From: Microbacterium maritypicum
Lineage (GTDB): Bacteria > Actinomycetota > Actinomycetes > Actinomycetales > Microbacteriaceae
Direction of reading: 5' to 3'
Assembly: GCF_008868125.1 (NCBI RefSeq)
Contig: NZ_WAAQ01000003.1
Coordinates: 124,001 to 188,000, forward strand
DNA length: 64,000 bases
Numbering within the stretch: the first letter of the stretch is position 1; each line of letters begins with the position of its first letter. The translations under genes and the position numbers were made by a program. The notes under the pieces are model-generated. The model was not told the DNA's origin. It made no database searches and worked only from the letters and a program-made list of their open reading frames with translations. Shown here one piece after another: positions 1 to 64,000 of this stretch.

Positions 1-1476
1 GCTCGACGCGACGGCACCGGACGCCTCCCGCGACTGGACGACGCCGCCCCCACGCCTCTGCGCCTGCGCGCCCAGGAGGTGCGTGCTGCGCGCGCCGCGG
101 CTGCCGGCCGTGACCGCGACGCGCTGCGTGCGGCCGCTGAAGGCCTCGACCTGCTCACCGCCTGGCAGCAGTCCTTCGGTGCACTCGACCTGCAGGCATC
201 CGTCGCGATGCACGGCAGCGACCTGATGTTCGCCGGCCTCGCCGCTGCTGCCCGGCTGCGCGACCCCGCGATCCTGTTCGAGTGGTCCGAACGCGCGCGC
301 CACCTCAGCCAGCAGGTCGCCCCGGTGCGGCCCCCGCGTGACGAATCCCTGGCGGTGGATCTGGCGGAGTTGCGAATGCTGCGCGCCGAGCTGGCCGGCG
401 CCGATTGGACGACGGATGCCAGGGTGCGCACCCTCCGCGACCGCGTGCGCGAGCGGCAATGGGCGGCCACAGGATCCGGCGGCACCCGCGAACGATGGGG
501 ACTCGCCGAGGCGACCTCGATGCTCGACGCCGACGTCGTCGTCCTGTCCTACGTGTTCACCGGTGCGACGCTGCATGCCATCGTGGTCACCTCGTCGGGG
601 GCGACCATCGTCGACCTGTCATGGGAGCGGGTGCAGTCGGCTCTCGACGGCCTCCGCGCCGACCTCGACATGGTCGCACTGACCCGTGGCGGGCTGATGG
701 GGGAGGTCACCGCGCGGGCGCTCGCGTCACGGCTGGCGATCCTCGACGCCGAGCTGCTCACCCCGCTGCTGCTGGCGGCGCCGACCGCGGCGCGTCTCGC
801 GATCACCGTGCCAGGAGCGCTGGGCGGCGTGCCGTGGGCGATGCTCCCCGGCATGTCCGGCATCGCGTTCACCCTAGCGACATCCGTGTCGCGTCTGCTG
901 GCCGCGCCCGCCCGCGACCGGACCCGGCCGGCGACGATCGGATTCGCCGCAGGTCCCCGTGTCCCGCGCGCCGGAGACGAGGTCGCGCGTGCGGCTGCGG
1001 CCTGGCGTGAGGCGGGCCGCGCACCGCGGATCCTGGAGTCCTCCGCGGCGACGGTCGCGGCGGTCACCGAGCTCGCCGCCGCCACCGACGTGCTCCACAT
1101 CGCCGCCCACGGCCGGCACGCGGTGGACAACCCGCTGTTCTCGGGGTTCGAGCTCACCGACGGCATCCTCTTCGGCTACGACGTCGACCTGATACCGCGC
1201 GTCCCGACGACCGTGATCCTCTCGGCCTGCGAACTCGGGCGCTCCTCTGTGCGCTGGGGAGAAGAAGCGCTGGGCATGACGCGGGTGTGGTTGCACGCCG
1301 GAGCCGACTGCGTCATCGCCGCCCCCGTCGTGGTCCCCGACGATGTGGCCGGGGAGCTGCTCAGCGCCGTGCACACCGGTCTCTCCGAAGGCGCAGCGCC
1401 CGCTGTCGCGCTCGCGAGGGCAGGCCTCGACACCGGTCTGAGCGCGCCGTTCCAGTGCCACGGCGACGGATTCTGA
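1..1476 (+). CDS. CHAT-domain caspase-like protease, 5' end outside window
   Basis: The reading frame is open from the first base of the window, so this is the C-terminal part of a longer protein. The last ~180 residues carry the CHAT (caspase HetF associated with TPRs) signature: HIAAHG with the probable catalytic His at codon 1108-1110, and LSACELG with the Cys at codon 1228-1230, followed by GADCVIAAPVVVPD. Both dyad residues are present, so the protease may be active. The part upstream is helical and Ala/Leu/Arg-rich, as in TPR-like arms of CHAT proteins. Known CHAT proteins are peptidases, often effectors in signalling or conflict systems; the substrate and partner here would lie upstream and cannot be seen. 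It ends 247 bases before a convergent gene. Confidence 0.8.
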   Translation, partial: ARRDGTGRLPRLDDAAPTPLRLRAQEVRAARAAAAGRDRDALRAAAEGLDLLTAWQQSFGALDLQASVAMHGSDLMFAGLAAAARLRDPAILFEWSERARHLSQQVAPVRPPRDESLAVDLAELRMLRAELAGADWTTDARVRTLRDRVRERQWAATGSGGTRERWGLAEATSMLDADVVVLSYVFTGATLHAIVVTSSGATIVDLSWERVQSALDGLRADLDMVALTRGGLMGEVTARALASRLAILDAELLTPLLLAAPTAARLAITVPGALGGVPWAMLPGMSGIAFTLATSVSRLLAAPARDRTRPATIGFAAGPRVPRAGDEVARAAAAWREAGRAPRILESSAATVAAVTELAAATDVLHIAAHGRHAVDNPLFSGFELTDGILFGYDVDLIPRVPTTVILSACELGRSSVRWGEEALGMTRVWLHAGADCVIAAPVVVPDDVAGELLSAVHTGLSEGAAPAVALARAGLDTGLSAPFQCHGDGF

Positions 1477-1673
1477 ACTTTTTCCTCCATTCGGTGTATC
1501 AGAACGGATGCCGCACGCTCCTGTTCTTCGGAAGGTGCCAGGCGAAGGGCCTCGAAGGGTGAGGCGCGAGGGAGGCGCTGTCGGATCTGGGGATCATGCG
1601 CACTGGGGAGCGCGAACACGACACGGACACCATCTGCTCGGGGGCATCGCGGCGCACAGCCGTGACGCCCTCA

Positions 1674-1708
1674 GAGGGCCTCGACGTTGTGGGGACGTCG
1701 AGGCCCTC
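1674..1708. terminator. Perfect 14-bp hairpin between convergent genes
   Basis: Arms GAGGGCCTCGACGT (1674-1687) and ACGTCGAGGCCCTC (1695-1708) pair perfectly around a 7-base loop. It lies between the CHAT gene and the convergent deoR-type gene ending at 1724. There is no clear T-run, which is common in high-G+C actinobacteria. It probably terminates the minus-strand sugar operon and could work both ways. Nothing else was seen in 1477-1723. Confidence 0.75.
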
Positions 1709-1723
1709 GGGGTGTCCGGGGCG

Positions 1724-2500
1724 TCAGGCGACCAGCACTGCGTATCCGGCCGCCCGCAGCGACGCGAGTGCTTCGGCGTCCGCTCCGGCGTCGGTGATCA
1801 CGGTCGGGAAGAGGTCGACCCCGCCGACGGCCGTGAACGCCTCGACACCGAGCTTGCTGGCGTCGGTCACCACGACCGCGCGGCGGGCACGCTCGGCCAT
1901 CATGCGGTTCACCGCAGCCTCGCGCTCGTCCTGCGTGGTCGCACCGGCGAGGGCATCCATCCCGTTCACGCCGATGAAGGCGATGTCGAGCCGCACCCCG
2001 CGCAGCAGCTGCTCCACGAACGGACCGACGAGTTCGTAGCTGCGCGAGTGGATGACGCCGCCGGTGACGACGACCTTGATCTCGGGCCGCGTGGCGAGCT
2101 GGGCGGCGATGTTGACGGCGTTGGTGACGACGGTGATGCCGCCGTTCGCTGCGAGATCGTCGCGCGCGGCGAGGGCTGCCGCGATGGCCGTGGTGGTCGT
2201 GCCACCGGAGAGCCCCACCACCATGCCGGGTGCGACGAGGCCGGCGGCGGTCTGCGCGATGCTCTCCTTCTCGTGCGTGCGCAGGTGGCTCTTGTAGCGG
2301 ATGGGCAGCTCATAGGCGACGGTCTGCGCCACCGCACCGCCGTGGGTGCGGGTGAGCAGGCGCTGCTCGGCGAGCGTGTCGAGGTCTCGCCGCGTGGTCG
2401 CGGACGACGCCTCGAACCGATCGACCAGTTCTTCGACCGTGACCTCGCCCTTCGCGGCCAGCAGGTCGAGGATCGCGTTCAGCCGGGCGGCCCGCTTCAT
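1724..2500 (-). CDS. DeoR-family transcriptional repressor of the sugar locus
   Basis: 258 residues. The N-terminal winged helix-turn-helix (residues ~3-57) has the DeoR pattern VTVEELVDRFEASSATTRRD followed by THGGAV. The rest is the DeoRC sensor domain, with the phosphate-binding-type loop GLSGGTTTTAIA near residue 100. This family (AgaR, GlpR, FruR types) senses phosphorylated sugars. The start codon overlaps the aldolase stop by one base (TGATG), so it is the last gene of the catabolic operon and is probably autoregulated. Its likely targets are the two divergent promoters at 6262-6331. The inducer is unknown; a tagatose or amino-sugar phosphate would fit the neighbours. Confidence 0.88.
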   Translation of the reverse strand: MKRAARLNAILDLLAAKGEVTVEELVDRFEASSATTRRDLDTLAEQRLLTRTHGGAVAQTVAYELPIRYKSHLRTHEKESIAQTAAGLVAPGMVVGLSGGTTTTAIAAALAARDDLAANGGITVVTNAVNIAAQLATRPEIKVVVTGGVIHSRSYELVGPFVEQLLRGVRLDIAFIGVNGMDALAGATTQDEREAAVNRMMAERARRAVVVTDASKLGVEAFTAVGGVDLFPTVITDAGADAEALASLRAAGYAVLVA

Positions 2501-3354
2501 CAGGAGACCGGTTCCGCAGGCTGCAGTGCGAAGAGTCGGAGCATGCGGGCGGCCTCTTCTGCGAGTGCCTCCCGGGCGGGCGCGAGGTACTTGCGGGAGT
2601 CGACCAGACGCTCGTCGGCGTCCAGCTTGTCGCGCACCGCCCGCGTGAAGAAACCGTTCAGGTGGGTGGAGACGTTGATCTTCGTCATCCCGGCGCGCAC
2701 GGCGTCGGCGATCACGGCATCCGCGACGCCGGACGATCCGTGCAGCACCAGCGGAACCGGGAGCGCTTCGTGCAGGCGCCCGATCAGGTCGAGGTCCAGC
2801 GACGCCGTGCGATCGGTCATCGCGTGCGAGGAGCCGACCGCGACCGCGAGGGCGTCCACTCCCGTGGCGGCCACGAACGCGCGCGCCTCTTCGGGGTCGG
2901 TGCGCACACCCGGAGCGTGCGCCCCGTCCTTGCCGCCCACCTCTCCGAGCTCGCCCTCGACGTAGACCCCGGCCTCGTGTGCACGGGCGGCGACCGCCGC
3001 CGTCAGGGCCACGTTGTCGTCGTAGGGCAGTGCGCCCCCGTCGAACATGACCGAGCCGAAGCCCAGCGCGATGGCCTCGTCGACCAGCTCGGGCCGCTCG
3101 GCGTGGTCGAGATGCACCGCGACGGGTGTCTGCGCGCGCCGCGCCACCGCGAGCGTGGCCAGGGCGATGGGCTCGAGCCCGCCGTGGTAGTCGGCGCAGT
3201 TCTGCGAGATCTGCAGGATGACCGGCAGCTGCGCCAGAGCGGCCGCCCGCACCAGCCCTTCCGCGGTCTCGAGGTGGATCACGTTGAAGGCGCCGATGCC
3301 GGTGCCGGCAGCGGATGCGGCGGAGACGAGGTCACGAGCGGAGACGAGGGTCAC
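2500..3354 (-). CDS. Class II aldolase, tagatose/fructose-1,6-bisphosphate type (GatY/KbaY-like)
   Basis: 284 residues, the usual length of GatY/KbaY. Zn-ligand and active-site blocks are visible: VHLDHAE (residues ~81-87), VEGELGEVGG, and the glycine-rich phosphate loop VLHGSSGV with TKINVSTHL. It should cleave a ketohexose 1,6-bisphosphate (tagatose-type by context) into dihydroxyacetone phosphate and glyceraldehyde 3-phosphate. It starts with GTG inside a GTGA overlap with the upstream PfkB kinase stop, so the two consecutive enzymes are translationally coupled. A true fructose-bisphosphate aldolase is possible, but housekeeping Fba is normally longer (~340 residues) and not placed in a DeoR sugar operon. 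Confidence 0.87.
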   Translation of the reverse strand: MTLVSARDLVSAASAAGTGIGAFNVIHLETAEGLVRAAALAQLPVILQISQNCADYHGGLEPIALATLAVARRAQTPVAVHLDHAERPELVDEAIALGFGSVMFDGGALPYDDNVALTAAVAARAHEAGVYVEGELGEVGGKDGAHAPGVRTDPEEARAFVAATGVDALAVAVGSSHAMTDRTASLDLDLIGRLHEALPVPLVLHGSSGVADAVIADAVRAGMTKINVSTHLNGFFTRAVRDKLDADERLVDSRKYLAPAREALAEEAARMLRLFALQPAEPVS

Positions 3355-4295
3355 GAAGGGTCCTTCCGGAACGATTCAGGGTCGGGATGCGAGATGCGCA
3401 GCTGCTGCTCGATCTCGGGCCAGCGCGGGGAGATGTCGCCGGCGAGCGGGGTGAGCACGGCGGCGGCGGACCACGCCGTGGCGCGGCGGAGGATCTGCTC
3501 GGGGTCGCGCACCCCGTCGGCGTACAGCACGGCACAGGCGGCGACACCGGCATCGCCCGCGCCCGTGGGGTTGCCGGCGAGCGGTTCGTCGAGACGCGCA
3601 TGCACGAGAGCGGTCGCCGTGACCGCGAGCATGCCCTCGGCTCCGAGGGAGAGCAGCACGAGCTCGGTGCCGCGGGCGATCAGCGAGCGGGCGCCCTCGA
3701 CCGGGTCGGCCACACCCGTGGCCTCGACCAGCTCGGCGGCGTTCGGCTTGAGCACGGTGGCGCCGGCATCCGCCGCACGCAGCAGGGCGGGACCGGAGGT
3801 GTCGACGATCACCGGCACACCGGCATCCTTGCCCACCGCGATGAGCATGGGGAGGAGCGATTCCGGCGCTCCGGGGGGCACGCTGCCGGACACGACCAGC
3901 ACACGCGCGCCCGAGAGCCGCTCGACGACTTCGGCGAGCACGGCAGCCCATTCGACGTCGGTCGGGTTCACGCCCCGCTCGTTGATGATCGTGGTGTCTC
4001 CGAGGGTCTCGTCGACCACCGCGATGCTGCGACGGGTCTCGGCGGCCACCGGGACCAGAGCGTGCGGCACCCCGCTCGCGATGAGCTCTGCGGCGAACTC
4101 CTCGCCGACCCGACCGCCCAGAGTGGTCACCGCGAGCACCTCAGTGCCCTCGGCGTGCGCCACGCGCGCGACGTTGAGCCCCTTGCCGCCGGCGCGTGCG
4201 GCCCCGGCATCCGCCCGGTGCGTTCCGCCTTCGACGAGCCGTTCGACACGCCAGGTGAGGTCGAGTGCGGGATTGGGGGTGACGGTGAGGATCAC
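3351..4295 (-). CDS. PfkB-family kinase, LacC/FruK-like (probable tagatose-6-phosphate kinase)
   Basis: 314 residues starting at GTG 4295, which overlaps the upstream ROK stop as GTGA; a longer open frame exists upstream but would run through the ROK gene. The N-terminus ILTVTPNPALDLTW and the block AGGKGLNVARV are typical of the 1-phosphofructokinase/tagatose-6-phosphate kinase branch. The C-terminal PfkB signature NPTGAGDAGVAA contains the catalytic-base Asp. It should phosphorylate a ketose phosphate at the free end to give the 1,6-bisphosphate cleaved by the next gene's aldolase. Fructose-1-phosphate kinase activity is the main alternative, but no fructose PTS is adjacent. Confidence 0.87.
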   Translation of the reverse strand: MILTVTPNPALDLTWRVERLVEGGTHRADAGAARAGGKGLNVARVAHAEGTEVLAVTTLGGRVGEEFAAELIASGVPHALVPVAAETRRSIAVVDETLGDTTIINERGVNPTDVEWAAVLAEVVERLSGARVLVVSGSVPPGAPESLLPMLIAVGKDAGVPVIVDTSGPALLRAADAGATVLKPNAAELVEATGVADPVEGARSLIARGTELVLLSLGAEGMLAVTATALVHARLDEPLAGNPTGAGDAGVAACAVLYADGVRDPEQILRRATAWSAAAVLTPLAGDISPRWPEIEQQLRISHPDPESFRKDPS

Positions 4296-5284
4296 GTGAG
4301 CTCCCGCGCGCGGAGGGCCGCCCCGAGCAGTCCCGCGTTGCCGGAGAGCTCGGCGGGCACGAGGGCGGGGATGCGGTGGAAGCTGAGCCGTGCGGCCAGG
4401 CGGGTGCGCAGCTCGTCGAAGAGTGCGCCTCCGGCGCGCGACAGGCCGCCGCCGATGACCACGGCCTCCGGAGCCACGACGGCGGTGAGCTGAGCCAGCG
4501 ACATCGTGAGCGCGTCGAGCGCCGAGTTCCAGATATCCGCGGCGATCCGGTCGCCGGCCGCCGCACGGGCGATCACGTCCTTCGCGCCGTCGGGAGCGAT
4601 CCCGGTCGCCTCGCGGTAGCGCCGGGCGATGGCACCGGCGGATGCGACGGCCTCCAGGCAGCCTCGGGCGCCGCACGCGCAGATCGGCCCGTCCGCGATC
4701 GGGGAGTGCCCGATCTCGCCCGCGTATCCCCCGGCGGTGTAGGGCACGCCACCGACGAGCAAGGCGCCGGCGATCCCGGTGCCGATCACGAGCACCACCG
4801 AGTCGGCGTAATCCCGCGCGCCGCCCAGGCGACGTTCCGCCCAGCTCGCGGCGCGGACGTCGTGGTCGAACGCCACGGGCAGCCCGAGGCGATCGGCTGC
4901 GAGGTCGCGCAGCGGGGAGTCATGCCAGCCGAGGTTGCTCGCGAAGACACCCAGTCCGGCATCCGCATCGACGATCCCCGGTACGACGAGACCCACCGCC
5001 TGCGGTACGACCTCGGGGTGAGCGGCACGGAGTTCCTCCGCCAGCACCTCGAGGCGTTCGAGAAGCACCTGTGTGCGGTCGCCCTCGGCGATCGGCGTCG
5101 GCGTGCGGCGCAGCCCGAGAGCGGTGCCGTCGGCGTCGAACAGCGCCGACTTGATGTCGGTGCCGCCGACGTCGAAGGCCAGCACGGGCGCGCCGATACC
5201 GAGGGTGCGCACGGCGGCGAGCTTCTCCCCGGTGGCGTCACGCTCGACGTCGGGAACGGCGGCCGTCCCGTCAGCTCGGGTCAT
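4292..5284 (-). CDS. ROK-family sugar kinase (probable amino-sugar kinase)
   Basis: 330 residues with ROK kinase features in order: phosphate-1 motif FDVGGTDIKSA (~residue 37), catalytic Asp in FDHDVRAA, the loop VIGTGIAGALLV, the EIGHSPI block, and the zinc motif CACGARGCLE. There is no N-terminal helix-turn-helix, so it is a kinase and not a repressor. With an ABC importer instead of a PTS, the imported sugar must be phosphorylated inside the cell; this kinase is the obvious candidate for making GalNAc-, GalN- or GlcNAc-6-phosphate. RBS GGAG lies before ATG 5284; a 24-base gap separates it from the SIS gene. Sugar specificity cannot be read from the sequence. Confidence 0.87.
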   Translation of the reverse strand: MTRADGTAAVPDVERDATGEKLAAVRTLGIGAPVLAFDVGGTDIKSALFDADGTALGLRRTPTPIAEGDRTQVLLERLEVLAEELRAAHPEVVPQAVGLVVPGIVDADAGLGVFASNLGWHDSPLRDLAADRLGLPVAFDHDVRAASWAERRLGGARDYADSVVLVIGTGIAGALLVGGVPYTAGGYAGEIGHSPIADGPICACGARGCLEAVASAGAIARRYREATGIAPDGAKDVIARAAAGDRIAADIWNSALDALTMSLAQLTAVVAPEAVVIGGGLSRAGGALFDELRTRLAARLSFHRIPALVPAELSGNAGLLGAALRARELT

Positions 5285-5308
5285 GGTCAGCTCCGGCGGC
5301 GGGTTGCG

Positions 5309-6205
5309 TCATGCATCCAGGATGACGGATCGCGTGAGGTTGCGGGGCTGATCGGGGTCGAGGCCTCGCGCGACGGCGCGGTCGAGCGCGGTGCGGTGCA
5401 GGCGCACGAGGTCGGCGAGCGGGTCGATCGTCCGCTGCTCGAACCGGGCACCGGTGGCCTCGACCTGCGCCGCGAGCCCCTCGGGAGCCTGGCCGAACTG
5501 CCAGGTGACGCGCCCCGGTGCGGCGATCGCGATCGGGCCGTGGCGGTAGTCCATCGACGGGTACGCCTCGGTCCACGACTGCGACGACTCCCGCAGCTTC
5601 AACGCGGCCTCGTGGGCGAGACCGATCGTCCAGCCGCGACCCAGGAACGTGTACTGCTCGGCGTCACGCAGCTCGTCGTCGCCGTCCTCGGCGAGCACGG
5701 CCTCGGCATCGGCGATGGCTCCGGTGAGGTCTTCACCGAGCGAAGCGCGGAAGAGGGCCAGCGCCGTGGTCGCGAATCGCGTCTGCACGACGGACTTCTC
5801 GTCGGCGAACGGCAGCAGCACGGCCTCGTCGACGAGCGAGACGAGCGGCGAGTCCGGGTCGCCGATCACGCCGACGGTCGGGATGCGCCCCTTGATGCGG
5901 TCGACGAGCTCGAGCACCTCGCTGGTCGTGCCGGAACGGGTGAGGGCGACGACGGCGTCGTATCCGCGGTCGAGGAACGCCTCGGATGCCGCGTACGCGT
6001 CGGTCTCACCGTGGCCGGCGGACTCGCGCAGGGCCGCGTACGACTGCGCCATGAACCACGAGGTGCCGCAGCCGACGACGGCGATCCGGGCGCCGGAGGC
6101 AGGCAACAGCGCCTGCTCGGCCTTCAGATCTGCGGCCGTGGCCCACGTCTGAGGCTGTGAGTTGAGCTCTTCGCGCATGTGTGCGCCGGGCAGCGATTCG
6201 GTCAT
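5309..6205 (-). CDS. SIS-domain sugar-phosphate isomerase/deaminase, AgaS-like
   Basis: 298 residues with tandem SIS folds: first GCGTSWFMAQ and ALTRSGTTSEVLELV (residues ~46-120), second YTFLGRGWTIGLAHEAALKL followed by AEAYPSMDYRHGP-type sequence. This is the organisation of AgaS (galactosamine-6-phosphate deaminase/isomerase) and of the GlmS isomerase half, without a glutaminase domain. It would convert galactosamine-6-P to tagatose-6-P plus ammonia, feeding the PfkB kinase and aldolase. ATG 6205 has an RBS (AGAAAGG) 7 bases upstream; an internal ATG at 6178 is the alternative. First gene of the minus-strand operon. Confidence 0.82.
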   Translation of the reverse strand: MTESLPGAHMREELNSQPQTWATAADLKAEQALLPASGARIAVVGCGTSWFMAQSYAALRESAGHGETDAYAASEAFLDRGYDAVVALTRSGTTSEVLELVDRIKGRIPTVGVIGDPDSPLVSLVDEAVLLPFADEKSVVQTRFATTALALFRASLGEDLTGAIADAEAVLAEDGDDELRDAEQYTFLGRGWTIGLAHEAALKLRESSQSWTEAYPSMDYRHGPIAIAAPGRVTWQFGQAPEGLAAQVEATGARFEQRTIDPLADLVRLHRTALDRAVARGLDPDQPRNLTRSVILDA

Positions 6206-6261
6206 CGATGTGCCTTTCTGGCGATAAGTTGCAGACTTGTGATTGTTTGAAGCTTGATTCG

Positions 6262-6289
6262 ATCATAGTATGGCGTCAGATCGATGCAA
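6262..6289 (-). promoter_or_regulatory. Candidate sigma-70-type promoter of the SIS-ROK-PfkB-aldolase-deoR operon
   Basis: Read on the minus strand: TTGCAT (6289-6284), a 16-base spacer, then TATGAT (6267-6262). The predicted start would be near 6255, about 50 bases before the SIS start codon. TTGTTTGA and TTGATTC segments lie just downstream (6244-6260) and could be DeoR contact sites. Confidence 0.5.
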
Positions 6290-6302
6290 CACCAGCTTTA
6301 CC

Positions 6303-6331
6303 TTGATTTGTTTGTTCTCCTGACAAATAAT
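6303..6331 (+). promoter_or_regulatory. Candidate promoter with operator in the spacer, for the sugar ABC importer
   Basis: TTGATT (6303-6308), a 17-base spacer and AATAAT (6326-6331) form a good promoter for the plus strand. An inverted repeat, TTTGT (6311-6315) and ACAAA (6323-6327), sits between and over the two boxes, so a bound repressor would block RNA polymerase. The DeoR protein encoded at 1724-2500 is the natural candidate. Confidence 0.5.
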
Positions 6332-6531
6332 CAGACGAGTTCCACCCTCGATGCCGACCCCGGCCGACGTCGAGAGCCCCGAGCCCCGGCTTGAACGATC
6401 GCGGTAGCCCTCCCGGCGACGCGATCACCACGCACTGTCGCGTGATGTGCTTGCGACTGTGCACCACACCCCCCTCCCGAAGCGGCCCCGCCGCCGAGGG
6501 TTCGGACATCACAGTGAGGAATGCAATACAC

Positions 6532-7776
6532 ATGAAGAAGTCACTGCGGTTCGGCGCCGCCGCCATCGCGGCCGTCGCCACGCTCTCGCTCGCTTCGTGC
6601 GGGTTCGGCGGTTCTTCCGGCGACAGCGGCGATGCCGATGGAGCGACCACGCTCGATCTCCTCGTCCCCAGCTACTCCGACGGCACCAAGGCCAACTGGG
6701 AGACGGTGATCGACGGTTTCGAGAAGGCGAACCCCGACATCAAGGTCAAGCTCGAGGTGCAGTCGTGGGACAACCTCGAGAAGGTCGTCTCCACCAAGAT
6801 CCAGGCCGGCGAGGCTCCGGACATCTACAACGGCGGACCCTTCGCGGGCTTCGTCGGCGATGAGCTGCTCTACCCGACGAAGGACGTCGTCTCCGAAGAC
6901 ACCTTCTCCGACTTCCAGGACTCGTTCATCAAGAACGCCGAGATCGACGGCACCGCGTACGCTCTCCCGCTGATCGCGTCGGCTCGCGCCCTGTTCGTCA
7001 ACAACGCCCTGCTCGACCAGGCCGGCGTCGAGGCGCCGACCGACTGGGACTCGCTGCTGGATGCCGCCACCAAGGTGTCCGCGCTCGGCGGCGGCGTCGC
7101 CGGTTACGGCATGCCGCTCGGATCCGAAGAGGCTCAGGCCGAAGCGGCCGTGTGGCTGTGGGGCGGCGGCGGATCGTTCGGCGACGCATCCGAGATCACG
7201 ATCGACACCCCCGAGAACCTGGCGGGTGCCGAGCAGATCAAGAAGATGATCGACGCCGGTGCGACCCAGGCCGACCCGGGTTCGACGCAGCGCTCCCCGC
7301 TGATGGACATCTTCATCCAGGGCAAGATCGGCATGCAGGTCGGCCTCCCGCCGACGGTCGGCCAGATCGCAGAGGGCAACCCCGACCTGGACTACTCGAT
7401 CGTCCCGATCCCGACCAAGGACGGCTCGCCGTTCACGCTCGGCGTCATGGACCAGCTGATGGCGTTCCAGAACGACGACGACAAGAAGGAAGCGATCACC
7501 AAGTTCTTCGACTACTACTACTCGGCAGACGTGTACGTGCCGTGGGTGCAGGCCGAGGGCTTCCTGCCCGTCACCAAGTCCGGTGCCGAGCAGCTCTCCG
7601 GCGAGGAGGCTCTCAAGCCGTTCCTCGACGTGCTGCCCGACGCGCAGTTCTACCCGTCGACGAACCCGCAGTGGTCTGCCGCAGACGGTGCGTTCAAGTC
7701 CCTGTTCGGTCAGATCCAGACGAAGCCGGCTCAGGACGTGCTGACCGAGATCCAGGCGCAGGTCGACGCGGGCTGA
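6532..7776 (+). CDS. Sugar ABC transporter substrate-binding lipoprotein
   Basis: 414 residues from ATG 6532; AGTGAGGA lies 11-12 bases upstream. The signal peptide ends in a lipobox LASC with the lipidated Cys at residue 23, followed by a Gly/Ser spacer, so the protein should be tethered to the outer face of the membrane. The mature part is a family-1 extracellular solute-binding protein (MalE/UgpB-like): YSDGTKANWETVIDGFEKANPDIKV and IQAGEAPDIYNGG are typical blocks. It should bind the (amino)sugar released outside and deliver it to the two following permeases. No ATPase gene follows, so an MsmK-type shared ATPase elsewhere would be needed. Confidence 0.9.
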   Translation: MKKSLRFGAAAIAAVATLSLASCGFGGSSGDSGDADGATTLDLLVPSYSDGTKANWETVIDGFEKANPDIKVKLEVQSWDNLEKVVSTKIQAGEAPDIYNGGPFAGFVGDELLYPTKDVVSEDTFSDFQDSFIKNAEIDGTAYALPLIASARALFVNNALLDQAGVEAPTDWDSLLDAATKVSALGGGVAGYGMPLGSEEAQAEAAVWLWGGGGSFGDASEITIDTPENLAGAEQIKKMIDAGATQADPGSTQRSPLMDIFIQGKIGMQVGLPPTVGQIAEGNPDLDYSIVPIPTKDGSPFTLGVMDQLMAFQNDDDKKEAITKFFDYYYSADVYVPWVQAEGFLPVTKSGAEQLSGEEALKPFLDVLPDAQFYPSTNPQWSAADGAFKSLFGQIQTKPAQDVLTEIQAQVDAG

Positions 7777-7807
7777 GCCCGCTGAACGGAGAGGTTCGGG
7801 TACCCGA

Positions 7808-8779
7808 ATGAACCAGAAGACAGAGTCCTCGAACCTCGCGGGGGCGGCCACCGGCCGCCCCCGCACCCGGAAGACCCCGGATGCCCTTCGGGGCAGGCCG
7901 GGCGGAAAGGACCTCCTCCAGGCGCTGCCCTGGATCGCCCCCGCACTGCTGCTCATCATCGGCGTGGTGTTCTTCCCCGCCGGGGTGATGTTCTTCAACT
8001 CGACACGCGACATCTCGCTGTCGGGCCTCGACAAGGGATCGGTCGGCTTCGACAACTTCGTCACGGTCTTCACGTTCGCCGAGTTCTGGCCGATCTTCTT
8101 CCGCACGATCCTCTGGGTCGTGTCGGTCGTGGTCTTCACGGTCGTCATCTCGCTCGGCCTCGCCCAGATCCTGAACAAGGCCTTCCCCGGACGCCAGCTC
8201 GTCCGCATGGCCGTCATCGTGCCGTGGGCGGCATCGGTCGTCATGACCACGATGGTGTTCTACTACAGCCTCGAGCCGTACTTCGGAGTCTTCAACAAGT
8301 TCCTCTACGACATCGGGCTCTCGGATGACGCGGTCGGATACGGGTGGACGAAGAACCCGACGACGGCCTTCATCTGGTCGATCGTGATCGCGATCTTCGT
8401 GTCACTCCCCTTCACGACCTACACGATCCTCGCCGGTCTCCAGTCGGTACCGGCCGATGCGATCGAGGCCGCGAAGATGGACGGGGCCAGCCCCGCCCGC
8501 ACCTACTGGTCGATCGTGCTGCCGCAGCTGCGCAGCGCTCTCGCCGTGGCCGTCCTCATCAACATCATCAACGTCTTCAACTCGCTGCCGATCCTGAAGG
8601 TGATGACCGGATCCATCCCCGGCTACGGCGCCGACACGATCATGACGCTGATCTTCAAGTACATCGAGCTGCAGAAGAAGGTCGATGTCGCGAGCGCCCT
8701 CTCGGTCGTCGCATTCCTCATCGTCATCCTGATCGTCGCGGCCTACGTGAAGATCGTCAAGCCCATGAAGGAGGTCTGA
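7808..8779 (+). CDS. Sugar ABC transporter permease, MalF-like
   Basis: 323 residues, about six membrane segments after a ~40-residue cytoplasmic N-terminus. The ATPase-contact (EAA) loop is visible as ADAIEAAKMDGASPARTYWSIVLPQL near residue 218. RBS GGAGAGG lies ~11 bases before ATG 7808. It forms the channel together with the next gene, which starts 2 bases after this gene ends. Confidence 0.9.
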   Translation: MNQKTESSNLAGAATGRPRTRKTPDALRGRPGGKDLLQALPWIAPALLLIIGVVFFPAGVMFFNSTRDISLSGLDKGSVGFDNFVTVFTFAEFWPIFFRTILWVVSVVVFTVVISLGLAQILNKAFPGRQLVRMAVIVPWAASVVMTTMVFYYSLEPYFGVFNKFLYDIGLSDDAVGYGWTKNPTTAFIWSIVIAIFVSLPFTTYTILAGLQSVPADAIEAAKMDGASPARTYWSIVLPQLRSALAVAVLINIINVFNSLPILKVMTGSIPGYGADTIMTLIFKYIELQKKVDVASALSVVAFLIVILIVAAYVKIVKPMKEV

Positions 8780-8781
8780 TC

Positions 8782-9708
8782 ATGACCGTGACCGAGACCG
8801 CCCTCGTGACCACCGCCGGTGGCCGCGGCCGTCGCACACCGCCGACTCCCGGCCGCAAGCGCCGCTACACCGAAGACCAGGTGACGCTGCCCCGCGTCAT
8901 CCTGCGCACCGCCGCCGGGTTCCTGGTGCTCGCGATCTTCGTGCTGCCGTACCTGATCATGTTCTTCGGCTCCGTGAAGACCAAGCCGCAGATCCGGTCG
9001 GTCGACCCGACGTACCTGCCGACGGAGTGGCACTGGGAGAACTACATCACGATGTGGTCCACCCCCGAGACGCCGTTGCCGTACAACCTGATCTCGACGA
9101 TCGTGATCGCGGTGTTCGCGACGCTGCTCGTGCTGCTGGTGTCGCTGCCGGCGGCGTACTACACGGCACGGTTCAAGTTCCCCGGCCGCATGGTGTTCCT
9201 CTTCCTCGTGATCGTCACGCAGATGCTGCAGCCGGCGGTGCTGACCTCGGGTCTCTTCCGTCAGTTCACGGTCCTCGGACTCGGTGACACCTGGGTGGCG
9301 ATGATCTTCATCAACGCCGCGTTCAACCTGTCGTTCGCGGTGTGGATCATGCACTCGTTCTTCGCGGGCATCCCCAAGGAGGTCGACGAGGCCGCCCAGA
9401 TCGACGGGGCGGGACGCTTCACGGTGCTGTTCAAGATCAACCTGCCGCTCGTGTGGCCGGGCATCGTGACCGCGATCGTGTTCACGTTCGTCGCCTGCTG
9501 GAACGAGTTCGCGGCATCCCTCGTGATCCTGTCGACCGACAAGAACCAGCCGCTGTCGGTCGCTCTGACCAAGTTCGTCGGTCAGTACGAGACCAGCTGG
9601 CAGTACGTGTTCGGTGTCTCGATCGTCGCGATCCTGCCGGTGGTCATCCTGTTCATGCTCATCGAGAAGCGACTCGTCGGCGGACTGACCGCCGGCAGCG
9701 TGAAGTAG
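8782..9708 (+). CDS. Sugar ABC transporter permease, MalG-like
   Basis: 308 residues from ATG 8782, two bases after the previous stop; the RBS GGAGG lies inside the end of the preceding gene. There are six membrane segments and an EAA loop (KEVDEAAQIDGAGRFTVLFKINLPL) in the second half. The C-terminus GGLTAGSVK is typical of MalG-type permeases. It is the last gene of the importer operon, followed directly by a strong hairpin; no ATPase gene is linked. Confidence 0.9.
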   Translation: MTVTETALVTTAGGRGRRTPPTPGRKRRYTEDQVTLPRVILRTAAGFLVLAIFVLPYLIMFFGSVKTKPQIRSVDPTYLPTEWHWENYITMWSTPETPLPYNLISTIVIAVFATLLVLLVSLPAAYYTARFKFPGRMVFLFLVIVTQMLQPAVLTSGLFRQFTVLGLGDTWVAMIFINAAFNLSFAVWIMHSFFAGIPKEVDEAAQIDGAGRFTVLFKINLPLVWPGIVTAIVFTFVACWNEFAASLVILSTDKNQPLSVALTKFVGQYETSWQYVFGVSIVAILPVVILFMLIEKRLVGGLTAGSVK

Positions 9709-9728
9709 CGCTCCTCGCCGCGCTTCGC

Positions 9729-9761
9729 CATCCGCCCGACAGCACACCTGTCGGGCGGATG
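9729..9761. terminator. 14-bp perfect hairpin after the sugar importer operon
   Basis: Arms CATCCGCCCGACAG (9729-9742) and CTGTCGGGCGGATG (9748-9761) with a 5-base loop lie 20 bases after the permease stop. A short T stretch (TTT) follows at 9766. It is also the left flank of the intergenic repeat described at 9748-9826. Confidence 0.75.
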
Positions 9762-9826
9762 TGCGTTTGCAGGACCGACCTGCGGCGTGTCACCCGACAT
9801 CCGTCCGTTCTCCCGACATCCGCGCC
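9748..9826. repeat. Intergenic palindromic repeat, copy A
   Basis: A 37-base core at 9782-9818 matches the core at 28778-28814 at 31 of 37 positions with no gap. Both copies are preceded by GCAGGAC (here 6 bases further away) and by a TGTCGGG arm. CCCGACATCCG occurs twice inside. Both copies lie in gaps after plus-strand genes. This suggests a small dispersed, REP-like element; the function is unknown. Confidence 0.6.
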
Positions 9827-9880
9827 GGGCGCGGCACCGGTGAACTCGGCGGCTGATCCGGCTCAGAGGACAATGGGGGC

Positions 9881-10315
9881 ATGACTCCTCTCGGACGGAT
9901 CGGTCAGGTCGTCGCGACGACATCGCTCGGCGCCATCGGAGCCATCCATCTGCTGTGGGCCTCCGGCGCCTCCTGGCCGGCACCGAACCGGAAGCGGCTG
10001 GCGCGACAGGTCATCGGCAGCGACGAGATGCCTTCGGCCGGCGCATGCCTCGTGGTCGGTGGAGGAATGCTCGCCGGGAGCGCGATCGTCGCGGGCGCAG
10101 GGGGCACCCGCACGCTCGCCATCGCCGCCCGCGTGGCGGCGGCACTGGCGTTCCTCCTCCGCGGCGCGATGGACGGGGCTCGAGTGACCGCGCTTCTCGG
10201 GCGTCCGGGGCCCCATCGCCGATTCGTCGCGCTCGACAGGCGCATCTACCGTCCGCTGTGCCTCATCACCGGCGCCGCGATCGCCCTCGCGGTGCGTGGC
10301 GACCGACGAAGCTGA
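9881..10315 (+). CDS. DUF3995-family small membrane protein
   Basis: 144 residues with about four hydrophobic segments. Features of DUF3995 are visible: GAIGAIHLLWASGASWPAP near the N-terminus, then glycine-rich helices and RRFVALDRRIYRPLCL. The family is of unknown function and sits in the membrane. A possible -10 box (GACAAT, 9869-9874) ends six bases before the ATG, suggesting a leaderless transcript. It converges on the GH20 gene; a hairpin separates them. Confidence 0.75.
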   Translation: MTPLGRIGQVVATTSLGAIGAIHLLWASGASWPAPNRKRLARQVIGSDEMPSAGACLVVGGGMLAGSAIVAGAGGTRTLAIAARVAAALAFLLRGAMDGARVTALLGRPGPHRRFVALDRRIYRPLCLITGAAIALAVRGDRRS

Positions 10316-10340
10316 CGTCGCGGGGTCGGCTACCGAGGGG

Positions 10341-10381
10341 CGGGAACCTGGAGCCCTGCCCGCGGCCGCTCCAGGTTCCCG
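10341..10381. terminator. 13-bp hairpin between convergent genes
   Basis: Arms CGGGAACCTGGAG (10341-10353) and CTCCAGGTTCCCG (10369-10381) pair perfectly around a 15-base loop, between the DUF3995 gene and the end of the GH20 gene. It probably serves both strands. Confidence 0.75.
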
Positions 10382-10414
10382 CGCGCACCGACCACCGGCG
10401 GCGGAGCGCCCCAC

Positions 10415-13400
10415 TCAGATCCCGAGGCTCCGTCGCCTGATCGCGACCGCACCACCCGCGAGGAGCAGCGCTGCAAGCAGCAGTCCGCTGGTGATGAGGA
10501 TCGGGTCCGCTCCGGTTCCGGCGAGCCCGGCGGGGCCCGACGATCCGGCGCCCGAACCCGAACCGGAACCGGATGCCGCACCTCCACCGGCACCTCCCCC
10601 CGTGCCGGGATCGCCTCCCGGCACGGCCGCGGCGGTGACGGTCAGCGGCACGGCGATCGTGGTCGTGTCGGCCCTGGTCATCACGACCTCGTGCGCCCCG
10701 GCCGGCGTGCCCGTCGGCACCTTCCAGGTGAGCGAGACCGCACCGTCGTCATCGGCGACGGCCGCACCCATGTCGACCGGATCCGAGTGGAGCGCGAAGG
10801 ACACCCGCTCCCCCGGGGTCAGGCCGGTCGCATCGACCGTGACCGTCGATCCGGCCTGGATGGTGGAGGCGGAGAGCGCGATCACGGGAGGTGCGGCGAC
10901 CTCGGCCTCGACGATGAACGGTGCCGTGATGTCCAGACCCGCCGGCCCCGTCACCCGCACCGAGCCGGTGCCGGCCGCAGCGGAGGGAGCACTGGTGTGG
11001 CTGCCGGTCACGGTGAAGAGCGAGGCCGCATCCGCACCGACCGCATCCTTGCCGTCGATCACCCCTGCCGACGTCTGCCCGTCCGGCCAGGTGATCGTCG
11101 CGTTGAGCTGACCCTTCGGCAACCGGGGCGAGGCGATCTGTGCGACGACGCCGGCGACTTCGCCCTCGGAGCCCGCGGCGACTCGCGTGCCGACGAGCTC
11201 GCTGACCCAGGCCAGCTCGGGGTCGTTCCAGAAGTTCTGCCCCTGCACCAGCATCCGTGCGCCCTGCGCCCCTGCGCGCTGGGAGAAGTCGGCGAACGAG
11301 GTGGTGTCCGCCTTGGTCGACCAGCCCTTGTCGGCGATGCCGAGCGTGCGCGGCCAGAGCATGTACTCCACGTCCTCGCCTCCGCGGAGGAAGGTCTCTC
11401 CCCACGCTGCCGCTTCGACGCCCTGCACATCGTCCTCGGTGAGACCGAAGGAGGTGTTGAGGTTCTTCTTCGTCGTGGCGTCGACGACACGGCTGGGGTC
11501 CCAGTCGTACTGGTATTTGGTGCTGTAGATCGCCTCCCGGAAGCCGAGCGGCGATCCGGGGAACTTGTAGTCCATGTAGGCGTTGTTCACGGGGGAGAGG
11601 ATGACGTCGCGTCCCTCGAACCAGCTGGTCGCGAGGTGGTTCTTGCGATCAGCCCAGTACTGATGCACGGCGTCCTTGGAGACTCCGGCCTGCGGCATCG
11701 GGGTCCAGCCGATGATCTTCTTCCCGTTCTCGGCTGCGATCTGCTCGACCATGCGGATGAACGATGCGTACTGCTCTGTGCTCACACCCTCCACCTCGTC
11801 GGCGCCGATGTGGAGATAGTCGCCGGGGGTGATCGCGGCGAGCTCGCCGATCACGTCGCGCATGAACGTCTCGACGATCGGCTTGCCGATGCACAGCGAG
11901 TTGGTGGAGATGCCGCCGGTGGTGCGGATCGGGATGCTGCGCTCGGCGCAATCGAGCACGGGGTAGGAGGACAGTGCCGCGTCGACGTGCCCCGGCACGT
12001 CGATCTCGGGGACGACCGTGACCTGGCGAGCGGCCGCATAGGCGACGAGGTCGCGGAACTCGGCCTGCGTGTAGAAGCCGGACTGCCCGTTCTTCATCGA
12101 CGACGATGCGCCGTGCGCGGTGAGATTCGGCCAGGAGGCGATCTCGAGCCGCCAGCCCTGGTCGTCGGTGAGGTGCATGTGCAGCCTGTTCATCTTCGCC
12201 TGCGAGGCCTGGTCGATGATGGCCTTCACCGCGTCGACCGTGATGAAGTTGCGTGCCGGATCGATCATCAGTCCGCGCTGCTCGAGCCGAGGGTGATCGA
12301 CGACCTCGGTCGCCGGCACCGTCCAGTCGACGACGACGTCGGGGCCGCCGGCGAGCACCCAGGAGGGCAGCAGCTGCAGCAGGGTGCGCGTACCGTTCCA
12401 CGCTCCGGCCGCGGCCTGCGCAGTGATGGTCACGCGCGAGGCATCGGCGTTCAGCCGGTACCCCTGCTCCTTCTGGTACGCCTTCGCGCCGCCCGTGGCC
12501 GGGTCGCCCTCGACGAGCACGATGTCGCCGTCTCGCGGCGGGTTCGCGACGACCGGGAGAGCGTAACCCGTGCCGCTGCGGAGGGTCGCCGCGAGCTGCT
12601 CGGCGATGCCGGAGAAGGATGCGGGCGCGACCACGCGCGCATCCGCTCCCAGGGTGAACGCGGCGCCTTCGGCGTCGTTCCGGCTCACGGGCTTCGGGAC
12701 GATGTCACCGCCCTGCGGGTCGGGCACCTCCACCGGAGGCTTGGCCGCTCCCCAGATCTCGAAGTCGAACAGCGAGTACCCGTAGATTCCGGCCGTCTCC
12801 ACACCCTGCATGCGCACGAACTTCCAGGCGTCCGCGGTATCGACGACGATCTCCTGCACACCGGCCTTCGTGGCGGCGCCTTCATGGATCGTCGTCCACG
12901 CCGCACCGTCGCCGGAGACCTGGAGCAGGTACTTCTTGCCATAGGCCGCTTCCCAGTTCAGGACGATCGTGTGCACGCGAGAGGCTTCTGCGAGCTCGAC
13001 CTGGATCCAGTCGGACCTGTTGTCGTAGGCGGGAGTGCCGCGCGTGTAGTGCGAGCCCCAGCGCGATGCCGAATCACCGTCCGTGGCGTTCGCGGGAGCG
13101 AAGGTCGTGGTGTTGTACGAGGACTTCGCCGTGGTGGTGCCGTCGAGGGCAAGGTCCCTGGCCTCCCCCGGAGGGACGCTGACGGGCTGGTCCCAGACCT
13201 GGAACGAGTACAGCGACAGGCCGTACTTCGTCGCGACGCTGTGGGACAGGATGCGCACGTACGACCAGGCGTCGGACGTGTCGACATCGCTCTGCTGCAC
13301 GAGGCGGCCTCCGACGGCCTGCCCGGTGGGAGTCGTCACCCGGCGCAGGGACGTCCACTCCACCCCGTCCTGGGACACCTGGATCTCGTAGTCGGTGGAG

Positions 13401-13753
13401 TAGGCGGCCTCCCAGTCGAGCACGACCTTGAGGATGTAGGTGGGCTCGGCCAGGGCGATCTGCACCCATTCACCGGCCGTGTCGTAGGTGTCGTTCGGGT
13501 TCGTGCGCGTATACCTCGATCCCCAGCGCGTCGCTGCGTCGCCGTCGTTCACGTGCGCCGCGGCGAAACTGCCGCTCAGCGAGTACGTGGATCGCGCCGT
13601 GGCGGTGCCCTCACGGGCGACGTCGCGGCTGTCTGCGGCGCTGGCCGGAGCGGCGGAGAAGGCGAGACCGCCGAGCGTCACGAGCACGGCGAGCGCGCCG
13701 GCGAGACTGCGAAGGAGCGATCGGGGACGGTCACGGTGTGCGTCGTTGCGCAT
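10415..13753 (-). CDS. Secreted, wall-anchored GH20 beta-N-acetylhexosaminidase with two F5/8 C modules
   Basis: 1112 residues. Order: signal peptide (~1-40); two F5/8 type C (CBM32-like) modules (~45-190 and ~200-340), both with the SRYTR/SHYTRG...W pattern; GH20 N-terminal domain (~350-480); GH20 catalytic barrel (~485-830) with HIGADEVEG, catalytic pair Asp652-Glu653; Ig-like domains; a Gly/Ser/Pro linker; then LAGTG (from ~residue 1077), a hydrophobic helix and an RRR tail. LAXTG is the class E sortase sorting signal of actinobacteria, so it is probably linked to the cell wall. It should release terminal GlcNAc/GalNAc from glycans for the nearby importer. RBS GGAG precedes ATG 13753. GlcNAc versus GalNAc preference cannot be told. 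Confidence 0.92.
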   Translation of the reverse strand: MRNDAHRDRPRSLLRSLAGALAVLVTLGGLAFSAAPASAADSRDVAREGTATARSTYSLSGSFAAAHVNDGDAATRWGSRYTRTNPNDTYDTAGEWVQIALAEPTYILKVVLDWEAAYSTDYEIQVSQDGVEWTSLRRVTTPTGQAVGGRLVQQSDVDTSDAWSYVRILSHSVATKYGLSLYSFQVWDQPVSVPPGEARDLALDGTTTAKSSYNTTTFAPANATDGDSASRWGSHYTRGTPAYDNRSDWIQVELAEASRVHTIVLNWEAAYGKKYLLQVSGDGAAWTTIHEGAATKAGVQEIVVDTADAWKFVRMQGVETAGIYGYSLFDFEIWGAAKPPVEVPDPQGGDIVPKPVSRNDAEGAAFTLGADARVVAPASFSGIAEQLAATLRSGTGYALPVVANPPRDGDIVLVEGDPATGGAKAYQKEQGYRLNADASRVTITAQAAAGAWNGTRTLLQLLPSWVLAGGPDVVVDWTVPATEVVDHPRLEQRGLMIDPARNFITVDAVKAIIDQASQAKMNRLHMHLTDDQGWRLEIASWPNLTAHGASSSMKNGQSGFYTQAEFRDLVAYAAARQVTVVPEIDVPGHVDAALSSYPVLDCAERSIPIRTTGGISTNSLCIGKPIVETFMRDVIGELAAITPGDYLHIGADEVEGVSTEQYASFIRMVEQIAAENGKKIIGWTPMPQAGVSKDAVHQYWADRKNHLATSWFEGRDVILSPVNNAYMDYKFPGSPLGFREAIYSTKYQYDWDPSRVVDATTKKNLNTSFGLTEDDVQGVEAAAWGETFLRGGEDVEYMLWPRTLGIADKGWSTKADTTSFADFSQRAGAQGARMLVQGQNFWNDPELAWVSELVGTRVAAGSEGEVAGVVAQIASPRLPKGQLNATITWPDGQTSAGVIDGKDAVGADAASLFTVTGSHTSAPSAAAGTGSVRVTGPAGLDITAPFIVEAEVAAPPVIALSASTIQAGSTVTVDATGLTPGERVSFALHSDPVDMGAAVADDDGAVSLTWKVPTGTPAGAHEVVMTRADTTTIAVPLTVTAAAVPGGDPGTGGGAGGGAASGSGSGSGAGSSGPAGLAGTGADPILITSGLLLAALLLAGGAVAIRRRSLGI

Positions 13754-13867
13754 CTTGATCTCCAGTTCGAGCTGGTGCGGGGCCGTCTCGACACATTCCG
13801 GGAGCGTGCTTGCGACGAGGCGACTCGCGTCTACGGCGTCGTTCCACAGTGAAGCTGACGCCGGGAC

Positions 13868-13883
13868 ACTTAATTTGTTAAGT
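13868..13883. promoter_or_regulatory. Candidate ROK operator upstream of the GH20 gene
   Basis: Perfect palindrome ACTTAA-TTTG-TTAAGT in an A+T-rich patch 115 bases before the GH20 start. The sequence continues TATCCATTCATTATTGGATG, a second weaker dyad (ATCCA/TGGAT). TAAGT followed by ATTCATT is shared with the palindrome upstream of the ROK gene (15260-15282), so the same repressor may bind both. Confidence 0.5.
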
Positions 13884-13990
13884 ATCCATTCATTATTGGA
13901 TGGGTAAAGAGTATCCAGAGGATCGGCGAGAGCACAAGGACGCCGGCGAAATCCGTCACGACCGTCTCTCCCTCACCTTGAGGGACTCCA

Positions 13991-14023
13991 CGCCTCGCCT
14001 TCCGCGAGAGAAGGCGCGAGGCG
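13991..14023. terminator. Hairpin after the ROK repressor gene
   Basis: CGCCTCGCCTTC (13991-14002) pairs with GAAGGCGCGAGGCG (14010-14023) with a two-base bulge, immediately beyond the ROK stop codon on the minus strand. It would separate the ROK transcript from the GH20 gene. The rest of the 271-base gap holds the operator region described at 13868-13883. Confidence 0.6.
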
Positions 14024-14024
14024 C

Positions 14025-15191
14025 TCAGAGGCTCGACGCGGATGCGGCGCGCAGCTGCTCCGGGTTCCAGCGCACGCCGAGCGCCGCGGTCAGGGCCGCC
14101 TGGGCGGCTCCGGCCGCGAGCGATACGCGAGGGTCGGCGTAGCGGACGGGCACCTGCGCCGTGCCGCGGGCGGGGTACTCGGTCTCCCGACGGACACGGT
14201 CGAGGAAGCGGGGCCCGAGTTGCGTCGCCGGTCCGCCGATGACGACCTCGATCGGGTCGAGCAGCGCGCCGATGAGCTTGACGGCCCTGGCCAACGCGCG
14301 AGCGCCCTCGTCGAGCTGCTCCTCATCGGCCTGGGCGGCGAGCTCACGGATCTCCGGCGCATCCATGGCGTCGGAGAACTCCTCGCCGAGCATCGCCCCG
14401 AGCGCGGCGGCCGACTCGAGGCATCCGCGCTGACCGCATCGGCAGGCGCGCGCGGCCTCGCCGAAGACGACCTGCACATGCCCGATCTCGCCCGCCCGAT
14501 CGCGCGGCCCCGGCGCCAGTTCGCCGTCGAGCGTGACAGCCGCACCGACACCGCCACCGAGGTGGATGAAGAGCCGATAGCCGGACGGCGACTCCTCCAT
14601 GCCTGCTTCGGCGATGGCCTCGGCGTCGACGTCGTTGATCAGCAGCACGGGCGCACCCAGCACGCGCTCGAACCGTTCGGCGAGAGGCACGTCCTCCCAC
14701 TTGAGCTGCACGCTCTCGAGCACCGACCGCCCATCCGTCGTGCCCGGCAGCTGCACACCGGCGGCGAGGAGTCGTCCCCCGAATTCCTCGGCCACCGCGG
14801 ACACCGCCTCATCGAGGGCGAGATCGCGGTTCTCGACGGAGTAGCTCACCCGCCGGATGTCGACTTCGGTGCCGTCGAGGGCGACGAGGGCGATGTCGAC
14901 GTGCCGGGGCTGGATCACCAGCACCAGGATCAGGTGGTGGCTCGCGTCGACGCTCAGCGTGGTCGCCCGCTTGCCGCCTGTACTCGCCGCCTGCTCCCCC
15001 TCGATGATCAGTCGGTTCTCGATGAGTTCGGCCACCAGAGACGATGCAGTGGCGGCCGTCAGACCGGTCGCCCTCGCGATGCCGGCCCGCGTCTGCGTCC
15101 CCGGATTCAGGAAGACCAGCTGCAGCGCCCGCCGAAGGTTCGCGCGCCGGACCGACGCCTGGGTGTCGAAGCCATCATCCGTGCTGAGCAT
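14025..15191 (-). CDS. ROK-family transcriptional repressor (NagC/XylR type)
   Basis: 388 residues. The N-terminal winged helix-turn-helix (residues ~10-70: NPGTQTRAGIARATGLTAATASSLV) is followed by a ROK sugar-binding fold with the zinc motif CRCGQRGCLES. Both parts are needed for a NagC-like repressor. It lies directly upstream of the GH20 gene on the same strand and has a palindrome in its own promoter region, so it probably controls itself and the hexosaminidase in response to an amino sugar or its phosphate. Inducer identity is inference. Confidence 0.9.
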   Translation of the reverse strand: MLSTDDGFDTQASVRRANLRRALQLVFLNPGTQTRAGIARATGLTAATASSLVAELIENRLIIEGEQAASTGGKRATTLSVDASHHLILVLVIQPRHVDIALVALDGTEVDIRRVSYSVENRDLALDEAVSAVAEEFGGRLLAAGVQLPGTTDGRSVLESVQLKWEDVPLAERFERVLGAPVLLINDVDAEAIAEAGMEESPSGYRLFIHLGGGVGAAVTLDGELAPGPRDRAGEIGHVQVVFGEAARACRCGQRGCLESAAALGAMLGEEFSDAMDAPEIRELAAQADEEQLDEGARALARAVKLIGALLDPIEVVIGGPATQLGPRFLDRVRRETEYPARGTAQVPVRYADPRVSLAAGAAQAALTAALGVRWNPEQLRAASASSL

Positions 15192-15259
15192 GCGTTTCCG
15201 TTCCGACGCTCGTCCGTCGCGAGCAGTTGACAGATCGTGACGCGATCCGTAGTCTCTCC

Positions 15260-15282
15260 CTAAGTTTATTCATTGAACTTAG
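15260..15282. promoter_or_regulatory. Palindromic operator upstream of the ROK repressor
   Basis: CTAAGTT (15260-15266), 9-base spacer, AACTTAG (15276-15282): a perfect inverted repeat of the size and A+T-rich style of ROK (NagC-like) operators. It is 69-91 bases before the ROK start and consistent with autoregulation. Confidence 0.6.
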
Positions 15283-15355
15283 TTGGTCAACCGACCTCAC
15301 AAAGCTCCGGACGGGCGAGTGCTGCACACACCGTCGCCCGTCCGGCTCCTCCTCC

Positions 15356-15655
15356 TCATCGACTCTCGGCCGCTTCGGTGTGATGACGGATGACCTCCGC
15401 CACCACGAAGTTGAACCACTTCTCCGCGAACTCCGGATCGAGATGCGCCTCTTCGGCGAGAGCCCGCAGGCGCGCGACCTGCTGCTCTTCCCGACCAGGG
15501 TCGGACGCCGGCATCTCGTGCTCGGCCTTCAGATGCCCGACCTGCTGGGTGGCGCGAAAGCGCTCGGCCAGCATGAAGATCAGTGCGGCGTCGATGTTGT
15601 CGATGGTGGCGCGAAGCCGGAGCAGTTCGGCCTTCGGATCCTCGGCGGCGGTCAT
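15356..15655 (-). CDS. Chorismate mutase, AroQ class (monofunctional)
   Basis: 99 residues, all-helical. Pattern LLRLRATIDNIDAALIFMLAERFRATQQVGHLKAEHEMPASDPGRE matches AroQ: the Arg of helix 1, the Arg and Lys of the middle block, and a distal R/E pair. It converts chorismate to prephenate for Phe/Tyr synthesis. No secretion signal is seen, so it is cytoplasmic. TAGAGT (15667-15662) ends six bases before the ATG, which points to a leaderless mRNA. It diverges from the AI-2E-family gene across only 62 bases. Confidence 0.85.
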   Translation of the reverse strand: MTAAEDPKAELLRLRATIDNIDAALIFMLAERFRATQQVGHLKAEHEMPASDPGREEQQVARLRALAEEAHLDPEFAEKWFNFVVAEVIRHHTEAAESR

Positions 15656-15717
15656 GCCCCTACTCTAGAGCCGCGTGACATCCTGGTTTCGATCCGTGGC
15701 ACCGCTATCGTGAGCAC

Positions 15718-16935
15718 ATGAGCAACGAAGAGTCGCCGGAATCCGCGCCCCACGACGACGACGCATCCGCCGCAGCTCCCGCCGCATCCGCGACCGCCCG
15801 ACGCACAGCTCGCCGGGCACCCGTGACCGCCACGACAGACGCTCCGCTCCCCGTCGTGATCGAGCCGATGACCCCGAGCCGGTCGTTCTGGACACGCATC
15901 GACCGCCCGTTCGTGTTCGGCTTCCTGGTGACGCTGGGAGGACTCGGGGCGATCGTGATCGGCCTCGCGCTGTCGAACCTGTCGACCGTGCTCATCTACA
16001 TCGCTCTCGCACTGTTCGCTGCGCTCGGCCTCGATCCCGCCGTGCGGTTCCTGGAACGTCGCGGCCTCTCGCGCGTCATCTCGGTGGTCATCACGATCCT
16101 CGCGCTCCTCGTGGTGTTCGCCCTCGTGCTGTGGATGATCGTTCCCGTGGTGATCGACCAGATCGTGAGCTTCGTGCAGTCCGTTCCCGGCATGATCAGG
16201 GACTTCACCCGCAGCGACCTCTACGCGACCCTCGAAGCCCAGTTCGGCGAGCAGTTCCAGGAGCTCGTCTCCCAGGTGCAGTCGTTCCTCACCGACTTCG
16301 GCAACCTGGCCACGATCGGCGGCGGCGCTCTGGCTGTGGGCGCCTCGATCGCCACCAGCATCTCGGGCGCCATCGTGGTGCTCGTGCTCACGCTGTACTT
16401 CCTCGCATCTCTCCCTTCCATGAAGCAGGGGATGCTGCGTCTGGCTCCCGCCCGCGACCGCGCTCGCGCCGGAGACATCGTCGAGCAGATCACCGACTCG
16501 GTCGGCGGCTACGTGATGGGGATGGTGGTGCTCGCGTTCTGCAACGCGACGCTCGCCTTCCTGCTCTACTTCTTCCTCGGACTGCCGTTCCCCCCGCTGA
16601 TGGCGGCGATCGCATTCTGCGTCACCCTGATCCCCCTGGTGGGCTCGGTGCTGTTCTGGATTCTGGGCACGTGCCTCGCGTTGTTCTCCAACCCGATCGC
16701 GGCGCTGATCTTCGCGGCCATCTACCTCGTCTACATGCAGATCGAGGCCTACGTGATCACGCCGCGCGTCATGAACCGCGCCGTCTCGGTCCCGGGGTCA
16801 CTCGTCGTGATCGGTGCCCTCGCCGGCGGCACGCTGCTCGGCCTGCTCGGTGCTCTCGTGGCCGTGCCGGTCACCGCCTCGATCCTGATCATCATCAAGC
16901 AGGTGCTCGTCCCGAAGCAGGACGCCCGGCTCTAG
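15718..16935 (+). CDS. AI-2E family transporter (PerM-like membrane protein)
   Basis: 405 residues: a ~65-residue Ala/Pro/Thr-rich cytoplasmic N-terminus, then about eight membrane helices in the AI-2E_transport (UPF0118) arrangement with the central extramembrane region (residues ~140-205) and the conserved GLPFPPLMAAIAFCVTLIPLVGSV and QIEAYVITPRVMNRAVSVP blocks. Members include TqsA and putative Na+/H+ antiporters, so the transported compound is uncertain. TATCGT (15706-15711) ends six bases before ATG: likely leaderless. Confidence 0.87.
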   Translation: MSNEESPESAPHDDDASAAAPAASATARRTARRAPVTATTDAPLPVVIEPMTPSRSFWTRIDRPFVFGFLVTLGGLGAIVIGLALSNLSTVLIYIALALFAALGLDPAVRFLERRGLSRVISVVITILALLVVFALVLWMIVPVVIDQIVSFVQSVPGMIRDFTRSDLYATLEAQFGEQFQELVSQVQSFLTDFGNLATIGGGALAVGASIATSISGAIVVLVLTLYFLASLPSMKQGMLRLAPARDRARAGDIVEQITDSVGGYVMGMVVLAFCNATLAFLLYFFLGLPFPPLMAAIAFCVTLIPLVGSVLFWILGTCLALFSNPIAALIFAAIYLVYMQIEAYVITPRVMNRAVSVPGSLVVIGALAGGTLLGLLGALVAVPVTASILIIIKQVLVPKQDARL

Positions 16936-16950
16936 CGTTCCTGAAATGAC

Positions 16951-16984
16951 GAAGCGCCCGGACCCTCAGGGGCCCGGGCGCTTC
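16951..16984. terminator. Hairpin between the AI-2E-family gene and the osmoprotectant operon
   Basis: GAAGCGCCCGG (16951-16961) and CCGGGCGCTTC (16974-16984) pair perfectly around a 12-base loop. It lies between the ends of two convergent transcripts and is probably bidirectional. Confidence 0.8.
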
Positions 16985-16995
16985 TGTCATTCGAC

Positions 16996-17910
16996 TCAGC
17001 TGAGGTCGTTGTCGGCCAGCCACTTCTTGGCGATGTCGCCCGCAGACTTCTGGTCGACCGTGCTCTGCACGTTCAGACCGACGAGCTCTTCGGCGGTGAG
17101 CTTCTTGCTGACCGCGTTGATGACGTCGGAGATCTTGTCGGCGACGTCGCTCGAGACGATCGGCACGACGTTCGAGGCCAGGATGATGTTCTCCGGGTCT
17201 TCGAGCGCGACGATGTCTTCGGTCTGGAACGCGGGGTCGGCCGAGTAGATGTCAGCGACCTGGATCTCGCCGGCGAGCAGCGACTCCAGCGTGGTCGGGC
17301 CGGTGGCCGAGAAGCCGAGGTCGACGCCGTAGACCTCCTTGGCCGCAGCCGGGCCGTACGGACGCTGCTCGAACTCCGGCGCGGCACCGATCGTGACCGG
17401 GGTGGTCACCTTCGAGAGGTCGCCGATCGAGGTGAGACCGTTCTCCTCGGCGAAGCTCTTCAGCACCGTGTAGGTGTCCTGGTCAGAGGCCTCGGCGTAG
17501 TCGAGAGCGGTCAGGCCGTCCGGCAGCGCTTCCTTCAGAGCGGCGTAGACGTCGTCAGAGCTGGTAGCCGTGGCGTCTTTGTCGAGGTACTCGAGCAGGT
17601 TGCCGGTGTACTCCGGGAACAGGTCGATCGCGCCGGACTCGACGTCGGGCATATAGGCATCTCGCTGTCCGATGTTGAACTGACGGTCGACCTTGATGTC
17701 GGCACCCTCGAGAGCCTGGGCGTAGATCTCGGCGATGATCTCGTTCGAGTAGTAGGCCTGCGAGCCGATGACGATCGTGTCGCCGTCGGAGCTCGAGCCC
17801 TCGCTCGGGGCATCGAGCGGGTTGCTGTTCGCGCAGCCGCCGAGGACGAGCACCGCGGCGAGCGCGGCACCACCGGCAAGGGCGAGTCGTGATTTACGTG
17901 CTGTGAACAT
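16996..17910 (-). CDS. Osmoprotectant (glycine betaine/choline-type) ABC transporter binding lipoprotein
   Basis: 304 residues. The signal peptide ends with the lipobox LGGC (Cys ~26). The mature protein is an OpuAC-type binding protein of the OpuBC/OpuCC branch: IVIGSQAYYSNEIIAEIYAQALE, DLFPEYTGNLLEYL, and VADIYSADPAFQTEDIVALEDP are typical. It binds quaternary amines or related compatible solutes outside the cell. It is the last gene of a four-gene minus-strand operon, separated from the second permease by 64 bases with its own RBS (GAGGAAG). Confidence 0.88.
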   Translation of the reverse strand: MFTARKSRLALAGGAALAAVLVLGGCANSNPLDAPSEGSSSDGDTIVIGSQAYYSNEIIAEIYAQALEGADIKVDRQFNIGQRDAYMPDVESGAIDLFPEYTGNLLEYLDKDATATSSDDVYAALKEALPDGLTALDYAEASDQDTYTVLKSFAEENGLTSIGDLSKVTTPVTIGAAPEFEQRPYGPAAAKEVYGVDLGFSATGPTTLESLLAGEIQVADIYSADPAFQTEDIVALEDPENIILASNVVPIVSSDVADKISDVINAVSKKLTAEELVGLNVQSTVDQKSAGDIAKKWLADNDLS

Positions 17911-17974
17911 GAGGACTTCCTCTTCTCTGGGACAACAGGGATGGTGCTGTGGAACTCTGTCGGGGCTGTGGATG

Positions 17975-18700
17975 TCAGGCTGTAGCGGGCGACGGAGACG
18001 AGGCTGCGGCTCGCGACCGGCGTGTGGTGGTCGGCGCTCGCACCCCGGCGGGGACGGCGGCGTGCTGGAGGAGGGCGAAGATCAGGTCGACAGCGAGGGC
18101 GAGGACGGCGACGAGGATCGCCCCACCGAGCACCTGATCGAACTTGCGCAGCGGAATGCCCTGGATGATCGGCCATCCGAGCCCGCCGAGATTCACATAG
18201 GCCGCGATCGTGACCGTGGCGATCACCTGCAGGAGCGCCGCCCGGATGCCGCCGACGAGCAGGGGCAGTCCGAGGGGAACCTCGACCTTCCAGAACACCT
18301 GCCACTCGGTCATACCCATCGAACGCGCGGAGTCGAGCACTCGACGGTCGATGGCCTCGAGCCCGGTGTAGGCGCCGGCGAGGAGGGAGGGGATCGCGAG
18401 GAGCACGAACGTGATGACGGCGGCCTCGGGAATGCGCAGGACGCCCAGGATCAGCACGAGCAGCACCATGAGACCGAACGACGGGATGGCGCGCGCTGCC
18501 CCGGAGACGGCGACCGCGATCTCGCGTCCCTTGCCGGTGTGGCCGATGAGCCAGCCCAGAGGAATCGCGATGACCCCGGCGATCAGCACCGAGATCAGCG
18601 TGTAGTACATGTGCTGGCCGAACAGGATGGGCAGCGAGTACGGCCCCTCCCACCGGTCGGGGGAGAAGAGCCAGGCGAAGGCCTCGGTGAACACGTTCAT
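17975..18700 (-). CDS. Osmoprotectant ABC transporter permease (second)
   Basis: 241 residues from ATG 18700, which overlaps the upstream permease stop (ATGA); an extended frame to 18763 would overlap that gene needlessly. About six membrane segments, and the ProW/OpuCB loop LDSARSMGMTEWQVFWKVEVPLGLPLLVGGIR for the ATPase contact. It pairs with the permease encoded just upstream; two different permeases plus one ATPase and one binding protein is the OpuC arrangement. Confidence 0.88.
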   Translation of the reverse strand: MNVFTEAFAWLFSPDRWEGPYSLPILFGQHMYYTLISVLIAGVIAIPLGWLIGHTGKGREIAVAVSGAARAIPSFGLMVLLVLILGVLRIPEAAVITFVLLAIPSLLAGAYTGLEAIDRRVLDSARSMGMTEWQVFWKVEVPLGLPLLVGGIRAALLQVIATVTIAAYVNLGGLGWPIIQGIPLRKFDQVLGGAILVAVLALAVDLIFALLQHAAVPAGVRAPTTTRRSRAAASSPSPATA

Positions 18701-19380
18701 GCGGCGGCTCTCAGGGTGGCGGTCTGCCGTGCGGCGGACGGTGTCTTCGCTGCGCGCGTCCACGGCATCAGCGCCCGCCCGAGAAGCAGGAGCAGCAGGT
18801 CGATCACGAGAGCGATCACGACGACGGCGATCACTCCGGCGAAGACCTCGGCGAGGATGCGCCGCTGCAGTCCGTTGGTGAACAGATAGCCGAGGTTGGT
18901 CACACCGACGAGGATGCCGACCGTGGCGAGGGAGATCGTGCTGACGGCCGCGACGCGGAGACCGGCGAGCACGACGGGACCTGCGAGCGGAAAGTCGACG
19001 GTCCAGAACCGGCGGAAGCCACCGTAGCCCATCGCGGTGGCCGATTGCCGGATGGCGGGATCGACCGAGTCGAGGCCGTCGGACACGGCGCGCACGAGGA
19101 TCGCGACCGCATAGATGGTGAGGCCGATGATGAGGTTGACCGGGCTGCGGGCCGGATACCCGGCGACGGAGGGGAGAAGAATCAGCAGTGCCAGCGAGGG
19201 GATCGTGTAGAGCAGCCCGGTGAGGACGATGACCGGCCCCTTCACGAGCTGATAGCGCCAGGCGACCCAGCCCAGCGGCACCGACAGCACGAAGCCGAGC
19301 ACGATCGCGATCGCACTCTGCTGAAGGTGGATCCCGGTCAGCTCGAGGATGAGGCCGAGGTTGTCGACGATCCAGTTCAC
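18697..19380 (-). CDS. Osmoprotectant ABC transporter permease (first)
   Basis: 227 residues starting at GTG 19380 in a GTGA overlap with the ATPase stop. Five to six membrane segments and the coupling loop DPAIRQSATAMGYGGFRRFWTVDFPLAGPVVLAGLR. Same family as the following permease, with which it should form a heterodimeric channel in the membrane. Confidence 0.88.
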   Translation of the reverse strand: MNWIVDNLGLILELTGIHLQQSAIAIVLGFVLSVPLGWVAWRYQLVKGPVIVLTGLLYTIPSLALLILLPSVAGYPARSPVNLIIGLTIYAVAILVRAVSDGLDSVDPAIRQSATAMGYGGFRRFWTVDFPLAGPVVLAGLRVAAVSTISLATVGILVGVTNLGYLFTNGLQRRILAEVFAGVIAVVVIALVIDLLLLLLGRALMPWTRAAKTPSAARQTATLRAAA

Positions 19381-20249
19381 GGAGCGCCCTTCGTGACGCT
19401 CTCCTCGCTCAGGAGAGCATCGGTCACGGCATCCGGCACATCGACGATCGAGCCCTGGGTGCGGCCATCGGCGTCGACCACCACAGTGCCGCGCGGTGTC
19501 TGCTTGAGGTGCAGGGCGCGGCGACCCCGATCGGCGCCGATGAAGGCTGCGACGAAATCGTCTGCCGGATTCTCGATGATCTCGCTGGGGCTGCCCACCT
19601 GCACGATGCGCGCGCCCTTGTCGAGGATCACGACCTGGTCGCCGAGCAGGAACGCCTCGTCGATGTCGTGCGTGACGAACACGACGGTCTTGTCGAGTTC
19701 GCGCTGCAGCCGCAGGGTCTCCTGCTGCAGGTCGGCCCGCACGATGGGGTCGACCGCGCCGAACGGCTCGTCCATGAGCAGGATGTTCGGGTCGGCGGCG
19801 AGCCCGCGGGCGACACCGACGCGCTGCTGCTGCCCACCGGAGAGCTGGCTGGGGTAGCGGTCGGCGAGCGCCTGGTCGAGGCCCACCGTGTCGAGCAGCT
19901 CACGCGCCCGCTTGTGGGCAGCCGTCTTCTTCACGCCCGTCAGCCGCAGCACCGTGGCCACGTTGTCGATCACCGTGAAGTGCGGCATGAGGCCGGAGTT
20001 CTGCATGACGTAGCCGATGCGGCGGCGCAGAGCCACCGGATCGCCCTGGAGCACGCTCTCGCCGTCGATCTCGACCTCGCCGGAGGTGGGCTCGACCATG
20101 CGGTTGATCATGCGGAGCAGGGTGGTCTTGCCACAGCCGGACGAACCGACGAACACGGTGGTCTTGCGCGACGGCAGCACGAGGCTGAAGTCGTCGACGG
20201 CGAGGGCGCCACCGGGGAACCGTTTGGTGACGTTGCGGAACTCGATCAT
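19377..20249 (-). CDS. Osmoprotectant ABC transporter ATPase (OpuCA/ProV-like)
   Basis: 290 residues. Walker A GSSGCGKTT (~residues 35-43), signature LSGGQQQR, Walker B ILLMDEPFGAVDP, and the H-loop FVTHD are all present. The C-terminal ~50 residues after the ABC domain are shorter than the two CBS domains of ProV, so ionic-strength sensing by CBS pairs is probably absent. First gene of the operon; RBS GGAG five to eight bases before ATG. Feeds energy to the two downstream permeases. Confidence 0.9.
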   Translation of the reverse strand: MIEFRNVTKRFPGGALAVDDFSLVLPSRKTTVFVGSSGCGKTTLLRMINRMVEPTSGEVEIDGESVLQGDPVALRRRIGYVMQNSGLMPHFTVIDNVATVLRLTGVKKTAAHKRARELLDTVGLDQALADRYPSQLSGGQQQRVGVARGLAADPNILLMDEPFGAVDPIVRADLQQETLRLQRELDKTVVFVTHDIDEAFLLGDQVVILDKGARIVQVGSPSEIIENPADDFVAAFIGADRGRRALHLKQTPRGTVVVDADGRTQGSIVDVPDAVTDALLSEESVTKGAP

Positions 20250-20309
20250 GGGCTGGTCTCCAGTCGGTCGATCGATGTGCGAGCGGACGAGTCTTGGCTC
20301 TTCAGATGG

Positions 20310-20612
20310 CTACGGGCCGACCTCGACGCGGGGATCGAACGCGACGTACCCGGAGAAGTCCTTGCCCACGCGATCGAACGCGGAGGGGTAGGGGTTCGGG
20401 TACGACCAGGCGTAGTCGGTGTAGAGCTCTCCGTCGGTCTGCACCGAGAAGTACTGCGCCGCGCCCTTCCACGGACAGGTGTACGGCGTGCGACTCTCGA
20501 CGAGCGCCCCGGGTGTGATGGATGCGGGCGGGAAGTACCAGTTCCCTTCGATGCGGGCGAGATCGCTCTCGTCGGCCTCGGCGATGACGGTTCCTGCGAG
20601 TACAGCCTTCAT
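20310..20612 (-). CDS. DUF427 family protein
   Basis: 100 residues from ATG 20612, with a strong RBS GAGGAGG seven bases upstream; the longer frame further upstream has no coding character. The motifs WYFPPASI, TPYTCPWKGAAQYFSV, and AWSYPNPYPSAFDRVGKDFSGYVAF are those of DUF427 (PF04248), a small beta-barrel family of unknown function. TTATAC about 30 bases upstream of the start could be its -10 box. It precedes the osmoprotectant operon by 60 bases on the same strand and may be transcribed with it. Confidence 0.88.
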   Translation of the reverse strand: MKAVLAGTVIAEADESDLARIEGNWYFPPASITPGALVESRTPYTCPWKGAAQYFSVQTDGELYTDYAWSYPNPYPSAFDRVGKDFSGYVAFDPRVEVGP

Positions 20613-20773
20613 GGTCCTGCCTCCTCGGATGTGAGTTCGAGCGTATAAGACGGCTGCGACATCGGGGATGAGGGTTGCGTCGCGGCCGTCAATATGAGAA
20701 ACAATCCCGTTCCTGTTCGGCACGATCACGCGAACGGATTGCTCCCGATGTCGGGATCGACTCCCTCCACGGA

Positions 20774-22210
20774 TCAGGCGGAGTCGCGGCCGTATCCCTC
20801 GAGCAGCCGCAGCCAGATCTCGCTGATCGTGGGGTACGACGGCACCGCGTGCCAGAGGCGGGCGATCGGGACCTCGCCGACGATCGCCACGGTGGCCGCA
20901 TGCACGAGCTCCGCCACCTCGGGACCGACGAAGGTCGCACCGACCACGACGTCGCGCTCGGTGTCGATCACGAGTCGCGCGTGTCCTTCGAAGCCGTCTT
21001 CGTAGAGGCTCGCCCCGGCGACCCAGCCCAGGTCGTAGTCGACGGCCTTCACCGCGATACGGGCCTTGACCGCCTGGGCCTCGGTGAGCCCGACGGAGCC
21101 GACCTCGGGAATCGAGAACGTGACCTGCGGGACGGCAGCCTGGTCGGCGGTCGCGACGTGACGGCCCCACGGGGCATCGTCGACGTCTTCGCCCTGAGCG
21201 CGGGCCACGATCACGTCGCCCGCGGCGCGCGCCTGGTACTTGCCCTGATGGGTGAGGAGCACACGCCCGTTGACGTCGCCGACCGCGTAGAGCCAGTCCG
21301 ATCCGGGAACGCGGAGCGTGTCATCCGTCTCGATCCAGCGGCCGGGTTCCAGCCCCACGACGTCGAGGCCGATGTCACCGCTGCGCGGCGAGCGACCGGT
21401 CGCGGCGAGCACCTCGGTCGCAGTGATCTCCTCGCCACCGTCGAGAGTGATGGTGACGCCGTCCGCGTCGCGGTGCACGGATGTCGTTCCCACACCGGTG
21501 CGCACATCCACGCCGAGTTCCTTGAGCCCCGCGGCGACGCGCTCGCCCGCGAAGGGTTCCATCCCGCCGAGCAGGCCGCTGCGGGCGATCACGGTGACCT
21601 TCGAGCCGAGTGCGGCGTAGGCGGTCGCCATCTCGACGGCCACGACGCCTCCGCCGATGATGGCCAGGCTCTCGGGCAGCTCTTCGGCGCTGGTGGCCTC
21701 GCGGCTGGTCCACGGGGTGGCCTCGCGCAGGCCTTCGATGGGCGGGATGACGGCATCCGATCCGGTGCTGATAGCCACCGCGTGCCGAGCTTTGAGCACA
21801 CGCTCTGCGCCGTCGGCATCCGTCACCGTCACCTCGCGCTCGCCCGTGATGCGGCCGTGGCCGCGGGCCAGGTCGATGCCGGCCGAATCGAGCCACTTCA
21901 CCTGGCCGTCATCCGACCAGTTGCTGGTGAACGAGTCCCGGCGGTCGAACACCGCGCGCACATCGAGCTTTCCGGTCACCGCCTGCGAAGACCCGCCCAC
22001 GTGTTGCGCGGCCCTGAGCGCCTGCGCCGAACGCAGCAGCGCCTTCGACGGCATGCACGCCCAGTAGGAGCATTCGCCTCCGACGAGCTCGCTCTCCACG
22101 ATGATCGCGGTGAGTCCGCCCTGTACGGCTCGGTCGGCGACGTTCTCGCCCACCGGCCCTCCGCCCAACACGATCAGGTCGTACTCGTCGGTCTTCTCCG
22201 CAGCGTTCAT
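20774..22210 (-). CDS. Pyridine nucleotide-disulfide oxidoreductase (dihydrolipoyl dehydrogenase-like flavoprotein)
   Basis: 478 residues from ATG 22210, chosen over GTG 22219 because GGAGAGG lies eight bases before it. FAD-binding GGGPVGENVA, redox disulfide GGECSYWACMPSKALL (CxxxxC), NAD(P)-binding GGGVVAVEMATAYAALGSKV, second FAD motif YAVGDVNG and a C-terminal HAVPSYPTISE resembling the HxxxxE catalytic dyad. The CxxxxC form is that of lipoamide dehydrogenase, glutathione and mercuric reductases; no E2/E3 partner genes are adjacent and no heavy-metal cysteines are seen. The true substrate is therefore unknown. Confidence 0.85.
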   Translation of the reverse strand: MNAAEKTDEYDLIVLGGGPVGENVADRAVQGGLTAIIVESELVGGECSYWACMPSKALLRSAQALRAAQHVGGSSQAVTGKLDVRAVFDRRDSFTSNWSDDGQVKWLDSAGIDLARGHGRITGEREVTVTDADGAERVLKARHAVAISTGSDAVIPPIEGLREATPWTSREATSAEELPESLAIIGGGVVAVEMATAYAALGSKVTVIARSGLLGGMEPFAGERVAAGLKELGVDVRTGVGTTSVHRDADGVTITLDGGEEITATEVLAATGRSPRSGDIGLDVVGLEPGRWIETDDTLRVPGSDWLYAVGDVNGRVLLTHQGKYQARAAGDVIVARAQGEDVDDAPWGRHVATADQAAVPQVTFSIPEVGSVGLTEAQAVKARIAVKAVDYDLGWVAGASLYEDGFEGHARLVIDTERDVVVGATFVGPEVAELVHAATVAIVGEVPIARLWHAVPSYPTISEIWLRLLEGYGRDSA

Positions 22211-22325
22211 GCGTCGCACCTCTCCATGAGCCGGTTACGTGGCCCAGTCTCGCTCATGAGCAACGCCGAGTCACGGGTGAGTTGTTCCCTGCGGCGTGGC
22301 GCGGGGGAGGTGTGGAGACGCGGAT

Positions 22326-22613
22326 CTAGGTGAAGTGCTGAACCATTCCTATCGTCGCGCCGGTCAGCATGAGCAGCCCGATGAGCACGCCGAATACGCC
22401 GACGACGCCCATCATGAACGGCTTCTGGCGGCCTGCGGATGCCTGAGCGATTCGCTCACCGAACATCGATCTCTGCGTTTTGAAGACGGCCTCATTGAGC
22501 GGGCGGCGATAGCGGATGATGAGTATCCCGAGAGCCACGGCGAATAGACCGACAATAAGGTTGGGCAGGACCGTTCCTGCCTGAATATCAGGCAAGCGAA
22601 TTCCCACCGGCAT
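22326..22613 (-). CDS. Small two-helix membrane protein of unknown function
   Basis: 95 residues, two hydrophobic stretches (LPNLIVGLFAVALGILII and FMMGVVGVFGVLIGLLML) joined by a charged loop. Not recognised as a family. It lies downstream of the RHS toxin/immunity genes on the same strand, in DNA that is less G+C-rich than the flanks, so it probably arrived with that accessory segment. No good RBS is visible. Confidence 0.55.
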   Translation of the reverse strand: MPVGIRLPDIQAGTVLPNLIVGLFAVALGILIIRYRRPLNEAVFKTQRSMFGERIAQASAGRQKPFMMGVVGVFGVLIGLLMLTGATIGMVQHFT

Positions 22614-22673
22614 ATCTGCACCAGGCTAAGGAGGAGTCGCTGCCACGTCGCCCAGAAACAAGCGGCTCCTCGC

Positions 22674-22901
22674 TCATTGACCGCTACTCACCGCCTTCTT
22701 GGCAGCCGCTACGCGCTCGGCATAGTGCGAGTCGAAGACCATCGGCAAAAGTGATTCGAGTTTGGCTTCCAGGTCCCACAGCACTCTCCGCTGTGCGGGA
22801 TCAGCGACAGCCGCTTCTGTCTCGTTTATTGCTCCGAGCCACTCGAATAGGACAAGCGCCTCTTCCTCGCTCAGAACCACGGTGACGTTGTTACCCACCA
22901 C
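22674..22901 (-). CDS. Putative immunity protein of the RHS/colicin D-like toxin
   Basis: 75 residues, acidic (about 12 Asp/Glu against 6 Lys/Arg), predicted all-helical, no signal. It starts with GTG 22901, overlapping the end of the toxin gene by 11 bases, with GGGAGG upstream in the toxin reading frame. Position immediately after a polymorphic toxin tip and the acidic character fit an immunity protein; the colicin D inhibitor is likewise small and acidic. The sequence is not obviously related to ImmD as I know it, so the assignment rests on context. Confidence 0.6.
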
Positions 22902-25299
22902 CCAACCTCCCAGTCGTCAGCAAGTTCTCGACTTGCGTTGAACTCAACTTCCACCCCGATAGGAAGTCATCTCCTTGGAGAATAACGTTGATGCCTGACT
23001 GCGGGTTGTAGTAGTGAGTCACGGAAGCACCGCGGTACTCCCCGGTGATGCTAATTGTGTTCGGTGATCGGACGTGCGCGACGATTGCAGATGCGAAGCT
23101 CTGCGCGTTGGTGGGGCTGTAGTTCCCAGCAACTCCAAAGTCATTCGCATGCTTGAACTTCTTTTGCGCCTGCACTGTTCTGACGGTCACCGACCGGTGG
23201 ACAGTCATCGGGTTCTGGGCTTGCACGTTCGCCCGTGGCGCGACGACCGGAGTCATCCGCCGCCATGTGTAGATCCCCATCGGTGTGGTGTACCCGCGCA
23301 TATTCGAAGGCATCCCCCGCGAAGTCACATAGTTGCCGCCCTGTGAACCGCCAGCCCAAGGGTTCCACCACTTCTTCCCGCTGAGGTCGTGTCCGTTGAT
23401 GGGCTCGGTGGGCCAGGCGTAGTCGTTCGCTCCGCCCCCTTCGATGGGGTCGACCTGCAGGAACCTCCCGAGGGCGGGGACATACAACCGCACCCCCATC
23501 TCCACCACCAACGCCGACCCTGCCGACTCCGCCGGCTTCAACGCCCCCTGATGCCACAGCGTGTTCCCTGCCACCTGACCCGTGTCATCCGACGCCACCG
23601 TCCCGACCGCGAATGACACAGGGTCCACGGGCTGACCGAACGGATCCCACAACAACAACGCACTCGCCGTGGTGCCGGTGCGGGTCACCAAGCCGTGTCC
23701 ACCCAAACCGGGGAACGACCACGTCACCACCCCGGCCTGGTTCGTCCACGACACCCCACCCGGCAACCCGACACTCCGGGTCAGCTCCGCACCCGACTTT
23801 TGACCCCACGCGGCATCACCACCCGCCGCATACAGATAGTTGGTGGTGGCCGCGGGGGCATCGCCGGTCGGGTCGATGGTGCGTGTGGCGATGCGTCCCG
23901 ACGCATCCCGCACGATCCGCACCGCCGTGCCATCGTCATACGTCGTCCCGACATGCCGGTTCGCGGCGTCGTACGAGAACTGCATATCGCCCAGGCGAAC
24001 CGTGTTCCCCCGCGCGTCATACACGATCTCCGACGCCGCCAGGCCATCGGCGACTGTCGTCGCACCCGGGATCGCTCCCGTCACCGATGACGACAACAAC
24101 CTGTCCGCCCAGTCATAGCAATACGACGTCGACGTGGTCACCGGAGCCTGCCCCGGAGCCGTCCACACATCCGTCAGACCCGTCCGGTTCCCCGACATCC
24201 CCGCCGCCGCATTCGGACCACACCCACCCGACGACCCGAACCCATACGTGAACTCATGCCCCGGAATCACCGCCGACACCAAACGCCCAGCCGTGTCATA
24301 CCCGTACGTCGACGAATACGACGTCGAGCCCATCGACGACTGCTGCTTCACCACACGACCCGACTGCGAACGCACCACAACATCCGACACGACCTGACCG
24401 CCGACCAGCCACTCCTGACCGACCACGCGCTCCGCCGCATCCCGACCCACACTGCTCAGCGCAGAACCATCCGGATACGTGATCTGCTTCAGCCGCTGCA
24501 GCGCGTCATACGTCACCGACGCGAGCTGCTGCCCATCGACCGCGACCGTCTTCACCTTGCCGTCCGCGTCATACGTGTACGCGGTCACCGACGCCGCACC
24601 ACCGGCCGGAGTCGTCGAGATCTGCGTCACCCGACCGGAAGCCGGATCGTACGTGGGCGTAGTCACCGTGCCCCACACGTCCGTGTAGCTCACGGTGCGG
24701 CCGAGCAGGTCGCTGACCGTCGTGATCGTCGAGTCGTTCGGCGAACCCGCGACCGACACCCCGCCGGTGACAGACGTGTACCCACCGCCCGTGACCCGGG
24801 TCGTCTCGGTCGTCGAGCTGGAGATCGTCGCGACCCCCGACCCTCCGAAAATCTTCGACGACACCACCTTGCCGCGGGCGTCGTAACCCGTGCACGACCA
24901 GTCCGTGTCGCCGGTCGACTTCGTCGCGACAGCACGGCCCCACGCGTCATACGCGTACTCGGTCGTGATGGCCCCGCCCGAAGCCGGAGTCGGCCCCGTG
25001 GTCGACTTCGCCATGCCGTACTACTTCGTCCCCGAGGGGATGCCACACACCGCCGGCGCGTTCTCGAGGTCGCCGTAGTAGGTGCTCGTGGTCTTCGCCG
25101 TCGCCGGAGCACCGGCCACACCACCGGCCGGGAGCGTTCGCGTCAGACGCCGCAACCACCCCGCCGCACCGGGCTGCTCGAACGTCGTCGACGTCGTCAG
25201 CGCGAGGCCATCCGGGTCGACTGTTCCGGCCGTCGCCTGACCCAGCCACGGGTGCTGGTACGTCGTCGTGGACGGGCGGTCAGAACTCGAACGTGATAC
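22891..25299 (-). pseudogene. 5'-truncated RHS-repeat gene with nonsense codon and colicin D-like toxin tip
   Basis: From ATG 25014 the frame gives 707 residues: RHS/YD repeats ([20 protein letters not shown]), the RHS core end [18 protein letters not shown]...DYAW, a junction, then a tip (residues ~618-707) with KFKH (His622), YRG, YNP and FLSGW (Ser686, Trp688). These match the K608-K610-H611 and S677-W679 set of colicin D, a nuclease cleaving tRNA-Arg anticodon loops. The same frame continues upstream of 25014 as recognisable RHS sequence (YQHPWLGQ, STYYGDLENAPAVCGIPSG) interrupted by TAG at 25021-25023, and stops at 25299, directly after the bioY stop. The secretion and N-terminal part is missing, so this looks like an orphan tail. 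Confidence 0.8.
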
Positions 25300-25890
25300 C
25301 TACACCGCCGCCACCGCGGCCTCCCGCACCCGCCGGTTGTCGGCGAAAGCACGAGGGTAGGCACGACGGAGCGCGACAACGACCAGCGTCGCTGCTGTCA
25401 CCTTGATCAGATCCCCCGGGAGGAACGCCAGGCTCGACAGAGCCGTCGGCCCGAGCGGCACTGCCGTCACGAGGGCCTGCACGGGGATGCCGAACGCGTA
25501 GACCACGAACACTCCGCCGATGAGCGCGGCGCCAGCGGAACGCCACCACGTGAAGCGCCCGGTGCGCATGAGGAGGCCGATCACCACGACACCGGCGATC
25601 CAGCCGAGGAGGTACCCGGCGCTGGGGCCGACGAACACGCCGAGCCCTCCGCGGCCACCCGCGAGCACCGGAAGCCCCACCGCGGCGAGCGCCAGCACGA
25701 GCACGACGGCGAGCGGTGCGAGGCGCGGTCCCAGCACGAGACCGGCGAGCATGACCCCCAGAGTCTGCGCGGTGATCGGCACGCCGCTGGGCAGGGGCAC
25801 GATCACGGTGCCGAGCACGACGATCAGTGCGGCGAAGACCGCGATGCGGCCGAGTGCGGCGCTGGTTTCGGTGGTGCGGGACGTGGTCAT
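25300..25890 (-). CDS. bioY: BioY, biotin ECF-transporter substrate-binding subunit
   Basis: 196 residues from ATG 25890, with AGGAGG six bases upstream. Six hydrophobic segments and BioY signatures: PLPSGVPITAQTLGVMLAGLVLGPRLA, GLGVFVGPSAGYLLGWI, and FLPGDLIKVTAATLV (the biotin-site block). It captures biotin in the membrane; BioM/BioN energy-coupling genes are not adjacent, and solitary BioY or a shared ECF module is possible. The upstream region carries a perfect 28-base palindrome shared with the divergent ligase gene, indicating biotin-responsive control. Its stop codon (25300-25302) is the exact point where RHS sequence begins in the same frame. Confidence 0.92.
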   Translation of the reverse strand: MTTSRTTETSAALGRIAVFAALIVVLGTVIVPLPSGVPITAQTLGVMLAGLVLGPRLAPLAVVLVLALAAVGLPVLAGGRGGLGVFVGPSAGYLLGWIAGVVVIGLLMRTGRFTWWRSAGAALIGGVFVVYAFGIPVQALVTAVPLGPTALSSLAFLPGDLIKVTAATLVVVALRRAYPRAFADNRRVREAAVAAV

Positions 25891-25899
25891 GTTTCCTCC

Positions 25900-25927
25900 T
25901 GAACACCGTTCACCTGAACGGTGTTCA
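25900..25927. promoter_or_regulatory. BioQ-like tandem operator between bioY and the ligase-ketosynthase operon
   Basis: TGAACACCGTTCA (25900-25912), CC, TGAACGGTGTTCA (25915-25927): a perfect 28-base palindrome, each half itself being TGAAC-N3-GTTCA. The BioQ (TetR-family) box known from corynebacteria is TGAAC-N3-GTTAC, so this is a near match in duplicate. It sits 10 bases before the bioY start and 12 bases before the ligase start, so one regulator would shut both directions. TAGAAT (25929-25934) next to it could be the -10 box of the ligase gene. Confidence 0.7.
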
Positions 25928-25938
25928 TTAGAATAGGG

Positions 25939-27474
25939 ATGCCCTCGTCCCCACGCAAACCCGCCCCAGGAGTCCTCACGTCCCTCTCCCCGATGCTGCG
26001 TCGCATCGCCACCGAAGACCCCGACCGGCCGGCGATCGTCGGCCGCGACGCCCGCATGACCTATGGCGAGCTCCACGCCGATTCGCGCCGTACCTCCACG
26101 GCCCTGGCGCACGCCCTCGCGGATGCCTGCGCGACGGCGACTTCAGGAGCTCACCCACCGCTGCCGCCGGTCATCGCCATCTGCCTGTCCACCGCGTTCG
26201 ACACCGCGCGCGCCGTCGTCGCGGTGGAGGCGGGCGCGCGCATCCTCACCGTCGTCGACGCGCACTGGCCCGTCGCACTCCAGATGCAGCTGATCGTCAC
26301 GACCGGAGCGGCCGCCGTCATCACGGATGTTCCGACGATCCGGGCCGCTCTGCATTCGGCCGGATGGTCGGGACTCGTCGTCGGACTCGACGATCTCGCA
26401 CGAACCCCCTCCCTCGCCTCGACCCACGCAGAAGCATCGGCCGACGATGCGCCGTTCCTGATGCTCACCTCTTCGGGGACGACGGGCCCACCGAAGGCCT
26501 TCCTCAAGACGCGCAGGCAGTACGCGGCGAACATCGACGTCTCCCGCGACCACCTGGGCGCGCAAGACGGGGTGGCGACCTTCGCCCCGGGCCCGATGTC
26601 GTACAGCCTGACCCTGTACACGCTGTTCGAGGTGCTCGCCACAGGCGGTCGGATGCACGTCGCGGACCGCCTCGACGAGCTCTGGCTCAGCTCGCGGGTG
26701 CACGACGAGCGCATCACACGCCTGGTCGCGGTTCCTGCGGCGGTGACGGCTCTCACCGACGCGGCGCGGCGCCACCCGGCGCGGTACGACGGCATCGATC
26801 TGATCGTCACCGGGGGTGCGGGGTTCCCGGCATCGGCGCGAGCGGCCGTCGCCGAAGCCCTCCCCCATACCCGGACGATCAGCTACTTCGGCACCGGCGA
26901 ACTCGGCTTCATCGGTGACGACCGCGCCGGCCACGACAGCATCCGGCTCTACCCGCAGGTGGAGGCGCGGGTGCGCGGCGACGACGGCAGTGAGCTGGCA
27001 CCGGGCGAGCTCGGCAGCCTCTGGGTGCGCTCCCCCTCATGCTCGGCCGCCTACCTGGCGGGCACGACCTCGACGCCGTTGACAGACGGCGACGGCTGGG
27101 CGAGCGTGCACGATCAGGGGCGGCTGCGCGGCCGGGACTTCACGTTCGTCGGCAGAGCAGGAGACGTCGTCACCACCGGCGGGCACACCGTCGCGCTCGA
27201 CGAGGTGGAGCGCGCCTTCGACGGCATGCCGGGCCTCAGCGCGTGGTGCGCCATCGCCGAGAGCGACGATCGCCTGGGTCTGCGGATCGCGCTGGTGACC
27301 GAGGGCGATGCACCGCCGGCCGCAGAGCTGCGCCGATGGGCGCGCGAGCGTCTCGCTCCGGCCGCCCGGCCCCGTCGCTGGCACACGGTGACGGAGCTCC
27401 CCCGGACAGCGGGTGGGAAGATCCGCCGCGCCGCGGTCGCGGATCTCGTGGCAGTCGGGCGGGGACGATCGTGA
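25939..27474 (+). CDS. AMP-forming acyl-CoA/acyl-acid ligase, biotin-regulon candidate
   Basis: 511 residues from ATG 25939; GTG 25921 lies inside the operator and is unlikely. ANL-superfamily motifs: LTSSGTTGPPKAFLK (P-loop), YFGTGELGF in place of the usual YGxTE, a DxGRL-type hinge (HDQGRLRGRDFTFVGRAGD) and the C-terminal catalytic Lys in TAGGKIRRAA. It should activate a carboxylic acid with ATP for transfer to CoA or a carrier. No adenylation-NRPS features. It overlaps the ketosynthase (GTGA) and shares the operator with bioY. The arrangement recalls the BirA-regulated bioY-ligase-thiolase (yhfU-yhfT-yhfS) genes of Bacillus. Substrate unknown; a pimelate-like acid is inference. Confidence 0.85.
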   Translation: MPSSPRKPAPGVLTSLSPMLRRIATEDPDRPAIVGRDARMTYGELHADSRRTSTALAHALADACATATSGAHPPLPPVIAICLSTAFDTARAVVAVEAGARILTVVDAHWPVALQMQLIVTTGAAAVITDVPTIRAALHSAGWSGLVVGLDDLARTPSLASTHAEASADDAPFLMLTSSGTTGPPKAFLKTRRQYAANIDVSRDHLGAQDGVATFAPGPMSYSLTLYTLFEVLATGGRMHVADRLDELWLSSRVHDERITRLVAVPAAVTALTDAARRHPARYDGIDLIVTGGAGFPASARAAVAEALPHTRTISYFGTGELGFIGDDRAGHDSIRLYPQVEARVRGDDGSELAPGELGSLWVRSPSCSAAYLAGTTSTPLTDGDGWASVHDQGRLRGRDFTFVGRAGDVVTTGGHTVALDEVERAFDGMPGLSAWCAIAESDDRLGLRIALVTEGDAPPAAELRRWARERLAPAARPRRWHTVTELPRTAGGKIRRAAVADLVAVGRGRS

Positions 27475-28715
27475 GCGCCGGGCGCTCCGTGGTCGTCACC
27501 GGCGTCGGAGCGGTCACCCCCAGCGGCCTCACGGCACCGGAACTGTGGACGTCTGTGCGCGCGGGACGCAGCGGCATCACGCGGATCCCCCGGGAGATCG
27601 CCGGGTCAGGGCCGGTGCAGGTCGGCGGAGTGGTGCGTGGATTCACCGGCGCCTCCGACGTGTCGGCATCTCTCGCGCGTCGCCTCACGCCGATGCAGCA
27701 GTGGGCGATCGCCGCGGCCGATGAAGCACTCGCCGATGCGGACCTGGGCGCGCCATCGGGGATCGCGGACGTCGCGCAGGTGATCATCGCGACAGGGTCG
27801 GGCCCGGTGGATGCGACGGTGCAGGCGGCAGGCGCGCTGCGAGATCGCGGACCCCGCCGGGTACCGCCAGGGCTCACCGTCTACGGAACCGCGGACGCGA
27901 TCGCGACAGTGCTCAGCAGACGATACGGATTCCTCGGCCAGACCCACGCGATCGCCGCGGCGTGCGCGAGTGGCGCGGTCGCGATCGGAGAAGGTCTCCG
28001 GAGGATCCGTCACGGCTACGCCGACGCAGTGCTGGTCGTCGGGATGGAGGATTGCCTCGGCCCGCTGCACCTGGCGTCGCACACCAACCTCCGCTCGCTC
28101 GCCACGGGCTTCGGCGACGACCCCTCGGCGGCCTCGCGCCCTTTCGACCGCGCACGTACGGGCTTCGTGATGGCACAGGGCGCATCCGCCGTGCTGCTGG
28201 AGGCCGCGGACCTCGCACGGGAGCGCGGCGCTCGACCCCTCGCGACCATCGCCGGGTTCGGTGCGACCAGCGACGCGCATCACGCCACGGCACCGGACCC
28301 GGACGCCGCCGGGGCGACCAGGGCGATCGATGCATGCCTCGCCGACGCCGACATCCGCGCCGCGCAGATCGACCATGTGAACACCCACGGCACGGGCACG
28401 GTTCTCGGCGACGAAGCCGAGCTCGTCGCGCTCGCACAGGCGCTGGGATCGGGAGCGCCATCCGTTCCACTCACCGCGACGAAGTCGACCACCGGGCATC
28501 TGCTCGGCGCAGCGGGCGTCACCGAAGCCGTCATCGCCGCGATGACTCTTCGCGATCAGGTGCTGCCTCCGACCATCAACCTGTCGCATCCGTGCGCGGA
28601 CGGGTGGGATTTCGTCCGCGACCGGGAGCGACCGCATCCGGTCCGCACGGTGCTGTCGACCTCGTTCGGATTCGGAGGTCACAACGCGGCGCTGCTGCTC
28701 ACGGCGTGCGAGTGA
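27471..28715 (+). CDS. Beta-ketoacyl synthase, FabF-like (condensing enzyme of the biotin-linked operon)
   Basis: 414 residues from GTG 27471, overlapping the ligase stop by four bases. The Cys-His-His triad is complete: AACASGAV (Cys165), NTHGTGT (His306), TKSTTGHLLGAAG (Lys338, His343), and the C-terminal GFGGHNAA. This is the elongating KAS I/II fold, so it should condense an acyl-thioester with malonyl-ACP. There is no acyl-carrier-protein or ketoreductase gene beside it, so it is not part of a full fatty-acid or polyketide cluster here. Translational coupling to the ligase and the shared BioQ-like operator suggest a role in supplying a biotin precursor or another biotin-dependent acyl chain. 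Confidence 0.87.
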   Translation: MSAGRSVVVTGVGAVTPSGLTAPELWTSVRAGRSGITRIPREIAGSGPVQVGGVVRGFTGASDVSASLARRLTPMQQWAIAAADEALADADLGAPSGIADVAQVIIATGSGPVDATVQAAGALRDRGPRRVPPGLTVYGTADAIATVLSRRYGFLGQTHAIAAACASGAVAIGEGLRRIRHGYADAVLVVGMEDCLGPLHLASHTNLRSLATGFGDDPSAASRPFDRARTGFVMAQGASAVLLEAADLARERGARPLATIAGFGATSDAHHATAPDPDAAGATRAIDACLADADIRAAQIDHVNTHGTGTVLGDEAELVALAQALGSGAPSVPLTATKSTTGHLLGAAGVTEAVIAAMTLRDQVLPPTINLSHPCADGWDFVRDRERPHPVRTVLSTSFGFGGHNAALLLTACE

Positions 28716-28743
28716 GCCCGACCGGCGCCCGTACCCGTGCCAG

Positions 28744-28817
28744 GTGTCGGGAGAGCGGACGGATGTCGGAGCAGGACGCGGCGTGTCGCCCGACATCCGC
28801 TCCCACTCCCGACAAGT
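28744..28817. repeat. Intergenic palindromic repeat, copy B
   Basis: Core 28778-28814 is 31/37 identical to 9782-9818. The copy forms an imperfect hairpin: 28745-28769 and 28790-28814 pair at 21 of 25 positions, with TGTCGGGAG and CTCCCGACA as outer ends. It fills most of the gap between the convergent ketosynthase and lactonase genes and might double as a terminator. Confidence 0.6.
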
Positions 28818-28858
28818 GTCCCGGGCAGGCAAGGCCGACCCGGCCGCACGAGCCGCGG

Positions 28859-29965
28859 TCAGCGCACCGGCAGGAAGTGCGTGGGGGTCGGAACCTGCGC
28901 CTCGTGACGGATGCCGAGGGGCGCGCCCGTGCGCTCGTCGAGGTCGATCAGCGTGATCGTGTCGGAGCGCTGCCCCGCGACGAGCATCTTGCCCTCGTGG
29001 ACGAGGTGGTGCCGCGGCCAGTCGACCCCCGCGTCGGCGAGCGCCACGGACTCCAGAGACTCGCCGCCGCCGCGCACCCGCAGCGCCGCGATCGTGTTGC
29101 TGCCGCGCAGGGCCGTGTACAGGAACTGTCCGTCGCGCGTGCGGGCGAGCTCGGCGGGGAAGTCCGTGCCCACCTCGGCGATCGGGCTCGTCAGCGTCAC
29201 CGACACGACGCTCCAGGTGCCATCCGCCACCGGCGCGAGCGTGAACACTTCGCACGAGTACTCGGTGACCACGTGCAGGTGCCCGCTGGGGTGCAGCACC
29301 ATGTGCCGCGGACCGGTGCCGAGCGGGAGCACCACCTCGTGGTCGAGGGTGAGCCCGCTGCCGCTCTGCCGCCAGAACCGCACGAGGTCGAACCCGAGGT
29401 CGGTGGTCGCGACACGGCCGTCGGGGAGGAACGTCGCCGCGTGCGCGTGCGAGACGCGGTCACCGCCGACCCCGTACGGATCGACCGCCGCGACGCCGTC
29501 TCCGGGAGGAGTCGCGACCGGAGCATCGGGGTCGGCGTCACCGAACAGGGCCGCGCGAAGCGCCGCCGCGGCATCCGGCTTCGGGGCGACGATGCGACCG
29601 TCCGCATCCAGATCGAACCGCACCACGCGGCCATCGCCGTAACAGCTGGCGATCAGGGCCGAACCGTTCGGGGCGACCGCGACATGACAGACGTACTGGC
29701 CGACCGCGGCGGGCGGCCCCAGAGGCGTGAGAGCGGCTTCGCCCGCGCGGAAGAACGCCTGCACCGCGGAGTCACCTTCGAGTGCCGCATAGACGACGTC
29801 GAGGGTCGGGTGCTGCGCGAGCCACGAGGGCGAGGGCGTCTCGACCACGGCGCCGCGGTAGGCGAGAGTGGAAGCCTCGCGCCCTTCATCCCCCGCGAGC
29901 AGGCCGATTCCCTCGGCCGAGCCGTCCATCGCGGCCCCGTAGCCGCCCAGCCAGAAGCGCGTCAC
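28859..29965 (-). CDS. Lactonase-family seven-bladed beta-propeller (6-phosphogluconolactonase-like)
   Basis: 368 residues from GTG 29965. Repeated propeller blades are visible, each ~45-50 residues (VCHVAVAPNGSALIASCYGDGRVVRFDLDADG; VSHAHAATFLPDGRVATTDLGFDLVRFW; PRHMVLHPSGHLHVVTEYSCEVFTL). The HAH, RHM/E and similar surface residues are those of the Pgl-type lactonase family (PF10282). It would hydrolyse 6-phosphogluconolactone or another lactone in the cytoplasm; no signal peptide is seen. It follows purA by 8 bases and may be co-transcribed without a metabolic link. Confidence 0.82.
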   Translation of the reverse strand: MTRFWLGGYGAAMDGSAEGIGLLAGDEGREASTLAYRGAVVETPSPSWLAQHPTLDVVYAALEGDSAVQAFFRAGEAALTPLGPPAAVGQYVCHVAVAPNGSALIASCYGDGRVVRFDLDADGRIVAPKPDAAAALRAALFGDADPDAPVATPPGDGVAAVDPYGVGGDRVSHAHAATFLPDGRVATTDLGFDLVRFWRQSGSGLTLDHEVVLPLGTGPRHMVLHPSGHLHVVTEYSCEVFTLAPVADGTWSVVSVTLTSPIAEVGTDFPAELARTRDGQFLYTALRGSNTIAALRVRGGGESLESVALADAGVDWPRHHLVHEGKMLVAGQRSDTITLIDLDERTGAPLGIRHEAQVPTPTHFLPVR

Positions 29966-29973
29966 GACGCGGG

Positions 29974-31260
29974 TCAGTCGAGCAGGTCGTGACGGACGAC
30001 GACCTGATCGCGCTCGGGCCCGACGCCGATCACCGAGATGCGTGTGTTGCTCATCTTCTCGAGCGCCAGCACGTAGTCCTGTGCGTTCTGCGGCAGGTCC
30101 TCGAAGGTGCGCGCGACGGAGATGTCTTCACTCCAACCAGGGAAGTACTCCAGGATCGGCTTCGCGTGGTGGAAGTCGGTCTGGTTGACCGGCACCTCGT
30201 CGAACCGCTCGCCGTCGACGTCGTAGGCGACGCACACCGGGATCTGCTCGAGGCCCGTGAGGATGTCGAGCTTGGTGAGCACCAGGTCGGTGATGCCGTT
30301 GATGCGCGTGGCGTAGCGCGTGATGGGCGCGTCGTACCAGCCCACACGGCGCGGACGACCGGTGGTGGTGCCGAACTCGAAGCCCTGCTTGCGCAGCCAC
30401 TCGCCCTGCTCGTCGAAGAGCTCGGTCGGGAACGGACCGGAGCCGACGCGGGTCGTGTACGCCTTGACGATGCCGACGATGCGGTCGAGCGCACCGGGGC
30501 CCACGCCCGCGCCCGTCGCTGCGCCGCCGGCGGTTGCCGACGAAGAGGTGACGAACGGGTAGGTGCCGTGGTCGATGTCGAGCATCGTGGCCTGGCCGCC
30601 CTCGAACACGACGACCTCGCCGCGGTCCAGAGCCTGCGCGATCAGGTAGCCGGTGTCGGCGACCATCGGCCGCAGCCGCTCGGCGTACGAGAGCAGGTCT
30701 TCGACGACCTCGTCGGCGGTGATCGCACGACGGTTGAAGATCTTCACCAGCAGGTGGTTCTTCTGATCGAGGGCACCCTCGACCTTCTGGCGCAGGATGT
30801 TCTCGTCGAACAGGTCCTGCACGCGGATGCCCACGCGGTTGATCTTGTCGGCGTATGCCGGGCCGATGCCGCGACCGGTCGTGCCGATCATGCGCTTGCC
30901 GAGAAAGCGCTCGGTGACCTTGTCGAGCGTGCGGTGGTACTGCGTGATGATGTGCGCGTTGGCACTGACCTTGAGGCGCGAGACGTCGATGCCGCGGGCG
31001 GCGAGCGCCTCCAGCTCGAAGAAGAGCACCTCGAGGTCGACCACGACCCCGTTGCCGATCACGGGCGTCACGCCCGGAGACAGGATGCCGGAGGGCAGCA
31101 GGTGCAGCGCGTACTTCTCGTCGCCGACGACGACGGTGTGCCCGGCGTTGTTGCCGCCGTTGAACTTCACCACCCAGTCGGTGCGCTCACCGAGAAGATC
31201 GGTGGCCTTGCCCTTTCCTTCGTCGCCCCACTGCACGCCGACGATAACGATTCCTGGCAT
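29974..31260 (-). CDS. purA: Adenylosuccinate synthetase
   Basis: 428 residues, full length. N-terminal [17 protein letters not shown] contains the GTP/IMP-binding Asp and Lys of PurA; further blocks [48 protein letters not shown] and [10 protein letters not shown] are all intact. It makes adenylosuccinate from IMP, Asp and GTP in AMP synthesis. It stands alone apart from the downstream lactonase gene; its own upstream DNA is only ~100 bases before a decayed gene begins. Confidence 0.97.
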
Positions 31261-31369
31261 GGGTAACCCCCTGGCTTTCGCCGGGTTTGCACCGGCCGAT
31301 GAGCTGGCCCTCTTCGGGCGGTCCCATCCTATCGGGAGGGCTTCGGTGCGCCCTTTCGGGGACGCTCAG

Positions 31370-31625
31370 TGTGGCTGTGCCGGGGTAGATCCAGAACGCC
31401 CCGGTCGTCTGGCGCGCGAGGATGTCGGCGATGCCGTCGCCGGTGTAGTCGAGGCCACCGGTGATCACGGTCATGATGTTCCGGCCGTTGCCGACCTGCG
31501 TGGGTGTCTCGAGGTTGACACCATGCCGAGGAACCGCCACAGCAGGCGTTGGAGTCACGAGCGACGAGGTCACCCTTTCCGTCGCCGTGAAGCTGAGCCG
31601 CTATGTTTGTGGCGACCGGTGCGTG
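31370..31625 (-). pseudogene. Remnant of an FG-GAP/VCBS-repeat protein, frameshifted
   Basis: Two frames on the minus strand hold pieces of one protein. One reads AAQLHGDGKGDLVARDSN near 31625-31560. The other then continues GVNLETPTQVGNGRNIM and GGLDYTGDGIADILARQTTG, ending WIYPGT near 31375. GDGKGDLVARD and YTGDGIADILARQ are FG-GAP (calcium-binding propeller) repeats found in secreted actinobacterial proteins. The frame changes in between and neither end of the gene is present. It overlaps the stop of the frameshifted gene upstream and runs up to the purA promoter region. Confidence 0.7.
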
Positions 31626-32220
31626 CGCAACACATGAACGAGAGCCTGCCGCATCTGGTCAGCCTCGCTCGGCTCCATCCCGACCAACGATGAGAACTCC
31701 CAATCGTCAATGGCCAGGCGCGATTGCACGATGGCGTTCGCGAGGACAGCAATCTCATCTAAGGTAACGACGAATGCCCCAACGGCATCTGGGGAAACTT
31801 CGTCGATTCGAAGATCGGGAAGTGTCAAGAACTGCATGTTTCGTCCCATCAGTTGATGTCGTTGAGAAAAGTAGTCGTACTCATCCTCAGGCCGGAACGC
31901 CGTACCTGAATCGCCGCACCTCGGATCGATTTCGGATTGCCCGAAATGCGCATACGCCGCATCGTTCAGCTCCACGGTCGCCCCAGAAAGGGCAGTTTGC
32001 CAGCCCTCCGGAACATCTTCTCCTTCGATGTCAAACGGTCCGTCGAGGGTGAGGCAGTGGCGCTCCGAGTTGGCGTGGCGCACAGCCACAATGCTCGTTC
32101 CCTCTGCATCCCAGTCGGCGACGAGGCCGCGCCCACCGACACGATGACTTCCGCGATCTGATCCGATGAGAGCGAGTGCTCGCCATACACCTCAAGGTCA
32201 AACGACACGAAGACCTCCAT
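31601..32220 (-). pseudogene. Frameshifted short member of the unknown SYDLxVxG family
   Basis: ATG 32220 begins MEVFVSFDLEVYGEHSLSSD, matching the N-termini of the two neighbouring proteins (MSYDLEVYGKVALTTKEL; MSYDLDVFGTLSLSARQL). After ~28 codons this frame turns nonsensical, while another frame (shifted by two bases) reads GLVADWDAEGTSIVAVRHAN and SERHCLTLDGPFDIEGEDVP, matching the relatives' SSIV...ELDGPDLVESEDIP. Removing two bases near 32132-32136 restores SVRGLVADWD, like SVRGLKAAVD in the neighbour. The repaired protein would have ~206 residues and lacks the long C-terminal domain of the others. Programmed frameshifting is possible but no slippery run is seen. Confidence 0.7.
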
Positions 32221-32787
32221 TCATCGATGGCCGCGCAGGGGAATGTCGGTCCGCGCCTCGGCGGCAGCGCGCGCGAATCGGTCGATGCCTTCCGGGTGCT
32301 CATCACTGACGTTCAGCAGCACGTGGAAGGGAATGGGCGGGCGCGCAAACATCTCGGGGCTGTCCACCGCTTCGGACCAGGATTCTCCGGCGGAATGAAG
32401 TGTGCGCAAGAACGCTTGGAGATCGAGGGGATCGTCGACGAGCACCTCCTCGGCGCGCTCGACGACGAGCACATAGGTCTTGGCCGGCAGCCACTCGTCC
32501 AGAGATCGGAGGCAGTCGCTCAGCGCCGACCAGTTCTCCCCGAACTCTTCGAAGAACTGGAGCGCGGCCCCGAACTCGTTCATCAGTCCTTCGTACGAAC
32601 GCATCTTCCACCCGCGGAGCGTCCGCACGCACACGTCATCCAGCTCGGCCGTCTTATAGAAGGACGACGGAATCCACTTCTCGCGCCCCTGCTCGCCGTG
32701 CCCGACGTACACCCACGGACCTTCCGTCGTCCAGAGGAAGCCCCTCGCGGTCGACGTCGGGCCGGCCTCTCCCCCTTCGAGCGTCAT
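32221..32787 (-). CDS. Barstar-like ribonuclease inhibitor/immunity protein
   Basis: 188 residues from ATG 32787 (ATGA overlap with the preceding stop); a longer frame upstream has no coding character. The middle (residues ~55-110) has the barstar pattern LRGWKMRSYEGLMNEFGAAL then EEFGENWSALSDCLRSLDEWLP and YVLVVERAEE. Barstar inhibits barnase-type RNases, and barstar-fold proteins are frequent immunity proteins. An N-terminal ~50-residue extension with WVYVGHG precedes it. No barnase gene is visible next to it; it lies between two members of an unknown family in a same-strand operon. Protection against a toxin from other cells is the likely role. Confidence 0.8.
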   Translation of the reverse strand: MTLEGGEAGPTSTARGFLWTTEGPWVYVGHGEQGREKWIPSSFYKTAELDDVCVRTLRGWKMRSYEGLMNEFGAALQFFEEFGENWSALSDCLRSLDEWLPAKTYVLVVERAEEVLVDDPLDLQAFLRTLHSAGESWSEAVDSPEMFARPPIPFHVLLNVSDEHPEGIDRFARAAAEARTDIPLRGHR

Positions 32788-34061
32788 CGACGCCCCTCGG
32801 CGGCTCGGTTCCGTGCGTTGGCCTCGATCTCTCGCACCCGCGCGTAGTGCGCCTCGATGCGCAGGGCTTGCGGTGATTCGGGGACGGGATACCTCAGAGA
32901 CGCCGGCATGACCGCGGCCGCCTGGGCGCACCGCCCGTCGCCCGCGGGATCGAGCACCCCTCGGAAGCCGGCGGGGATCCACGGATCGCCGCTCAGCCGA
33001 AGGAGCTCATCCGCCCCGGCCGGGTGCTCCGTCCAGCGGTGCAGTGTCCCCTGGCCGTTCGCCTTCGTGCGGATCGGATCGAGATGCGGAGCGACCATCT
33101 CGGCGTACTCCGGCTCGAACCAGGTCAGCCATTGCGGCGCAGTCGGCAATCCGCTCCACGGGTCTTTGAGCTTGACGTCCATGAGCGGGTGAGCCGTTCC
33201 GTACCGACTCGTGTTGACCTCGGCGAACGCGAAGAAGGAGCCGGTCCGTTCGGCAAGCGCGACGAAGAACGGTTCGATGGCGTCCAGGGCTTTGACCTTC
33301 TCGAGCCGATCGAGCTCGAACTTCAGTCGGATCGATTGAGTTCGGCGCTCCAGGTCGTTCGTCCAGCCGTCGATGGTCCCGTGCTCGATCGGCTTGCCCG
33401 CCAGAATGAGATCGCTGAGGTAGCAGTCCTCGCGGTACATCGCGTCGAACTGCGCATCATCGTCGCGGGGGAACCGTCCCTGGAAGGGCTCGTGGGTGCC
33501 GAATCGCGGAGGCACCCCGGGCTTGAAGAACTCGCGAGCGGTGCGGAGATAGATCTCGGCGAGGTCCTTGTCGTTCGCGTCGTCGAGCAGGCGGTACCAG
33601 CGCAGATGCAGGAAACGCGGTCGCGGGGGTTCCGGATCAGGTGCGGGCTCGGGGTCCGGCTCACGCTCAGGAGGCTCGTAGGTCTGCGGGTCGATCACCG
33701 TGCCGCCGATGCGCTCCGCCAACCGTGCCGCGAATGCCGTCGCCACCGACAGCTTCGCCTCATCGACGCTGAACGAGAACCCTCCGGCGCCCGACTGCAC
33801 GTCGTACGACACGTGGATGCTGTACAGCACCGTCGCATCCGCGACCTCGGTCCACTCCTCCGGAATATCCTCGGACTCCACGAGATCAGGACCGTCGAGC
33901 TCGAACGCCATCTCACGCGTGCGCTTGTGCACGATCGACGAGATCGTCTGCGATCTCCGATCGACCGCGGCCTTCAGCCCCCGCACCGACGAGACCACCT
34001 TCGCCAGCTCCTTCGTCGTCAGCGCGACCTTTCCGTACACCTCGAGGTCATATGACATCAA
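32784..34061 (-). CDS. Unknown protein of a locally duplicated SYDLxVxG family (member 2)
   Basis: 425 residues, no signal or membrane segment. An N-terminal domain (~1-130, MMSYDLEVYGKVALT to a FAARLAERIGGTVIDP end) is followed by a Pro/Glu/Asp linker (PPEREPDPEPAPDPEPP) and a C-terminal domain (~155-425) with FLHLRWYRLLDD, DAMYREDCYLSDLILAGKP, FFVALAERTGSFFAFAEV and WLTWFEPEYAEMVAPHL. It is homologous end-to-end with the protein at 34157-35293. I do not recognise the family. Coupling to a barstar-like inhibitor suggests a role in intercellular conflict or immunity; this is inference. Confidence 0.75.
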   Translation of the reverse strand: MMSYDLEVYGKVALTTKELAKVVSSVRGLKAAVDRRSQTISSIVHKRTREMAFELDGPDLVESEDIPEEWTEVADATVLYSIHVSYDVQSGAGGFSFSVDEAKLSVATAFAARLAERIGGTVIDPQTYEPPEREPDPEPAPDPEPPRPRFLHLRWYRLLDDANDKDLAEIYLRTAREFFKPGVPPRFGTHEPFQGRFPRDDDAQFDAMYREDCYLSDLILAGKPIEHGTIDGWTNDLERRTQSIRLKFELDRLEKVKALDAIEPFFVALAERTGSFFAFAEVNTSRYGTAHPLMDVKLKDPWSGLPTAPQWLTWFEPEYAEMVAPHLDPIRTKANGQGTLHRWTEHPAGADELLRLSGDPWIPAGFRGVLDPAGDGRCAQAAAVMPASLRYPVPESPQALRIEAHYARVREIEANARNRAAEGRR

Positions 34062-34156
34062 CCGCTCCCCTCCGAGTCATCTGCTCCCATCCTGTCGGAT
34101 GGAACGGACACCAGAAGGACACGACTACATCGGGCGCGGCACCGGGGATGCGGCCA

Positions 34157-35293
34157 TCACCGAATGCGAATCAGATCGTTCGTCGACCGGAGGCGTTCCG
34201 GCATGATCCTCGCGGTGGCCGTCGCCAATCGGCGATGATCAGGGTCGTCCTGAAGGGGAAGGAAGTCCTCGGGGATCCACGGTTCCCGCTCGGTCGATGC
34301 TGAGGCGGGAATCGCGGGCGAAGGGCGGCTGACGTGGAGAAGCCCCCGGTCGGATTCCCGAAGCTCCCCCGTCGTCAAGTGCGGCTGCACGAGGGCGGCG
34401 TAGTCGGGGGCGAACCAGCTCAACCAAGGCGCCTGCCGGGGCAGGCCCGTCCATTCTCCCCATCTTGCCATTGCGACAGGAGGGCCGTACCTCGATCGTC
34501 GGACGTCCGCGCACGCGAAGAAGCTGTCCGTGCGCCGAGCAAGGTCGACGAAAAAGGCCTCGACCGCACCGGCGAGACGGGGCTTGAGCAAAGTGGACGC
34601 GTCGAACACGAGCCCCAGGCGTTGACGCTCGCTGATCTGATCTCGGGACCACTCATCGAGGAATCCGTACAGCAGCGGTTTGCGCCCACTTATCTGCATC
34701 CGCTGGGAGGCGCACTCTTCCCGGTACAACCTGTCGACTCCCGTTGCACCTTCCTTCGCGAACGTCGCAAACGGGGACCAGCGCCCGAAGGTCCTCGGCA
34801 GAGCACGGGGGAAGAACTCCTCCGCCGATGCGACGTAGTGGGCGGCGAAGGCGTCACTGTCGTCGTCCAGGCTCCGGAACCATTCCAGATGCAGGAAGTA
34901 CTCGGGTTCCGGAGGGGGCGGAGGCGCGTCCGCCGGCTCCGGTTCGGTCTGCCAGTCGACTACCGTCCCCTTGACACGCTGGGCGAGCCGGTCGGCGAAA
35001 GCGAGCGCGAGCGCTGTATTCGACTCCGCCTGGCCGTCGTAGGTCACGTAGATGCTGTACTGCACCCGCTGCCGGGTGAGATCCGGTCTCCCCTCGGGAA
35101 GATCCTCGCGTTCCAGCCGAGTCGGGCCGTCGAGGATGAAGCAGTGCTCTCCCGAGTCCGCCCGCACGACGGCCGAGATCCCCCCGGATCCCGGGTCGAC
35201 CTGAGCATGCAGAGCCCGGTCCTCCACCAGCACGTCGACCAGCTGACGCGCACTGAGCGACAGCGTTCCGAAGACATCGAGGTCGTATGACAC
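34157..35293 (-). CDS. Unknown protein of a locally duplicated SYDLxVxG family (member 3)
   Basis: 378 residues with the same layout as its neighbour: N-terminal domain (MSYDLDVFGTLSLSARQL, EHCFILDGPTRLEREDLPEG), Pro/Glu linker (EPEPADAPPPPPEPE), and C-terminal domain (YFLHLEWFRSLDDDSDAF, RLYREECASQRMQISGRKP, FFVDLARRTDSFFACADV, WLSWFAPDYAALVQPHL). Clear divergence between copies indicates an old duplication under continuing selection. It is the first gene of the same-strand group, 95 bases before member 2. Cytoplasmic; function unknown. Confidence 0.75.
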   Translation of the reverse strand: MSYDLDVFGTLSLSARQLVDVLVEDRALHAQVDPGSGGISAVVRADSGEHCFILDGPTRLEREDLPEGRPDLTRQRVQYSIYVTYDGQAESNTALALAFADRLAQRVKGTVVDWQTEPEPADAPPPPPEPEYFLHLEWFRSLDDDSDAFAAHYVASAEEFFPRALPRTFGRWSPFATFAKEGATGVDRLYREECASQRMQISGRKPLLYGFLDEWSRDQISERQRLGLVFDASTLLKPRLAGAVEAFFVDLARRTDSFFACADVRRSRYGPPVAMARWGEWTGLPRQAPWLSWFAPDYAALVQPHLTTGELRESDRGLLHVSRPSPAIPASASTEREPWIPEDFLPLQDDPDHRRLATATARIMPERLRSTNDLIRIR

Positions 35294-35438
35294 CAGACAT
35301 CACCTCTCCTTCAGGCAGAGCTTGTTCGTCCAACCGTAGAGCTCGAGCGGACACCGGTCGGCACCCTGGCCGAAAAGGTGCGGATCATGGCGCTGCGGCA
35401 GCTCGCCCGATGTCGGACGCCACTGCCAGGATCGAAGG

Positions 35439-36371
35439 ATGTCAGCAGCCGCATCCGGCGACCCCGGGATCCGCACCGATACCGGGGCGCCGAAGAAGCA
35501 GGGCGCACTCGTGCTCGCCGCCGCGCTGGTCACCGTGGTGCTGTGGGCCTCGGCCTTCATCGGCATCCGCGGCGCGGGCCCGCACTACGACCCTGGCGCT
35601 CTGGCACTGCTGCGCATGGCGGTCGGCACCGTCGTGTTGACGTTCATCGCGCTGCGGCACGGCATCCGCATCCCGGACCGTCGCCACTGGCTCCTCATCG
35701 CGGTGTGGGGCGTCGGCTGGTTCTGCGTCTACAATCTTGCCCTCAACAGCGCCGAGCTCACACTCGACGCCGGCACCGCCGCGATGGTGGTCAACCTCGC
35801 GCCCCTCATGGTGGTCGTCTTCAGCGGACTGTTCCTGCGGGAGGGATTCCCGAAGCCGCTCGTCATCGGGGCGCCCATCGCGTTCGTCGGCGTCGTGCTG
35901 ATCGGCATGAACTCCTCCACCAGCGCCGGCCCCGACATCACGGGCCTGCTCCTCGCCCTCCTCGCGGCGGTCATGTACGCCGGGTGCACGCTCGTGCAGA
36001 AGCGCCTGCTCACCTCGGGGGTCGACCCGACCACCCTGACCTGGCTCGGCGCGGGCGTCGGCACCATCGCGCTGCTGCCGTGGATCGGCAACCTCATCGG
36101 CTCACTTCAGACGGCACCGCTGGATGCCACGCTGTGGGTCGTCTACCTCGGCATCTTCCCCACCGCGATCGCCTTCACGACCTGGGCCTACGTGCTGCAG
36201 CGCAGCACCGCGGGGCAGACGTCGGCCACCACCTACGTCGTGCCGGCGATCGCGATCCTCATGTCCTGGGCGATCCTCGGCGAAGTGCCGACGCCGCTCA
36301 TGTTCCTCGGTGGAGCGCTGTGTCTTCTCGGCGTGCTCATCACGCGCCTGCGGTGGCACAGACGCGCCTGA
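35439..36371 (+). CDS. EamA/DMT-superfamily exporter
   Basis: 310 residues, ten hydrophobic segments arranged as two EamA repeats. Blocks VTVVLWASAFIGIRGAGPHYDPGALALLR and TWAYVLQRSTAGQTSATTYVVPAIAILMSW are typical of RhaT/YdcZ-like drug/metabolite transporters. Substrate is not predictable; relatives export amino acids or metabolites. It starts at ATG 35439, divergent from the unknown-family operon. Confidence 0.88.
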   Translation: MSAAASGDPGIRTDTGAPKKQGALVLAAALVTVVLWASAFIGIRGAGPHYDPGALALLRMAVGTVVLTFIALRHGIRIPDRRHWLLIAVWGVGWFCVYNLALNSAELTLDAGTAAMVVNLAPLMVVVFSGLFLREGFPKPLVIGAPIAFVGVVLIGMNSSTSAGPDITGLLLALLAAVMYAGCTLVQKRLLTSGVDPTTLTWLGAGVGTIALLPWIGNLIGSLQTAPLDATLWVVYLGIFPTAIAFTTWAYVLQRSTAGQTSATTYVVPAIAILMSWAILGEVPTPLMFLGGALCLLGVLITRLRWHRRA

Positions 36372-36417
36372 CGCTCGCGAGCATCCGGAGGTGACTACAG
36401 TTGCGACCGGAGGCGAA

Positions 36418-37125
36418 ATGACGACCTGGTGGCCCTATCTGCGCATCGCCGCAGCCCTGCTCGCGCTCGCGGCTGTCATCGCGCAGCTGAACCGCTCGGT
36501 GCAGAACGCCCTTGATGCGACGACCGAGTGGGGCGGGCATCTGCCGACAGTGGCGGCCAACTTCCTCAGCTTCTTCACGATCGAGTCGAACATCCTCGCT
36601 GCGATCGTCCTGCTCATCGCTGCGATCTGGGCACTGCGCCACCGCCGCACCACCGACGCCGAACCGCGCTGGCTCGCGGTGCTTCTGGTGTGCGTCAGCA
36701 CGTACATGATCGTGACCGGCATCGTCTACAACACGCTGCTGCGAAACGTCGAGCTCCCCCAAGGCGTCACCGTCCCCTGGTCGAACGAGGTGCTACACGT
36801 CGTCATCCCGTTGTTCCTGCTGGCCGACGTGCTGCTCGCCCCGCGCCGCCGGGCACTGGGCTGGAGCACGATCGCGGTGACGGCGATCTTCCCGCTGGTC
36901 TGGGCGGTGTACACGCTGATCCGCGCGAACCTCATCATCGCTCCGGCGACCGGTGAGCCCTACTGGTACCCGTATCCGTTCCTGAACCCGTACGACGTTC
37001 CCGGAGGCTACCTCGGCGTCTCGGGGTACATCGTCGGCATCGCGATCGCGATCATCGTCGTGGCGGCCGGCGTCGTCTGGATCGGTCGCCGCCGCGGAGC
37101 CGTGCCGCGTCCCGTCCTCTCCTGA
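36418..37125 (+). CDS. Pr6Pr family membrane protein
   Basis: 235 residues from ATG 36418, with GGAGG four bases upstream; GTG 36391 is less likely. About six membrane helices; FFTIESNILAAIVLLIAAIW, the VTGIVYNTLLRN block and the C-terminal PYWYPYPFLNPYDVPGGYLGVSGY are typical of Pr6Pr (FAR-17a/AIG1-like) proteins. Function in bacteria unknown. It follows the EamA gene by 46 bases. Confidence 0.8.
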   Translation: MTTWWPYLRIAAALLALAAVIAQLNRSVQNALDATTEWGGHLPTVAANFLSFFTIESNILAAIVLLIAAIWALRHRRTTDAEPRWLAVLLVCVSTYMIVTGIVYNTLLRNVELPQGVTVPWSNEVLHVVIPLFLLADVLLAPRRRALGWSTIAVTAIFPLVWAVYTLIRANLIIAPATGEPYWYPYPFLNPYDVPGGYLGVSGYIVGIAIAIIVVAAGVVWIGRRRGAVPRPVLS

Positions 37126-37134
37126 TCTGCACGG

Positions 37135-37173
37135 CGACGCCCCTCGCACCCGGGAACGGGCGGAGGGGCGTCG
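37135..37173. terminator. Hairpin between the Pr6Pr gene and tmm
   Basis: CGACGCCCCTC (37135-37145) pairs with GAGGGGCGTCG (37163-37173); CCCG/CGGG inside can extend it. It lies in the 64-base gap between two convergent genes. Confidence 0.7.
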
Positions 37174-37189
37174 TCGATTCACACGATGC

Positions 37190-38614
37190 TCAGGCGGTCG
37201 CGAGCGCCTCACGGTCGTCGTCATGCGGCCGACCCGCGATCATGCGCGCCGTCTCGGTGGCATCCGGATCCACGTCGAGGTAGCGCTCGAGGGAATCGTC
37301 AAGCTCTTCGAGCCACGGCGTGTGGTGAACGACGGCGATGGTCCCGGTCATGACCGACTCGTAGGTGCGGTCGCGATAGCCCATGATGTCGTCCTTCTTG
37401 TCGCGCTTCCACGCGAGGAAGATCTCGACGACCCGGTCGATGTCGAACTCCGGATAGTCGGTGAGCTCGAGCAGGTCACGGATGTAGTCGGCCTGGAAGC
37501 GAATCTCCGCCGCGGCCGAATCGATCCGGCCGAAGCGGGCGCGCCACTCGGCGATGGATTCCGCGCGCTCCTGTTCGGCGGGCAGCGCGAGGCGACCGAG
37601 GATCAGGTCGCGCACGTACCAGGCCTGCGCGTCGAACATGTTGAACGTGAACCACTGGTCCTGCGCGCCGAGGTAGGTCAGGCGCGGATTGCCCTGCCAG
37701 ACCACACCGCGGTACAGACCGTCGGGGTACACGTTGTTCGGCGAGGAGAGGGCGAGGTCGTCGGGGAGGAACGGGTACTTGTGCAGGTATCCGGTGCACA
37801 GGATGACCGCGTCGATGTGCTTCGAGGTGCCGTCGGCGAAGAACGCGGTGCTGCCCTCGAAGCGCTCGACGACCGGGCGCTCCTCGATGCCGTCAGGCCA
37901 GTCGTACCCCATCGGTGCCGACCGGAAACTCGCCGTCACCGAGCGGGCGCCCATCTTGAACGCCTGACTGCCGATGTCCTCCGCGGAGTAGCTCGCGCCG
38001 ATCACGAGCACATCCTTGTCCTCGAAGGCCTCGGCGCCCCGGAAGTCGTGGGCGTGGCTGATGTAGCCCGGGAACGTCTCGATACCGGGGAAGTCCGGCA
38101 CGTTCGGGAAGGAGAAGTGCCCGCTGGCGATGATGACCCGGTCGAACTCCTCCACGGTCGACTGGCCCGTCGGCAGGTCTTCGCTGGTGAGGGTGAAGAC
38201 CTCGCGCTCGCTGTCGAACTCGACCCAGCGCACCACGGTCTGGAAGCGGATCAGCTCCCGCACATCGCTCTTCTCCAGGCGGCCGGCGATGTAGTCCCAC
38301 AGCACGGGGCGCGGCGGGTAGGACGAGATGGGACGCCCGAAGTGCTCGTCGAAGCTGTAGTCCGCGAACTCCAGCGCCTCCTTCGGACCGTTCGACCAGA
38401 GGTTGCGGTACATGCTGGAGTGCACCGGCTCACCGAATTCGTCCAGCCCGGTGCGCCAGGTGAAGTTCCACTGTCCGCCCCAGTCCGCCTGCTTCTCGAA
38501 GCAGACCAGCTCGGGGATCTCCGCCCCCGCGCGGGCCGCGGACTCGAAGGCCCGCAGTTGCGCCATGCCCGAGGGGCCGGCGCCGATGATCGCTACTCGT
38601 TCTCTGCTCGTCAC
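37190..38614 (-). CDS. tmm: Trimethylamine monooxygenase (bacterial flavin-containing monooxygenase)
   Basis: 474 residues from GTG 38614, with GAGGA six bases upstream. FAD motif GAGPSGMAQLRAFESA; ELVCFEKQADWGGQWNFTWR; SSMYRNLWSNGPKEALEFADY; the FMO motif FPGYISHAHDF; NADPH motif VIGASYSAEDIGSQ; LCTGYLHKYPFL; and QDQWFTFNMFDAQAWYVRD are, as I remember them, nearly the sequence of the characterised Tmm proteins of marine proteobacteria and Methylocella. It should oxidise trimethylamine to its N-oxide with NADPH and O2 in the cytoplasm. The C-terminus is slightly longer than usual. No TMA transporter or TMAO demethylase is adjacent. A general amine/indole oxygenase role cannot be excluded. Confidence 0.88.
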   Translation of the reverse strand: MTSRERVAIIGAGPSGMAQLRAFESAARAGAEIPELVCFEKQADWGGQWNFTWRTGLDEFGEPVHSSMYRNLWSNGPKEALEFADYSFDEHFGRPISSYPPRPVLWDYIAGRLEKSDVRELIRFQTVVRWVEFDSEREVFTLTSEDLPTGQSTVEEFDRVIIASGHFSFPNVPDFPGIETFPGYISHAHDFRGAEAFEDKDVLVIGASYSAEDIGSQAFKMGARSVTASFRSAPMGYDWPDGIEERPVVERFEGSTAFFADGTSKHIDAVILCTGYLHKYPFLPDDLALSSPNNVYPDGLYRGVVWQGNPRLTYLGAQDQWFTFNMFDAQAWYVRDLILGRLALPAEQERAESIAEWRARFGRIDSAAAEIRFQADYIRDLLELTDYPEFDIDRVVEIFLAWKRDKKDDIMGYRDRTYESVMTGTIAVVHHTPWLEELDDSLERYLDVDPDATETARMIAGRPHDDDREALATA

Positions 38615-38769
38615 GTATTGTCCTCATACTCTTCAGTCATGTATCGGCACGGCCGCATCCGAGCGAGGAACAGTTCTGTCCCGGTGGGAGCGGAATGCTC
38701 GACCTGCCCGGAAAGCGGCTGCTCTTCGACGTTAGCAGGGTCGGCCACCGGGACCGGAGGCGAGGACTC

Positions 38770-38801
38770 GGAGTGCGGACCCGACCGGGGGTCCGCACTC
38801 C
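38770..38801. terminator. 13-bp hairpin after the PEBP-like gene
   Basis: GGAGTGCGGACCC (38770-38782) and GGGTCCGCACTCC (38789-38801) pair perfectly with a 6-base loop, 12 bases beyond the stop of the minus-strand PEBP-like gene. It separates that gene from tmm further downstream. Confidence 0.8.
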
Positions 38802-38812
38802 GCACCCGGCGT

Positions 38813-39361
38813 CTACTCCCCCGCATAGGCGACGAGCGTGGCCCGCGCGATCGTGTGCGGGCCGGCGTTGAAGCCCAGGAACGCCGGGGATGCACCCGCA
38901 TCCAGCTCGAGCCGCGCGACATCCAGCGCACTCACGGTGATGTAGTACCGGTGCACGCCCGATCCGGCGGGCGGCGCGGCACCGATGTAGCGTGCGAGCC
39001 CGGCGTCGTTCGGGAACGCGACGGCACCCGCAGGCAGCAGCTCCTGCGTCTCGGATCCGGCGTTCTCGACGAGATGGGTCGTGCTCACGGGGATGTTCCC
39101 GACGGCCCAATGCCAGAACCCCGATCCGGTGGGGGCATCCGGGTCGAAGACCGTGACGATGAAGCTCCGGGTCTCATCAGGGAAACCCGACCAGGTGAGT
39201 TCGGGAGAGATGTCCTGCCCGCCGGGGACGCCGAACACCCCGGAGTACTGTGCCGGCGCGAAGGGGGTTCTGTCGGTGACGGTGGAGCTGCGCAGCTCGA
39301 AGCCCGGCACCTCCGGCAGTGCGTAGTAGGGATCGTTGTTCGCCTGTGTCTGATCTGTCAT
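38813..39361 (-). CDS. YbhB/YbcL-family (PEBP-like) protein
   Basis: 182 residues from ATG 39361; the frame further upstream is non-coding. The PEBP pocket blocks are visible: GQDISPELTWSGFPDETRSFIVTVFDPDAPTGSGFWHWAVGNIP and GVHRYYITVSALD, close to E. coli YbhB/YbcL. These bind phosphate-like ligands; the physiological role in bacteria is unclear. There is no signal peptide. Single-gene transcript ending in a strong hairpin. Confidence 0.88.
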   Translation of the reverse strand: MTDQTQANNDPYYALPEVPGFELRSSTVTDRTPFAPAQYSGVFGVPGGQDISPELTWSGFPDETRSFIVTVFDPDAPTGSGFWHWAVGNIPVSTTHLVENAGSETQELLPAGAVAFPNDAGLARYIGAAPPAGSGVHRYYITVSALDVARLELDAGASPAFLGFNAGPHTIARATLVAYAGE

Positions 39362-39438
39362 GCGAGGACGGTACCGACGGGCACGTGGTTTCCCGCAAGG
39401 GGTGCAGGTCACCCTCAGGTAACCACCCTGGCGCGCTC

Positions 39439-39801
39439 TCAGATGTCGGGGAAGCGCTGGATGTTCGACTCGACCCAGTCGCGAAGGCTCTGCAGCGGCT
39501 TCGCCGCATCGGCGCCGAGGCCGGTCAGCGAGTACTCGACGCGGGCCGGCACCTCGGCGAAGATCTCGCGGGCGACGAGGTCGCGGTCTTCCAGCCGTCG
39601 AAGGCACGAGGTCAGGACCTTCGGGCTGATCCCCTCGAGCTTGCGCTTGAGCTCACCGAACCTCATCGGTCCGTCCTCGAGCGCGCCGAGGATGAGTGCG
39701 CTCCACTTGTCGGCGAGCAGATCGAGGATCCCGCGGCACGGGCACTGCGCGTCGTAGACATCGTGGGGCCTGCCGGCGGCGCAGGTGCTGAGGGTGGTCA
39801 T
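39439..39801 (-). CDS. HxlR-family transcriptional regulator
   Basis: 120 residues from ATG 39801. The winged helix has the HxlR pattern CPCRGILDLLADKWSALILGALEDGPMRFGELKRKLEGISPKVLTSCLRRLEDRDLV. Cys residues close to the N-terminus (CPC) could serve redox or electrophile sensing as in other HxlR proteins. It diverges from a small monooxygenase gene and a palindrome lies between the two, so it probably represses or activates that gene and itself. Confidence 0.88.
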   Translation of the reverse strand: MTTLSTCAAGRPHDVYDAQCPCRGILDLLADKWSALILGALEDGPMRFGELKRKLEGISPKVLTSCLRRLEDRDLVAREIFAEVPARVEYSLTGLGADAAKPLQSLRDWVESNIQRFPDI

Positions 39802-39819
39802 CCCCTGATGGTATCCGAA

Positions 39820-39846
39820 AGTTACCAGCACTCCTTGCGGGTAACT
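39820..39846. promoter_or_regulatory. Candidate HxlR operator
   Basis: AGTTACC (39820-39826), 13-base spacer, GGTAACT (39840-39846): a perfect 7-base inverted repeat in the 117-base divergent gap. A further related GTATCC lies at 39811. TAGTAA (39860-39865) could be the -10 box of the monooxygenase gene, so a bound regulator would sit on its -35 region. Confidence 0.5.
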
Positions 39847-39918
39847 GCTCCCTTTCGAGTAGTAATGGGAGCGCGGCGGTCCCGTCGCACTCGACATCCC
39901 CGAAAGAAGGACCCCACC

Positions 39919-40230
39919 ATGGCCTCACGCTCGTCAGACCCGCTGTACAGCCTCGCGATCCTGCGCGCGCTTCCCGACCGCCGAGACGAACTGCTCGCGG
40001 CCCTGCAGGGGCTGATCGAGCCGACCAGGGCGGAGCCCGGCAACCAGGACTATGTGCTGTTCGAATCGCGCAGCGAGCCCGGGACGTTCTACATGCGCGA
40101 GGCGTTCGACGACCAGGCCGCGCTCGACACCCACTTCGCCACACCGCACTTCCAGGCGTTCGCGAAGGGAGTCGATGCGCTGCTCGCCTCACCGCTCGAA
40201 CTGCTGTTCCTCGACCGACGGTCGGAGTAG
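39919..40230 (+). CDS. Antibiotic biosynthesis monooxygenase (ABM/YgiN-like) protein
   Basis: 103 residues from ATG 39919, with AAGAAGG eight bases upstream. The dimeric alpha-beta barrel pattern of PF03992 is seen: LAILRALPDRRDELLAALQGLIEPTRAEPGNQDYVLFESRSEPGTFYMREAFDDQAALDTHFATPHFQAF. YgiN-type members oxidise quinols without cofactor. The divergent HxlR regulator suggests induction by quinones or electrophiles. Confidence 0.88.
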   Translation: MASRSSDPLYSLAILRALPDRRDELLAALQGLIEPTRAEPGNQDYVLFESRSEPGTFYMREAFDDQAALDTHFATPHFQAFAKGVDALLASPLELLFLDRRSE

Positions 40231-40312
40231 TCGCACAATCATCCGCTGGGAGTACGAGCCGGGTACTTCCGACGGATGCCCGTCGACAGGCCCCCGCCAT
40301 AGCGTGGATGAC

Positions 40313-40615
40313 ATGTCAACCACCGTCTCCGCGTCAGCCACAGCCACGCCGTCCGATCCCGCGATGTCGACCGCGAAGGGCACCGCCAGCCTCGTGCTCG
40401 GAATCTGCTCCGTGTTCGCCGGCTGGACCTTCTTCGCGCCCGCCGTCGGGCTCATCCTCGGGATCGTGTCGCTGCGAGGAGAGCCCCGTGCACGTACGCA
40501 GGCGGTGTGGGGGATCACGCTCAACGCGATCGCTATGAGCATCTGGATCATCCTGACGCTCCTCGCCCTCACCTTCGGCTGGATCGCGGCCACCTCGGCG
40601 ATGTTCGGCCAGTGA
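40313..40615 (+). CDS. Small DUF4190-like membrane protein
   Basis: 100 residues: Ala/Thr/Ser-rich start, then two membrane helices (TASLVLGICSVFAGWTFFAPAVGLILGIVSL and WGITLNAIAMSIWIILTLLAL) in the DUF4190 pattern. Function unknown. TAGCGT (40300-40305) ends seven bases before ATG with no RBS between, so it is probably leaderless. Confidence 0.75.
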   Translation: MSTTVSASATATPSDPAMSTAKGTASLVLGICSVFAGWTFFAPAVGLILGIVSLRGEPRARTQAVWGITLNAIAMSIWIILTLLALTFGWIAATSAMFGQ

Positions 40616-40750
40616 CACAACTCTGTTCGCCGGGGGCTGCGCCCGGGTGAACGTGTCGGCTCTCGACGGGGCCGCGTTCGGGGAGGATCCGGATGCGGCG
40701 ACTACCCTGGCCTGGGGGGAGAAGCACCGTGCTCCCCAGGAGGAGAGAGC

Positions 40751-41839
40751 ATGCACGATCTGAACGCCGCAGCCCCGCAGCCCGCGGCACCGCCGCCTCC
40801 GCCCGCCCCTGCGCAGGCCCCAGCGCCGGCAGCCCCGCCCACCGCGACGAACGGCGCACCGACCGACGCCGAGATGGCCAGGGCCTCCGAGGTGCTGCGG
40901 ATCATCTCCGCCTCGTACTCCGCGAAGATGGTCGGCCAGGACCGGTTGCGCACGAGCCTGCTCGTCTCGCTCATCGCCGGCGGCCACATCCTGCTCGAGA
41001 GCGTGCCGGGGCTGGCGAAGACCACCGCCGCCAGCACCCTCGCCGACACGGTGAAGGCGCAGTTCAAGCGCATCCAGTGCACGCCCGACCTGCTGCCCAG
41101 CGACATCACGGGCAACCAGATCTATGACGCGGCGACCGGATCCTTCCGCACCGTGCTCGGCCCCGTGCACGCGAACTTCGTGCTGCTCGACGAGATCAAC
41201 CGCTCCAGCGCCAAGACCCAGAGCGCCATGCTCGAGGCGATGCAGGAGCATCAGACCACGATCGGCGGGGAGATCCACCACCTGCCGAAGCCGTTCCTCG
41301 TGATCGCGACGCAGAACCCCATCGAGCAGGAGGGCACATACGAGCTGCCCGAGGCGCAGATGGACCGGTTCCTCCTCAAGGAGATCGTCGAGTATCCGAG
41401 CCCCGCCGAAGAACTCGAGGTTCTCAGCCGCATCGACTCGGGAGTGCTCGACCCCGACCGGCACGTGGCCAGCGCGGTCAGCCTCGACGACGTGCGCCTG
41501 CTGCAGGATGTGGCCAGCCGCATCTACGTCGACCCCGCGATCCGCAACTACATCGTGTCGATCGCCTACGTCACCCGGAACCCGGCGCCGTACATCGGCG
41601 AGGAGCGGGCCCGCTTCATCAAGTACGGCGCGAGCCCGCGTGCGAGCATCGCGTTCCTGCAGGCTTCGCGAGCGCTGGCCCTGCTCAAGGGGCGCTCGCA
41701 CGTGCTGCCCGAAGACATCCGGGAGCTGCGGCACCTGGTCCTCCGCCACCGCGTGCTGCTGACGTTCGAGGCCGACGCCGAGGGCGTCCGCAGCGAGGAG
41801 ATCATCGACCAGATCTTCGCGTCGGTCCCCACGCCCTGA
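40751..41839 (+). CDS. MoxR-family AAA+ ATPase
   Basis: 362 residues. Pro/Ala-rich first 40 residues, then an AAA+ core: Walker A SVPGLAKTT, Walker B FVLLDEINRSSAKTQSAMLEAMQE, sensor ATQNPIEQEGTYELPEAQMDRF and a lid domain. It is the first gene of a seven-gene operon with DUF58 and von Willebrand A proteins, the classical MoxR arrangement used for protein or metal-cofactor assembly and stress or envelope functions. RBS AGGAGG precedes ATG 40751. Confidence 0.92.
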   Translation: MHDLNAAAPQPAAPPPPPAPAQAPAPAAPPTATNGAPTDAEMARASEVLRIISASYSAKMVGQDRLRTSLLVSLIAGGHILLESVPGLAKTTAASTLADTVKAQFKRIQCTPDLLPSDITGNQIYDAATGSFRTVLGPVHANFVLLDEINRSSAKTQSAMLEAMQEHQTTIGGEIHHLPKPFLVIATQNPIEQEGTYELPEAQMDRFLLKEIVEYPSPAEELEVLSRIDSGVLDPDRHVASAVSLDDVRLLQDVASRIYVDPAIRNYIVSIAYVTRNPAPYIGEERARFIKYGASPRASIAFLQASRALALLKGRSHVLPEDIRELRHLVLRHRVLLTFEADAEGVRSEEIIDQIFASVPTP

Positions 41840-41844
41840 TCCCC

Positions 41845-42732
41845 ATGCCGAGCCTGATCACGCAGGTGAAGAGCAAGCTCTTCATCCACTCGACGCGAAA
41901 GTCGCTGCACGCGCTCGACGGCGCCTACGCGTCGTTGCTGCGCGGGCGGAGCCTCGACTTCGAAGACCTGCGCAAGTACGAGTACGGCGATCAGGTGCGC
42001 GACATCGACTGGCGGGCGACCGCGCGACTGGGAACGCCCCTGGTCAAGCGTTCGCGCGCGACGCGCATGCACACCGTGCTGTTCGTGGTCGACACAGGGC
42101 GCTCGATGTCGGCCCTCGCCGCCGACGAGCGGTCGAAGAAGGAGCTGGCGATCCTCGCGACCGGGGTGCTCGGGGTGCTGACGCTGCGCCACGGCGACGA
42201 CTTCACCACGGTCTACGGCGACTCCGCGAAGGTGCGCCGGCTCGCGCCCGGCCGCAGCGAGGGTGCGCTCGAACATGCGCTGCGCACGATCGACAGGGCC
42301 ATCGACGACAGCAGTGCTCCGAGCGACCGTGACGCACTGCTGTCGTTCGTCACACGCACGATCGCCCGCCGCATGATCGTGGTGGTGATCACCGACGAGG
42401 CCCCGGTCACGAGCGAGACGGAGCGGATGCTGCGCCGACTGCGCGTGCAGCACGACGTGCTCTGGCTCACTCTCCGCGACGCCGAGCCCGTGCTGGACCA
42501 CGCCACCGGACGCATCCGCTCAGATGTCGACAGCCGTTGGCAGGTGCCGGGTTTCGTGCAGGGCGACCGCGAGATCGTGCAGGAGCTGACCGCGCAGCGC
42601 GAGGCCGATGCCGCGCACCTCACCGAGCTCCTCACCCGCATGGAGATCAGCCACTCCACGCTGGACGGGCAGGACGACGCCGTCGCCCAGCTGCTGACGC
42701 TGCTGAACCGGAGGTCGAATGCCCGGCTCTGA
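41845..42732 (+). CDS. DUF58 domain protein (VWA-like), MoxR partner
   Basis: 295 residues, no membrane segment. The DUF58 motif FEDLRKYEYGDQVRDIDWRATARLG (residues ~40-65) is followed by a VWA-like fold with VLFVVDTGRSMSA, a MIDAS-type sequence. It starts 5 bases after the moxR stop. Proteins of this type act with MoxR ATPases; the client is unknown. Confidence 0.9.
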   Translation: MPSLITQVKSKLFIHSTRKSLHALDGAYASLLRGRSLDFEDLRKYEYGDQVRDIDWRATARLGTPLVKRSRATRMHTVLFVVDTGRSMSALAADERSKKELAILATGVLGVLTLRHGDDFTTVYGDSAKVRRLAPGRSEGALEHALRTIDRAIDDSSAPSDRDALLSFVTRTIARRMIVVVITDEAPVTSETERMLRRLRVQHDVLWLTLRDAEPVLDHATGRIRSDVDSRWQVPGFVQGDREIVQELTAQREADAAHLTELLTRMEISHSTLDGQDDAVAQLLTLLNRRSNARL

Positions 42733-43210
42733 CGACCTCTACCCGCCGGCGCAGTACGGCTGGGGCTGGATGCTGCTGGCGATCGGCATCCTTGCTCTGC
42801 TGGTGCTGGGCGCCTGGCTGCTGATCGTGCTCACCCGCCCGCGCCGCACGCTGGCGACCGCCGACGCGAATGCCGGCCAGGCTCCGCTGATCATCGACGT
42901 GCTCTCGCAATTGCGCACCGAATACCAGGCGCGCATCCAGCAGATCGAGACCGAGTACCTCGAACGCCGCATCTCCGCCCGACAGGCGAACCTCGAGCTG
43001 AGCCGGGTCGTCCGTGCCTTCGTGAACGAATACAGCGGCCTGGAGGCTCCGGTGCTCGCGCTCGACGATCTCGTGGCGCGCGGCGTGCATCCCGCCCTGA
43101 TCGACGCACTGGGCAGGCACTACTACCCGAGCATCTTCCGTCAGGGACCGGTGATCGACCCGGTGGCCGGCGCTGATGCGGCCAGGACGGTGGTGCGCAC
43201 GTGGCACTAG
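42719..43210 (+). CDS. Membrane protein of the MoxR operon (position of DUF4381/BatD-like)
   Basis: 163 residues, one membrane helix (~18-41), then a cytoplasmic helical region (LSQLRTEYQARIQQIETEYLERRISARQANLELSRVVRAFVNEYSG). It overlaps the DUF58 gene by 14 bases with GGAGG four bases before ATG, and overlaps the next VWA gene by 10. Position and shape match the small DUF4381-like proteins of such operons; not recognised further. Confidence 0.75.
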   Translation: MPGSDDLYPPAQYGWGWMLLAIGILALLVLGAWLLIVLTRPRRTLATADANAGQAPLIIDVLSQLRTEYQARIQQIETEYLERRISARQANLELSRVVRAFVNEYSGLEAPVLALDDLVARGVHPALIDALGRHYYPSIFRQGPVIDPVAGADAARTVVRTWH

Positions 43211-44187
43211 CCAACATCTGGATGCTGGTGGCCGCCGTCGCTGTCGTGCTGATCGCGCTGACGATCGGCCTCGTCGTCGGACTCCGACGGAGCGGGCGCA
43301 CCAGCGGTGGGGACGCGGCGCGCATCGCCCGAGCCGAGCGCCTGCGCACGCTGCCCTCCTTCCGCCGGGCACTGGCTCGACGGGCGCTCGCCCTCTCCGG
43401 AATCCTCGCCCTCGGCGCGACCACCGCGATCGTCGCGGGCGTTGTGGCCGCACGGCCGATGTCGGCGCAGACCGTGCAGCCCGTCGACACGAGCCGCGAC
43501 ATCATGCTGTGCCTCGACGTCTCCGGCTCCATGACCGAGGTCGACGTCGAGGTGCTGACCGTCTTCGACGAGCTGCTCGACAGCTTCGAGGGCGAGCGGA
43601 TCGGCCTGACGATCTTCAACAGCTCGCCGGTGCAGATCTTCCCCCTCACCGACGACTACGACTTCGTGCGCGAGCACCTGGCGAGCATGACCCAGAGCTT
43701 CGACTACGTCGACCGGGTCCCGGAGCACTGGGTCGGCACCCTCAACGGCGACGGCGCCTCCCTGATCGGCGACGGGCTGGCCGCGTGTGCGATGGGCTTC
43801 GACCACCCGGACGACGACCGCTCGCGCTCGGTCATCTTCGCCACCGACAACGAGGTCAACGGCGCCTCGATCGTCACCCTCGAAGAGGCTGCCGCCTACG
43901 CGGCCTCGAAGAACGTGCGCGTCTTCGCGCTGAATCCGGTGCAGGGCAAGGATGCCGACGTCAGCGCCGAGCTGAGCGCCGCGGCCGAGGCGACGGGCGG
44001 TGCCGCATTCGGCCTGCGCGACACGACGACTGTCTCGGACATCGTCACCCAGGTGCAGGAGCAGGAGGCGACCGAGCTGCGCGGCGAGGCGCAGGTGGTC
44101 TGGACCGACACCCCGAACCTGTGGATCGTGCTGCTCTCGATCTGCCTGCTCGGTCTCGTCGTGGTGCTGTGGAGGGTGCGACTGTGA
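43201..44187 (+). CDS. Membrane-anchored VWA domain protein (BatA-like)
   Basis: 328 residues from GTG 43201. Two N-terminal membrane helices (residues ~3-27 and ~62-85), an external or cytoplasmic VWA domain with intact MIDAS (CLDVSGSMTEVD; later FATDNEVNG), and a C-terminal helix (IVLLSICLLGLVVVLWRV). BatA proteins of MoxR operons have this topology. Confidence 0.87.
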   Translation: MALANIWMLVAAVAVVLIALTIGLVVGLRRSGRTSGGDAARIARAERLRTLPSFRRALARRALALSGILALGATTAIVAGVVAARPMSAQTVQPVDTSRDIMLCLDVSGSMTEVDVEVLTVFDELLDSFEGERIGLTIFNSSPVQIFPLTDDYDFVREHLASMTQSFDYVDRVPEHWVGTLNGDGASLIGDGLAACAMGFDHPDDDRSRSVIFATDNEVNGASIVTLEEAAAYAASKNVRVFALNPVQGKDADVSAELSAAAEATGGAAFGLRDTTTVSDIVTQVQEQEATELRGEAQVVWTDTPNLWIVLLSICLLGLVVVLWRVRL

Positions 44188-45236
44188 TCTTCCAACCCGT
44201 GCTCAACCCCCTCCTGATCGCGCTGCTGTGCGCGCCGGTCGCCGTCGTCGCAGCCTGGGCGCTGGTGCGTCCGCCGAAGTCGGCCGGAGTGCCGATCACC
44301 GATCGTCGGGCGCTCGCCGGGCATCGTGGCCTGTGGGCCCTGCGCCTGCTGCTCGTGCTCGCCTGCTTCGCGATGCTGCTGCGCCCGGGCATCCCCGGCG
44401 GTGCCACCCAGACCCTCGCGACGGACACCGACATCGTGCTCGTCGTCGACACCACGGCGAGCATCGTGGCCGAGGACTGGGGCGACGGCGAACCGCGGCT
44501 CGACGGCATCCGCGACGACGTACGCGCGCTCGTCGAGGAGTACCCGGGGGCACGTTTCGCCCTCATAACCTCGGATGCGGCGGCCCAGCTGCGCATGCCG
44601 CTGACCACCGACACCACCGCGCTCATGAGCTCGCTCGAAGTGCTGCGCCCCGAGGTCACCAGCCAGTCCCGAGGGAGCTCCATCGGGATCGCGGCTCCGC
44701 TGCTGTCGGAGACCCTCGCCTCGGCGGCAGAATCCTCCCCCGACCGCTCGCGCATGGTCTTCTACTTCGGCGACGGCGAGCAGACGGTCGACACACCACC
44801 GGAGTCCTTCCGCTCGAGTGAGAAGTACACCGATTCGGGAGCGGTGTTCGGGTACGGCACGGCCGAAGGCGGACCGATGCGCATCACCACGGGCGGCGTC
44901 TCGGATCAGGGTGGCGGCTACATCCAGTACCAGGGCACCGACGCGCTCTCGGTGCTCGACGAGGCGAACCTCGAAGCGATCGCCGACGAGCTCGACGTCG
45001 AGTACGCACGTCGGACGGCGGATGCCGCGCCCGTGCTTCCCGAGGCGCCGTCGACCACCACCGATTACACCGATTCGGGCGAGGTCGGCAACGTCGCCGA
45101 GCTGTACTGGATCGCAGCGCTCGTCATCCTCGGCATCCTCGGCGTGGAGCTCACGCGCGCCACGGTGCTGATCGCACGGCTCCGGCGGTTGCGCGCACCG
45201 CGGCGGCCCGACGCACGCCAGGGAGGCATCTCGTGA
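44184..45236 (+). CDS. Second VWA domain membrane protein (BatB-like), variant MIDAS
   Basis: 350 residues from GTG 44184 (GTGA overlap). Helices at the N-terminus (two) and C-terminus (one), with a VWA domain between. The MIDAS reads VVDTTASI (D-T-T-A-S) in place of DxSxS, and the loop FGDGEQT replaces the usual TDG block, so metal binding may differ from the preceding protein. Together they would be the BatA/BatB pair of the operon. Confidence 0.83.
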   Translation: MIFQPVLNPLLIALLCAPVAVVAAWALVRPPKSAGVPITDRRALAGHRGLWALRLLLVLACFAMLLRPGIPGGATQTLATDTDIVLVVDTTASIVAEDWGDGEPRLDGIRDDVRALVEEYPGARFALITSDAAAQLRMPLTTDTTALMSSLEVLRPEVTSQSRGSSIGIAAPLLSETLASAAESSPDRSRMVFYFGDGEQTVDTPPESFRSSEKYTDSGAVFGYGTAEGGPMRITTGGVSDQGGGYIQYQGTDALSVLDEANLEAIADELDVEYARRTADAAPVLPEAPSTTTDYTDSGEVGNVAELYWIAALVILGILGVELTRATVLIARLRRLRAPRRPDARQGGIS

Positions 45237-45976
45237 GCATGCCGAACGAGGCGGCCGCCCTCCTCCGGTCCAACCGCCGTCGCCGACGCATCCGTCGCTG
45301 GGTCGCGATCGGCACCATCCCGCTCACCCTGGTGGCGCTCCTCTTCGTGGGCAAGCTGCTGAGCATGTACGCCTTCGCGCATCAGGCCATCACCGCCTAC
45401 GTGGTGGACGATTTCGCCGGGTCGGAGGCATCCGCACGCGGACAGGGCTTCCTGAACTGGTTCGAGCCGTACAAGGCGCCGTTCAACATCGGCACGGCAC
45501 TGGGCGCGGCGGAGCAGCTGCCGCACGCACGAGCACAGCTCGAAGAGGCGCTCGACCTCGCGACCGGGCTGGAGGTCTGCGGGGTGCGGATCAACCTCGC
45601 CCTCGTCGTCGAGCGCATGGGCGATGCCGCCCGCGCAGACGGCGACGGCGCGGGCGCGGCCGAGCTCTATGGCGAGGCGCTCACGATCACGATCGAGACT
45701 CCCGAGGCGTGCCGCAGCAAGGAAGCCCAGCTGCAGTCGTCCGACCCGCAGCGTGACATGGCGGACTCCCTCGACGGCACAGCAGATCGGTTGAAGCAGA
45801 AGCAGCAGGAGGAGCAGCAGCAGCAACAGCAGCCCCAGCCTCAGCCCGGAGAGAAGGAGCAGCCCTCCGAGGACAAGCTGAAGGGGCTCCAGGACAAGCT
45901 CGAACAGGGCACGCAGGAACGCGATCAGCAACAGGGCGACGACCAGGGCGGTTCGGGAACGGAGAAGCCGTGGTGA
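45233..45976 (+). CDS. TPR-like membrane protein with Gln-rich tail (BatC-like)
   Basis: 247 residues from GTG 45233 (GTGA overlap; ATG 45239 possible). One membrane helix (~25-50), then a TPR-like part (NWFEPYKAPFNIGTALGAAEQLPHARAQLEEALDLATG), and a low-complexity tail of Gln, Glu and Pro (QQEEQQQQQQPQPQPGEKE). In Bat operons a TPR protein occupies this place. Its tail may bind partners. Confidence 0.75.
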   Translation: MSMPNEAAALLRSNRRRRRIRRWVAIGTIPLTLVALLFVGKLLSMYAFAHQAITAYVVDDFAGSEASARGQGFLNWFEPYKAPFNIGTALGAAEQLPHARAQLEEALDLATGLEVCGVRINLALVVERMGDAARADGDGAGAAELYGEALTITIETPEACRSKEAQLQSSDPQRDMADSLDGTADRLKQKQQEEQQQQQQPQPQPGEKEQPSEDKLKGLQDKLEQGTQERDQQQGDDQGGSGTEKPW

Positions 45977-47076
45977 GCGATCACGAAAGGCAGCGAGCGC
46001 GGTACATCGCGGGCACGGAGGGGGCTCCTCCCGTTCCACCGCCCGGGGGCTACCGCGGCGCGCGGCGCGAGGCGTTCGGATCGACGCCGAGCCCGACCGT
46101 CGTGAGCAGTGCGCTGCCGGAGGAACCGAAGAAGCCGGCGAACGCCCTCGGGTGGATCGCCCTCACCGTGTCGATCCTGTTCGCCCTGATCCTGCTCGGC
46201 ACGCTCATCGCCGGCGGCACCGACATCCTCTACGGCGTCACGATGCTCACACTGCAGCTCGTGGTGGTCGGCACGATCGTCGCTGCGCTGTTCTCGGCAC
46301 GTGGCCGCACGCTCGGGGCGATCGCCCTGGTCGTGACGGTCCTGTTCAACGTCGCCACCGTCGGCGGCATGAGTGCGCTGCAGACCTCGGCCTCCGGCAA
46401 CTACGAGGGCACGAAGACGGCCGCGCAGAAGCACGCGGAGGCCTATCCCGCCATCAAGGGCACCGATCCGCAGAAGACGCTCTCGCAGGAGTCGCTCGAG
46501 GAGGTGCGCGCGCAGGCGGAGACGATGTTCGCCGACATCCGCACGCGGCTGACCGCGGAGTTCGGCTACACCTGGGTGCAGGTGGGCGACGAAGACCTTC
46601 GACCCGAGCGCAACGGCTACGGCGGGGAGTCGATGCTGGTCGAGTTCACCTCTGCGTCGTGGGCGACCGTCGAGCCCATCCAGGACTACGAACGCAAGCT
46701 CGAGGTGATGGCCGCGATCAGCGAGGTCGTCACCGATCACGGGCTGTGGGCTCTGTACTCGTTCAACGATCCGACCGCGTCGGGCATCGACCCCGCGATG
46801 ATCGCCAAGCTCTACGGCAGCGACGACCCGCGCACGCAGACCACGTGGGAGTACTACACCGAGAACTTCCCCGGTCCGCTGCGCTTCTACGCCACCATCA
46901 ACGACCTCTCCAACGATCCGGACGGCGGATTCCTGGCCGCCCGCGAAGCGCAGAACGCCCGCACCGGCGAGCCTCTCGAAGGCCTGCAGCTGACCGTGAT
47001 CGCGAGCGCCGTGCTCAGCGAAGCCGATCGCGAGGAGTTCCAGACGAGACTGCAGGACTACCCCGGCTTCGAGTGA
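45973..47076 (+). CDS. Membrane protein of unknown function at the end of the MoxR operon
   Basis: 367 residues from GTG 45973 (GTGA overlap; GTG 45970 also possible). A Pro-rich ~50-residue start, three membrane helices (ALGWIALTVSILFALILLGTLI; MLTLQLVVVGTIVAALF; LGAIALVVTVLFNVATVGGMSAL), and a ~230-residue soluble domain that is probably extracytoplasmic. The family is not recognised. Coupled translation ties it to the MoxR operon, perhaps as the client or its regulator. Confidence 0.7.
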   Translation: MSDHERQRARYIAGTEGAPPVPPPGGYRGARREAFGSTPSPTVVSSALPEEPKKPANALGWIALTVSILFALILLGTLIAGGTDILYGVTMLTLQLVVVGTIVAALFSARGRTLGAIALVVTVLFNVATVGGMSALQTSASGNYEGTKTAAQKHAEAYPAIKGTDPQKTLSQESLEEVRAQAETMFADIRTRLTAEFGYTWVQVGDEDLRPERNGYGGESMLVEFTSASWATVEPIQDYERKLEVMAAISEVVTDHGLWALYSFNDPTASGIDPAMIAKLYGSDDPRTQTTWEYYTENFPGPLRFYATINDLSNDPDGGFLAAREAQNARTGEPLEGLQLTVIASAVLSEADREEFQTRLQDYPGFE

Positions 47077-47106
47077 CCGGCGTCAGCGCCCCGGATCGGG
47101 CACGGT

Positions 47107-47217
47107 TCAGGAGCCGAGCGTCAACAGCATCCGGGCCAGCACGTAGCGGGCATGACCCCGCGACGTGCGCGGGTCGTACCCCAGGGTCTCCACGAGCGCG
47201 GTCAAGCGATCCTGCAA
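47107..47217 (-). other. Possible 36-codon gene or gene remnant
   Basis: The minus strand encodes QDRLTALVETLGYDPRTSRG then HARYVLARMLLTLGS and stop (47107), with good actinobacterial codon usage. TTG 47217 has AAGGGG six bases upstream. The frame stays open further upstream (HALKGFS) into the antisense of the next gene, so it may be the 3' end of a lost gene. Family not recognised. The rest of the 206-base gap (47077-47282) shows nothing else. Confidence 0.3.
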
Positions 47218-47282
47218 GGAGAACCCCTTGAGGGCGTGTGCCGCGCTGGATAGCCTGGCGCCAGAGGGAAGGAGTGCGCGAA

Positions 47283-47690
47283 ATGATTCGAGTGCTCGAC
47301 GAGCAGCAGTCCTATGAGTTGCTGACCACCACCACCATCGGCCGCGTCGGTTTCGTCCATGAGGGACGAGTGCAGATCCTTCCCGTGAACTTCGCCGTCT
47401 CGGGGCACGATCTACTTCTTCGCACCACGCCCGACGGCGTGCTGGGCGCCCTGAGCAGCGAGCCGCTGGAGGTCGCGTTCGAGGTCGACTACCACGACCC
47501 CCTCGGCAGCACGGCCTGGAGCGTGCTGATGCACGGCTCGCTCACGCGGGTGCCGGACGACGAGGCCGCGGGCGACGCCGCTCGCGTGCACCCGTGGGCG
47601 GGCGACGACCGGAGCCTTCCGCTGAGCCTGCACATCGACACCATCACGGGTCGCAGTGTGAAACGGGACCAGTTCCGCGGCAAGGACTGA
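47283..47690 (+). CDS. Pyridoxamine 5'-phosphate oxidase-family flavin-binding protein
   Basis: 135 residues from ATG 47283, with GAAGGAG eight bases upstream. Pattern MIRVLDEQQSYELLTTTTIGRVGFVHEGRVQILPVNFAV is that of the PF12900-like split-barrel proteins; SVLMHGSLTRVPD follows. These bind FMN, F420 or heme and are common in actinobacteria as orphan reductases. Cytoplasmic. Confidence 0.85.
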   Translation: MIRVLDEQQSYELLTTTTIGRVGFVHEGRVQILPVNFAVSGHDLLLRTTPDGVLGALSSEPLEVAFEVDYHDPLGSTAWSVLMHGSLTRVPDDEAAGDAARVHPWAGDDRSLPLSLHIDTITGRSVKRDQFRGKD

Positions 47691-47723
47691 CCCGGGGCCG
47701 GATCTCGGCTCACGGATCTGCTC

Positions 47724-48431
47724 TCACGACGCGAGAGCCAACCCCGCGGCGAGCGCGAAGCCCAGCACGGTCGCGAGTCCTGTCGACTCCTTGGCCTTGG
47801 ACTGCGCCTCGGGGACCATCGAGTCGACCAGCATCACCAGCAGCGCCCCGGCAGCGAAGCCGCTCGCCGCCGCACGGAACTCGTCGCCGGTGACACTCGC
47901 GAGACCGAATCCCGCAACCGTCGCGACAGCGCAGATCACGGCCACGCCCGCCCAGAGCAGCAGCACCCGCGACTTCGCCATGCCGCCTTCGAGCAGGTCG
48001 GCGGCCGAACCGATCGACTCCGGCAGGTTCGAGACCAGGATGGCGACCACGAGCGCGATGCTGACGGGCTCGCCGGATGCGAGCCCGATGCCGAGGACCA
48101 GCTGCTCAGGGATGCCGTCGAGCAGTGCCCCCACGGCGAGCTGGCCTCCGCCCGCCTTCTCCTTGGCCTTCGCGGCTCGGGCGTCGAGGATGCGGTCGGC
48201 GATGTAGTAGCTGATCGCTCCCGCCGCGACGCCGATCACGAGAGGGATGGGACCGGCGAGGTCGAGTCCCTCCTCCCAGAGTTCGAAGGCGATCGAGGCC
48301 ATCAGCGCGCCGGCGCCGAAACCCAGCACGATGCCGAGCCAGCGCGGCGGCCAGGTGCGCAGCAGCGCGAGCACCGCACCGACGAACAGCGGCGCCGCCG
48401 CGACCAGACCCCACAGGATCGCTCCACCCAT
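47724..48431 (-). CDS. ZIP-family divalent metal transporter
   Basis: 235 residues, about seven or eight membrane helices. GAGALMASIAFELWEEGLDLAG and LDGIPEQLVLGIGLASGEP correspond to the ZIP helix with HNxPEG; here DGIPEQ replaces it, so metal preference may be altered. A Lys/Ala-rich cytoplasmic loop (AKAKEKAGGGQ) lies between helices 3 and 4. Confidence 0.82.
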   Translation of the reverse strand: MGGAILWGLVAAAPLFVGAVLALLRTWPPRWLGIVLGFGAGALMASIAFELWEEGLDLAGPIPLVIGVAAGAISYYIADRILDARAAKAKEKAGGGQLAVGALLDGIPEQLVLGIGLASGEPVSIALVVAILVSNLPESIGSAADLLEGGMAKSRVLLLWAGVAVICAVATVAGFGLASVTGDEFRAAASGFAAGALLVMLVDSMVPEAQSKAKESTGLATVLGFALAAGLALAS

Positions 48432-48567
48432 GTCCGACCTCCGTGCGCCCTACTCTCCCACTTCTGCGGGACTCCGCCACCCTGGCGTCGCCGAGGACGG
48501 CGACGTGTCGCGTGACGGCGACGGGAGTTCCTTCCCCACTGCGCCTGGCGCGCCACGAAGATGTCGT

Positions 48568-49053
48568 TCAGTCGGAGTAGTCGGCGTTCGGGGTGACGAA
48601 CGTCGCCGTGTACTCCTCGGTGCAGGGCGTCAGGACATAGACCTTGCCCCAACCCCAGCCCATGAGCATCGGATCGTCCTGGCTCAGACGCGTCTGCCGG
48701 TCGCCTGCCTCGATGACGACCCACCCCGCATCGTCCGTCCGCCAGCTGGCCTTCCCGACGACCGGGGTCACGTCGCCGTCGAGGCACACCCGCCCGTCGT
48801 CGAGCTCCCGTTCCTCGGTGCCGAGCATCAGCGCCGAGACCTCGGCTGTGCCGTCATCGTTGAGTGTGAAACCGGCGAGTTCCGAGGCCTCTTCGAAGCC
48901 GTGATACGTCGCGGGGAACGACAGGTGCGCCGCCATGTCCTGCCGCGCGAGCGTCGACCCGCGGAAGGTCTGAAACGCCGCGACGAGAAGCACGGCGAGG
49001 ATCACGCCTCCCGCGACGAACCACCACAGTCCACGCAACCGTGCTCTCTGCAT
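48568..49053 (-). CDS. Membrane-anchored protein of unknown function
   Basis: 161 residues from ATG 49053. One N-terminal membrane helix (LWWFVAGGVILAVLLVAAF) with positive residues before it, then a ~130-residue extracytoplasmic domain rich in beta-type sequence with two Cys (VCLDGD, TPCTEEY) that could form a disulfide. Not recognised. Confidence 0.65.
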   Translation of the reverse strand: MQRARLRGLWWFVAGGVILAVLLVAAFQTFRGSTLARQDMAAHLSFPATYHGFEEASELAGFTLNDDGTAEVSALMLGTEERELDDGRVCLDGDVTPVVGKASWRTDDAGWVVIEAGDRQTRLSQDDPMLMGWGWGKVYVLTPCTEEYTATFVTPNADYSD

Positions 49054-49137
49054 GCGGGCACTGTATCGATGCGTCCTGCGCGTATGCCGCCGATATGAAG
49101 CACTCCGCATCCGCCTTTCAAATGGTACCGTCATGGC

Positions 49138-49351
49138 ATGAGGGCAACCATGGACAAGGCAGGCCGGATCGTGATTCCGGCCGCGCTTCGCGAGCGGGTC
49201 GGATTGATCCCCGGCCCGGTCGATCTCATCCTCGACGGCAACGGCATTCGCATCGAGATCGATGCCCCGGACAACGTCGTCGAGAAGGATGGCCGTCTGG
49301 TCATCACAGGAGGACCGACACTCACCGTGGATGAGATCCGGGAGCTCCGAC

Positions 49352-49368
<17 letters not shown>
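49138..49368 (+). CDS. vapB: AbrB/VapB-type antitoxin
   Basis: 76 residues. The SpoVT-AbrB swapped-hairpin motif MDKAGRIVIPAALRERVGLIPGPVDLILDGNGIRIE fills the N-terminal half; the C-terminal half would wrap the toxin. It overlaps the PIN-domain gene that follows by about 17 bases, the standard VapBC arrangement, and should repress the pair's promoter. Confidence 0.85.
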
Positions 49369-51276
<1,908 letters not shown>

Positions 51277-51602
51277 CCCGACGAACGCACGACGGATGCG
51301 CCGACGCCCTGAGGGTGTCTGCGCATTCGTGCGTCAGGCCACTCTTCTCGCCTCGGCGATCCGCGTCGCAGAGCGATCGATGATGCCCGGGAGCACATCG
51401 TCGAACAGGAACAGGAGCGCGGCACGCCCCCATCGCGCAACGCATGACACCACACGACGCGGACGGAGCCGGCGGGGCACCCGTCGCCGAACGCCTCGCG
51501 GCGAGCGCCGGTGCGGATATGATGCGAAGGCGCGACCCTGAAACGCGCACTGGGGCTCGGTGGGACTGAGTTCCACCTGTCTACCCGAAAGAGTTCTCGA
51601 CG
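51277..51602. other. 326-base gap with hairpin; no clear gene
   Basis: Apart from the argG hairpin, the minus strand shows a short coding-like stretch (RWGRAALLFLFDDVLPGIID then RSATRIAEARRVA, stop at 51341) without a convincing start or RBS. It may be a remnant of a small gene. The promoter of the penicillin acylase-family gene should lie in 51500-51590; GAAAGAG nine bases before its ATG is the likely RBS. Confidence 0.4.
51285..51334. terminator. Extended hairpin after argG
   Basis: ACGCACGA (51285-51292) plus ATGCGC (51296-51301) pair with GCGCAT (51321-51326) and TCGTGCGT (51327-51334) with a three-base bulge; an inner CGCCCT/AGGGTG stem can extend it. It starts eight bases after the argG stop. 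Confidence 0.65.
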
Positions 51603-54272
51603 ATGATGACCGATTCGCAGGAATCCGCCGTACCTTCTCGCCCCTCGCTGGGCGTTCGCATCGGACGCATCGCGTTCCTCGTGGTCGCCGGAATCATCGT
51701 GATCGCCGTGGCTGCGGCGTTCTTCGTCACGTGGACGATCCAGCGCTCGTTCCCGCAGACCGGCGGATCCGTCGAGCTCGACGGACTCACGGCCGAGGTC
51801 ACGGTGCAGCGCGACGACCGCGGCATCCCGACCATCACCGCCGACTCGACCGACGACCTGTTCTACGCTCAGGGGTTCGTGCACGCACAGGACCGCTTCT
51901 TCGAGATGGACTTCCGTCGCCATGTCACCGCCGGCCGCGTCGCCGAGATGTTCGGGGAGTCGCAGGCGGGGACCGACGCGTTCCTGCGCACGCTCGGCTG
52001 GCGCAAGGTCGCCGAGGCCGAGGTCGAGGCGATGGACGACACCACCCGTAGCTACTACGAGGCGTACGCGGATGGTGTGAACGCCTATCTGGCCTCGCGG
52101 TCGGGCGCCGAACTGTCGCTCGAGTACGCCGTGATCGGCCTGCAGAATCCCGACTACGCGCCCGAGCCCTGGGAGCCCGCGGATTCCGTGGCCTGGCTCA
52201 AGGCCATGGCCTGGGACCTCCGCGGCAACATCGAGGACGAGACCGAACGATCGCTCCTGGCAGCCGAGCTGAGCGGCGACACGGATGGCGAGGGCACGGA
52301 TCCCACGGCGACCGAAGACACTCTCGCCAAGCTCTACCCCGACTACCCGTTCGACGAGAACCCCGTGATCGTCCCGAAGATCTCGACCGTTCCGACGCTC
52401 GGCACCGACGCGGAGCCTGCGGCGTTCACCCCCACCGAGACCGAGGGAGAAGTCCAGCAGGCCTCCACGACCATCGAATGGGAGGAGACGTCGAGCGTCA
52501 TCGAGGCAGCGAGCGTTCTGGTGGGCGACGTCGGCGAGGGCATCGGCTCGAACTCCTGGGTCGTCTCCGGCGCCCTCACCGAGACCGGGATGCCCCTGCT
52601 CGCGAACGACCCGCACCTCGGAGCATCCCTCCCCTCGGTCTGGTACCAGGTGCAGTTGAAGTGCTCGACGGTGGACGAGGCGTGCCCGTTCGATGTCGGA
52701 GGCTTCTCGTTCTCAGGGCTCCCCGGCATCGTGATCGGCCACAACCAGAAGGTCGCCTGGGGGTTCACGAACCTCACCACCGACGTCACCGACCTCTACA
52801 TCGAGCGCGTCGAAGGCGACCAGTACTGGCGCGACGGGGCACTGGTACCCCTCGAGGAGAGCACCGAGACGATCAAGGTCGCGGGCGGTGACGACATCGA
52901 GCTCACCATCCGCTCGACCGTGCACGGGCCCCTCATCTCGGGCCTCACCGACGACTTCACCGCGATCGCCGGCGACCCCGAACCCGCGCTCGAGGCTGAG
53001 GCCGCCGCCCCGACCGCCCCGGTCCCCGGTTCCGAGGACGACGCCGAGTACGCCGTGAGCCTCCGGTGGACGGCCCTGGACCCCGGCACCGCGGCGACCG
53101 CGATCTTCGCGCTCTCCACCGCGCAGGACTTCGAGGACTTCCGCTACGCCGCCTCGCTCTTCGATGTGCCGGCCCAAAACCTCATCTACGCCGACACCGA
53201 GGGCAACATCGGGTACCAGACGCCCGGTCGCCTCCCGATCCGCGGCGCCGGGGACGGGTGGATGCCTCAGCCCGGGTGGGACAGCAGCTACGACTGGACG
53301 GGCTTCATCCCGTTCGAGGAACTGCCGGTGTCGTACAACCCGAACTCCGGGTACATCGTGACCGCGAACAACGCGATCGTGACCGACGACTACGAGTACT
53401 TCCTCTCCCGAGACTGGGACTACGGCTACCGAGCGGCACGGATCGCCCACCTCATCGAACGGCGGGCGGCCGTCGCGCCCCTGACCGCGGAAGACATGCG
53501 CGAGATCCAGATGGACAACGAGATGTGGATCGGCACGCAGCTGGCGAGCGTCATGGGCGACGTCGACGTGTCCGGCGCCGGTCCGACCGAGGCCGTCGAA
53601 CTCCTGCAGGGATGGGACGCCCAGAACACGGCATCGTCGCCTGCCGCGGCCTATGCGAACGTGCTGTGGTCGAACCTGGTGCAGAACATCTTCGCCGAGC
53701 GCGCCCAGCCCCTCCCCATCGACGGTCAGGCCCGCCTCTTCACGGTCGTCTCCGCGATGCTGGCCGATCCCTCCGACCCGCTCTGGGTCAACGAGCAGAT
53801 CGACGTCGACGGGATGGAGCAGATGCTGGCGCTGTCGGCGCAAGAGGCCTACGACGAGCTCGCGGCACTGCAGGGAACCACCGTCTCACGCTGGAACTGG
53901 GGCGACCTGCACGCGATCACCCTCACCAGCGACACGCTCGGCTCGTCGGGCATCGCGCCGATCGAAGCGCTCTTCAACCGAGGGCCGTTCCCGGTGGGCG
54001 GAGGTGCGTCCGTGGTGAATGCGACCGGGTGGGAGCTCGGCGTCTCGTACGCGACCACCACCGTGCCGTCGATGCGCATGGTGATCGATCTGTCGGATCT
54101 CGACGCGTCGACGTGGAACCACCTCACCGGTGCCTCCGGCCATGCCTACAACGAGCACTACACGGATCAGACGGCGGACTGGGCAGCAGGCATCCAGAAG
54201 CCGTGGGCGTACTCGGCGAAGGCGGTGAAGGCGGCTGCCGTCGACAGTCTGGTGCTGACTCCGGCCGGCTGA
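51603..54272 (+). CDS. Penicillin acylase-family N-terminal nucleophile amidase, membrane-anchored
   Basis: 889 residues. An N-terminal membrane helix (IAFLVVAGIIVIAVAAAFFV) anchors it or acts as a signal. A-chain: RDDRGIPTITADSTDDLFYAQGFVHAQDRFFEMDFRR. The self-cleavage site is at EGIGSNSWVVSG, so Ser-Asn-Ser would begin the B-chain with the catalytic N-terminal Ser. NDPHLG, PGIVIGHNQKVAWGFTN and YNPNSGYIVTANN follow. It should hydrolyse an amide outside the cell: beta-lactam acyl, acyl-homoserine lactone or a peptide; the substrate is unknown. An alpha/beta hydrolase gene follows. Confidence 0.92.
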   Translation: MMTDSQESAVPSRPSLGVRIGRIAFLVVAGIIVIAVAAAFFVTWTIQRSFPQTGGSVELDGLTAEVTVQRDDRGIPTITADSTDDLFYAQGFVHAQDRFFEMDFRRHVTAGRVAEMFGESQAGTDAFLRTLGWRKVAEAEVEAMDDTTRSYYEAYADGVNAYLASRSGAELSLEYAVIGLQNPDYAPEPWEPADSVAWLKAMAWDLRGNIEDETERSLLAAELSGDTDGEGTDPTATEDTLAKLYPDYPFDENPVIVPKISTVPTLGTDAEPAAFTPTETEGEVQQASTTIEWEETSSVIEAASVLVGDVGEGIGSNSWVVSGALTETGMPLLANDPHLGASLPSVWYQVQLKCSTVDEACPFDVGGFSFSGLPGIVIGHNQKVAWGFTNLTTDVTDLYIERVEGDQYWRDGALVPLEESTETIKVAGGDDIELTIRSTVHGPLISGLTDDFTAIAGDPEPALEAEAAAPTAPVPGSEDDAEYAVSLRWTALDPGTAATAIFALSTAQDFEDFRYAASLFDVPAQNLIYADTEGNIGYQTPGRLPIRGAGDGWMPQPGWDSSYDWTGFIPFEELPVSYNPNSGYIVTANNAIVTDDYEYFLSRDWDYGYRAARIAHLIERRAAVAPLTAEDMREIQMDNEMWIGTQLASVMGDVDVSGAGPTEAVELLQGWDAQNTASSPAAAYANVLWSNLVQNIFAERAQPLPIDGQARLFTVVSAMLADPSDPLWVNEQIDVDGMEQMLALSAQEAYDELAALQGTTVSRWNWGDLHAITLTSDTLGSSGIAPIEALFNRGPFPVGGGASVVNATGWELGVSYATTTVPSMRMVIDLSDLDASTWNHLTGASGHAYNEHYTDQTADWAAGIQKPWAYSAKAVKAAAVDSLVLTPAG

Positions 54273-54332
54273 GCGAAGGGCGCGCGACGGCGTCCCGAGC
54301 GGCGCCTCAGGATGCTCGGCTACCGTTGGTGG

Positions 54333-55094
54333 GTGCCATCCAGCTATCTCGCCCCCAAGGGCACCTCCGTCACGCTCCTGGAGTTCGAGCACGGAGGTGC
54401 GACGCTCATCGCCGAGACGTTCGGCGACGGACCGCACACGTACCTTCTCCTGCACGGCATCGGCATGGGTCGCAGCGTCTACCTCGACGTCGTGCAGCGC
54501 CTGGAGGGGCGGGTCATCGCGGTCGATCTGCCCGGCTTCGGCGAAGCGCCCGAGCCCACGCGGACCCTCACGATGGAACGGCACGCCGACCTCGTCGCCG
54601 CCTACCTCCGACACGTGGACTCAGGCCCCGTCGTGGTGATCGGTCACTCGATGGGCAGCCAGATCGCGGCCGAGCTCGCCGCGCGGCATCCGTCCCTCGT
54701 CGAGGCGGTGGTGCTCGCCGGCCCGACCGTCAACAAGGCGGCACGCAACATCGGCGCGCAGGCGCGGTATCTGCTGACCGACCTCGTCGGAGAACGACCG
54801 CTCGTCCTCTGGCGCGGAGCCAGGGAGTACCTCCGCGGCGGCCCCCACCTCTTCCGCAAGATGCGCGCCACCATCGTGCACGAGCCCGAAGACGCCTTCG
54901 TGCGCATCGAGTGCCCCGTGCTCGTGCTGCGGGGAGAGAGCGACCCGCTCGCCCCGATGAGCTGGTGCCGCGAGATCATCGACGCCATCCCCGGCGCCGA
55001 CCTCGAGGTCATCCCCGACCACGGTCACGGCACGCTCATCAGCGACTCCGAGCCGGCGGCGCGCCTGATCCACGAGTTCACCGCCCGCCTCTGA
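54333..55094 (+). CDS. Alpha/beta-hydrolase fold protein
   Basis: 253 residues from GTG 54333; ATG 54312 would give seven more residues but overlaps a probable -10 box (TACCGT, 54321-54326) that ends six bases before the GTG. Catalytic triad: Ser in VIGHSMGSQ, Asp in LRGESDPLAPMS, His in PDHGHGTL; oxyanion block LLLHGIGMGRS. No signal. The substrate is unknown. It ends 15 bases before the convergent end of the mrp operon with no visible terminator between. Confidence 0.85.
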   Translation: MPSSYLAPKGTSVTLLEFEHGGATLIAETFGDGPHTYLLLHGIGMGRSVYLDVVQRLEGRVIAVDLPGFGEAPEPTRTLTMERHADLVAAYLRHVDSGPVVVIGHSMGSQIAAELAARHPSLVEAVVLAGPTVNKAARNIGAQARYLLTDLVGERPLVLWRGAREYLRGGPHLFRKMRATIVHEPEDAFVRIECPVLVLRGESDPLAPMSWCREIIDAIPGADLEVIPDHGHGTLISDSEPAARLIHEFTARL

Positions 55095-55109
55095 GACGGT
55101 GGCCGCGGG

Positions 55110-55499
55110 TCAGCCTGCGGCGGGCGGGGTCTGCTTCGACTCGGCAAGCTCGTCCACGACGAGGCCCCGCTGTTCGATGGTGCCGTTGCGGTAGGCCTGC
55201 CGCCCGACCATGTGCGCCGAGAGCGGGGCGGTCGCGAACTGCATGAGCACGACCGGGGCGACGAGCACGAAGCCGAGCAGGATGCCGCCGATCGAACGTT
55301 GCGACAACGCGATCGCGATGCAGATGAGCAGCAGTCCGAGCACCTGGGGCTTGGTCGCCGCGTGCAGACGGGACGGCACATCCCGGAAGTGCAGCAGCCC
55401 GACGGCCGCCGACAGGCACAGCACGGCGCCGAGCAGGATGAGCACCAGCACCGCCACGTCGATGACGGCATCGGGGATCATGAGACCGAACACGTTCAT
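55110..55499 (-). CDS. mrpG: Cation/proton antiporter subunit MrpG
   Basis: 129 residues from ATG 55499 (ATGA overlap with mrpF). Three membrane helices and the MnhG pattern LGLLHFRDVPSRLHAATKPQVLGLLLICIAIAL, then VVLMQFATAPLSAHMVGRQAYRNG. Last gene of the mrp operon. Confidence 0.93.
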   Translation of the reverse strand: MNVFGLMIPDAVIDVAVLVLILLGAVLCLSAAVGLLHFRDVPSRLHAATKPQVLGLLLICIAIALSQRSIGGILLGFVLVAPVVLMQFATAPLSAHMVGRQAYRNGTIEQRGLVVDELAESKQTPPAAG

Positions 55500-55765
55500 G
55501 GTGTCGTGTTGTCCCTTCTCGCGACGAACCGGGCGACGGCGATCGACCCGAACACTCCGACGGCCGCGATGATCAGGAGCACGGGGATGTTGCGGGTGTG
55601 GCCGTTGATGGCCATCTCGGCACCGATCACGCACATCACCTCGGTGAGGAGCACGTCGGAGGCGACGGCGCGGTCGAGGATCGACGGCCCGCGCACGATG
55701 CGGATCAGGGCGAGGACGGCGGCGAGGCCGAACACCACCATGATCAGCAACAGCAGGATGTTCAT
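55496..55765 (-). CDS. mrpF: Cation/proton antiporter subunit MrpF
   Basis: 89 residues from ATG 55765 (ATGA overlap with mrpE). Three membrane helices; ALIRIVRGPSILDRAVASDVLLTEVMCVIGA is the conserved MnhF block including the RGP..DR..A motif. A small membrane subunit of the Mrp complex. Confidence 0.93.
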   Translation of the reverse strand: MNILLLLIMVVFGLAAVLALIRIVRGPSILDRAVASDVLLTEVMCVIGAEMAINGHTRNIPVLLIIAAVGVFGSIAVARFVARRDNTTP

Positions 55766-56352
55766 CGGGCACCGCCCTTCGTCGCTCCGACGCCCGCACG
55801 CTCGTCAGCCTTGAGGGCGCGGTACTGAGCGGGGTCGCCGAGGGCTCGCACGACGCGTCGCTCCCAGCGGAGCACCCCGGCGCGCTGCTTCTCGACGTCG
55901 TCGAGGTCGCGCACGCCGATTACGTGCAGATAGAGGATCTGCCGATCGCGATCGGTGTCGACGACCAGGGATCCGGGGATCAGCGAAGACACGACAGCGA
56001 CGTGCGTCATCACCAGGTCGTCGGCGTAGCGCAGCGGCACCGCGATGATGGCCGTGCCCGGCTGACGACGGAAGTCGAACACCTGCACCGTGACCGAGAG
56101 GGCGCCCCTCAGCACGGCGAACAGGAACTGCACCACGAACAGCGCGGCGTACCAGAGGTTGATCCGGCCCGAGAGCGCGACGGTCGGCAGGCGGAAGACG
56201 CGGGTGACGAAGATCGCGACGACGAGTCCGGTGAGGAACGACAGCACGGTGAACTGCGCCCACAGCAGCATCCAGAGCACGACGAGCCACGCGAGGAACG
56301 GCAGCTGCACGCGGATGTCGCGCCAGAGGTGACGTCGGGTGTCACGCGCCAT
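55762..56352 (-). CDS. mrpE: Cation/proton antiporter subunit MrpE
   Basis: 196 residues from ATG 56352, sharing one base with the mrpD stop (TGATG). Two or three N-terminal helices then a cytoplasmic domain with TAIIAVPLRYADDLVMTHVAVVSSLIPGSLVVDTDRDRQILYLHVIG, the MnhE pattern. Required for assembly of the Mrp complex in other bacteria. Confidence 0.92.
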   Translation of the reverse strand: MARDTRRHLWRDIRVQLPFLAWLVVLWMLLWAQFTVLSFLTGLVVAIFVTRVFRLPTVALSGRINLWYAALFVVQFLFAVLRGALSVTVQVFDFRRQPGTAIIAVPLRYADDLVMTHVAVVSSLIPGSLVVDTDRDRQILYLHVIGVRDLDDVEKQRAGVLRWERRVVRALGDPAQYRALKADERAGVGATKGGAR

Positions 56353-57902
56353 CAGCCCACCTCCTGTTCCAGCTGCACGAGGCTCACGGGCTGCAGCAAC
56401 GAGGCGCCGATGCGGTCGCACAGTGCGTAGAGAGGGCCGGCGAAGATCGTCAGGGCCAGTGTGACCGCGACCATGCCGCCGGTCGCCAGGGTCATGATCT
56501 TCGGTATGCGGCGACGCTCCTGCTGCTCATCGGCGGCCGGTGCGTTGCCGAGGTACGAGATGCGCCCCTCGGTCTCGGTGGAGTCCTCCTCCTCGCGCCA
56601 GAAGGCGAGGTTCCAGGCGCGCATCAGGGCGTACAGGGTCAGCAACGACGTGACGATGCCGCCGAAGATCAGCACGATCATGATCGGAGTGCCGACCGAC
56701 GCCGCCGCCTCGAACAGCGCGAACTTGCCGATGAACCCCGAGAAGGGCGGCAGGCCGCCGAGGTTGATCGCGGGCACGAAGTAGAGGATGGCGATCAGGG
56801 GCGCGACCTTCAGCAGTCCCTTGACGCGCAGGATCGACGTGCTTCCCGCTCGGCGTTCCACGAGCCCCACGGCGAGGAAAAGAGTCGTCTGCACCACGAT
56901 GTGGTGAACGATGTAGTACACCGTGGCGCCGATCGCGGCGGGCGTCGCGATCGCGAGACCGAAGATCATGTAGCCGACGTGGCTCACCAGAGTGAACGAC
57001 AGGATTCGTTTGAGCTCGGCCTGCGCCACGGCGCCGAGCACACCGACGATCATGGTCGCGAGGGCGATGATCAGCAGCACGGTGTCGATGCTGTTCGAGG
57101 CGAACAGCTGCGTCTCCGTGCGGATCAGCGCGTACACGCCGACCTTCGTCAGCAAGCCGGCGAACACCGCCGTGACCGGAGCCGGTGCGGTCGGATACGA
57201 GTCCGGCAGCCAGAACGACACCGGGAAGATGGCCGCCTTGATGCCGAACGCCACCACGAGCATGAGGTGCAGCACCAGCTGCGTCTCCTGCGGGAGTTCC
57301 GACATCCGCTCGGCGATCTGAGCCATGTTGACCGTGCCGAGAGCCCCGTAGATCATCGCGATCGAGGCGAGGAACAGGATCGACGAGACCAGCGAGACGA
57401 CGATGTAGACGGCGCCGGTGCGGATGCGGGATTCGGTGCTGCCGAGCGTGATCAGCACATACGAGGCCACGAGCAGGATCTCGAAGCCGACGTAGAGGTT
57501 GAAGAGGTCGCCCGCGATGAAGGCGTTGAAGATGCCGGCCGCGAGGATCAGGTACGAGGGGTTGAAGATCGAGATCGGGGTCTCGTCGGTGCCGTCCGCG
57601 GCGCCCTGGCCGATGGAGAAGAGCAGCACCGCGAGCAGCACGATGCTGGAGATGAGCACCAGGAGCGCGGCGAGCCTGTCGACGTAGAGCACGATGCCGA
57701 AGGGCACGGGCCAGCCGCCGACCGACACCGCCAGCGGCGCACCGGAGTCGACCACGACCAGGAGCACGGCGGCGATCACCGAGACGGCAGCGAGGGTCGC
57801 GACCGTGACGACGACCTGCAGGCGCGGGTTCCGACCGAACACGAGCGTGACGGCGGCCCCGAGCAGAGGTAGCGCGACCAGGAGCGGGACGAGGGCGGTC
57901 AT
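56352..57902 (-). CDS. mrpD: Cation/proton antiporter subunit MrpD (proton-pumping fold)
   Basis: 516 residues, about 14 helices of the complex-I-like (NuoN/M/L) fold. LYVGFEILLVASYVLITLG carries the conserved Glu of helix 5; FGIKAAIFPVSFWLPDSYPTAPAPVTAVFAGLLTKVGVYAL has the key Lys residues. It starts at ATG 57902, overlapping mrpC by four bases. Confidence 0.94.
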   Translation of the reverse strand: MTALVPLLVALPLLGAAVTLVFGRNPRLQVVVTVATLAAVSVIAAVLLVVVDSGAPLAVSVGGWPVPFGIVLYVDRLAALLVLISSIVLLAVLLFSIGQGAADGTDETPISIFNPSYLILAAGIFNAFIAGDLFNLYVGFEILLVASYVLITLGSTESRIRTGAVYIVVSLVSSILFLASIAMIYGALGTVNMAQIAERMSELPQETQLVLHLMLVVAFGIKAAIFPVSFWLPDSYPTAPAPVTAVFAGLLTKVGVYALIRTETQLFASNSIDTVLLIIALATMIVGVLGAVAQAELKRILSFTLVSHVGYMIFGLAIATPAAIGATVYYIVHHIVVQTTLFLAVGLVERRAGSTSILRVKGLLKVAPLIAILYFVPAINLGGLPPFSGFIGKFALFEAAASVGTPIMIVLIFGGIVTSLLTLYALMRAWNLAFWREEEDSTETEGRISYLGNAPAADEQQERRRIPKIMTLATGGMVAVTLALTIFAGPLYALCDRIGASLLQPVSLVQLEQEVG

Positions 57903-58498
57903 GGCCTGCCCTCCTCGTTCTCGTCGCGGTCATGGGGTTCGTCGGGGCTCGGTTCACGGCCCTCGTCTGAGGGCGCAGCGGGTTCGCTCCCCCATCCGGT
58001 CGGGGCGTCGAAGGGAGCGTCGTCATGGATCGACGGGTGGTCGCGCATGTGCAGAACCGTGATCGGCGCGGTCTGCACGCCGACGAAGTCCGTCGTCGCC
58101 TCGTCGTCGTCGGTCTCGGACTCGTCGTCCATGAGGTCTTCGTCGGCGTCGGTGCGCTCGCGGAGCGCGATGTCGGCCTCGTCGTCCTCGACCGTGTCGG
58201 CCTGGCCCAGCTGCCAGGAGCGGTAGATCAGGGCGAGGAGGAATGCCGAGACCGCGAACGTGATCACGATGGCGGTGAGGGTGAGCGCCTGCGGGAGCGG
58301 ATCGCTCATCTCGCCCTCCGTGCCGAAGAACGGGGCATTGCCGGGGACGCCCATCACGATCAGCAGCAGCAGGTTCGTGGCGTTGCCGAGCAGCAGGAAG
58401 CCGATCAGCACGCGGGTCAGGCTGCGCTCCAGCATCGCGTACACGCCGCATGCGAAGAGGATGGCCATGATGACGATGAGGGTGAGGGAGACGTCCAT
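57899..58498 (-). CDS. mrpC: Cation/proton antiporter subunit MrpC with an acidic C-terminal extension
   Basis: 199 residues. The first ~110 are a normal MrpC/NuoK-like three-helix protein (RVLIGFLLLGNATNLLLLIVMG; DPLPQALTLTAIVITFAVSAFLLALIYR). Then comes a ~85-residue hydrophilic tail very rich in Asp and Glu (ADEDLMDDESETDDDEATTD and later DEPHDRDENEEGRP). Typical MrpC proteins end soon after the third helix, so the tail is unusual. It shares bases with both neighbours (TGATG and ATGA). Confidence 0.9.
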   Translation of the reverse strand: MDVSLTLIVIMAILFACGVYAMLERSLTRVLIGFLLLGNATNLLLLIVMGVPGNAPFFGTEGEMSDPLPQALTLTAIVITFAVSAFLLALIYRSWQLGQADTVEDDEADIALRERTDADEDLMDDESETDDDEATTDFVGVQTAPITVLHMRDHPSIHDDAPFDAPTGWGSEPAAPSDEGREPSPDEPHDRDENEEGRP

Positions 58499-61467
58499 CA
58501 GCTGCTCCTCCCGCCCCGGGAGAGGAATCCTTCAGGACCCGGCGTGGTGCGAAGTGCCGCCTGACGGTCGACCTCGGCACCGAGGCTGCGCAGCACGTCG
58601 AGCACGAGTCCGATCACGACGAGATACACGCCCACGTCGAAGATGGTCGAGGTGACGAACTCCATGTGCCCGATGCCGGGGATCTCCCACTCCCAGAAGG
58701 TGCTGGTCAGGGGCGCCAGGCCGAAGAACAGCGGGACGACGGCGGTGCCGACGGCGAGGATGAGGCCGGTGCCGAGTAGCCGACCCGCATCGGTGGGAGC
58801 CGCGGCGCCCAGCTCCCAGCGACCGCCGGCGATGTAGCGCATCACCAGGGCCATGCCGGCGACGAGACCGCCGGCGAAGCCGCCGCCGGGCAGGTTGTGA
58901 CCGGCGAACAGCAGGAAGATCGACACCACGATGATGGTGTGGAACAGGATGCGGACGATCACCTCGAGCAGGATCGACCTGTTCTCGGGCTTCATCTTCT
59001 GCCCGCCGACGAGCCAGGCCCGGGGGCTGCTCTCGTTCTCGGAGGTCTGGAAGCGGATGCCCTCGGTGGTCTCGACGAGCGGACGGCTGCGCGCGGCCTT
59101 GCGCGTGGCGCGCGGGAGGTTCTTGGTGGCGGCGAGCAGGTCGGCGCGGTGCGTGACGAACACGAGGGAGGCCACACCGGTCGCGGCGAGCACCAGCACC
59201 GAGAGCTCGCCCATGGTGTCCCAGCCACGCAGGTCGACCAGCGCCACGTTGACGACGTTCTTGCCGTGGCCGATCTCGTACGCGAGCCTCGGGAAGGCCT
59301 CCGAGATCGGGGTGGCCACACGGGACTGGGTGGCGACGACCGCGACGAAGGCCATCGTGACGCCCACCCCGATGGCCAGCAGCGCCCGGGGGATGCGTCC
59401 GACCGAGGCGTTGTGCTCACCCATGCGTGCGGGGAGGCGACGGAGCACGAGCGCGAAGGTGACCATCGTCACCGTCTCGACGAGGATCTGCGTGAGCGCG
59501 AGGTCAGGGGCGCCGCTCGTCGCGAACAGCACCACCATGCCGAGGCCGGTGACCGAGACCAGCACCACCCCGGTGTACCGCTTCTGCGCGCGGACGGCGA
59601 AGACGCCGGCGATCGCCATGATCGGCGCGACCACGATCTGCGCCGGGGTGTGCCAGGCCGACAAGTGGTACCGATCGATGTCGCTCGCGATCAGCGCCGT
59701 GACCTCGGCGGCGACGAACACGACGAAGATCGTGCCGACGTAGACCGGCAGCGAACCGCGCTGCGTGAGCGTGGTGCTGAGCACCGAGAGCCGGTCGACC
59801 CCGCGCATGACGAGGTAGTACACGTCGGCCGCGGTGAAGCGCAGGAACCGCGCCTTGCGGTCCCAGCCGGTCTTCCGAGTGAGCAGGAAGAGCCCGATGC
59901 CGAGGACGATCGACAGGATCGAGATGCCCAGCGCGGGTTCGAATCCGTGCCAGAGCGCGAGGTGGCCGGGGCCCTCGACGGCCTCACCGGCGTGGTCGAG
60001 CCCGGGTGTCGCGGTGAGGGCGTAGCCCTGCAGAGCCGTGTCGAGTGCGGGGGCGCCGATACCCGCGGCGAGTGTGACGCCGGCGAGGATGATCGGTGCG
60101 GACAGGAAGCCGACCGGCGGGTCAGGCCACGCCGTGTCCGGCAGCTGCCCACCCTGTTCGTCGCGCTTCTTCCAGAACGCCCCCCAGAGGAAGCGCACGC
60201 CATATGCCGCAGTGAGCATGGATCCGAGGACGATCCCGATCAGGGCGACGAGGCCCCAGGGAGAACCGCCCTGCGCGTCGTCGAGGAGGGCCGTGAGAGT
60301 CGACTCCTTGGCGACGAAGCCGATGGTGGGGGCGATGCCGGCCATCGAGGCGACCGAGATGAATGCCGCTGTCGCCATGACCGGCGCCTGTCGCCCGACA
60401 CCGGAGAGCTCGTTGATGTCACGCGTCGACAGCTGACGGTCGATGACGCCGACGATGAGGAACAGCGCCGACTTGAACAGCGCGTGCCCGATGACCAGGG
60501 CGAGTCCCGCGAGCGCGGTGGCCTGCGTGCCGTAGCCGACCACGATGGCGAAGAAGCCGAGCTGGCTGACCGTGCCGAACGCGAGGATGCGCTTGAGGTC
60601 GGTCTCGCGCAGTGCCTGGATGCCGCCGAGCAGCATCGTCACGATGCCGAGGGTGATGACGATCGGGCGCCACGTCGTGCTGAAAGCGAAGATCGGTGCG
60701 AAGCGGGCGATGAGGTAGATGCCGGCCTTGACCATCGCGGCCGCGTGCAGATAGGCGCTCACCGGCGTGGGAGCGGCCATGGCGCCGGGAAGCCAGAAGT
60801 GGAAGGGGAACAGCGCCGACTTGCTGATCGCTCCGATCAGGAGCATCACGATCGCGGCATCCACGAGGGGCCCGCTGGGCGCGATCGCGAGGATCTCGCG
60901 GATGCTCGAGGTTCCGGTGTCGACCACGAGCAGCACGACGCCCACGAACATGACGAGGCCGCCGAGCGTCGTCACGAGCAGGGCCTGCAGCGCCGCACGA
61001 CGGCTGGCCGCGCGACGGCGGTAGTGACCGATGAGGAGATAGGAGAGGATGCTCGTGACTTCCCAGAACATCACGAGGATCACCAGGTCGTCGGTCAGGA
61101 CGAGTCCGTACATGGCGCCCGCGAAGCCCAGCAGCACCCCGGCGAACTGCCCGACGCCCGCCGAGTCCTCGTAGAAGTACCAGCGGCAGTAGAGGAGAAC
61201 CAGTGCGCCGACGCCCGTGACGATCAGGGTGAGCACCCACCCGAGCACGTCCATGTTCATGGAGAGGTTCAGACCCAGTTGGGGGATCCACTCGACCGAT
61301 TCGAACGGTACCGGCCCGTCGAGCACCTGCGGCGTCATGACCAGCGCGTGCACGAAGGCGGCGGTCGGAACGAGGGCGGCGATCGCGAAGGCCTGAGCCC
61401 CGAGCCAGCGCACCAGAACGGGCATCAACAGCGACCCGAGGAGGAACACAGCGAGGAGCATCAGCAT
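58498..61467 (-). CDS. mrpA: Cation/proton antiporter subunit MrpA fused to MrpB
   Basis: 989 residues. The N-terminal ~780 residues are the NuoL-like MrpA part (MFWEVTSILSYLLIGHYRRRAASRRAALQALLVTTLGG; SALFPFHFWLPGAMAAPTPVSAYLHAAAMVKAG), followed by an MbhD/E-like region (SGAPDLALTQILVETVTMVTFALVLRRLP). The last ~160 residues (RILFHTIIVVSIFLLFAGHNLPGGGFAGGLVAGMALVMRYIAGG) are MrpB. The complex exchanges Na+ (or K+) for H+ and supports pH and salt tolerance. First gene of the operon. Confidence 0.95.
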   Translation of the reverse strand: MLMLLAVFLLGSLLMPVLVRWLGAQAFAIAALVPTAAFVHALVMTPQVLDGPVPFESVEWIPQLGLNLSMNMDVLGWVLTLIVTGVGALVLLYCRWYFYEDSAGVGQFAGVLLGFAGAMYGLVLTDDLVILVMFWEVTSILSYLLIGHYRRRAASRRAALQALLVTTLGGLVMFVGVVLLVVDTGTSSIREILAIAPSGPLVDAAIVMLLIGAISKSALFPFHFWLPGAMAAPTPVSAYLHAAAMVKAGIYLIARFAPIFAFSTTWRPIVITLGIVTMLLGGIQALRETDLKRILAFGTVSQLGFFAIVVGYGTQATALAGLALVIGHALFKSALFLIVGVIDRQLSTRDINELSGVGRQAPVMATAAFISVASMAGIAPTIGFVAKESTLTALLDDAQGGSPWGLVALIGIVLGSMLTAAYGVRFLWGAFWKKRDEQGGQLPDTAWPDPPVGFLSAPIILAGVTLAAGIGAPALDTALQGYALTATPGLDHAGEAVEGPGHLALWHGFEPALGISILSIVLGIGLFLLTRKTGWDRKARFLRFTAADVYYLVMRGVDRLSVLSTTLTQRGSLPVYVGTIFVVFVAAEVTALIASDIDRYHLSAWHTPAQIVVAPIMAIAGVFAVRAQKRYTGVVLVSVTGLGMVVLFATSGAPDLALTQILVETVTMVTFALVLRRLPARMGEHNASVGRIPRALLAIGVGVTMAFVAVVATQSRVATPISEAFPRLAYEIGHGKNVVNVALVDLRGWDTMGELSVLVLAATGVASLVFVTHRADLLAATKNLPRATRKAARSRPLVETTEGIRFQTSENESSPRAWLVGGQKMKPENRSILLEVIVRILFHTIIVVSIFLLFAGHNLPGGGFAGGLVAGMALVMRYIAGGRWELGAAAPTDAGRLLGTGLILAVGTAVVPLFFGLAPLTSTFWEWEIPGIGHMEFVTSTIFDVGVYLVVIGLVLDVLRSLGAEVDRQAALRTTPGPEGFLSRGGRSS

Positions 61468-61562
61468 ATACGCGGCTCCCTCAGGGCTCGTCGGCCGTTT
61501 GGCTCAGGCGGGCGGGTGTACATACAGTTTACCGGCGCGAGAGGTTCCTGAGGTCCACCGTT

Positions 61563-61574
61563 GCACGATCGTGC
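61563..61574. promoter_or_regulatory. 12-base palindrome in the mrp divergent promoter region
   Basis: GCACGATCGTGC is a perfect palindrome 13 bases before the start of the plus-strand membrane protein and ~95 bases upstream of mrpA. It could be an operator, but a 12-base G+C-rich palindrome may also occur by chance. The 119-base gap contains no other feature. Confidence 0.3.
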
Positions 61575-61586
61575 GAGAGTAGGCCC

Positions 61587-63086
61587 ATGCGGCGGGTCTG
61601 GGTTCGAGAGCTCGCGGGCTGGTCGGGGGCGCTGGCCGTCGCGCTGATCACGGCGGCACAGATCGCTTCGTCTGCTCGCTCTGAGCTGCTGTTCCGTGAC
61701 GGGGATTCCCTGATCGTGGCTCTTTTCGCGAGATCCGTCCTCTCAGGTGCACCCCTCGACTGGGCGATGTCGAGCGTGCTGTTCCTGCCAGAGTCCGCGG
61801 TGTTCGCCGGCCTCGACACGCTGCTTCCGCTCGACGTGAACGGATTGCTCGCCGTCAATGCCGTCATCAACATACTCGCGCTCTACGGTGCCCTCCGGCT
61901 GGTCGCGGGCCGGCGGCGGAAAGGTACGGCTCCGGTCGCGTGGGCTCTCGTGGGACTGGTGACCTTCGGCGTCCTGGCCATGACCGACGTGTCGGGATCG
62001 AGGGACGCTCTGGACCTCGCATCCCTCGTGCTGACGACGACCTACTACTCGGCGACCGTCGTCGCCGTCGTGCTGTCGGTCGGCCTGGTGCGGCGGCTCG
62101 TCGACCGGGATCGATTCGGTGGAGCGCTCCTGGTCGTCCTCGGTGCCACGGCCGCGATCGCCACGCTCTCGAACCCGCTCTACGCCGTCTGGGCTACGGT
62201 TCCGATCACCCTGGTCCTCGCCCTGATGCTCCCTCGCGCGCCCCACCGCAGCCGCCCGACGATGATCCTCGTCGCTCTCATCACCGGCACCGCCCTCGGC
62301 TTCCTGGGTCGCATTCCGCTTCGGGCATGGATCAGCAACACCGGAGCCGACTACATCCAGCCCGAGCAGTGGACGGAGTCGGTGGGGTATTACGGAGCCC
62401 TCCTCACCACGCGCGCGGGGACGCCGGCCGGGGTGATCGGCATTCTGATCGTGATCGCGCTCATCGTGCTCGCGGTCGTGGGCACGGCACGGGCGGAAGA
62501 CTTCGGGTCGCGGTTCGTCTCCACCGTCGCGTGGACCATGCCCGTCCTCGTGATCATCGGCGCGATCGTCCTGGGCACGCACGCCGCCCGCTACCTGCAG
62601 CCCCTCGCGTTCGCCCCGGTGCTCGCCCTGGTGGCGGCGCCGCGTTCCTGGCGAGCGCCGTTCCGGGTGCAGTCCGTCGTCGCGGCCACCGTGTCCGCGC
62701 TTCTCTTGATCGGCGGCGCGCTCAGCGTTCCCCGGCTGGTCGGCGCGAGCGCGAGCCCCGATCCCGATCTGACGTGCGTGACCGATTGGGTGAACGCCTC
62801 GGGTCGCACCGGTGCCGGCCAGTTCTGGACGGTGCGCCTGCCCAAGCTGCATGTGGAGGATCCCGCCCGTCTCGTGCAGGTCGATCATGAGCTCAACGAC
62901 TATGCATGGCTCGTGAACCGAGAGGACTTCGAGGCCCGCGAGGTGTCGTTCCTCGTGGAGGATGCGCAGACCGTCGAGTGGCGTCTTCCCACATCGGAGA
63001 TCCCCGACGAGGTGATCGACTGCGGTCGATATCGCATCATCGACTTCGGCGACGCCACTGTGCCGCTCGGCCCGCAGCACAGCTGA
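61587..63086 (+). CDS. Polytopic membrane protein of unknown function (GT-C-like layout)
   Basis: 499 residues: ~9-11 membrane helices in the first ~400 residues, then a ~100-residue soluble C-terminal domain with Cys (LTCVTDWVNAS, VIDCGRYRIID). An acidic motif in the first long loop (SELLFRDGDSL, residues ~32-42) and the final soluble domain recall GT-C glycosyltransferases that use lipid-linked sugars, but no clear family signature is seen. Confidence 0.65.
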   Translation: MRRVWVRELAGWSGALAVALITAAQIASSARSELLFRDGDSLIVALFARSVLSGAPLDWAMSSVLFLPESAVFAGLDTLLPLDVNGLLAVNAVINILALYGALRLVAGRRRKGTAPVAWALVGLVTFGVLAMTDVSGSRDALDLASLVLTTTYYSATVVAVVLSVGLVRRLVDRDRFGGALLVVLGATAAIATLSNPLYAVWATVPITLVLALMLPRAPHRSRPTMILVALITGTALGFLGRIPLRAWISNTGADYIQPEQWTESVGYYGALLTTRAGTPAGVIGILIVIALIVLAVVGTARAEDFGSRFVSTVAWTMPVLVIIGAIVLGTHAARYLQPLAFAPVLALVAAPRSWRAPFRVQSVVAATVSALLLIGGALSVPRLVGASASPDPDLTCVTDWVNASGRTGAGQFWTVRLPKLHVEDPARLVQVDHELNDYAWLVNREDFEAREVSFLVEDAQTVEWRLPTSEIPDEVIDCGRYRIIDFGDATVPLGPQHS

Positions 63087-63107
63087 GGCGACGGTCGTCG
63101 CAGCCGC

Positions 63108-64000
63108 TCAGCGGGGAACGGGGCCGGTCGTCGTGCCGGCGCGGAACACACACGTGAGGTGCTGCGTCATCCCGGGCTCACCGCCGAGCATGCGGGCGAC
63201 CTGCTCCCCCGCCGCGCGGCCCTTCTCGACGGCCGGCTGCACGCTGGTGGTGAGGGTGAGACCGCCGAGTCCGTCGACCTCGATGCCGTCGAAACCGGCC
63301 ACGGAGAGATCTTCGGGCACGCGCAGCCCGAGTTCCTCCGCCGCGCGGATCACCCCCACGGCGAGCAGGTCGCTCTGTGCGAGCACGGCGGTCGGTCGAG
63401 TGGCGGGGTCCGTCAGGAGCATCCTGCCGACCAGCACCCCCTCGTCGATGAGGCTGCCGGATGCCGAGATCGCCGGGGCGTCGGGGAACACCTGGCGCAT
63501 CCCCTCGAGTCGATGCACGGTGACGTCGACGGTGGCGTTCGCGATCCGCTCCGGGCTCACCGCGGCCCGCTCCCGCTCGCTGTCGAGCGGGAGCGTGACC
63601 AGGGCGACATCGCGGTGGCCGAGATCGTGAACGTGTCGCGCGACGTCGGCGGAGGCGGCGACGTTGTCCAGGGTGATGCGCGGGATCTCCCCTCCGGCAT
63701 CGCCTTCGATCACGACGACAGGCAGACCACGACCGACGACCACTTCGAGCGAGGCCTTCGTCCGCCCGGAGCAGCCGATCAGCACGAAGGCATCGACGGG
63801 TGCGTGCGTGATCGCGGCACCCTCCTCCCCCGGCTCGTCCCGCATCAGAAGGATGCCCGCGCTGAGGTCGGCGAGCCCGTCGGTGAGCCCGTCCATCATG
63901 GCCGTGGTCACCGGGTCGAGGAATGCCGCGCGCAGATGCCCTTCGAGAACGACGGCGACGATGCCGCTGCGTCCGCGGCGCAGGGATGCCGCGCGAGGAT
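63108..64000 (-). CDS. LacI-family transcriptional regulator, N-terminus outside window
   Basis: The frame is open to the last base of the window; the visible ~297 residues are the sugar-binding domain: SLRRGRSGIVAVVLEGH, DAFVLIGCSGRTKASLEVVV, RHVHDLGHRDVALVTLPLDS, VLAQSDLLAVGVIRAAEELGLRVPEDLSVAGFDGIEVDGLGGLTLTTSVQP. The helix-turn-helix should lie just beyond 64000. The target is unknown; sugar genes may follow outside the window. Confidence 0.9.
   Translation of the reverse strand, partial: PRAASLRRGRSGIVAVVLEGHLRAAFLDPVTTAMMDGLTDGLADLSAGILLMRDEPGEEGAAITHAPVDAFVLIGCSGRTKASLEVVVGRGLPVVVIEGDAGGEIPRITLDNVAASADVARHVHDLGHRDVALVTLPLDSERERAAVSPERIANATVDVTVHRLEGMRQVFPDAPAISASGSLIDEGVLVGRMLLTDPATRPTAVLAQSDLLAVGVIRAAEELGLRVPEDLSVAGFDGIEVDGLGGLTLTTSVQPAVEKGRAAGEQVARMLGGEPGMTQHLTCVFRAGTTTGPVPR

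Follow-up and report, generated by a model that had tools for sequence, protein, structure and literature searches.

Why should a bacterium that, judged by its gene content, seems unable to make biotin keep an acid ligase and a ketosynthase gene at the operator of its biotin transporter? The question arises from a window of 64,000 nucleotides of Microbacterium maritypicum DNA (the whole stretch that was analysed), in which bioY and a ligase–ketosynthase operon diverge from one control region. The features are as follows; the last belongs to another locus (L012) of the same genome.

25300-25890, minus strand: bioY, S component of the ECF biotin transporter (Pfam PF02632 BioY, 117 bits against a cutoff of 25)
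25900-25927, no strand: tandem BioQ-type operator TGAACACCGTTCA-CC-TGAACGGTGTTCA (exact sequence match)
25929-25934, plus strand: candidate -10 box TAGAAT of the putative ligase promoter, read from the sequence and abutting the operator
25939-27474, plus strand: AMP-forming acid ligase of the ANL superfamily (Pfam AMP-binding 103 bits, AMP-binding_C 34 bits)
27471-28715, plus strand: FabF-like ketosynthase (KS), GTG start (Pfam ketoacyl-synt N 125 bits, C 119 bits)
L012:9167-9748: BioQ-like TetR gene (TetR_N 46.7 bits), operator directly upstream

The initial annotation described the operator as a perfect 28-base palindrome. It does consist of two exact TGAAC-N3-GTTCA units, but with the CC spacer between them the symmetry extends to 26 of the 28 bases. 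The BioQ site of corynebacteria, quoted there as TGAAC-N3-GTTAC, has to be corrected: the predicted site given in excerpts of PMC3398298 is TGAAC-N3-GTTCA, the same motif as here. Exact single sites occur at four places in the 3.67 Mb genome and form two tandem operators, against 0.9 single and 2e-7 tandem sites expected by chance per genome (first-order Markov model, window composition), and a reversed-pattern control of the tandem operator gave 0 matches in the genome rows searched. The candidate -10 box reads TAGAAT, TAGAGT, TACAAT or TACAGT in aligned relatives having an adjacent bioY. BioY itself carries the PGDLIK motif and aligns to the BioY structure 4dve.

Since the second tandem operator lies between bioM/bioN-like genes and the BioQ-like TetR gene, the ligase–KS pair very probably falls within a BioQ regulon. 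The best solved relatives of the TetR protein are 5xs9, 5yej and 5yek, which we take to be M. smegmatis BioQ, with about 100 bits versus 69 for the best tetracycline repressor. The motif thus stands in the promoter of the pair, and the same genome encodes a TetR-type BioQ candidate with an operator of its own. Across the genus, 30 tandem sites were fetched, 29 of which adjoin bioY and one a ligase–thiolase pair; in a relative with BioB (G152), the same kind of tandem operator stands ahead of bioY-bioB. A TetR-type regulator with this operator is also described for corynebacteria and mycobacteria in the excerpts of PMC3398298, with sites predicted ahead of bio genes; here the exact matches are confined to the regions upstream of bioY, the bioMN-like genes, bioQ and the ligase–KS pair. 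The shared and probably biotin-responsive control proposed at the outset is thereby supported, as putative BioQ control, by operator identity.

The folds of both proteins are plain from their sequences, and the GTGA overlap of their genes (ligase end at 27474, KS start at 27471) is as first reported. The ligase start is uncertain: the GTG at 25921 given by the ORF list falls inside the operator, the ATG at 25939 is not conserved, and an alternative ACG at 25978 belongs to an AGGAG-N5-ACG arrangement (25968-25980, AGGAG at 25968-25972) common to seven of nine aligned sequences, including that of the window. The catalytic motifs of the ligase are intact. Its best NCBIfam match is PRK07638 (155 bits versus a cutoff of 518, which was passed by one of 14 control genomes), and it scores below the cutoff of all 25 NCBIfam families among the matches listed, whose names include fatty acyl-CoA synthetases; the nearest solved relatives act on aryl acids, a likeness that does not fix specificity.

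The KS scores 385.8 bits against TIGR03150 (fabF), below the cutoff of 493.75 for housekeeping FabF. It has the complete C-H-H triad noted initially (C165, H306, H343) and in addition K338, the active-site set of a FabF-type decarboxylating condensing enzyme, which fits condensation and not thiolysis. A pocket position occupied by Phe in two aligned FabF structures is His in six, Asn in two and Gly in one of nine operator-type KSs. A residue other than Phe fits a less plain acyl chain; the polar residue is shared beyond the biotin-linked clade, since the position is Asn in 67/67 KSs of the flavoenzyme type described below.

In a profile search of this genome, neither bioB nor bioD gave a match of weight. 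The BioF-like gene (383 bits, cutoff 426) turned out to be kbl beside tdh, so that none of bioF, bioD and bioB was found, although the BioF cutoff alone is not decisive: a likely true BioF next to bioD in another genome (G063) scores 366. Within the genus, BioB exceeds its cutoff in 6 of 295 sampled genomes and stays below it in 289; in the 29 genomes with the window-type ligase it never exceeds it. To read auxotrophy from gene absence is nevertheless not secure, because excerpts of PMC13392072 report that Microbacterium Leaf203, which is without BioD, grew in biotin-depleted medium.

We suggest that the pair may repair biotin whose side chain has been shortened. The BioQ-like repressor encoded beside the bioMN-like genes would bind the operator at 25900-25927, and when biotin is scarce, bioY, the ligase–KS pair and bioMN would be derepressed together, as the identity of the operators suggests. 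Judged by families and intact residues, the ligase would turn an acid imported via BioYMN into an acyl thioester, and the KS would add two carbons from malonyl-ACP, a C2 extension that we regard as moderately probable. With no biotin synthesis genes found, the likeliest product would be biotin itself, restored from bisnorbiotin; housekeeping reductases of fatty acid synthesis would finish the cycle, and a thioesterase or biotin protein ligase would take the product. Bisnorbiotin is named as the substrate tentatively, and the whole chain, a BioQ-controlled C2 re-extension of the shortened side chain, is a working proposal that we hold possible and short of probable. If true, it would represent a new vitamin-salvage route and bear on how biotin-dependent bacteria live off partly degraded vitamin. 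A small set of biotin vitamers would now suffice to test the function. We found no paper on bisnorbiotin re-extension in the open-licence PMC literature.

Several observations sit badly with such a repair. The KS needs malonyl-ACP and hence a biotinylated acetyl-CoA carboxylase, so that it could run only at a low flux; the window operon contains no reductase or release gene; the polar Asn of the pocket recurs in the flavoenzyme-type KSs, whose operons are without a visible biotin tie in the GTDB loci examined.

A comparable arrangement is yhfT-yhfS of the BirA regulon in Bacillus subtilis and Staphylococcus aureus, where an AMP-forming ligase and an enzyme of the thiolase superfamily are co-regulated with bioY. 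These genes are repressed by biotin and called putative in excerpts of PMC6391492, PMC7235819 and PMC11089781. The window pair differs from them in that its operator is of the BioQ type, its condensing enzyme is FabF-like and no thiolase, its ligase lies far below the PRK07638 cutoff, and its host yielded no biotin synthesis genes.

The initial annotation held that a ligase and a condensing enzyme recur with bioY; this is confirmed and widened to two modules in one genus and across the order. Other Microbacterium members have a bioY-ligase-thiolase-bioM-bioN operon, which shares with the window pair the regulon (in Microbacterium), the pairing of enzyme types and hosts mostly without a BioB above the cutoff (28/31). 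It differs in its ligase, which is short (~365 aa) and not orthologous, and in the altered motifs of its thiolase-like protein. The short ligase occurs in 31 of the 295 genus genomes, and 54 of 396 genomes of the order match it. Around 30 of its loci in the genus, bioY was found at 25, bioY together with bioM at 24 and the exact operator at 27; the 30 best-scoring loci of the order all have the thiolase-like gene as a neighbour, and 27 of them also have bioY and 25 bioM. Because these neighbours and the operator recur, the gene neighbourhood ties the sister pair to the import of a compound by BioYMN. A distant match to the ligase in G063, also a ligase with a thiolase, was rejected as a bioY-linked pair, there being no bioY match of weight nearby. 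None of the 295 genomes carries both modules (29 and 31 genomes; about three shared expected by independence, a figure that ignores genome kinship), which hints weakly at mutual exclusion. The sister module is present in three of the six BioB-bearing genomes, which misfits a role confined to auxotrophs.

Canonical thiolases use the catalytic set C-N-H-C, and the thiolase-like partner departs from it. Its nucleophilic Cys is kept in 60/60 sequences and the GHP His in all 58 readable ones, whereas the position of the second Cys is Ser in 39 and Ala in 13 of 52 readable sequences (in 5/52 the residue just before it is a Cys), and the Asn of the NEAF motif is changed in 55/58 (Val 52, other 3, Asn 3). 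For one member, homologues were sought by scoring the 8000 candidates that shared most words, and the 120 best that were listed have C, V, H and A at these positions in 120/120 cases. Because the second Cys is missing from its usual place and the NEAF Asn is mostly lost, the protein may form no C–C bonds, and the two modules may catalyse different reactions, which also weighs against re-extension as a common function. More speculatively, and with little confidence, one can suggest that biotin-starved Actinomycetales without biotin synthesis rebuild shortened biotin by a two-carbon extension taken over from fatty acid chemistry, the FabF-type KS of the window and the thiolase-like protein of the sister operon, which is without the usual base, being independent solutions and YhfT/YhfS of Bacillus and Staphylococcus a third instance.

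Perhaps the pair serves lipids instead, though we consider this unlikely: biotin scarcity would make acetyl-CoA carboxylase fail, and the two enzymes would turn fatty or branched acids obtained by scavenging into acyl-ACP and lengthen them, sparing malonyl-CoA. The FabF-like KS and the fatty acyl-CoA synthetases among the family names of the ligase agree with such a rescue, as do excerpts in which a biotin-limited S. aureus bioA mutant shows raised membrane fluidity (PMC12642757) and YhfT/YhfS figure as putative enzymes of the fatty-acid type (PMC6391492). However, a malonyl-using KS is ill suited to a shortage of malonyl-CoA, the ligase passes the cutoff of none of those families and has its nearest, if not decisive, solved relatives among aryl-acid enzymes, and the sister genes, which mostly stand between bioY and bioM, point to an imported compound.

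Less probable still is acyl transfer in place of C–C bond formation: an acid, which might be biotin, would be activated by the ligase, and its acyl group would move from the Cys of the thiolase-superfamily partner to an acceptor or be released by hydrolysis, so that the vitamin is trapped or delivered. The residue pattern of the thiolase-like partner, conserved nucleophile and His with the second Cys gone from its usual place and the Asn mostly lost, fits such acyl transfer, and so does its uniformity among the listed homologues of one member; but the KS of the window retains the full C-H-H and Lys set, no acceptor is apparent, and for biotin itself import and an ordinary, presumed biotin protein ligase should suffice.

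The orthologues of the pair bear on a further alternative. The exact operator stands upstream of the ligase in 7 of 79 GTDB loci and, within the genus, in 9 of the 29 genomes that have this ligase (the present one among them), and it is retained in L033, L034 and L241 despite no adjacent bioY. It is absent at the ligase in the other 72 GTDB loci, 68 of which form a three-gene operon with an enzyme of the acyl-CoA-dehydrogenase fold, while the other four end at a contig edge. The palindrome is therefore conserved at the closest orthologues and not at the remainder, and the linkage of the pair elsewhere is to a flavoenzyme, so that the biotin link is a property of one clade. These ligase–KS–flavoenzyme operons (Brevibacterium, Leucobacter, other Microbacterium) encode orthologous ligases 43-51 % and KSs 50-64 % identical to those of the window. 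Their third gene has as its nearest entries 3m9v (FAD-dependent oxidoreductase), nitrososynthase and DszC; in L016/L017 it had been guessed from the first residues to be bioF, and a profile scan identified an acyl-CoA-dehydrogenase-fold protein.

The operator-type pairs form a single clade (9/76 tree rows, split support 1.0) beside the large clade with flavoenzyme operons, a topology consistent with a passenger from such an operon that still makes its specialised metabolite, e.g., a signal or an antibiotic, upon biotin starvation. We find this improbable: no flavoenzyme gene occurs in the operator-type loci (16 sequences, two too short downstream to tell), the two clades differ at residues in both enzymes, which suggests a changed reaction, and a role linked to biotin is favoured by the ligase–thiolase module that stands in parallel under the same operator.

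BioZ, a condensing enzyme, extends a glutaryl unit; the KS of the window is of another family, its NCBIfam and Pfam matches being FabF-type and ketoacyl-synt. Although the use of this KAS III-type enzyme to begin biotin synthesis (excerpts of PMC8024396) and the BioB-bearing hosts of the sister module lend something to the pimeloyl-type precursor initially proposed, that reading is very improbable and, for this genome, excluded unless the ring forms by some further route, since the search revealed neither bioB nor bioD, the BioF-like gene proved to be kbl, and BioB stays below its cutoff in nearly all hosts of either module. A comparable pair with a KS as substitute in a genus largely without BioB also weakens precursor synthesis as an explanation.

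Two minor observations concern the relatives of the pair. In one of them (L300), a 4HBT thioesterase ORF lies within the cluster on the opposite strand, which speaks for the proposed repair. At 7-8 of 79 loci, a flavoenzyme operon is preceded by a MetNIQ-like transporter, assigned by eye.

The window pair of an AMP-forming ligase and a FabF-like ketosynthase (KS) is divergent from bioY, with a tandem operator between them.

Features of the locus, from the window sequence
25300-25890, minus strand: bioY
25900-25927: tandem operator, two exact units, TGAACACCGTTCA CC TGAACGGTGTTCA
end at 27474, strand opposite to bioY: AMP-forming ligase
27471-28715: FabF-like ketosynthase, with a GTGA overlap with the ligase end

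Both enzymes look active, the ligase having its P-loop, DQG and PRTAGGK motifs and the KS its residues C165, H306, K338 and H343; the C-H-H set (C165, H306, H343) and the GTGA overlap described in the initial annotation were seen again. The ligase scores 155 bits against NCBIfam PRK07638 (cutoff 518) and the KS 386 bits against fabF (cutoff 494), and neither was placed inside any named NCBIfam equivalog. Nine aligned operator-type ligase sequences have no conserved AUG or GUG start, and seven of them share an in-frame AGGAG-N5-ACG (25968-25980), pointing to translation from ACG or some other unusual codon. The ligase frame of genome G004 has no standard start codon until well within the conserved domain. 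A 707-aa ORF adjoining bioY (22891-25014) corresponds to a 2293-aa ORF in the equivalent position of genome G039 (L013:1509-8390), with 87-88 % identity over the match; by eye it resembles an RHS-type repeat protein, shorter in the window than in G039.

The predicted control of this operator by BioQ, the TetR-type biotin regulator, is well supported. The two TGAAC-N3-GTTCA units noted earlier are exact, while the 28-base palindrome into which they were combined is not perfect, its symmetry covering 26 of 28 bases. In the available part of PMC3398298, the predicted BioQ site is likewise TGAAC-N3-GTTCA, which replaces the TGAAC-N3-GTTAC attributed to BioQ before. Throughout the genome (3.67 Mb) the exact pattern occurs only as two tandem sites; the numbers expected per genome under a Markov estimate are 0.9 for single sites and 2e-7 for tandem ones. 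Allowing one mismatch raises the count to 29 places, 25 of them mismatched and the rest exact, versus 7 for the reversed pattern. The second tandem site lies between a BioM-like ABC ATPase gene, with a CbiQ-type BioN downstream, and a TetR gene. The closest solved structures to this TetR protein are 5xs9, 5yej and 5yek (about 100 bits; tetracycline repressors at most 69), which we take to be M. smegmatis BioQ. Immediately after the operator, TATAAT precedes the ATG of the BioQ-like gene by only 6 bases (L012:9126-9169), and the mRNA of this gene is therefore probably leaderless and autoregulated. With one mismatch allowed, a tandem site was present in 152 of 295 genus genomes; among 30 such sites, bioY adjoins 29 and a BioQ-like gene 27, and the sole site without bioY has a ligase-thiolase pair instead. 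In genome G152, which has BioB, one tandem site directly precedes bioY-bioB (L247:4365-6050), and another, apart from it, accompanies bioQ and bioMN (L167).

With the ligase alignment as query, a scan of GTDB contigs yielded 79 loci from Microbacterium, Brevibacterium, Leucobacter and other Actinomycetota, with the KS present in 76 and the other three contigs ending too early. The proposed conservation of the operator at ligase orthologues holds for a part of them: the exact site stands immediately upstream of the ligase in 7 of the 79 loci and, in the genus survey, in 9 of the 29 genomes with the ligase (this one counted), and is absent from the other 72 loci, at one of which (L072) a site with one mismatch lies close to where the ligase begins. 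None of the 7 has a third gene, of acyl-CoA-dehydrogenase fold, that is found in 68 of the 72; in the remaining four, the contig stops before it could appear. A direct search of 16 operator-type sequences (some genomes twice) also found no third gene, L184 and L187 being too short downstream, and G159, with a ligase of 51 % identity, has the operator and lacks this gene. In a tree of ligase and KS (76 rows), the nine operator-type pairs form one clade with support of 1.0. Most simply, one lineage would have acquired BioQ control and shed the third gene, a direction that we infer. Three loci (L033, L034 and L241) retain the operator without an adjacent bioY, so the site is not present merely for bioY; five others (L164, L165, L168, L169 and L171) have bioY with the tandem site and no ligase beside it.

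The suggestion that a ligase and a thiolase-superfamily enzyme recur with bioY is borne out by a second, different pair. At some tandem sites of the genus, an operon begins with bioY and continues with a short ligase (about 365 aa), a thiolase-like gene, bioM and bioN, while bioQ is transcribed divergently from it. The short-ligase profile matches 31 of 295 genus genomes, and none of the 295 has both ligase types. Thirty of these loci have a thiolase-like neighbour (30), the exact operator (27), bioY (25) and bioM (24), and three of the five without bioY retain the operator. Across the order, 54 of 396 genomes and 26 of 109 genera match; the best 30 of the 54 loci have the thiolase-like gene (30), bioY (27), bioM (25, or 24 with a stricter cut) and the exact operator in only 13, and hence the sister operon exists also without a BioQ site. 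It is widespread in Actinomycetales (L252-L301), 17 of the best 30 loci having no exact BioQ site. The gene order recurs in twenty wider regions, which were picked for spread and include ten from the 24 lower-scoring genomes; the exceptions are L292 and L301 (no thiolase found; L301 also without adjacent bioM and bioN), L290 and L291 (bioY, bioM and bioN all absent) and L298 (contig broken off at the ligase). In L300, thiolase and bioM are separated by a 4HBT thioesterase ORF on the opposite strand, and in L294 (6395-7006) a small SAM methyltransferase gene (204 aa) stands between ligase and thiolase in one bioY operon. We found no paper on the bioY-ligase-thiolase-bioMN operon in the open-licence literature. 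In the accessible portions of PMC6391492, PMC7235819 and PMC11089781, the biotin-controlled yhfT-yhfS of B. subtilis and S. aureus, with bioY, are given as a putative acetyl-CoA acetyltransferase and fatty acid-CoA ligase. The window pair has a similar parts list but differs in operator type and condensing family and is not a member of that module.

Judged by its residues, the sister partner is not a normal thiolase. All 60 members retain the nucleophilic Cys and all 58 readable ones the GHP His, while the second catalytic Cys position has S in 39 and A in 13 of 52 readable (five, L264 and L275-L278, have Cys one residue before it) and the NEAF Asn position has V in 52, N in 3 and other residues in 3 of 58. 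The best 120 listed database homologues of one member all have C, V, H and A. Given the thiolase mechanism, an enzyme with such losses should deprotonate acetyl-CoA poorly; it may draw on malonyl-CoA instead or be confined to acyl transfer. The window KS, FabF-type and with its residue set complete, is of the decarboxylating kind. Where two aligned FabF structures have Phe, the nine operator-type KSs have H (6), N (2) or G (1), and all 67 of the others have N; the replacement is thus common to the whole family.

When biotin is scarce, the operator would be freed and the importer and the pair produced together; the ligase would activate an acid, which the KS would extend by two carbons. This acid may be a compound carried in by the biotin importer, because the sister enzymes are mostly encoded between its S and A components. 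For a host lacking synthesis genes, biotin would be the useful product, and the proposed substrate is the acid vitamer two carbons short of it, bisnorbiotin, a biotin breakdown product; we name it tentatively, with more doubt than confidence. Reductions could be made by the fatty acid synthase and release by a thioesterase; neither a reductase nor a thioesterase gene is encoded beside the window pair. The host is probably unable to make biotin. Its best BioB match has 40.5 bits (cutoff 225), no BioD match was found in the genome, and a BioF-like gene scores above the glycine C-acetyltransferase cutoff and adjoins threonine dehydrogenase. Of 295 genus genomes, 6 have a BioB match over the cutoff, all six being among the 272 most complete; this holds for none of the 29 with the window-type ligase and for three of the 31 with the short ligase (G034, G239 and G309), half of the six. 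The results for this genome and for the 29 with its ligase type speak against the pimeloyl-type precursor for de novo biotin proposed initially. Caution on auxotrophy is nevertheless due, since Microbacterium Leaf203 lacks BioD yet grew in biotin-depleted medium, on which its authors are undecided in the accessible text (PMC13392072). A bulk lipid role of the pair is disfavoured by the scarcity of malonyl-ACP without biotin, a lesser objection to making biotin itself, as only a tiny amount is needed.

The third protein of the flavoenzyme-type operon (L016:6454-7623 and relatives) is nearest, among others, to 3m9v (presumably KijD3), nitrososynthase and DszC entries, which suggests a hydroxylating step in a pathway of Brevibacterium and its relatives. 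By eye, 7-8 of the 79 ligase loci have genes for a MetQ-like lipoprotein and a MetI-like permease 1-2 kb upstream, on the same strand as the ligase-KS-flavoenzyme genes (for example, L038:6353-7024 and L058:6912-7745), hinting that this operon may handle an imported, perhaps sulfur-containing, compound.
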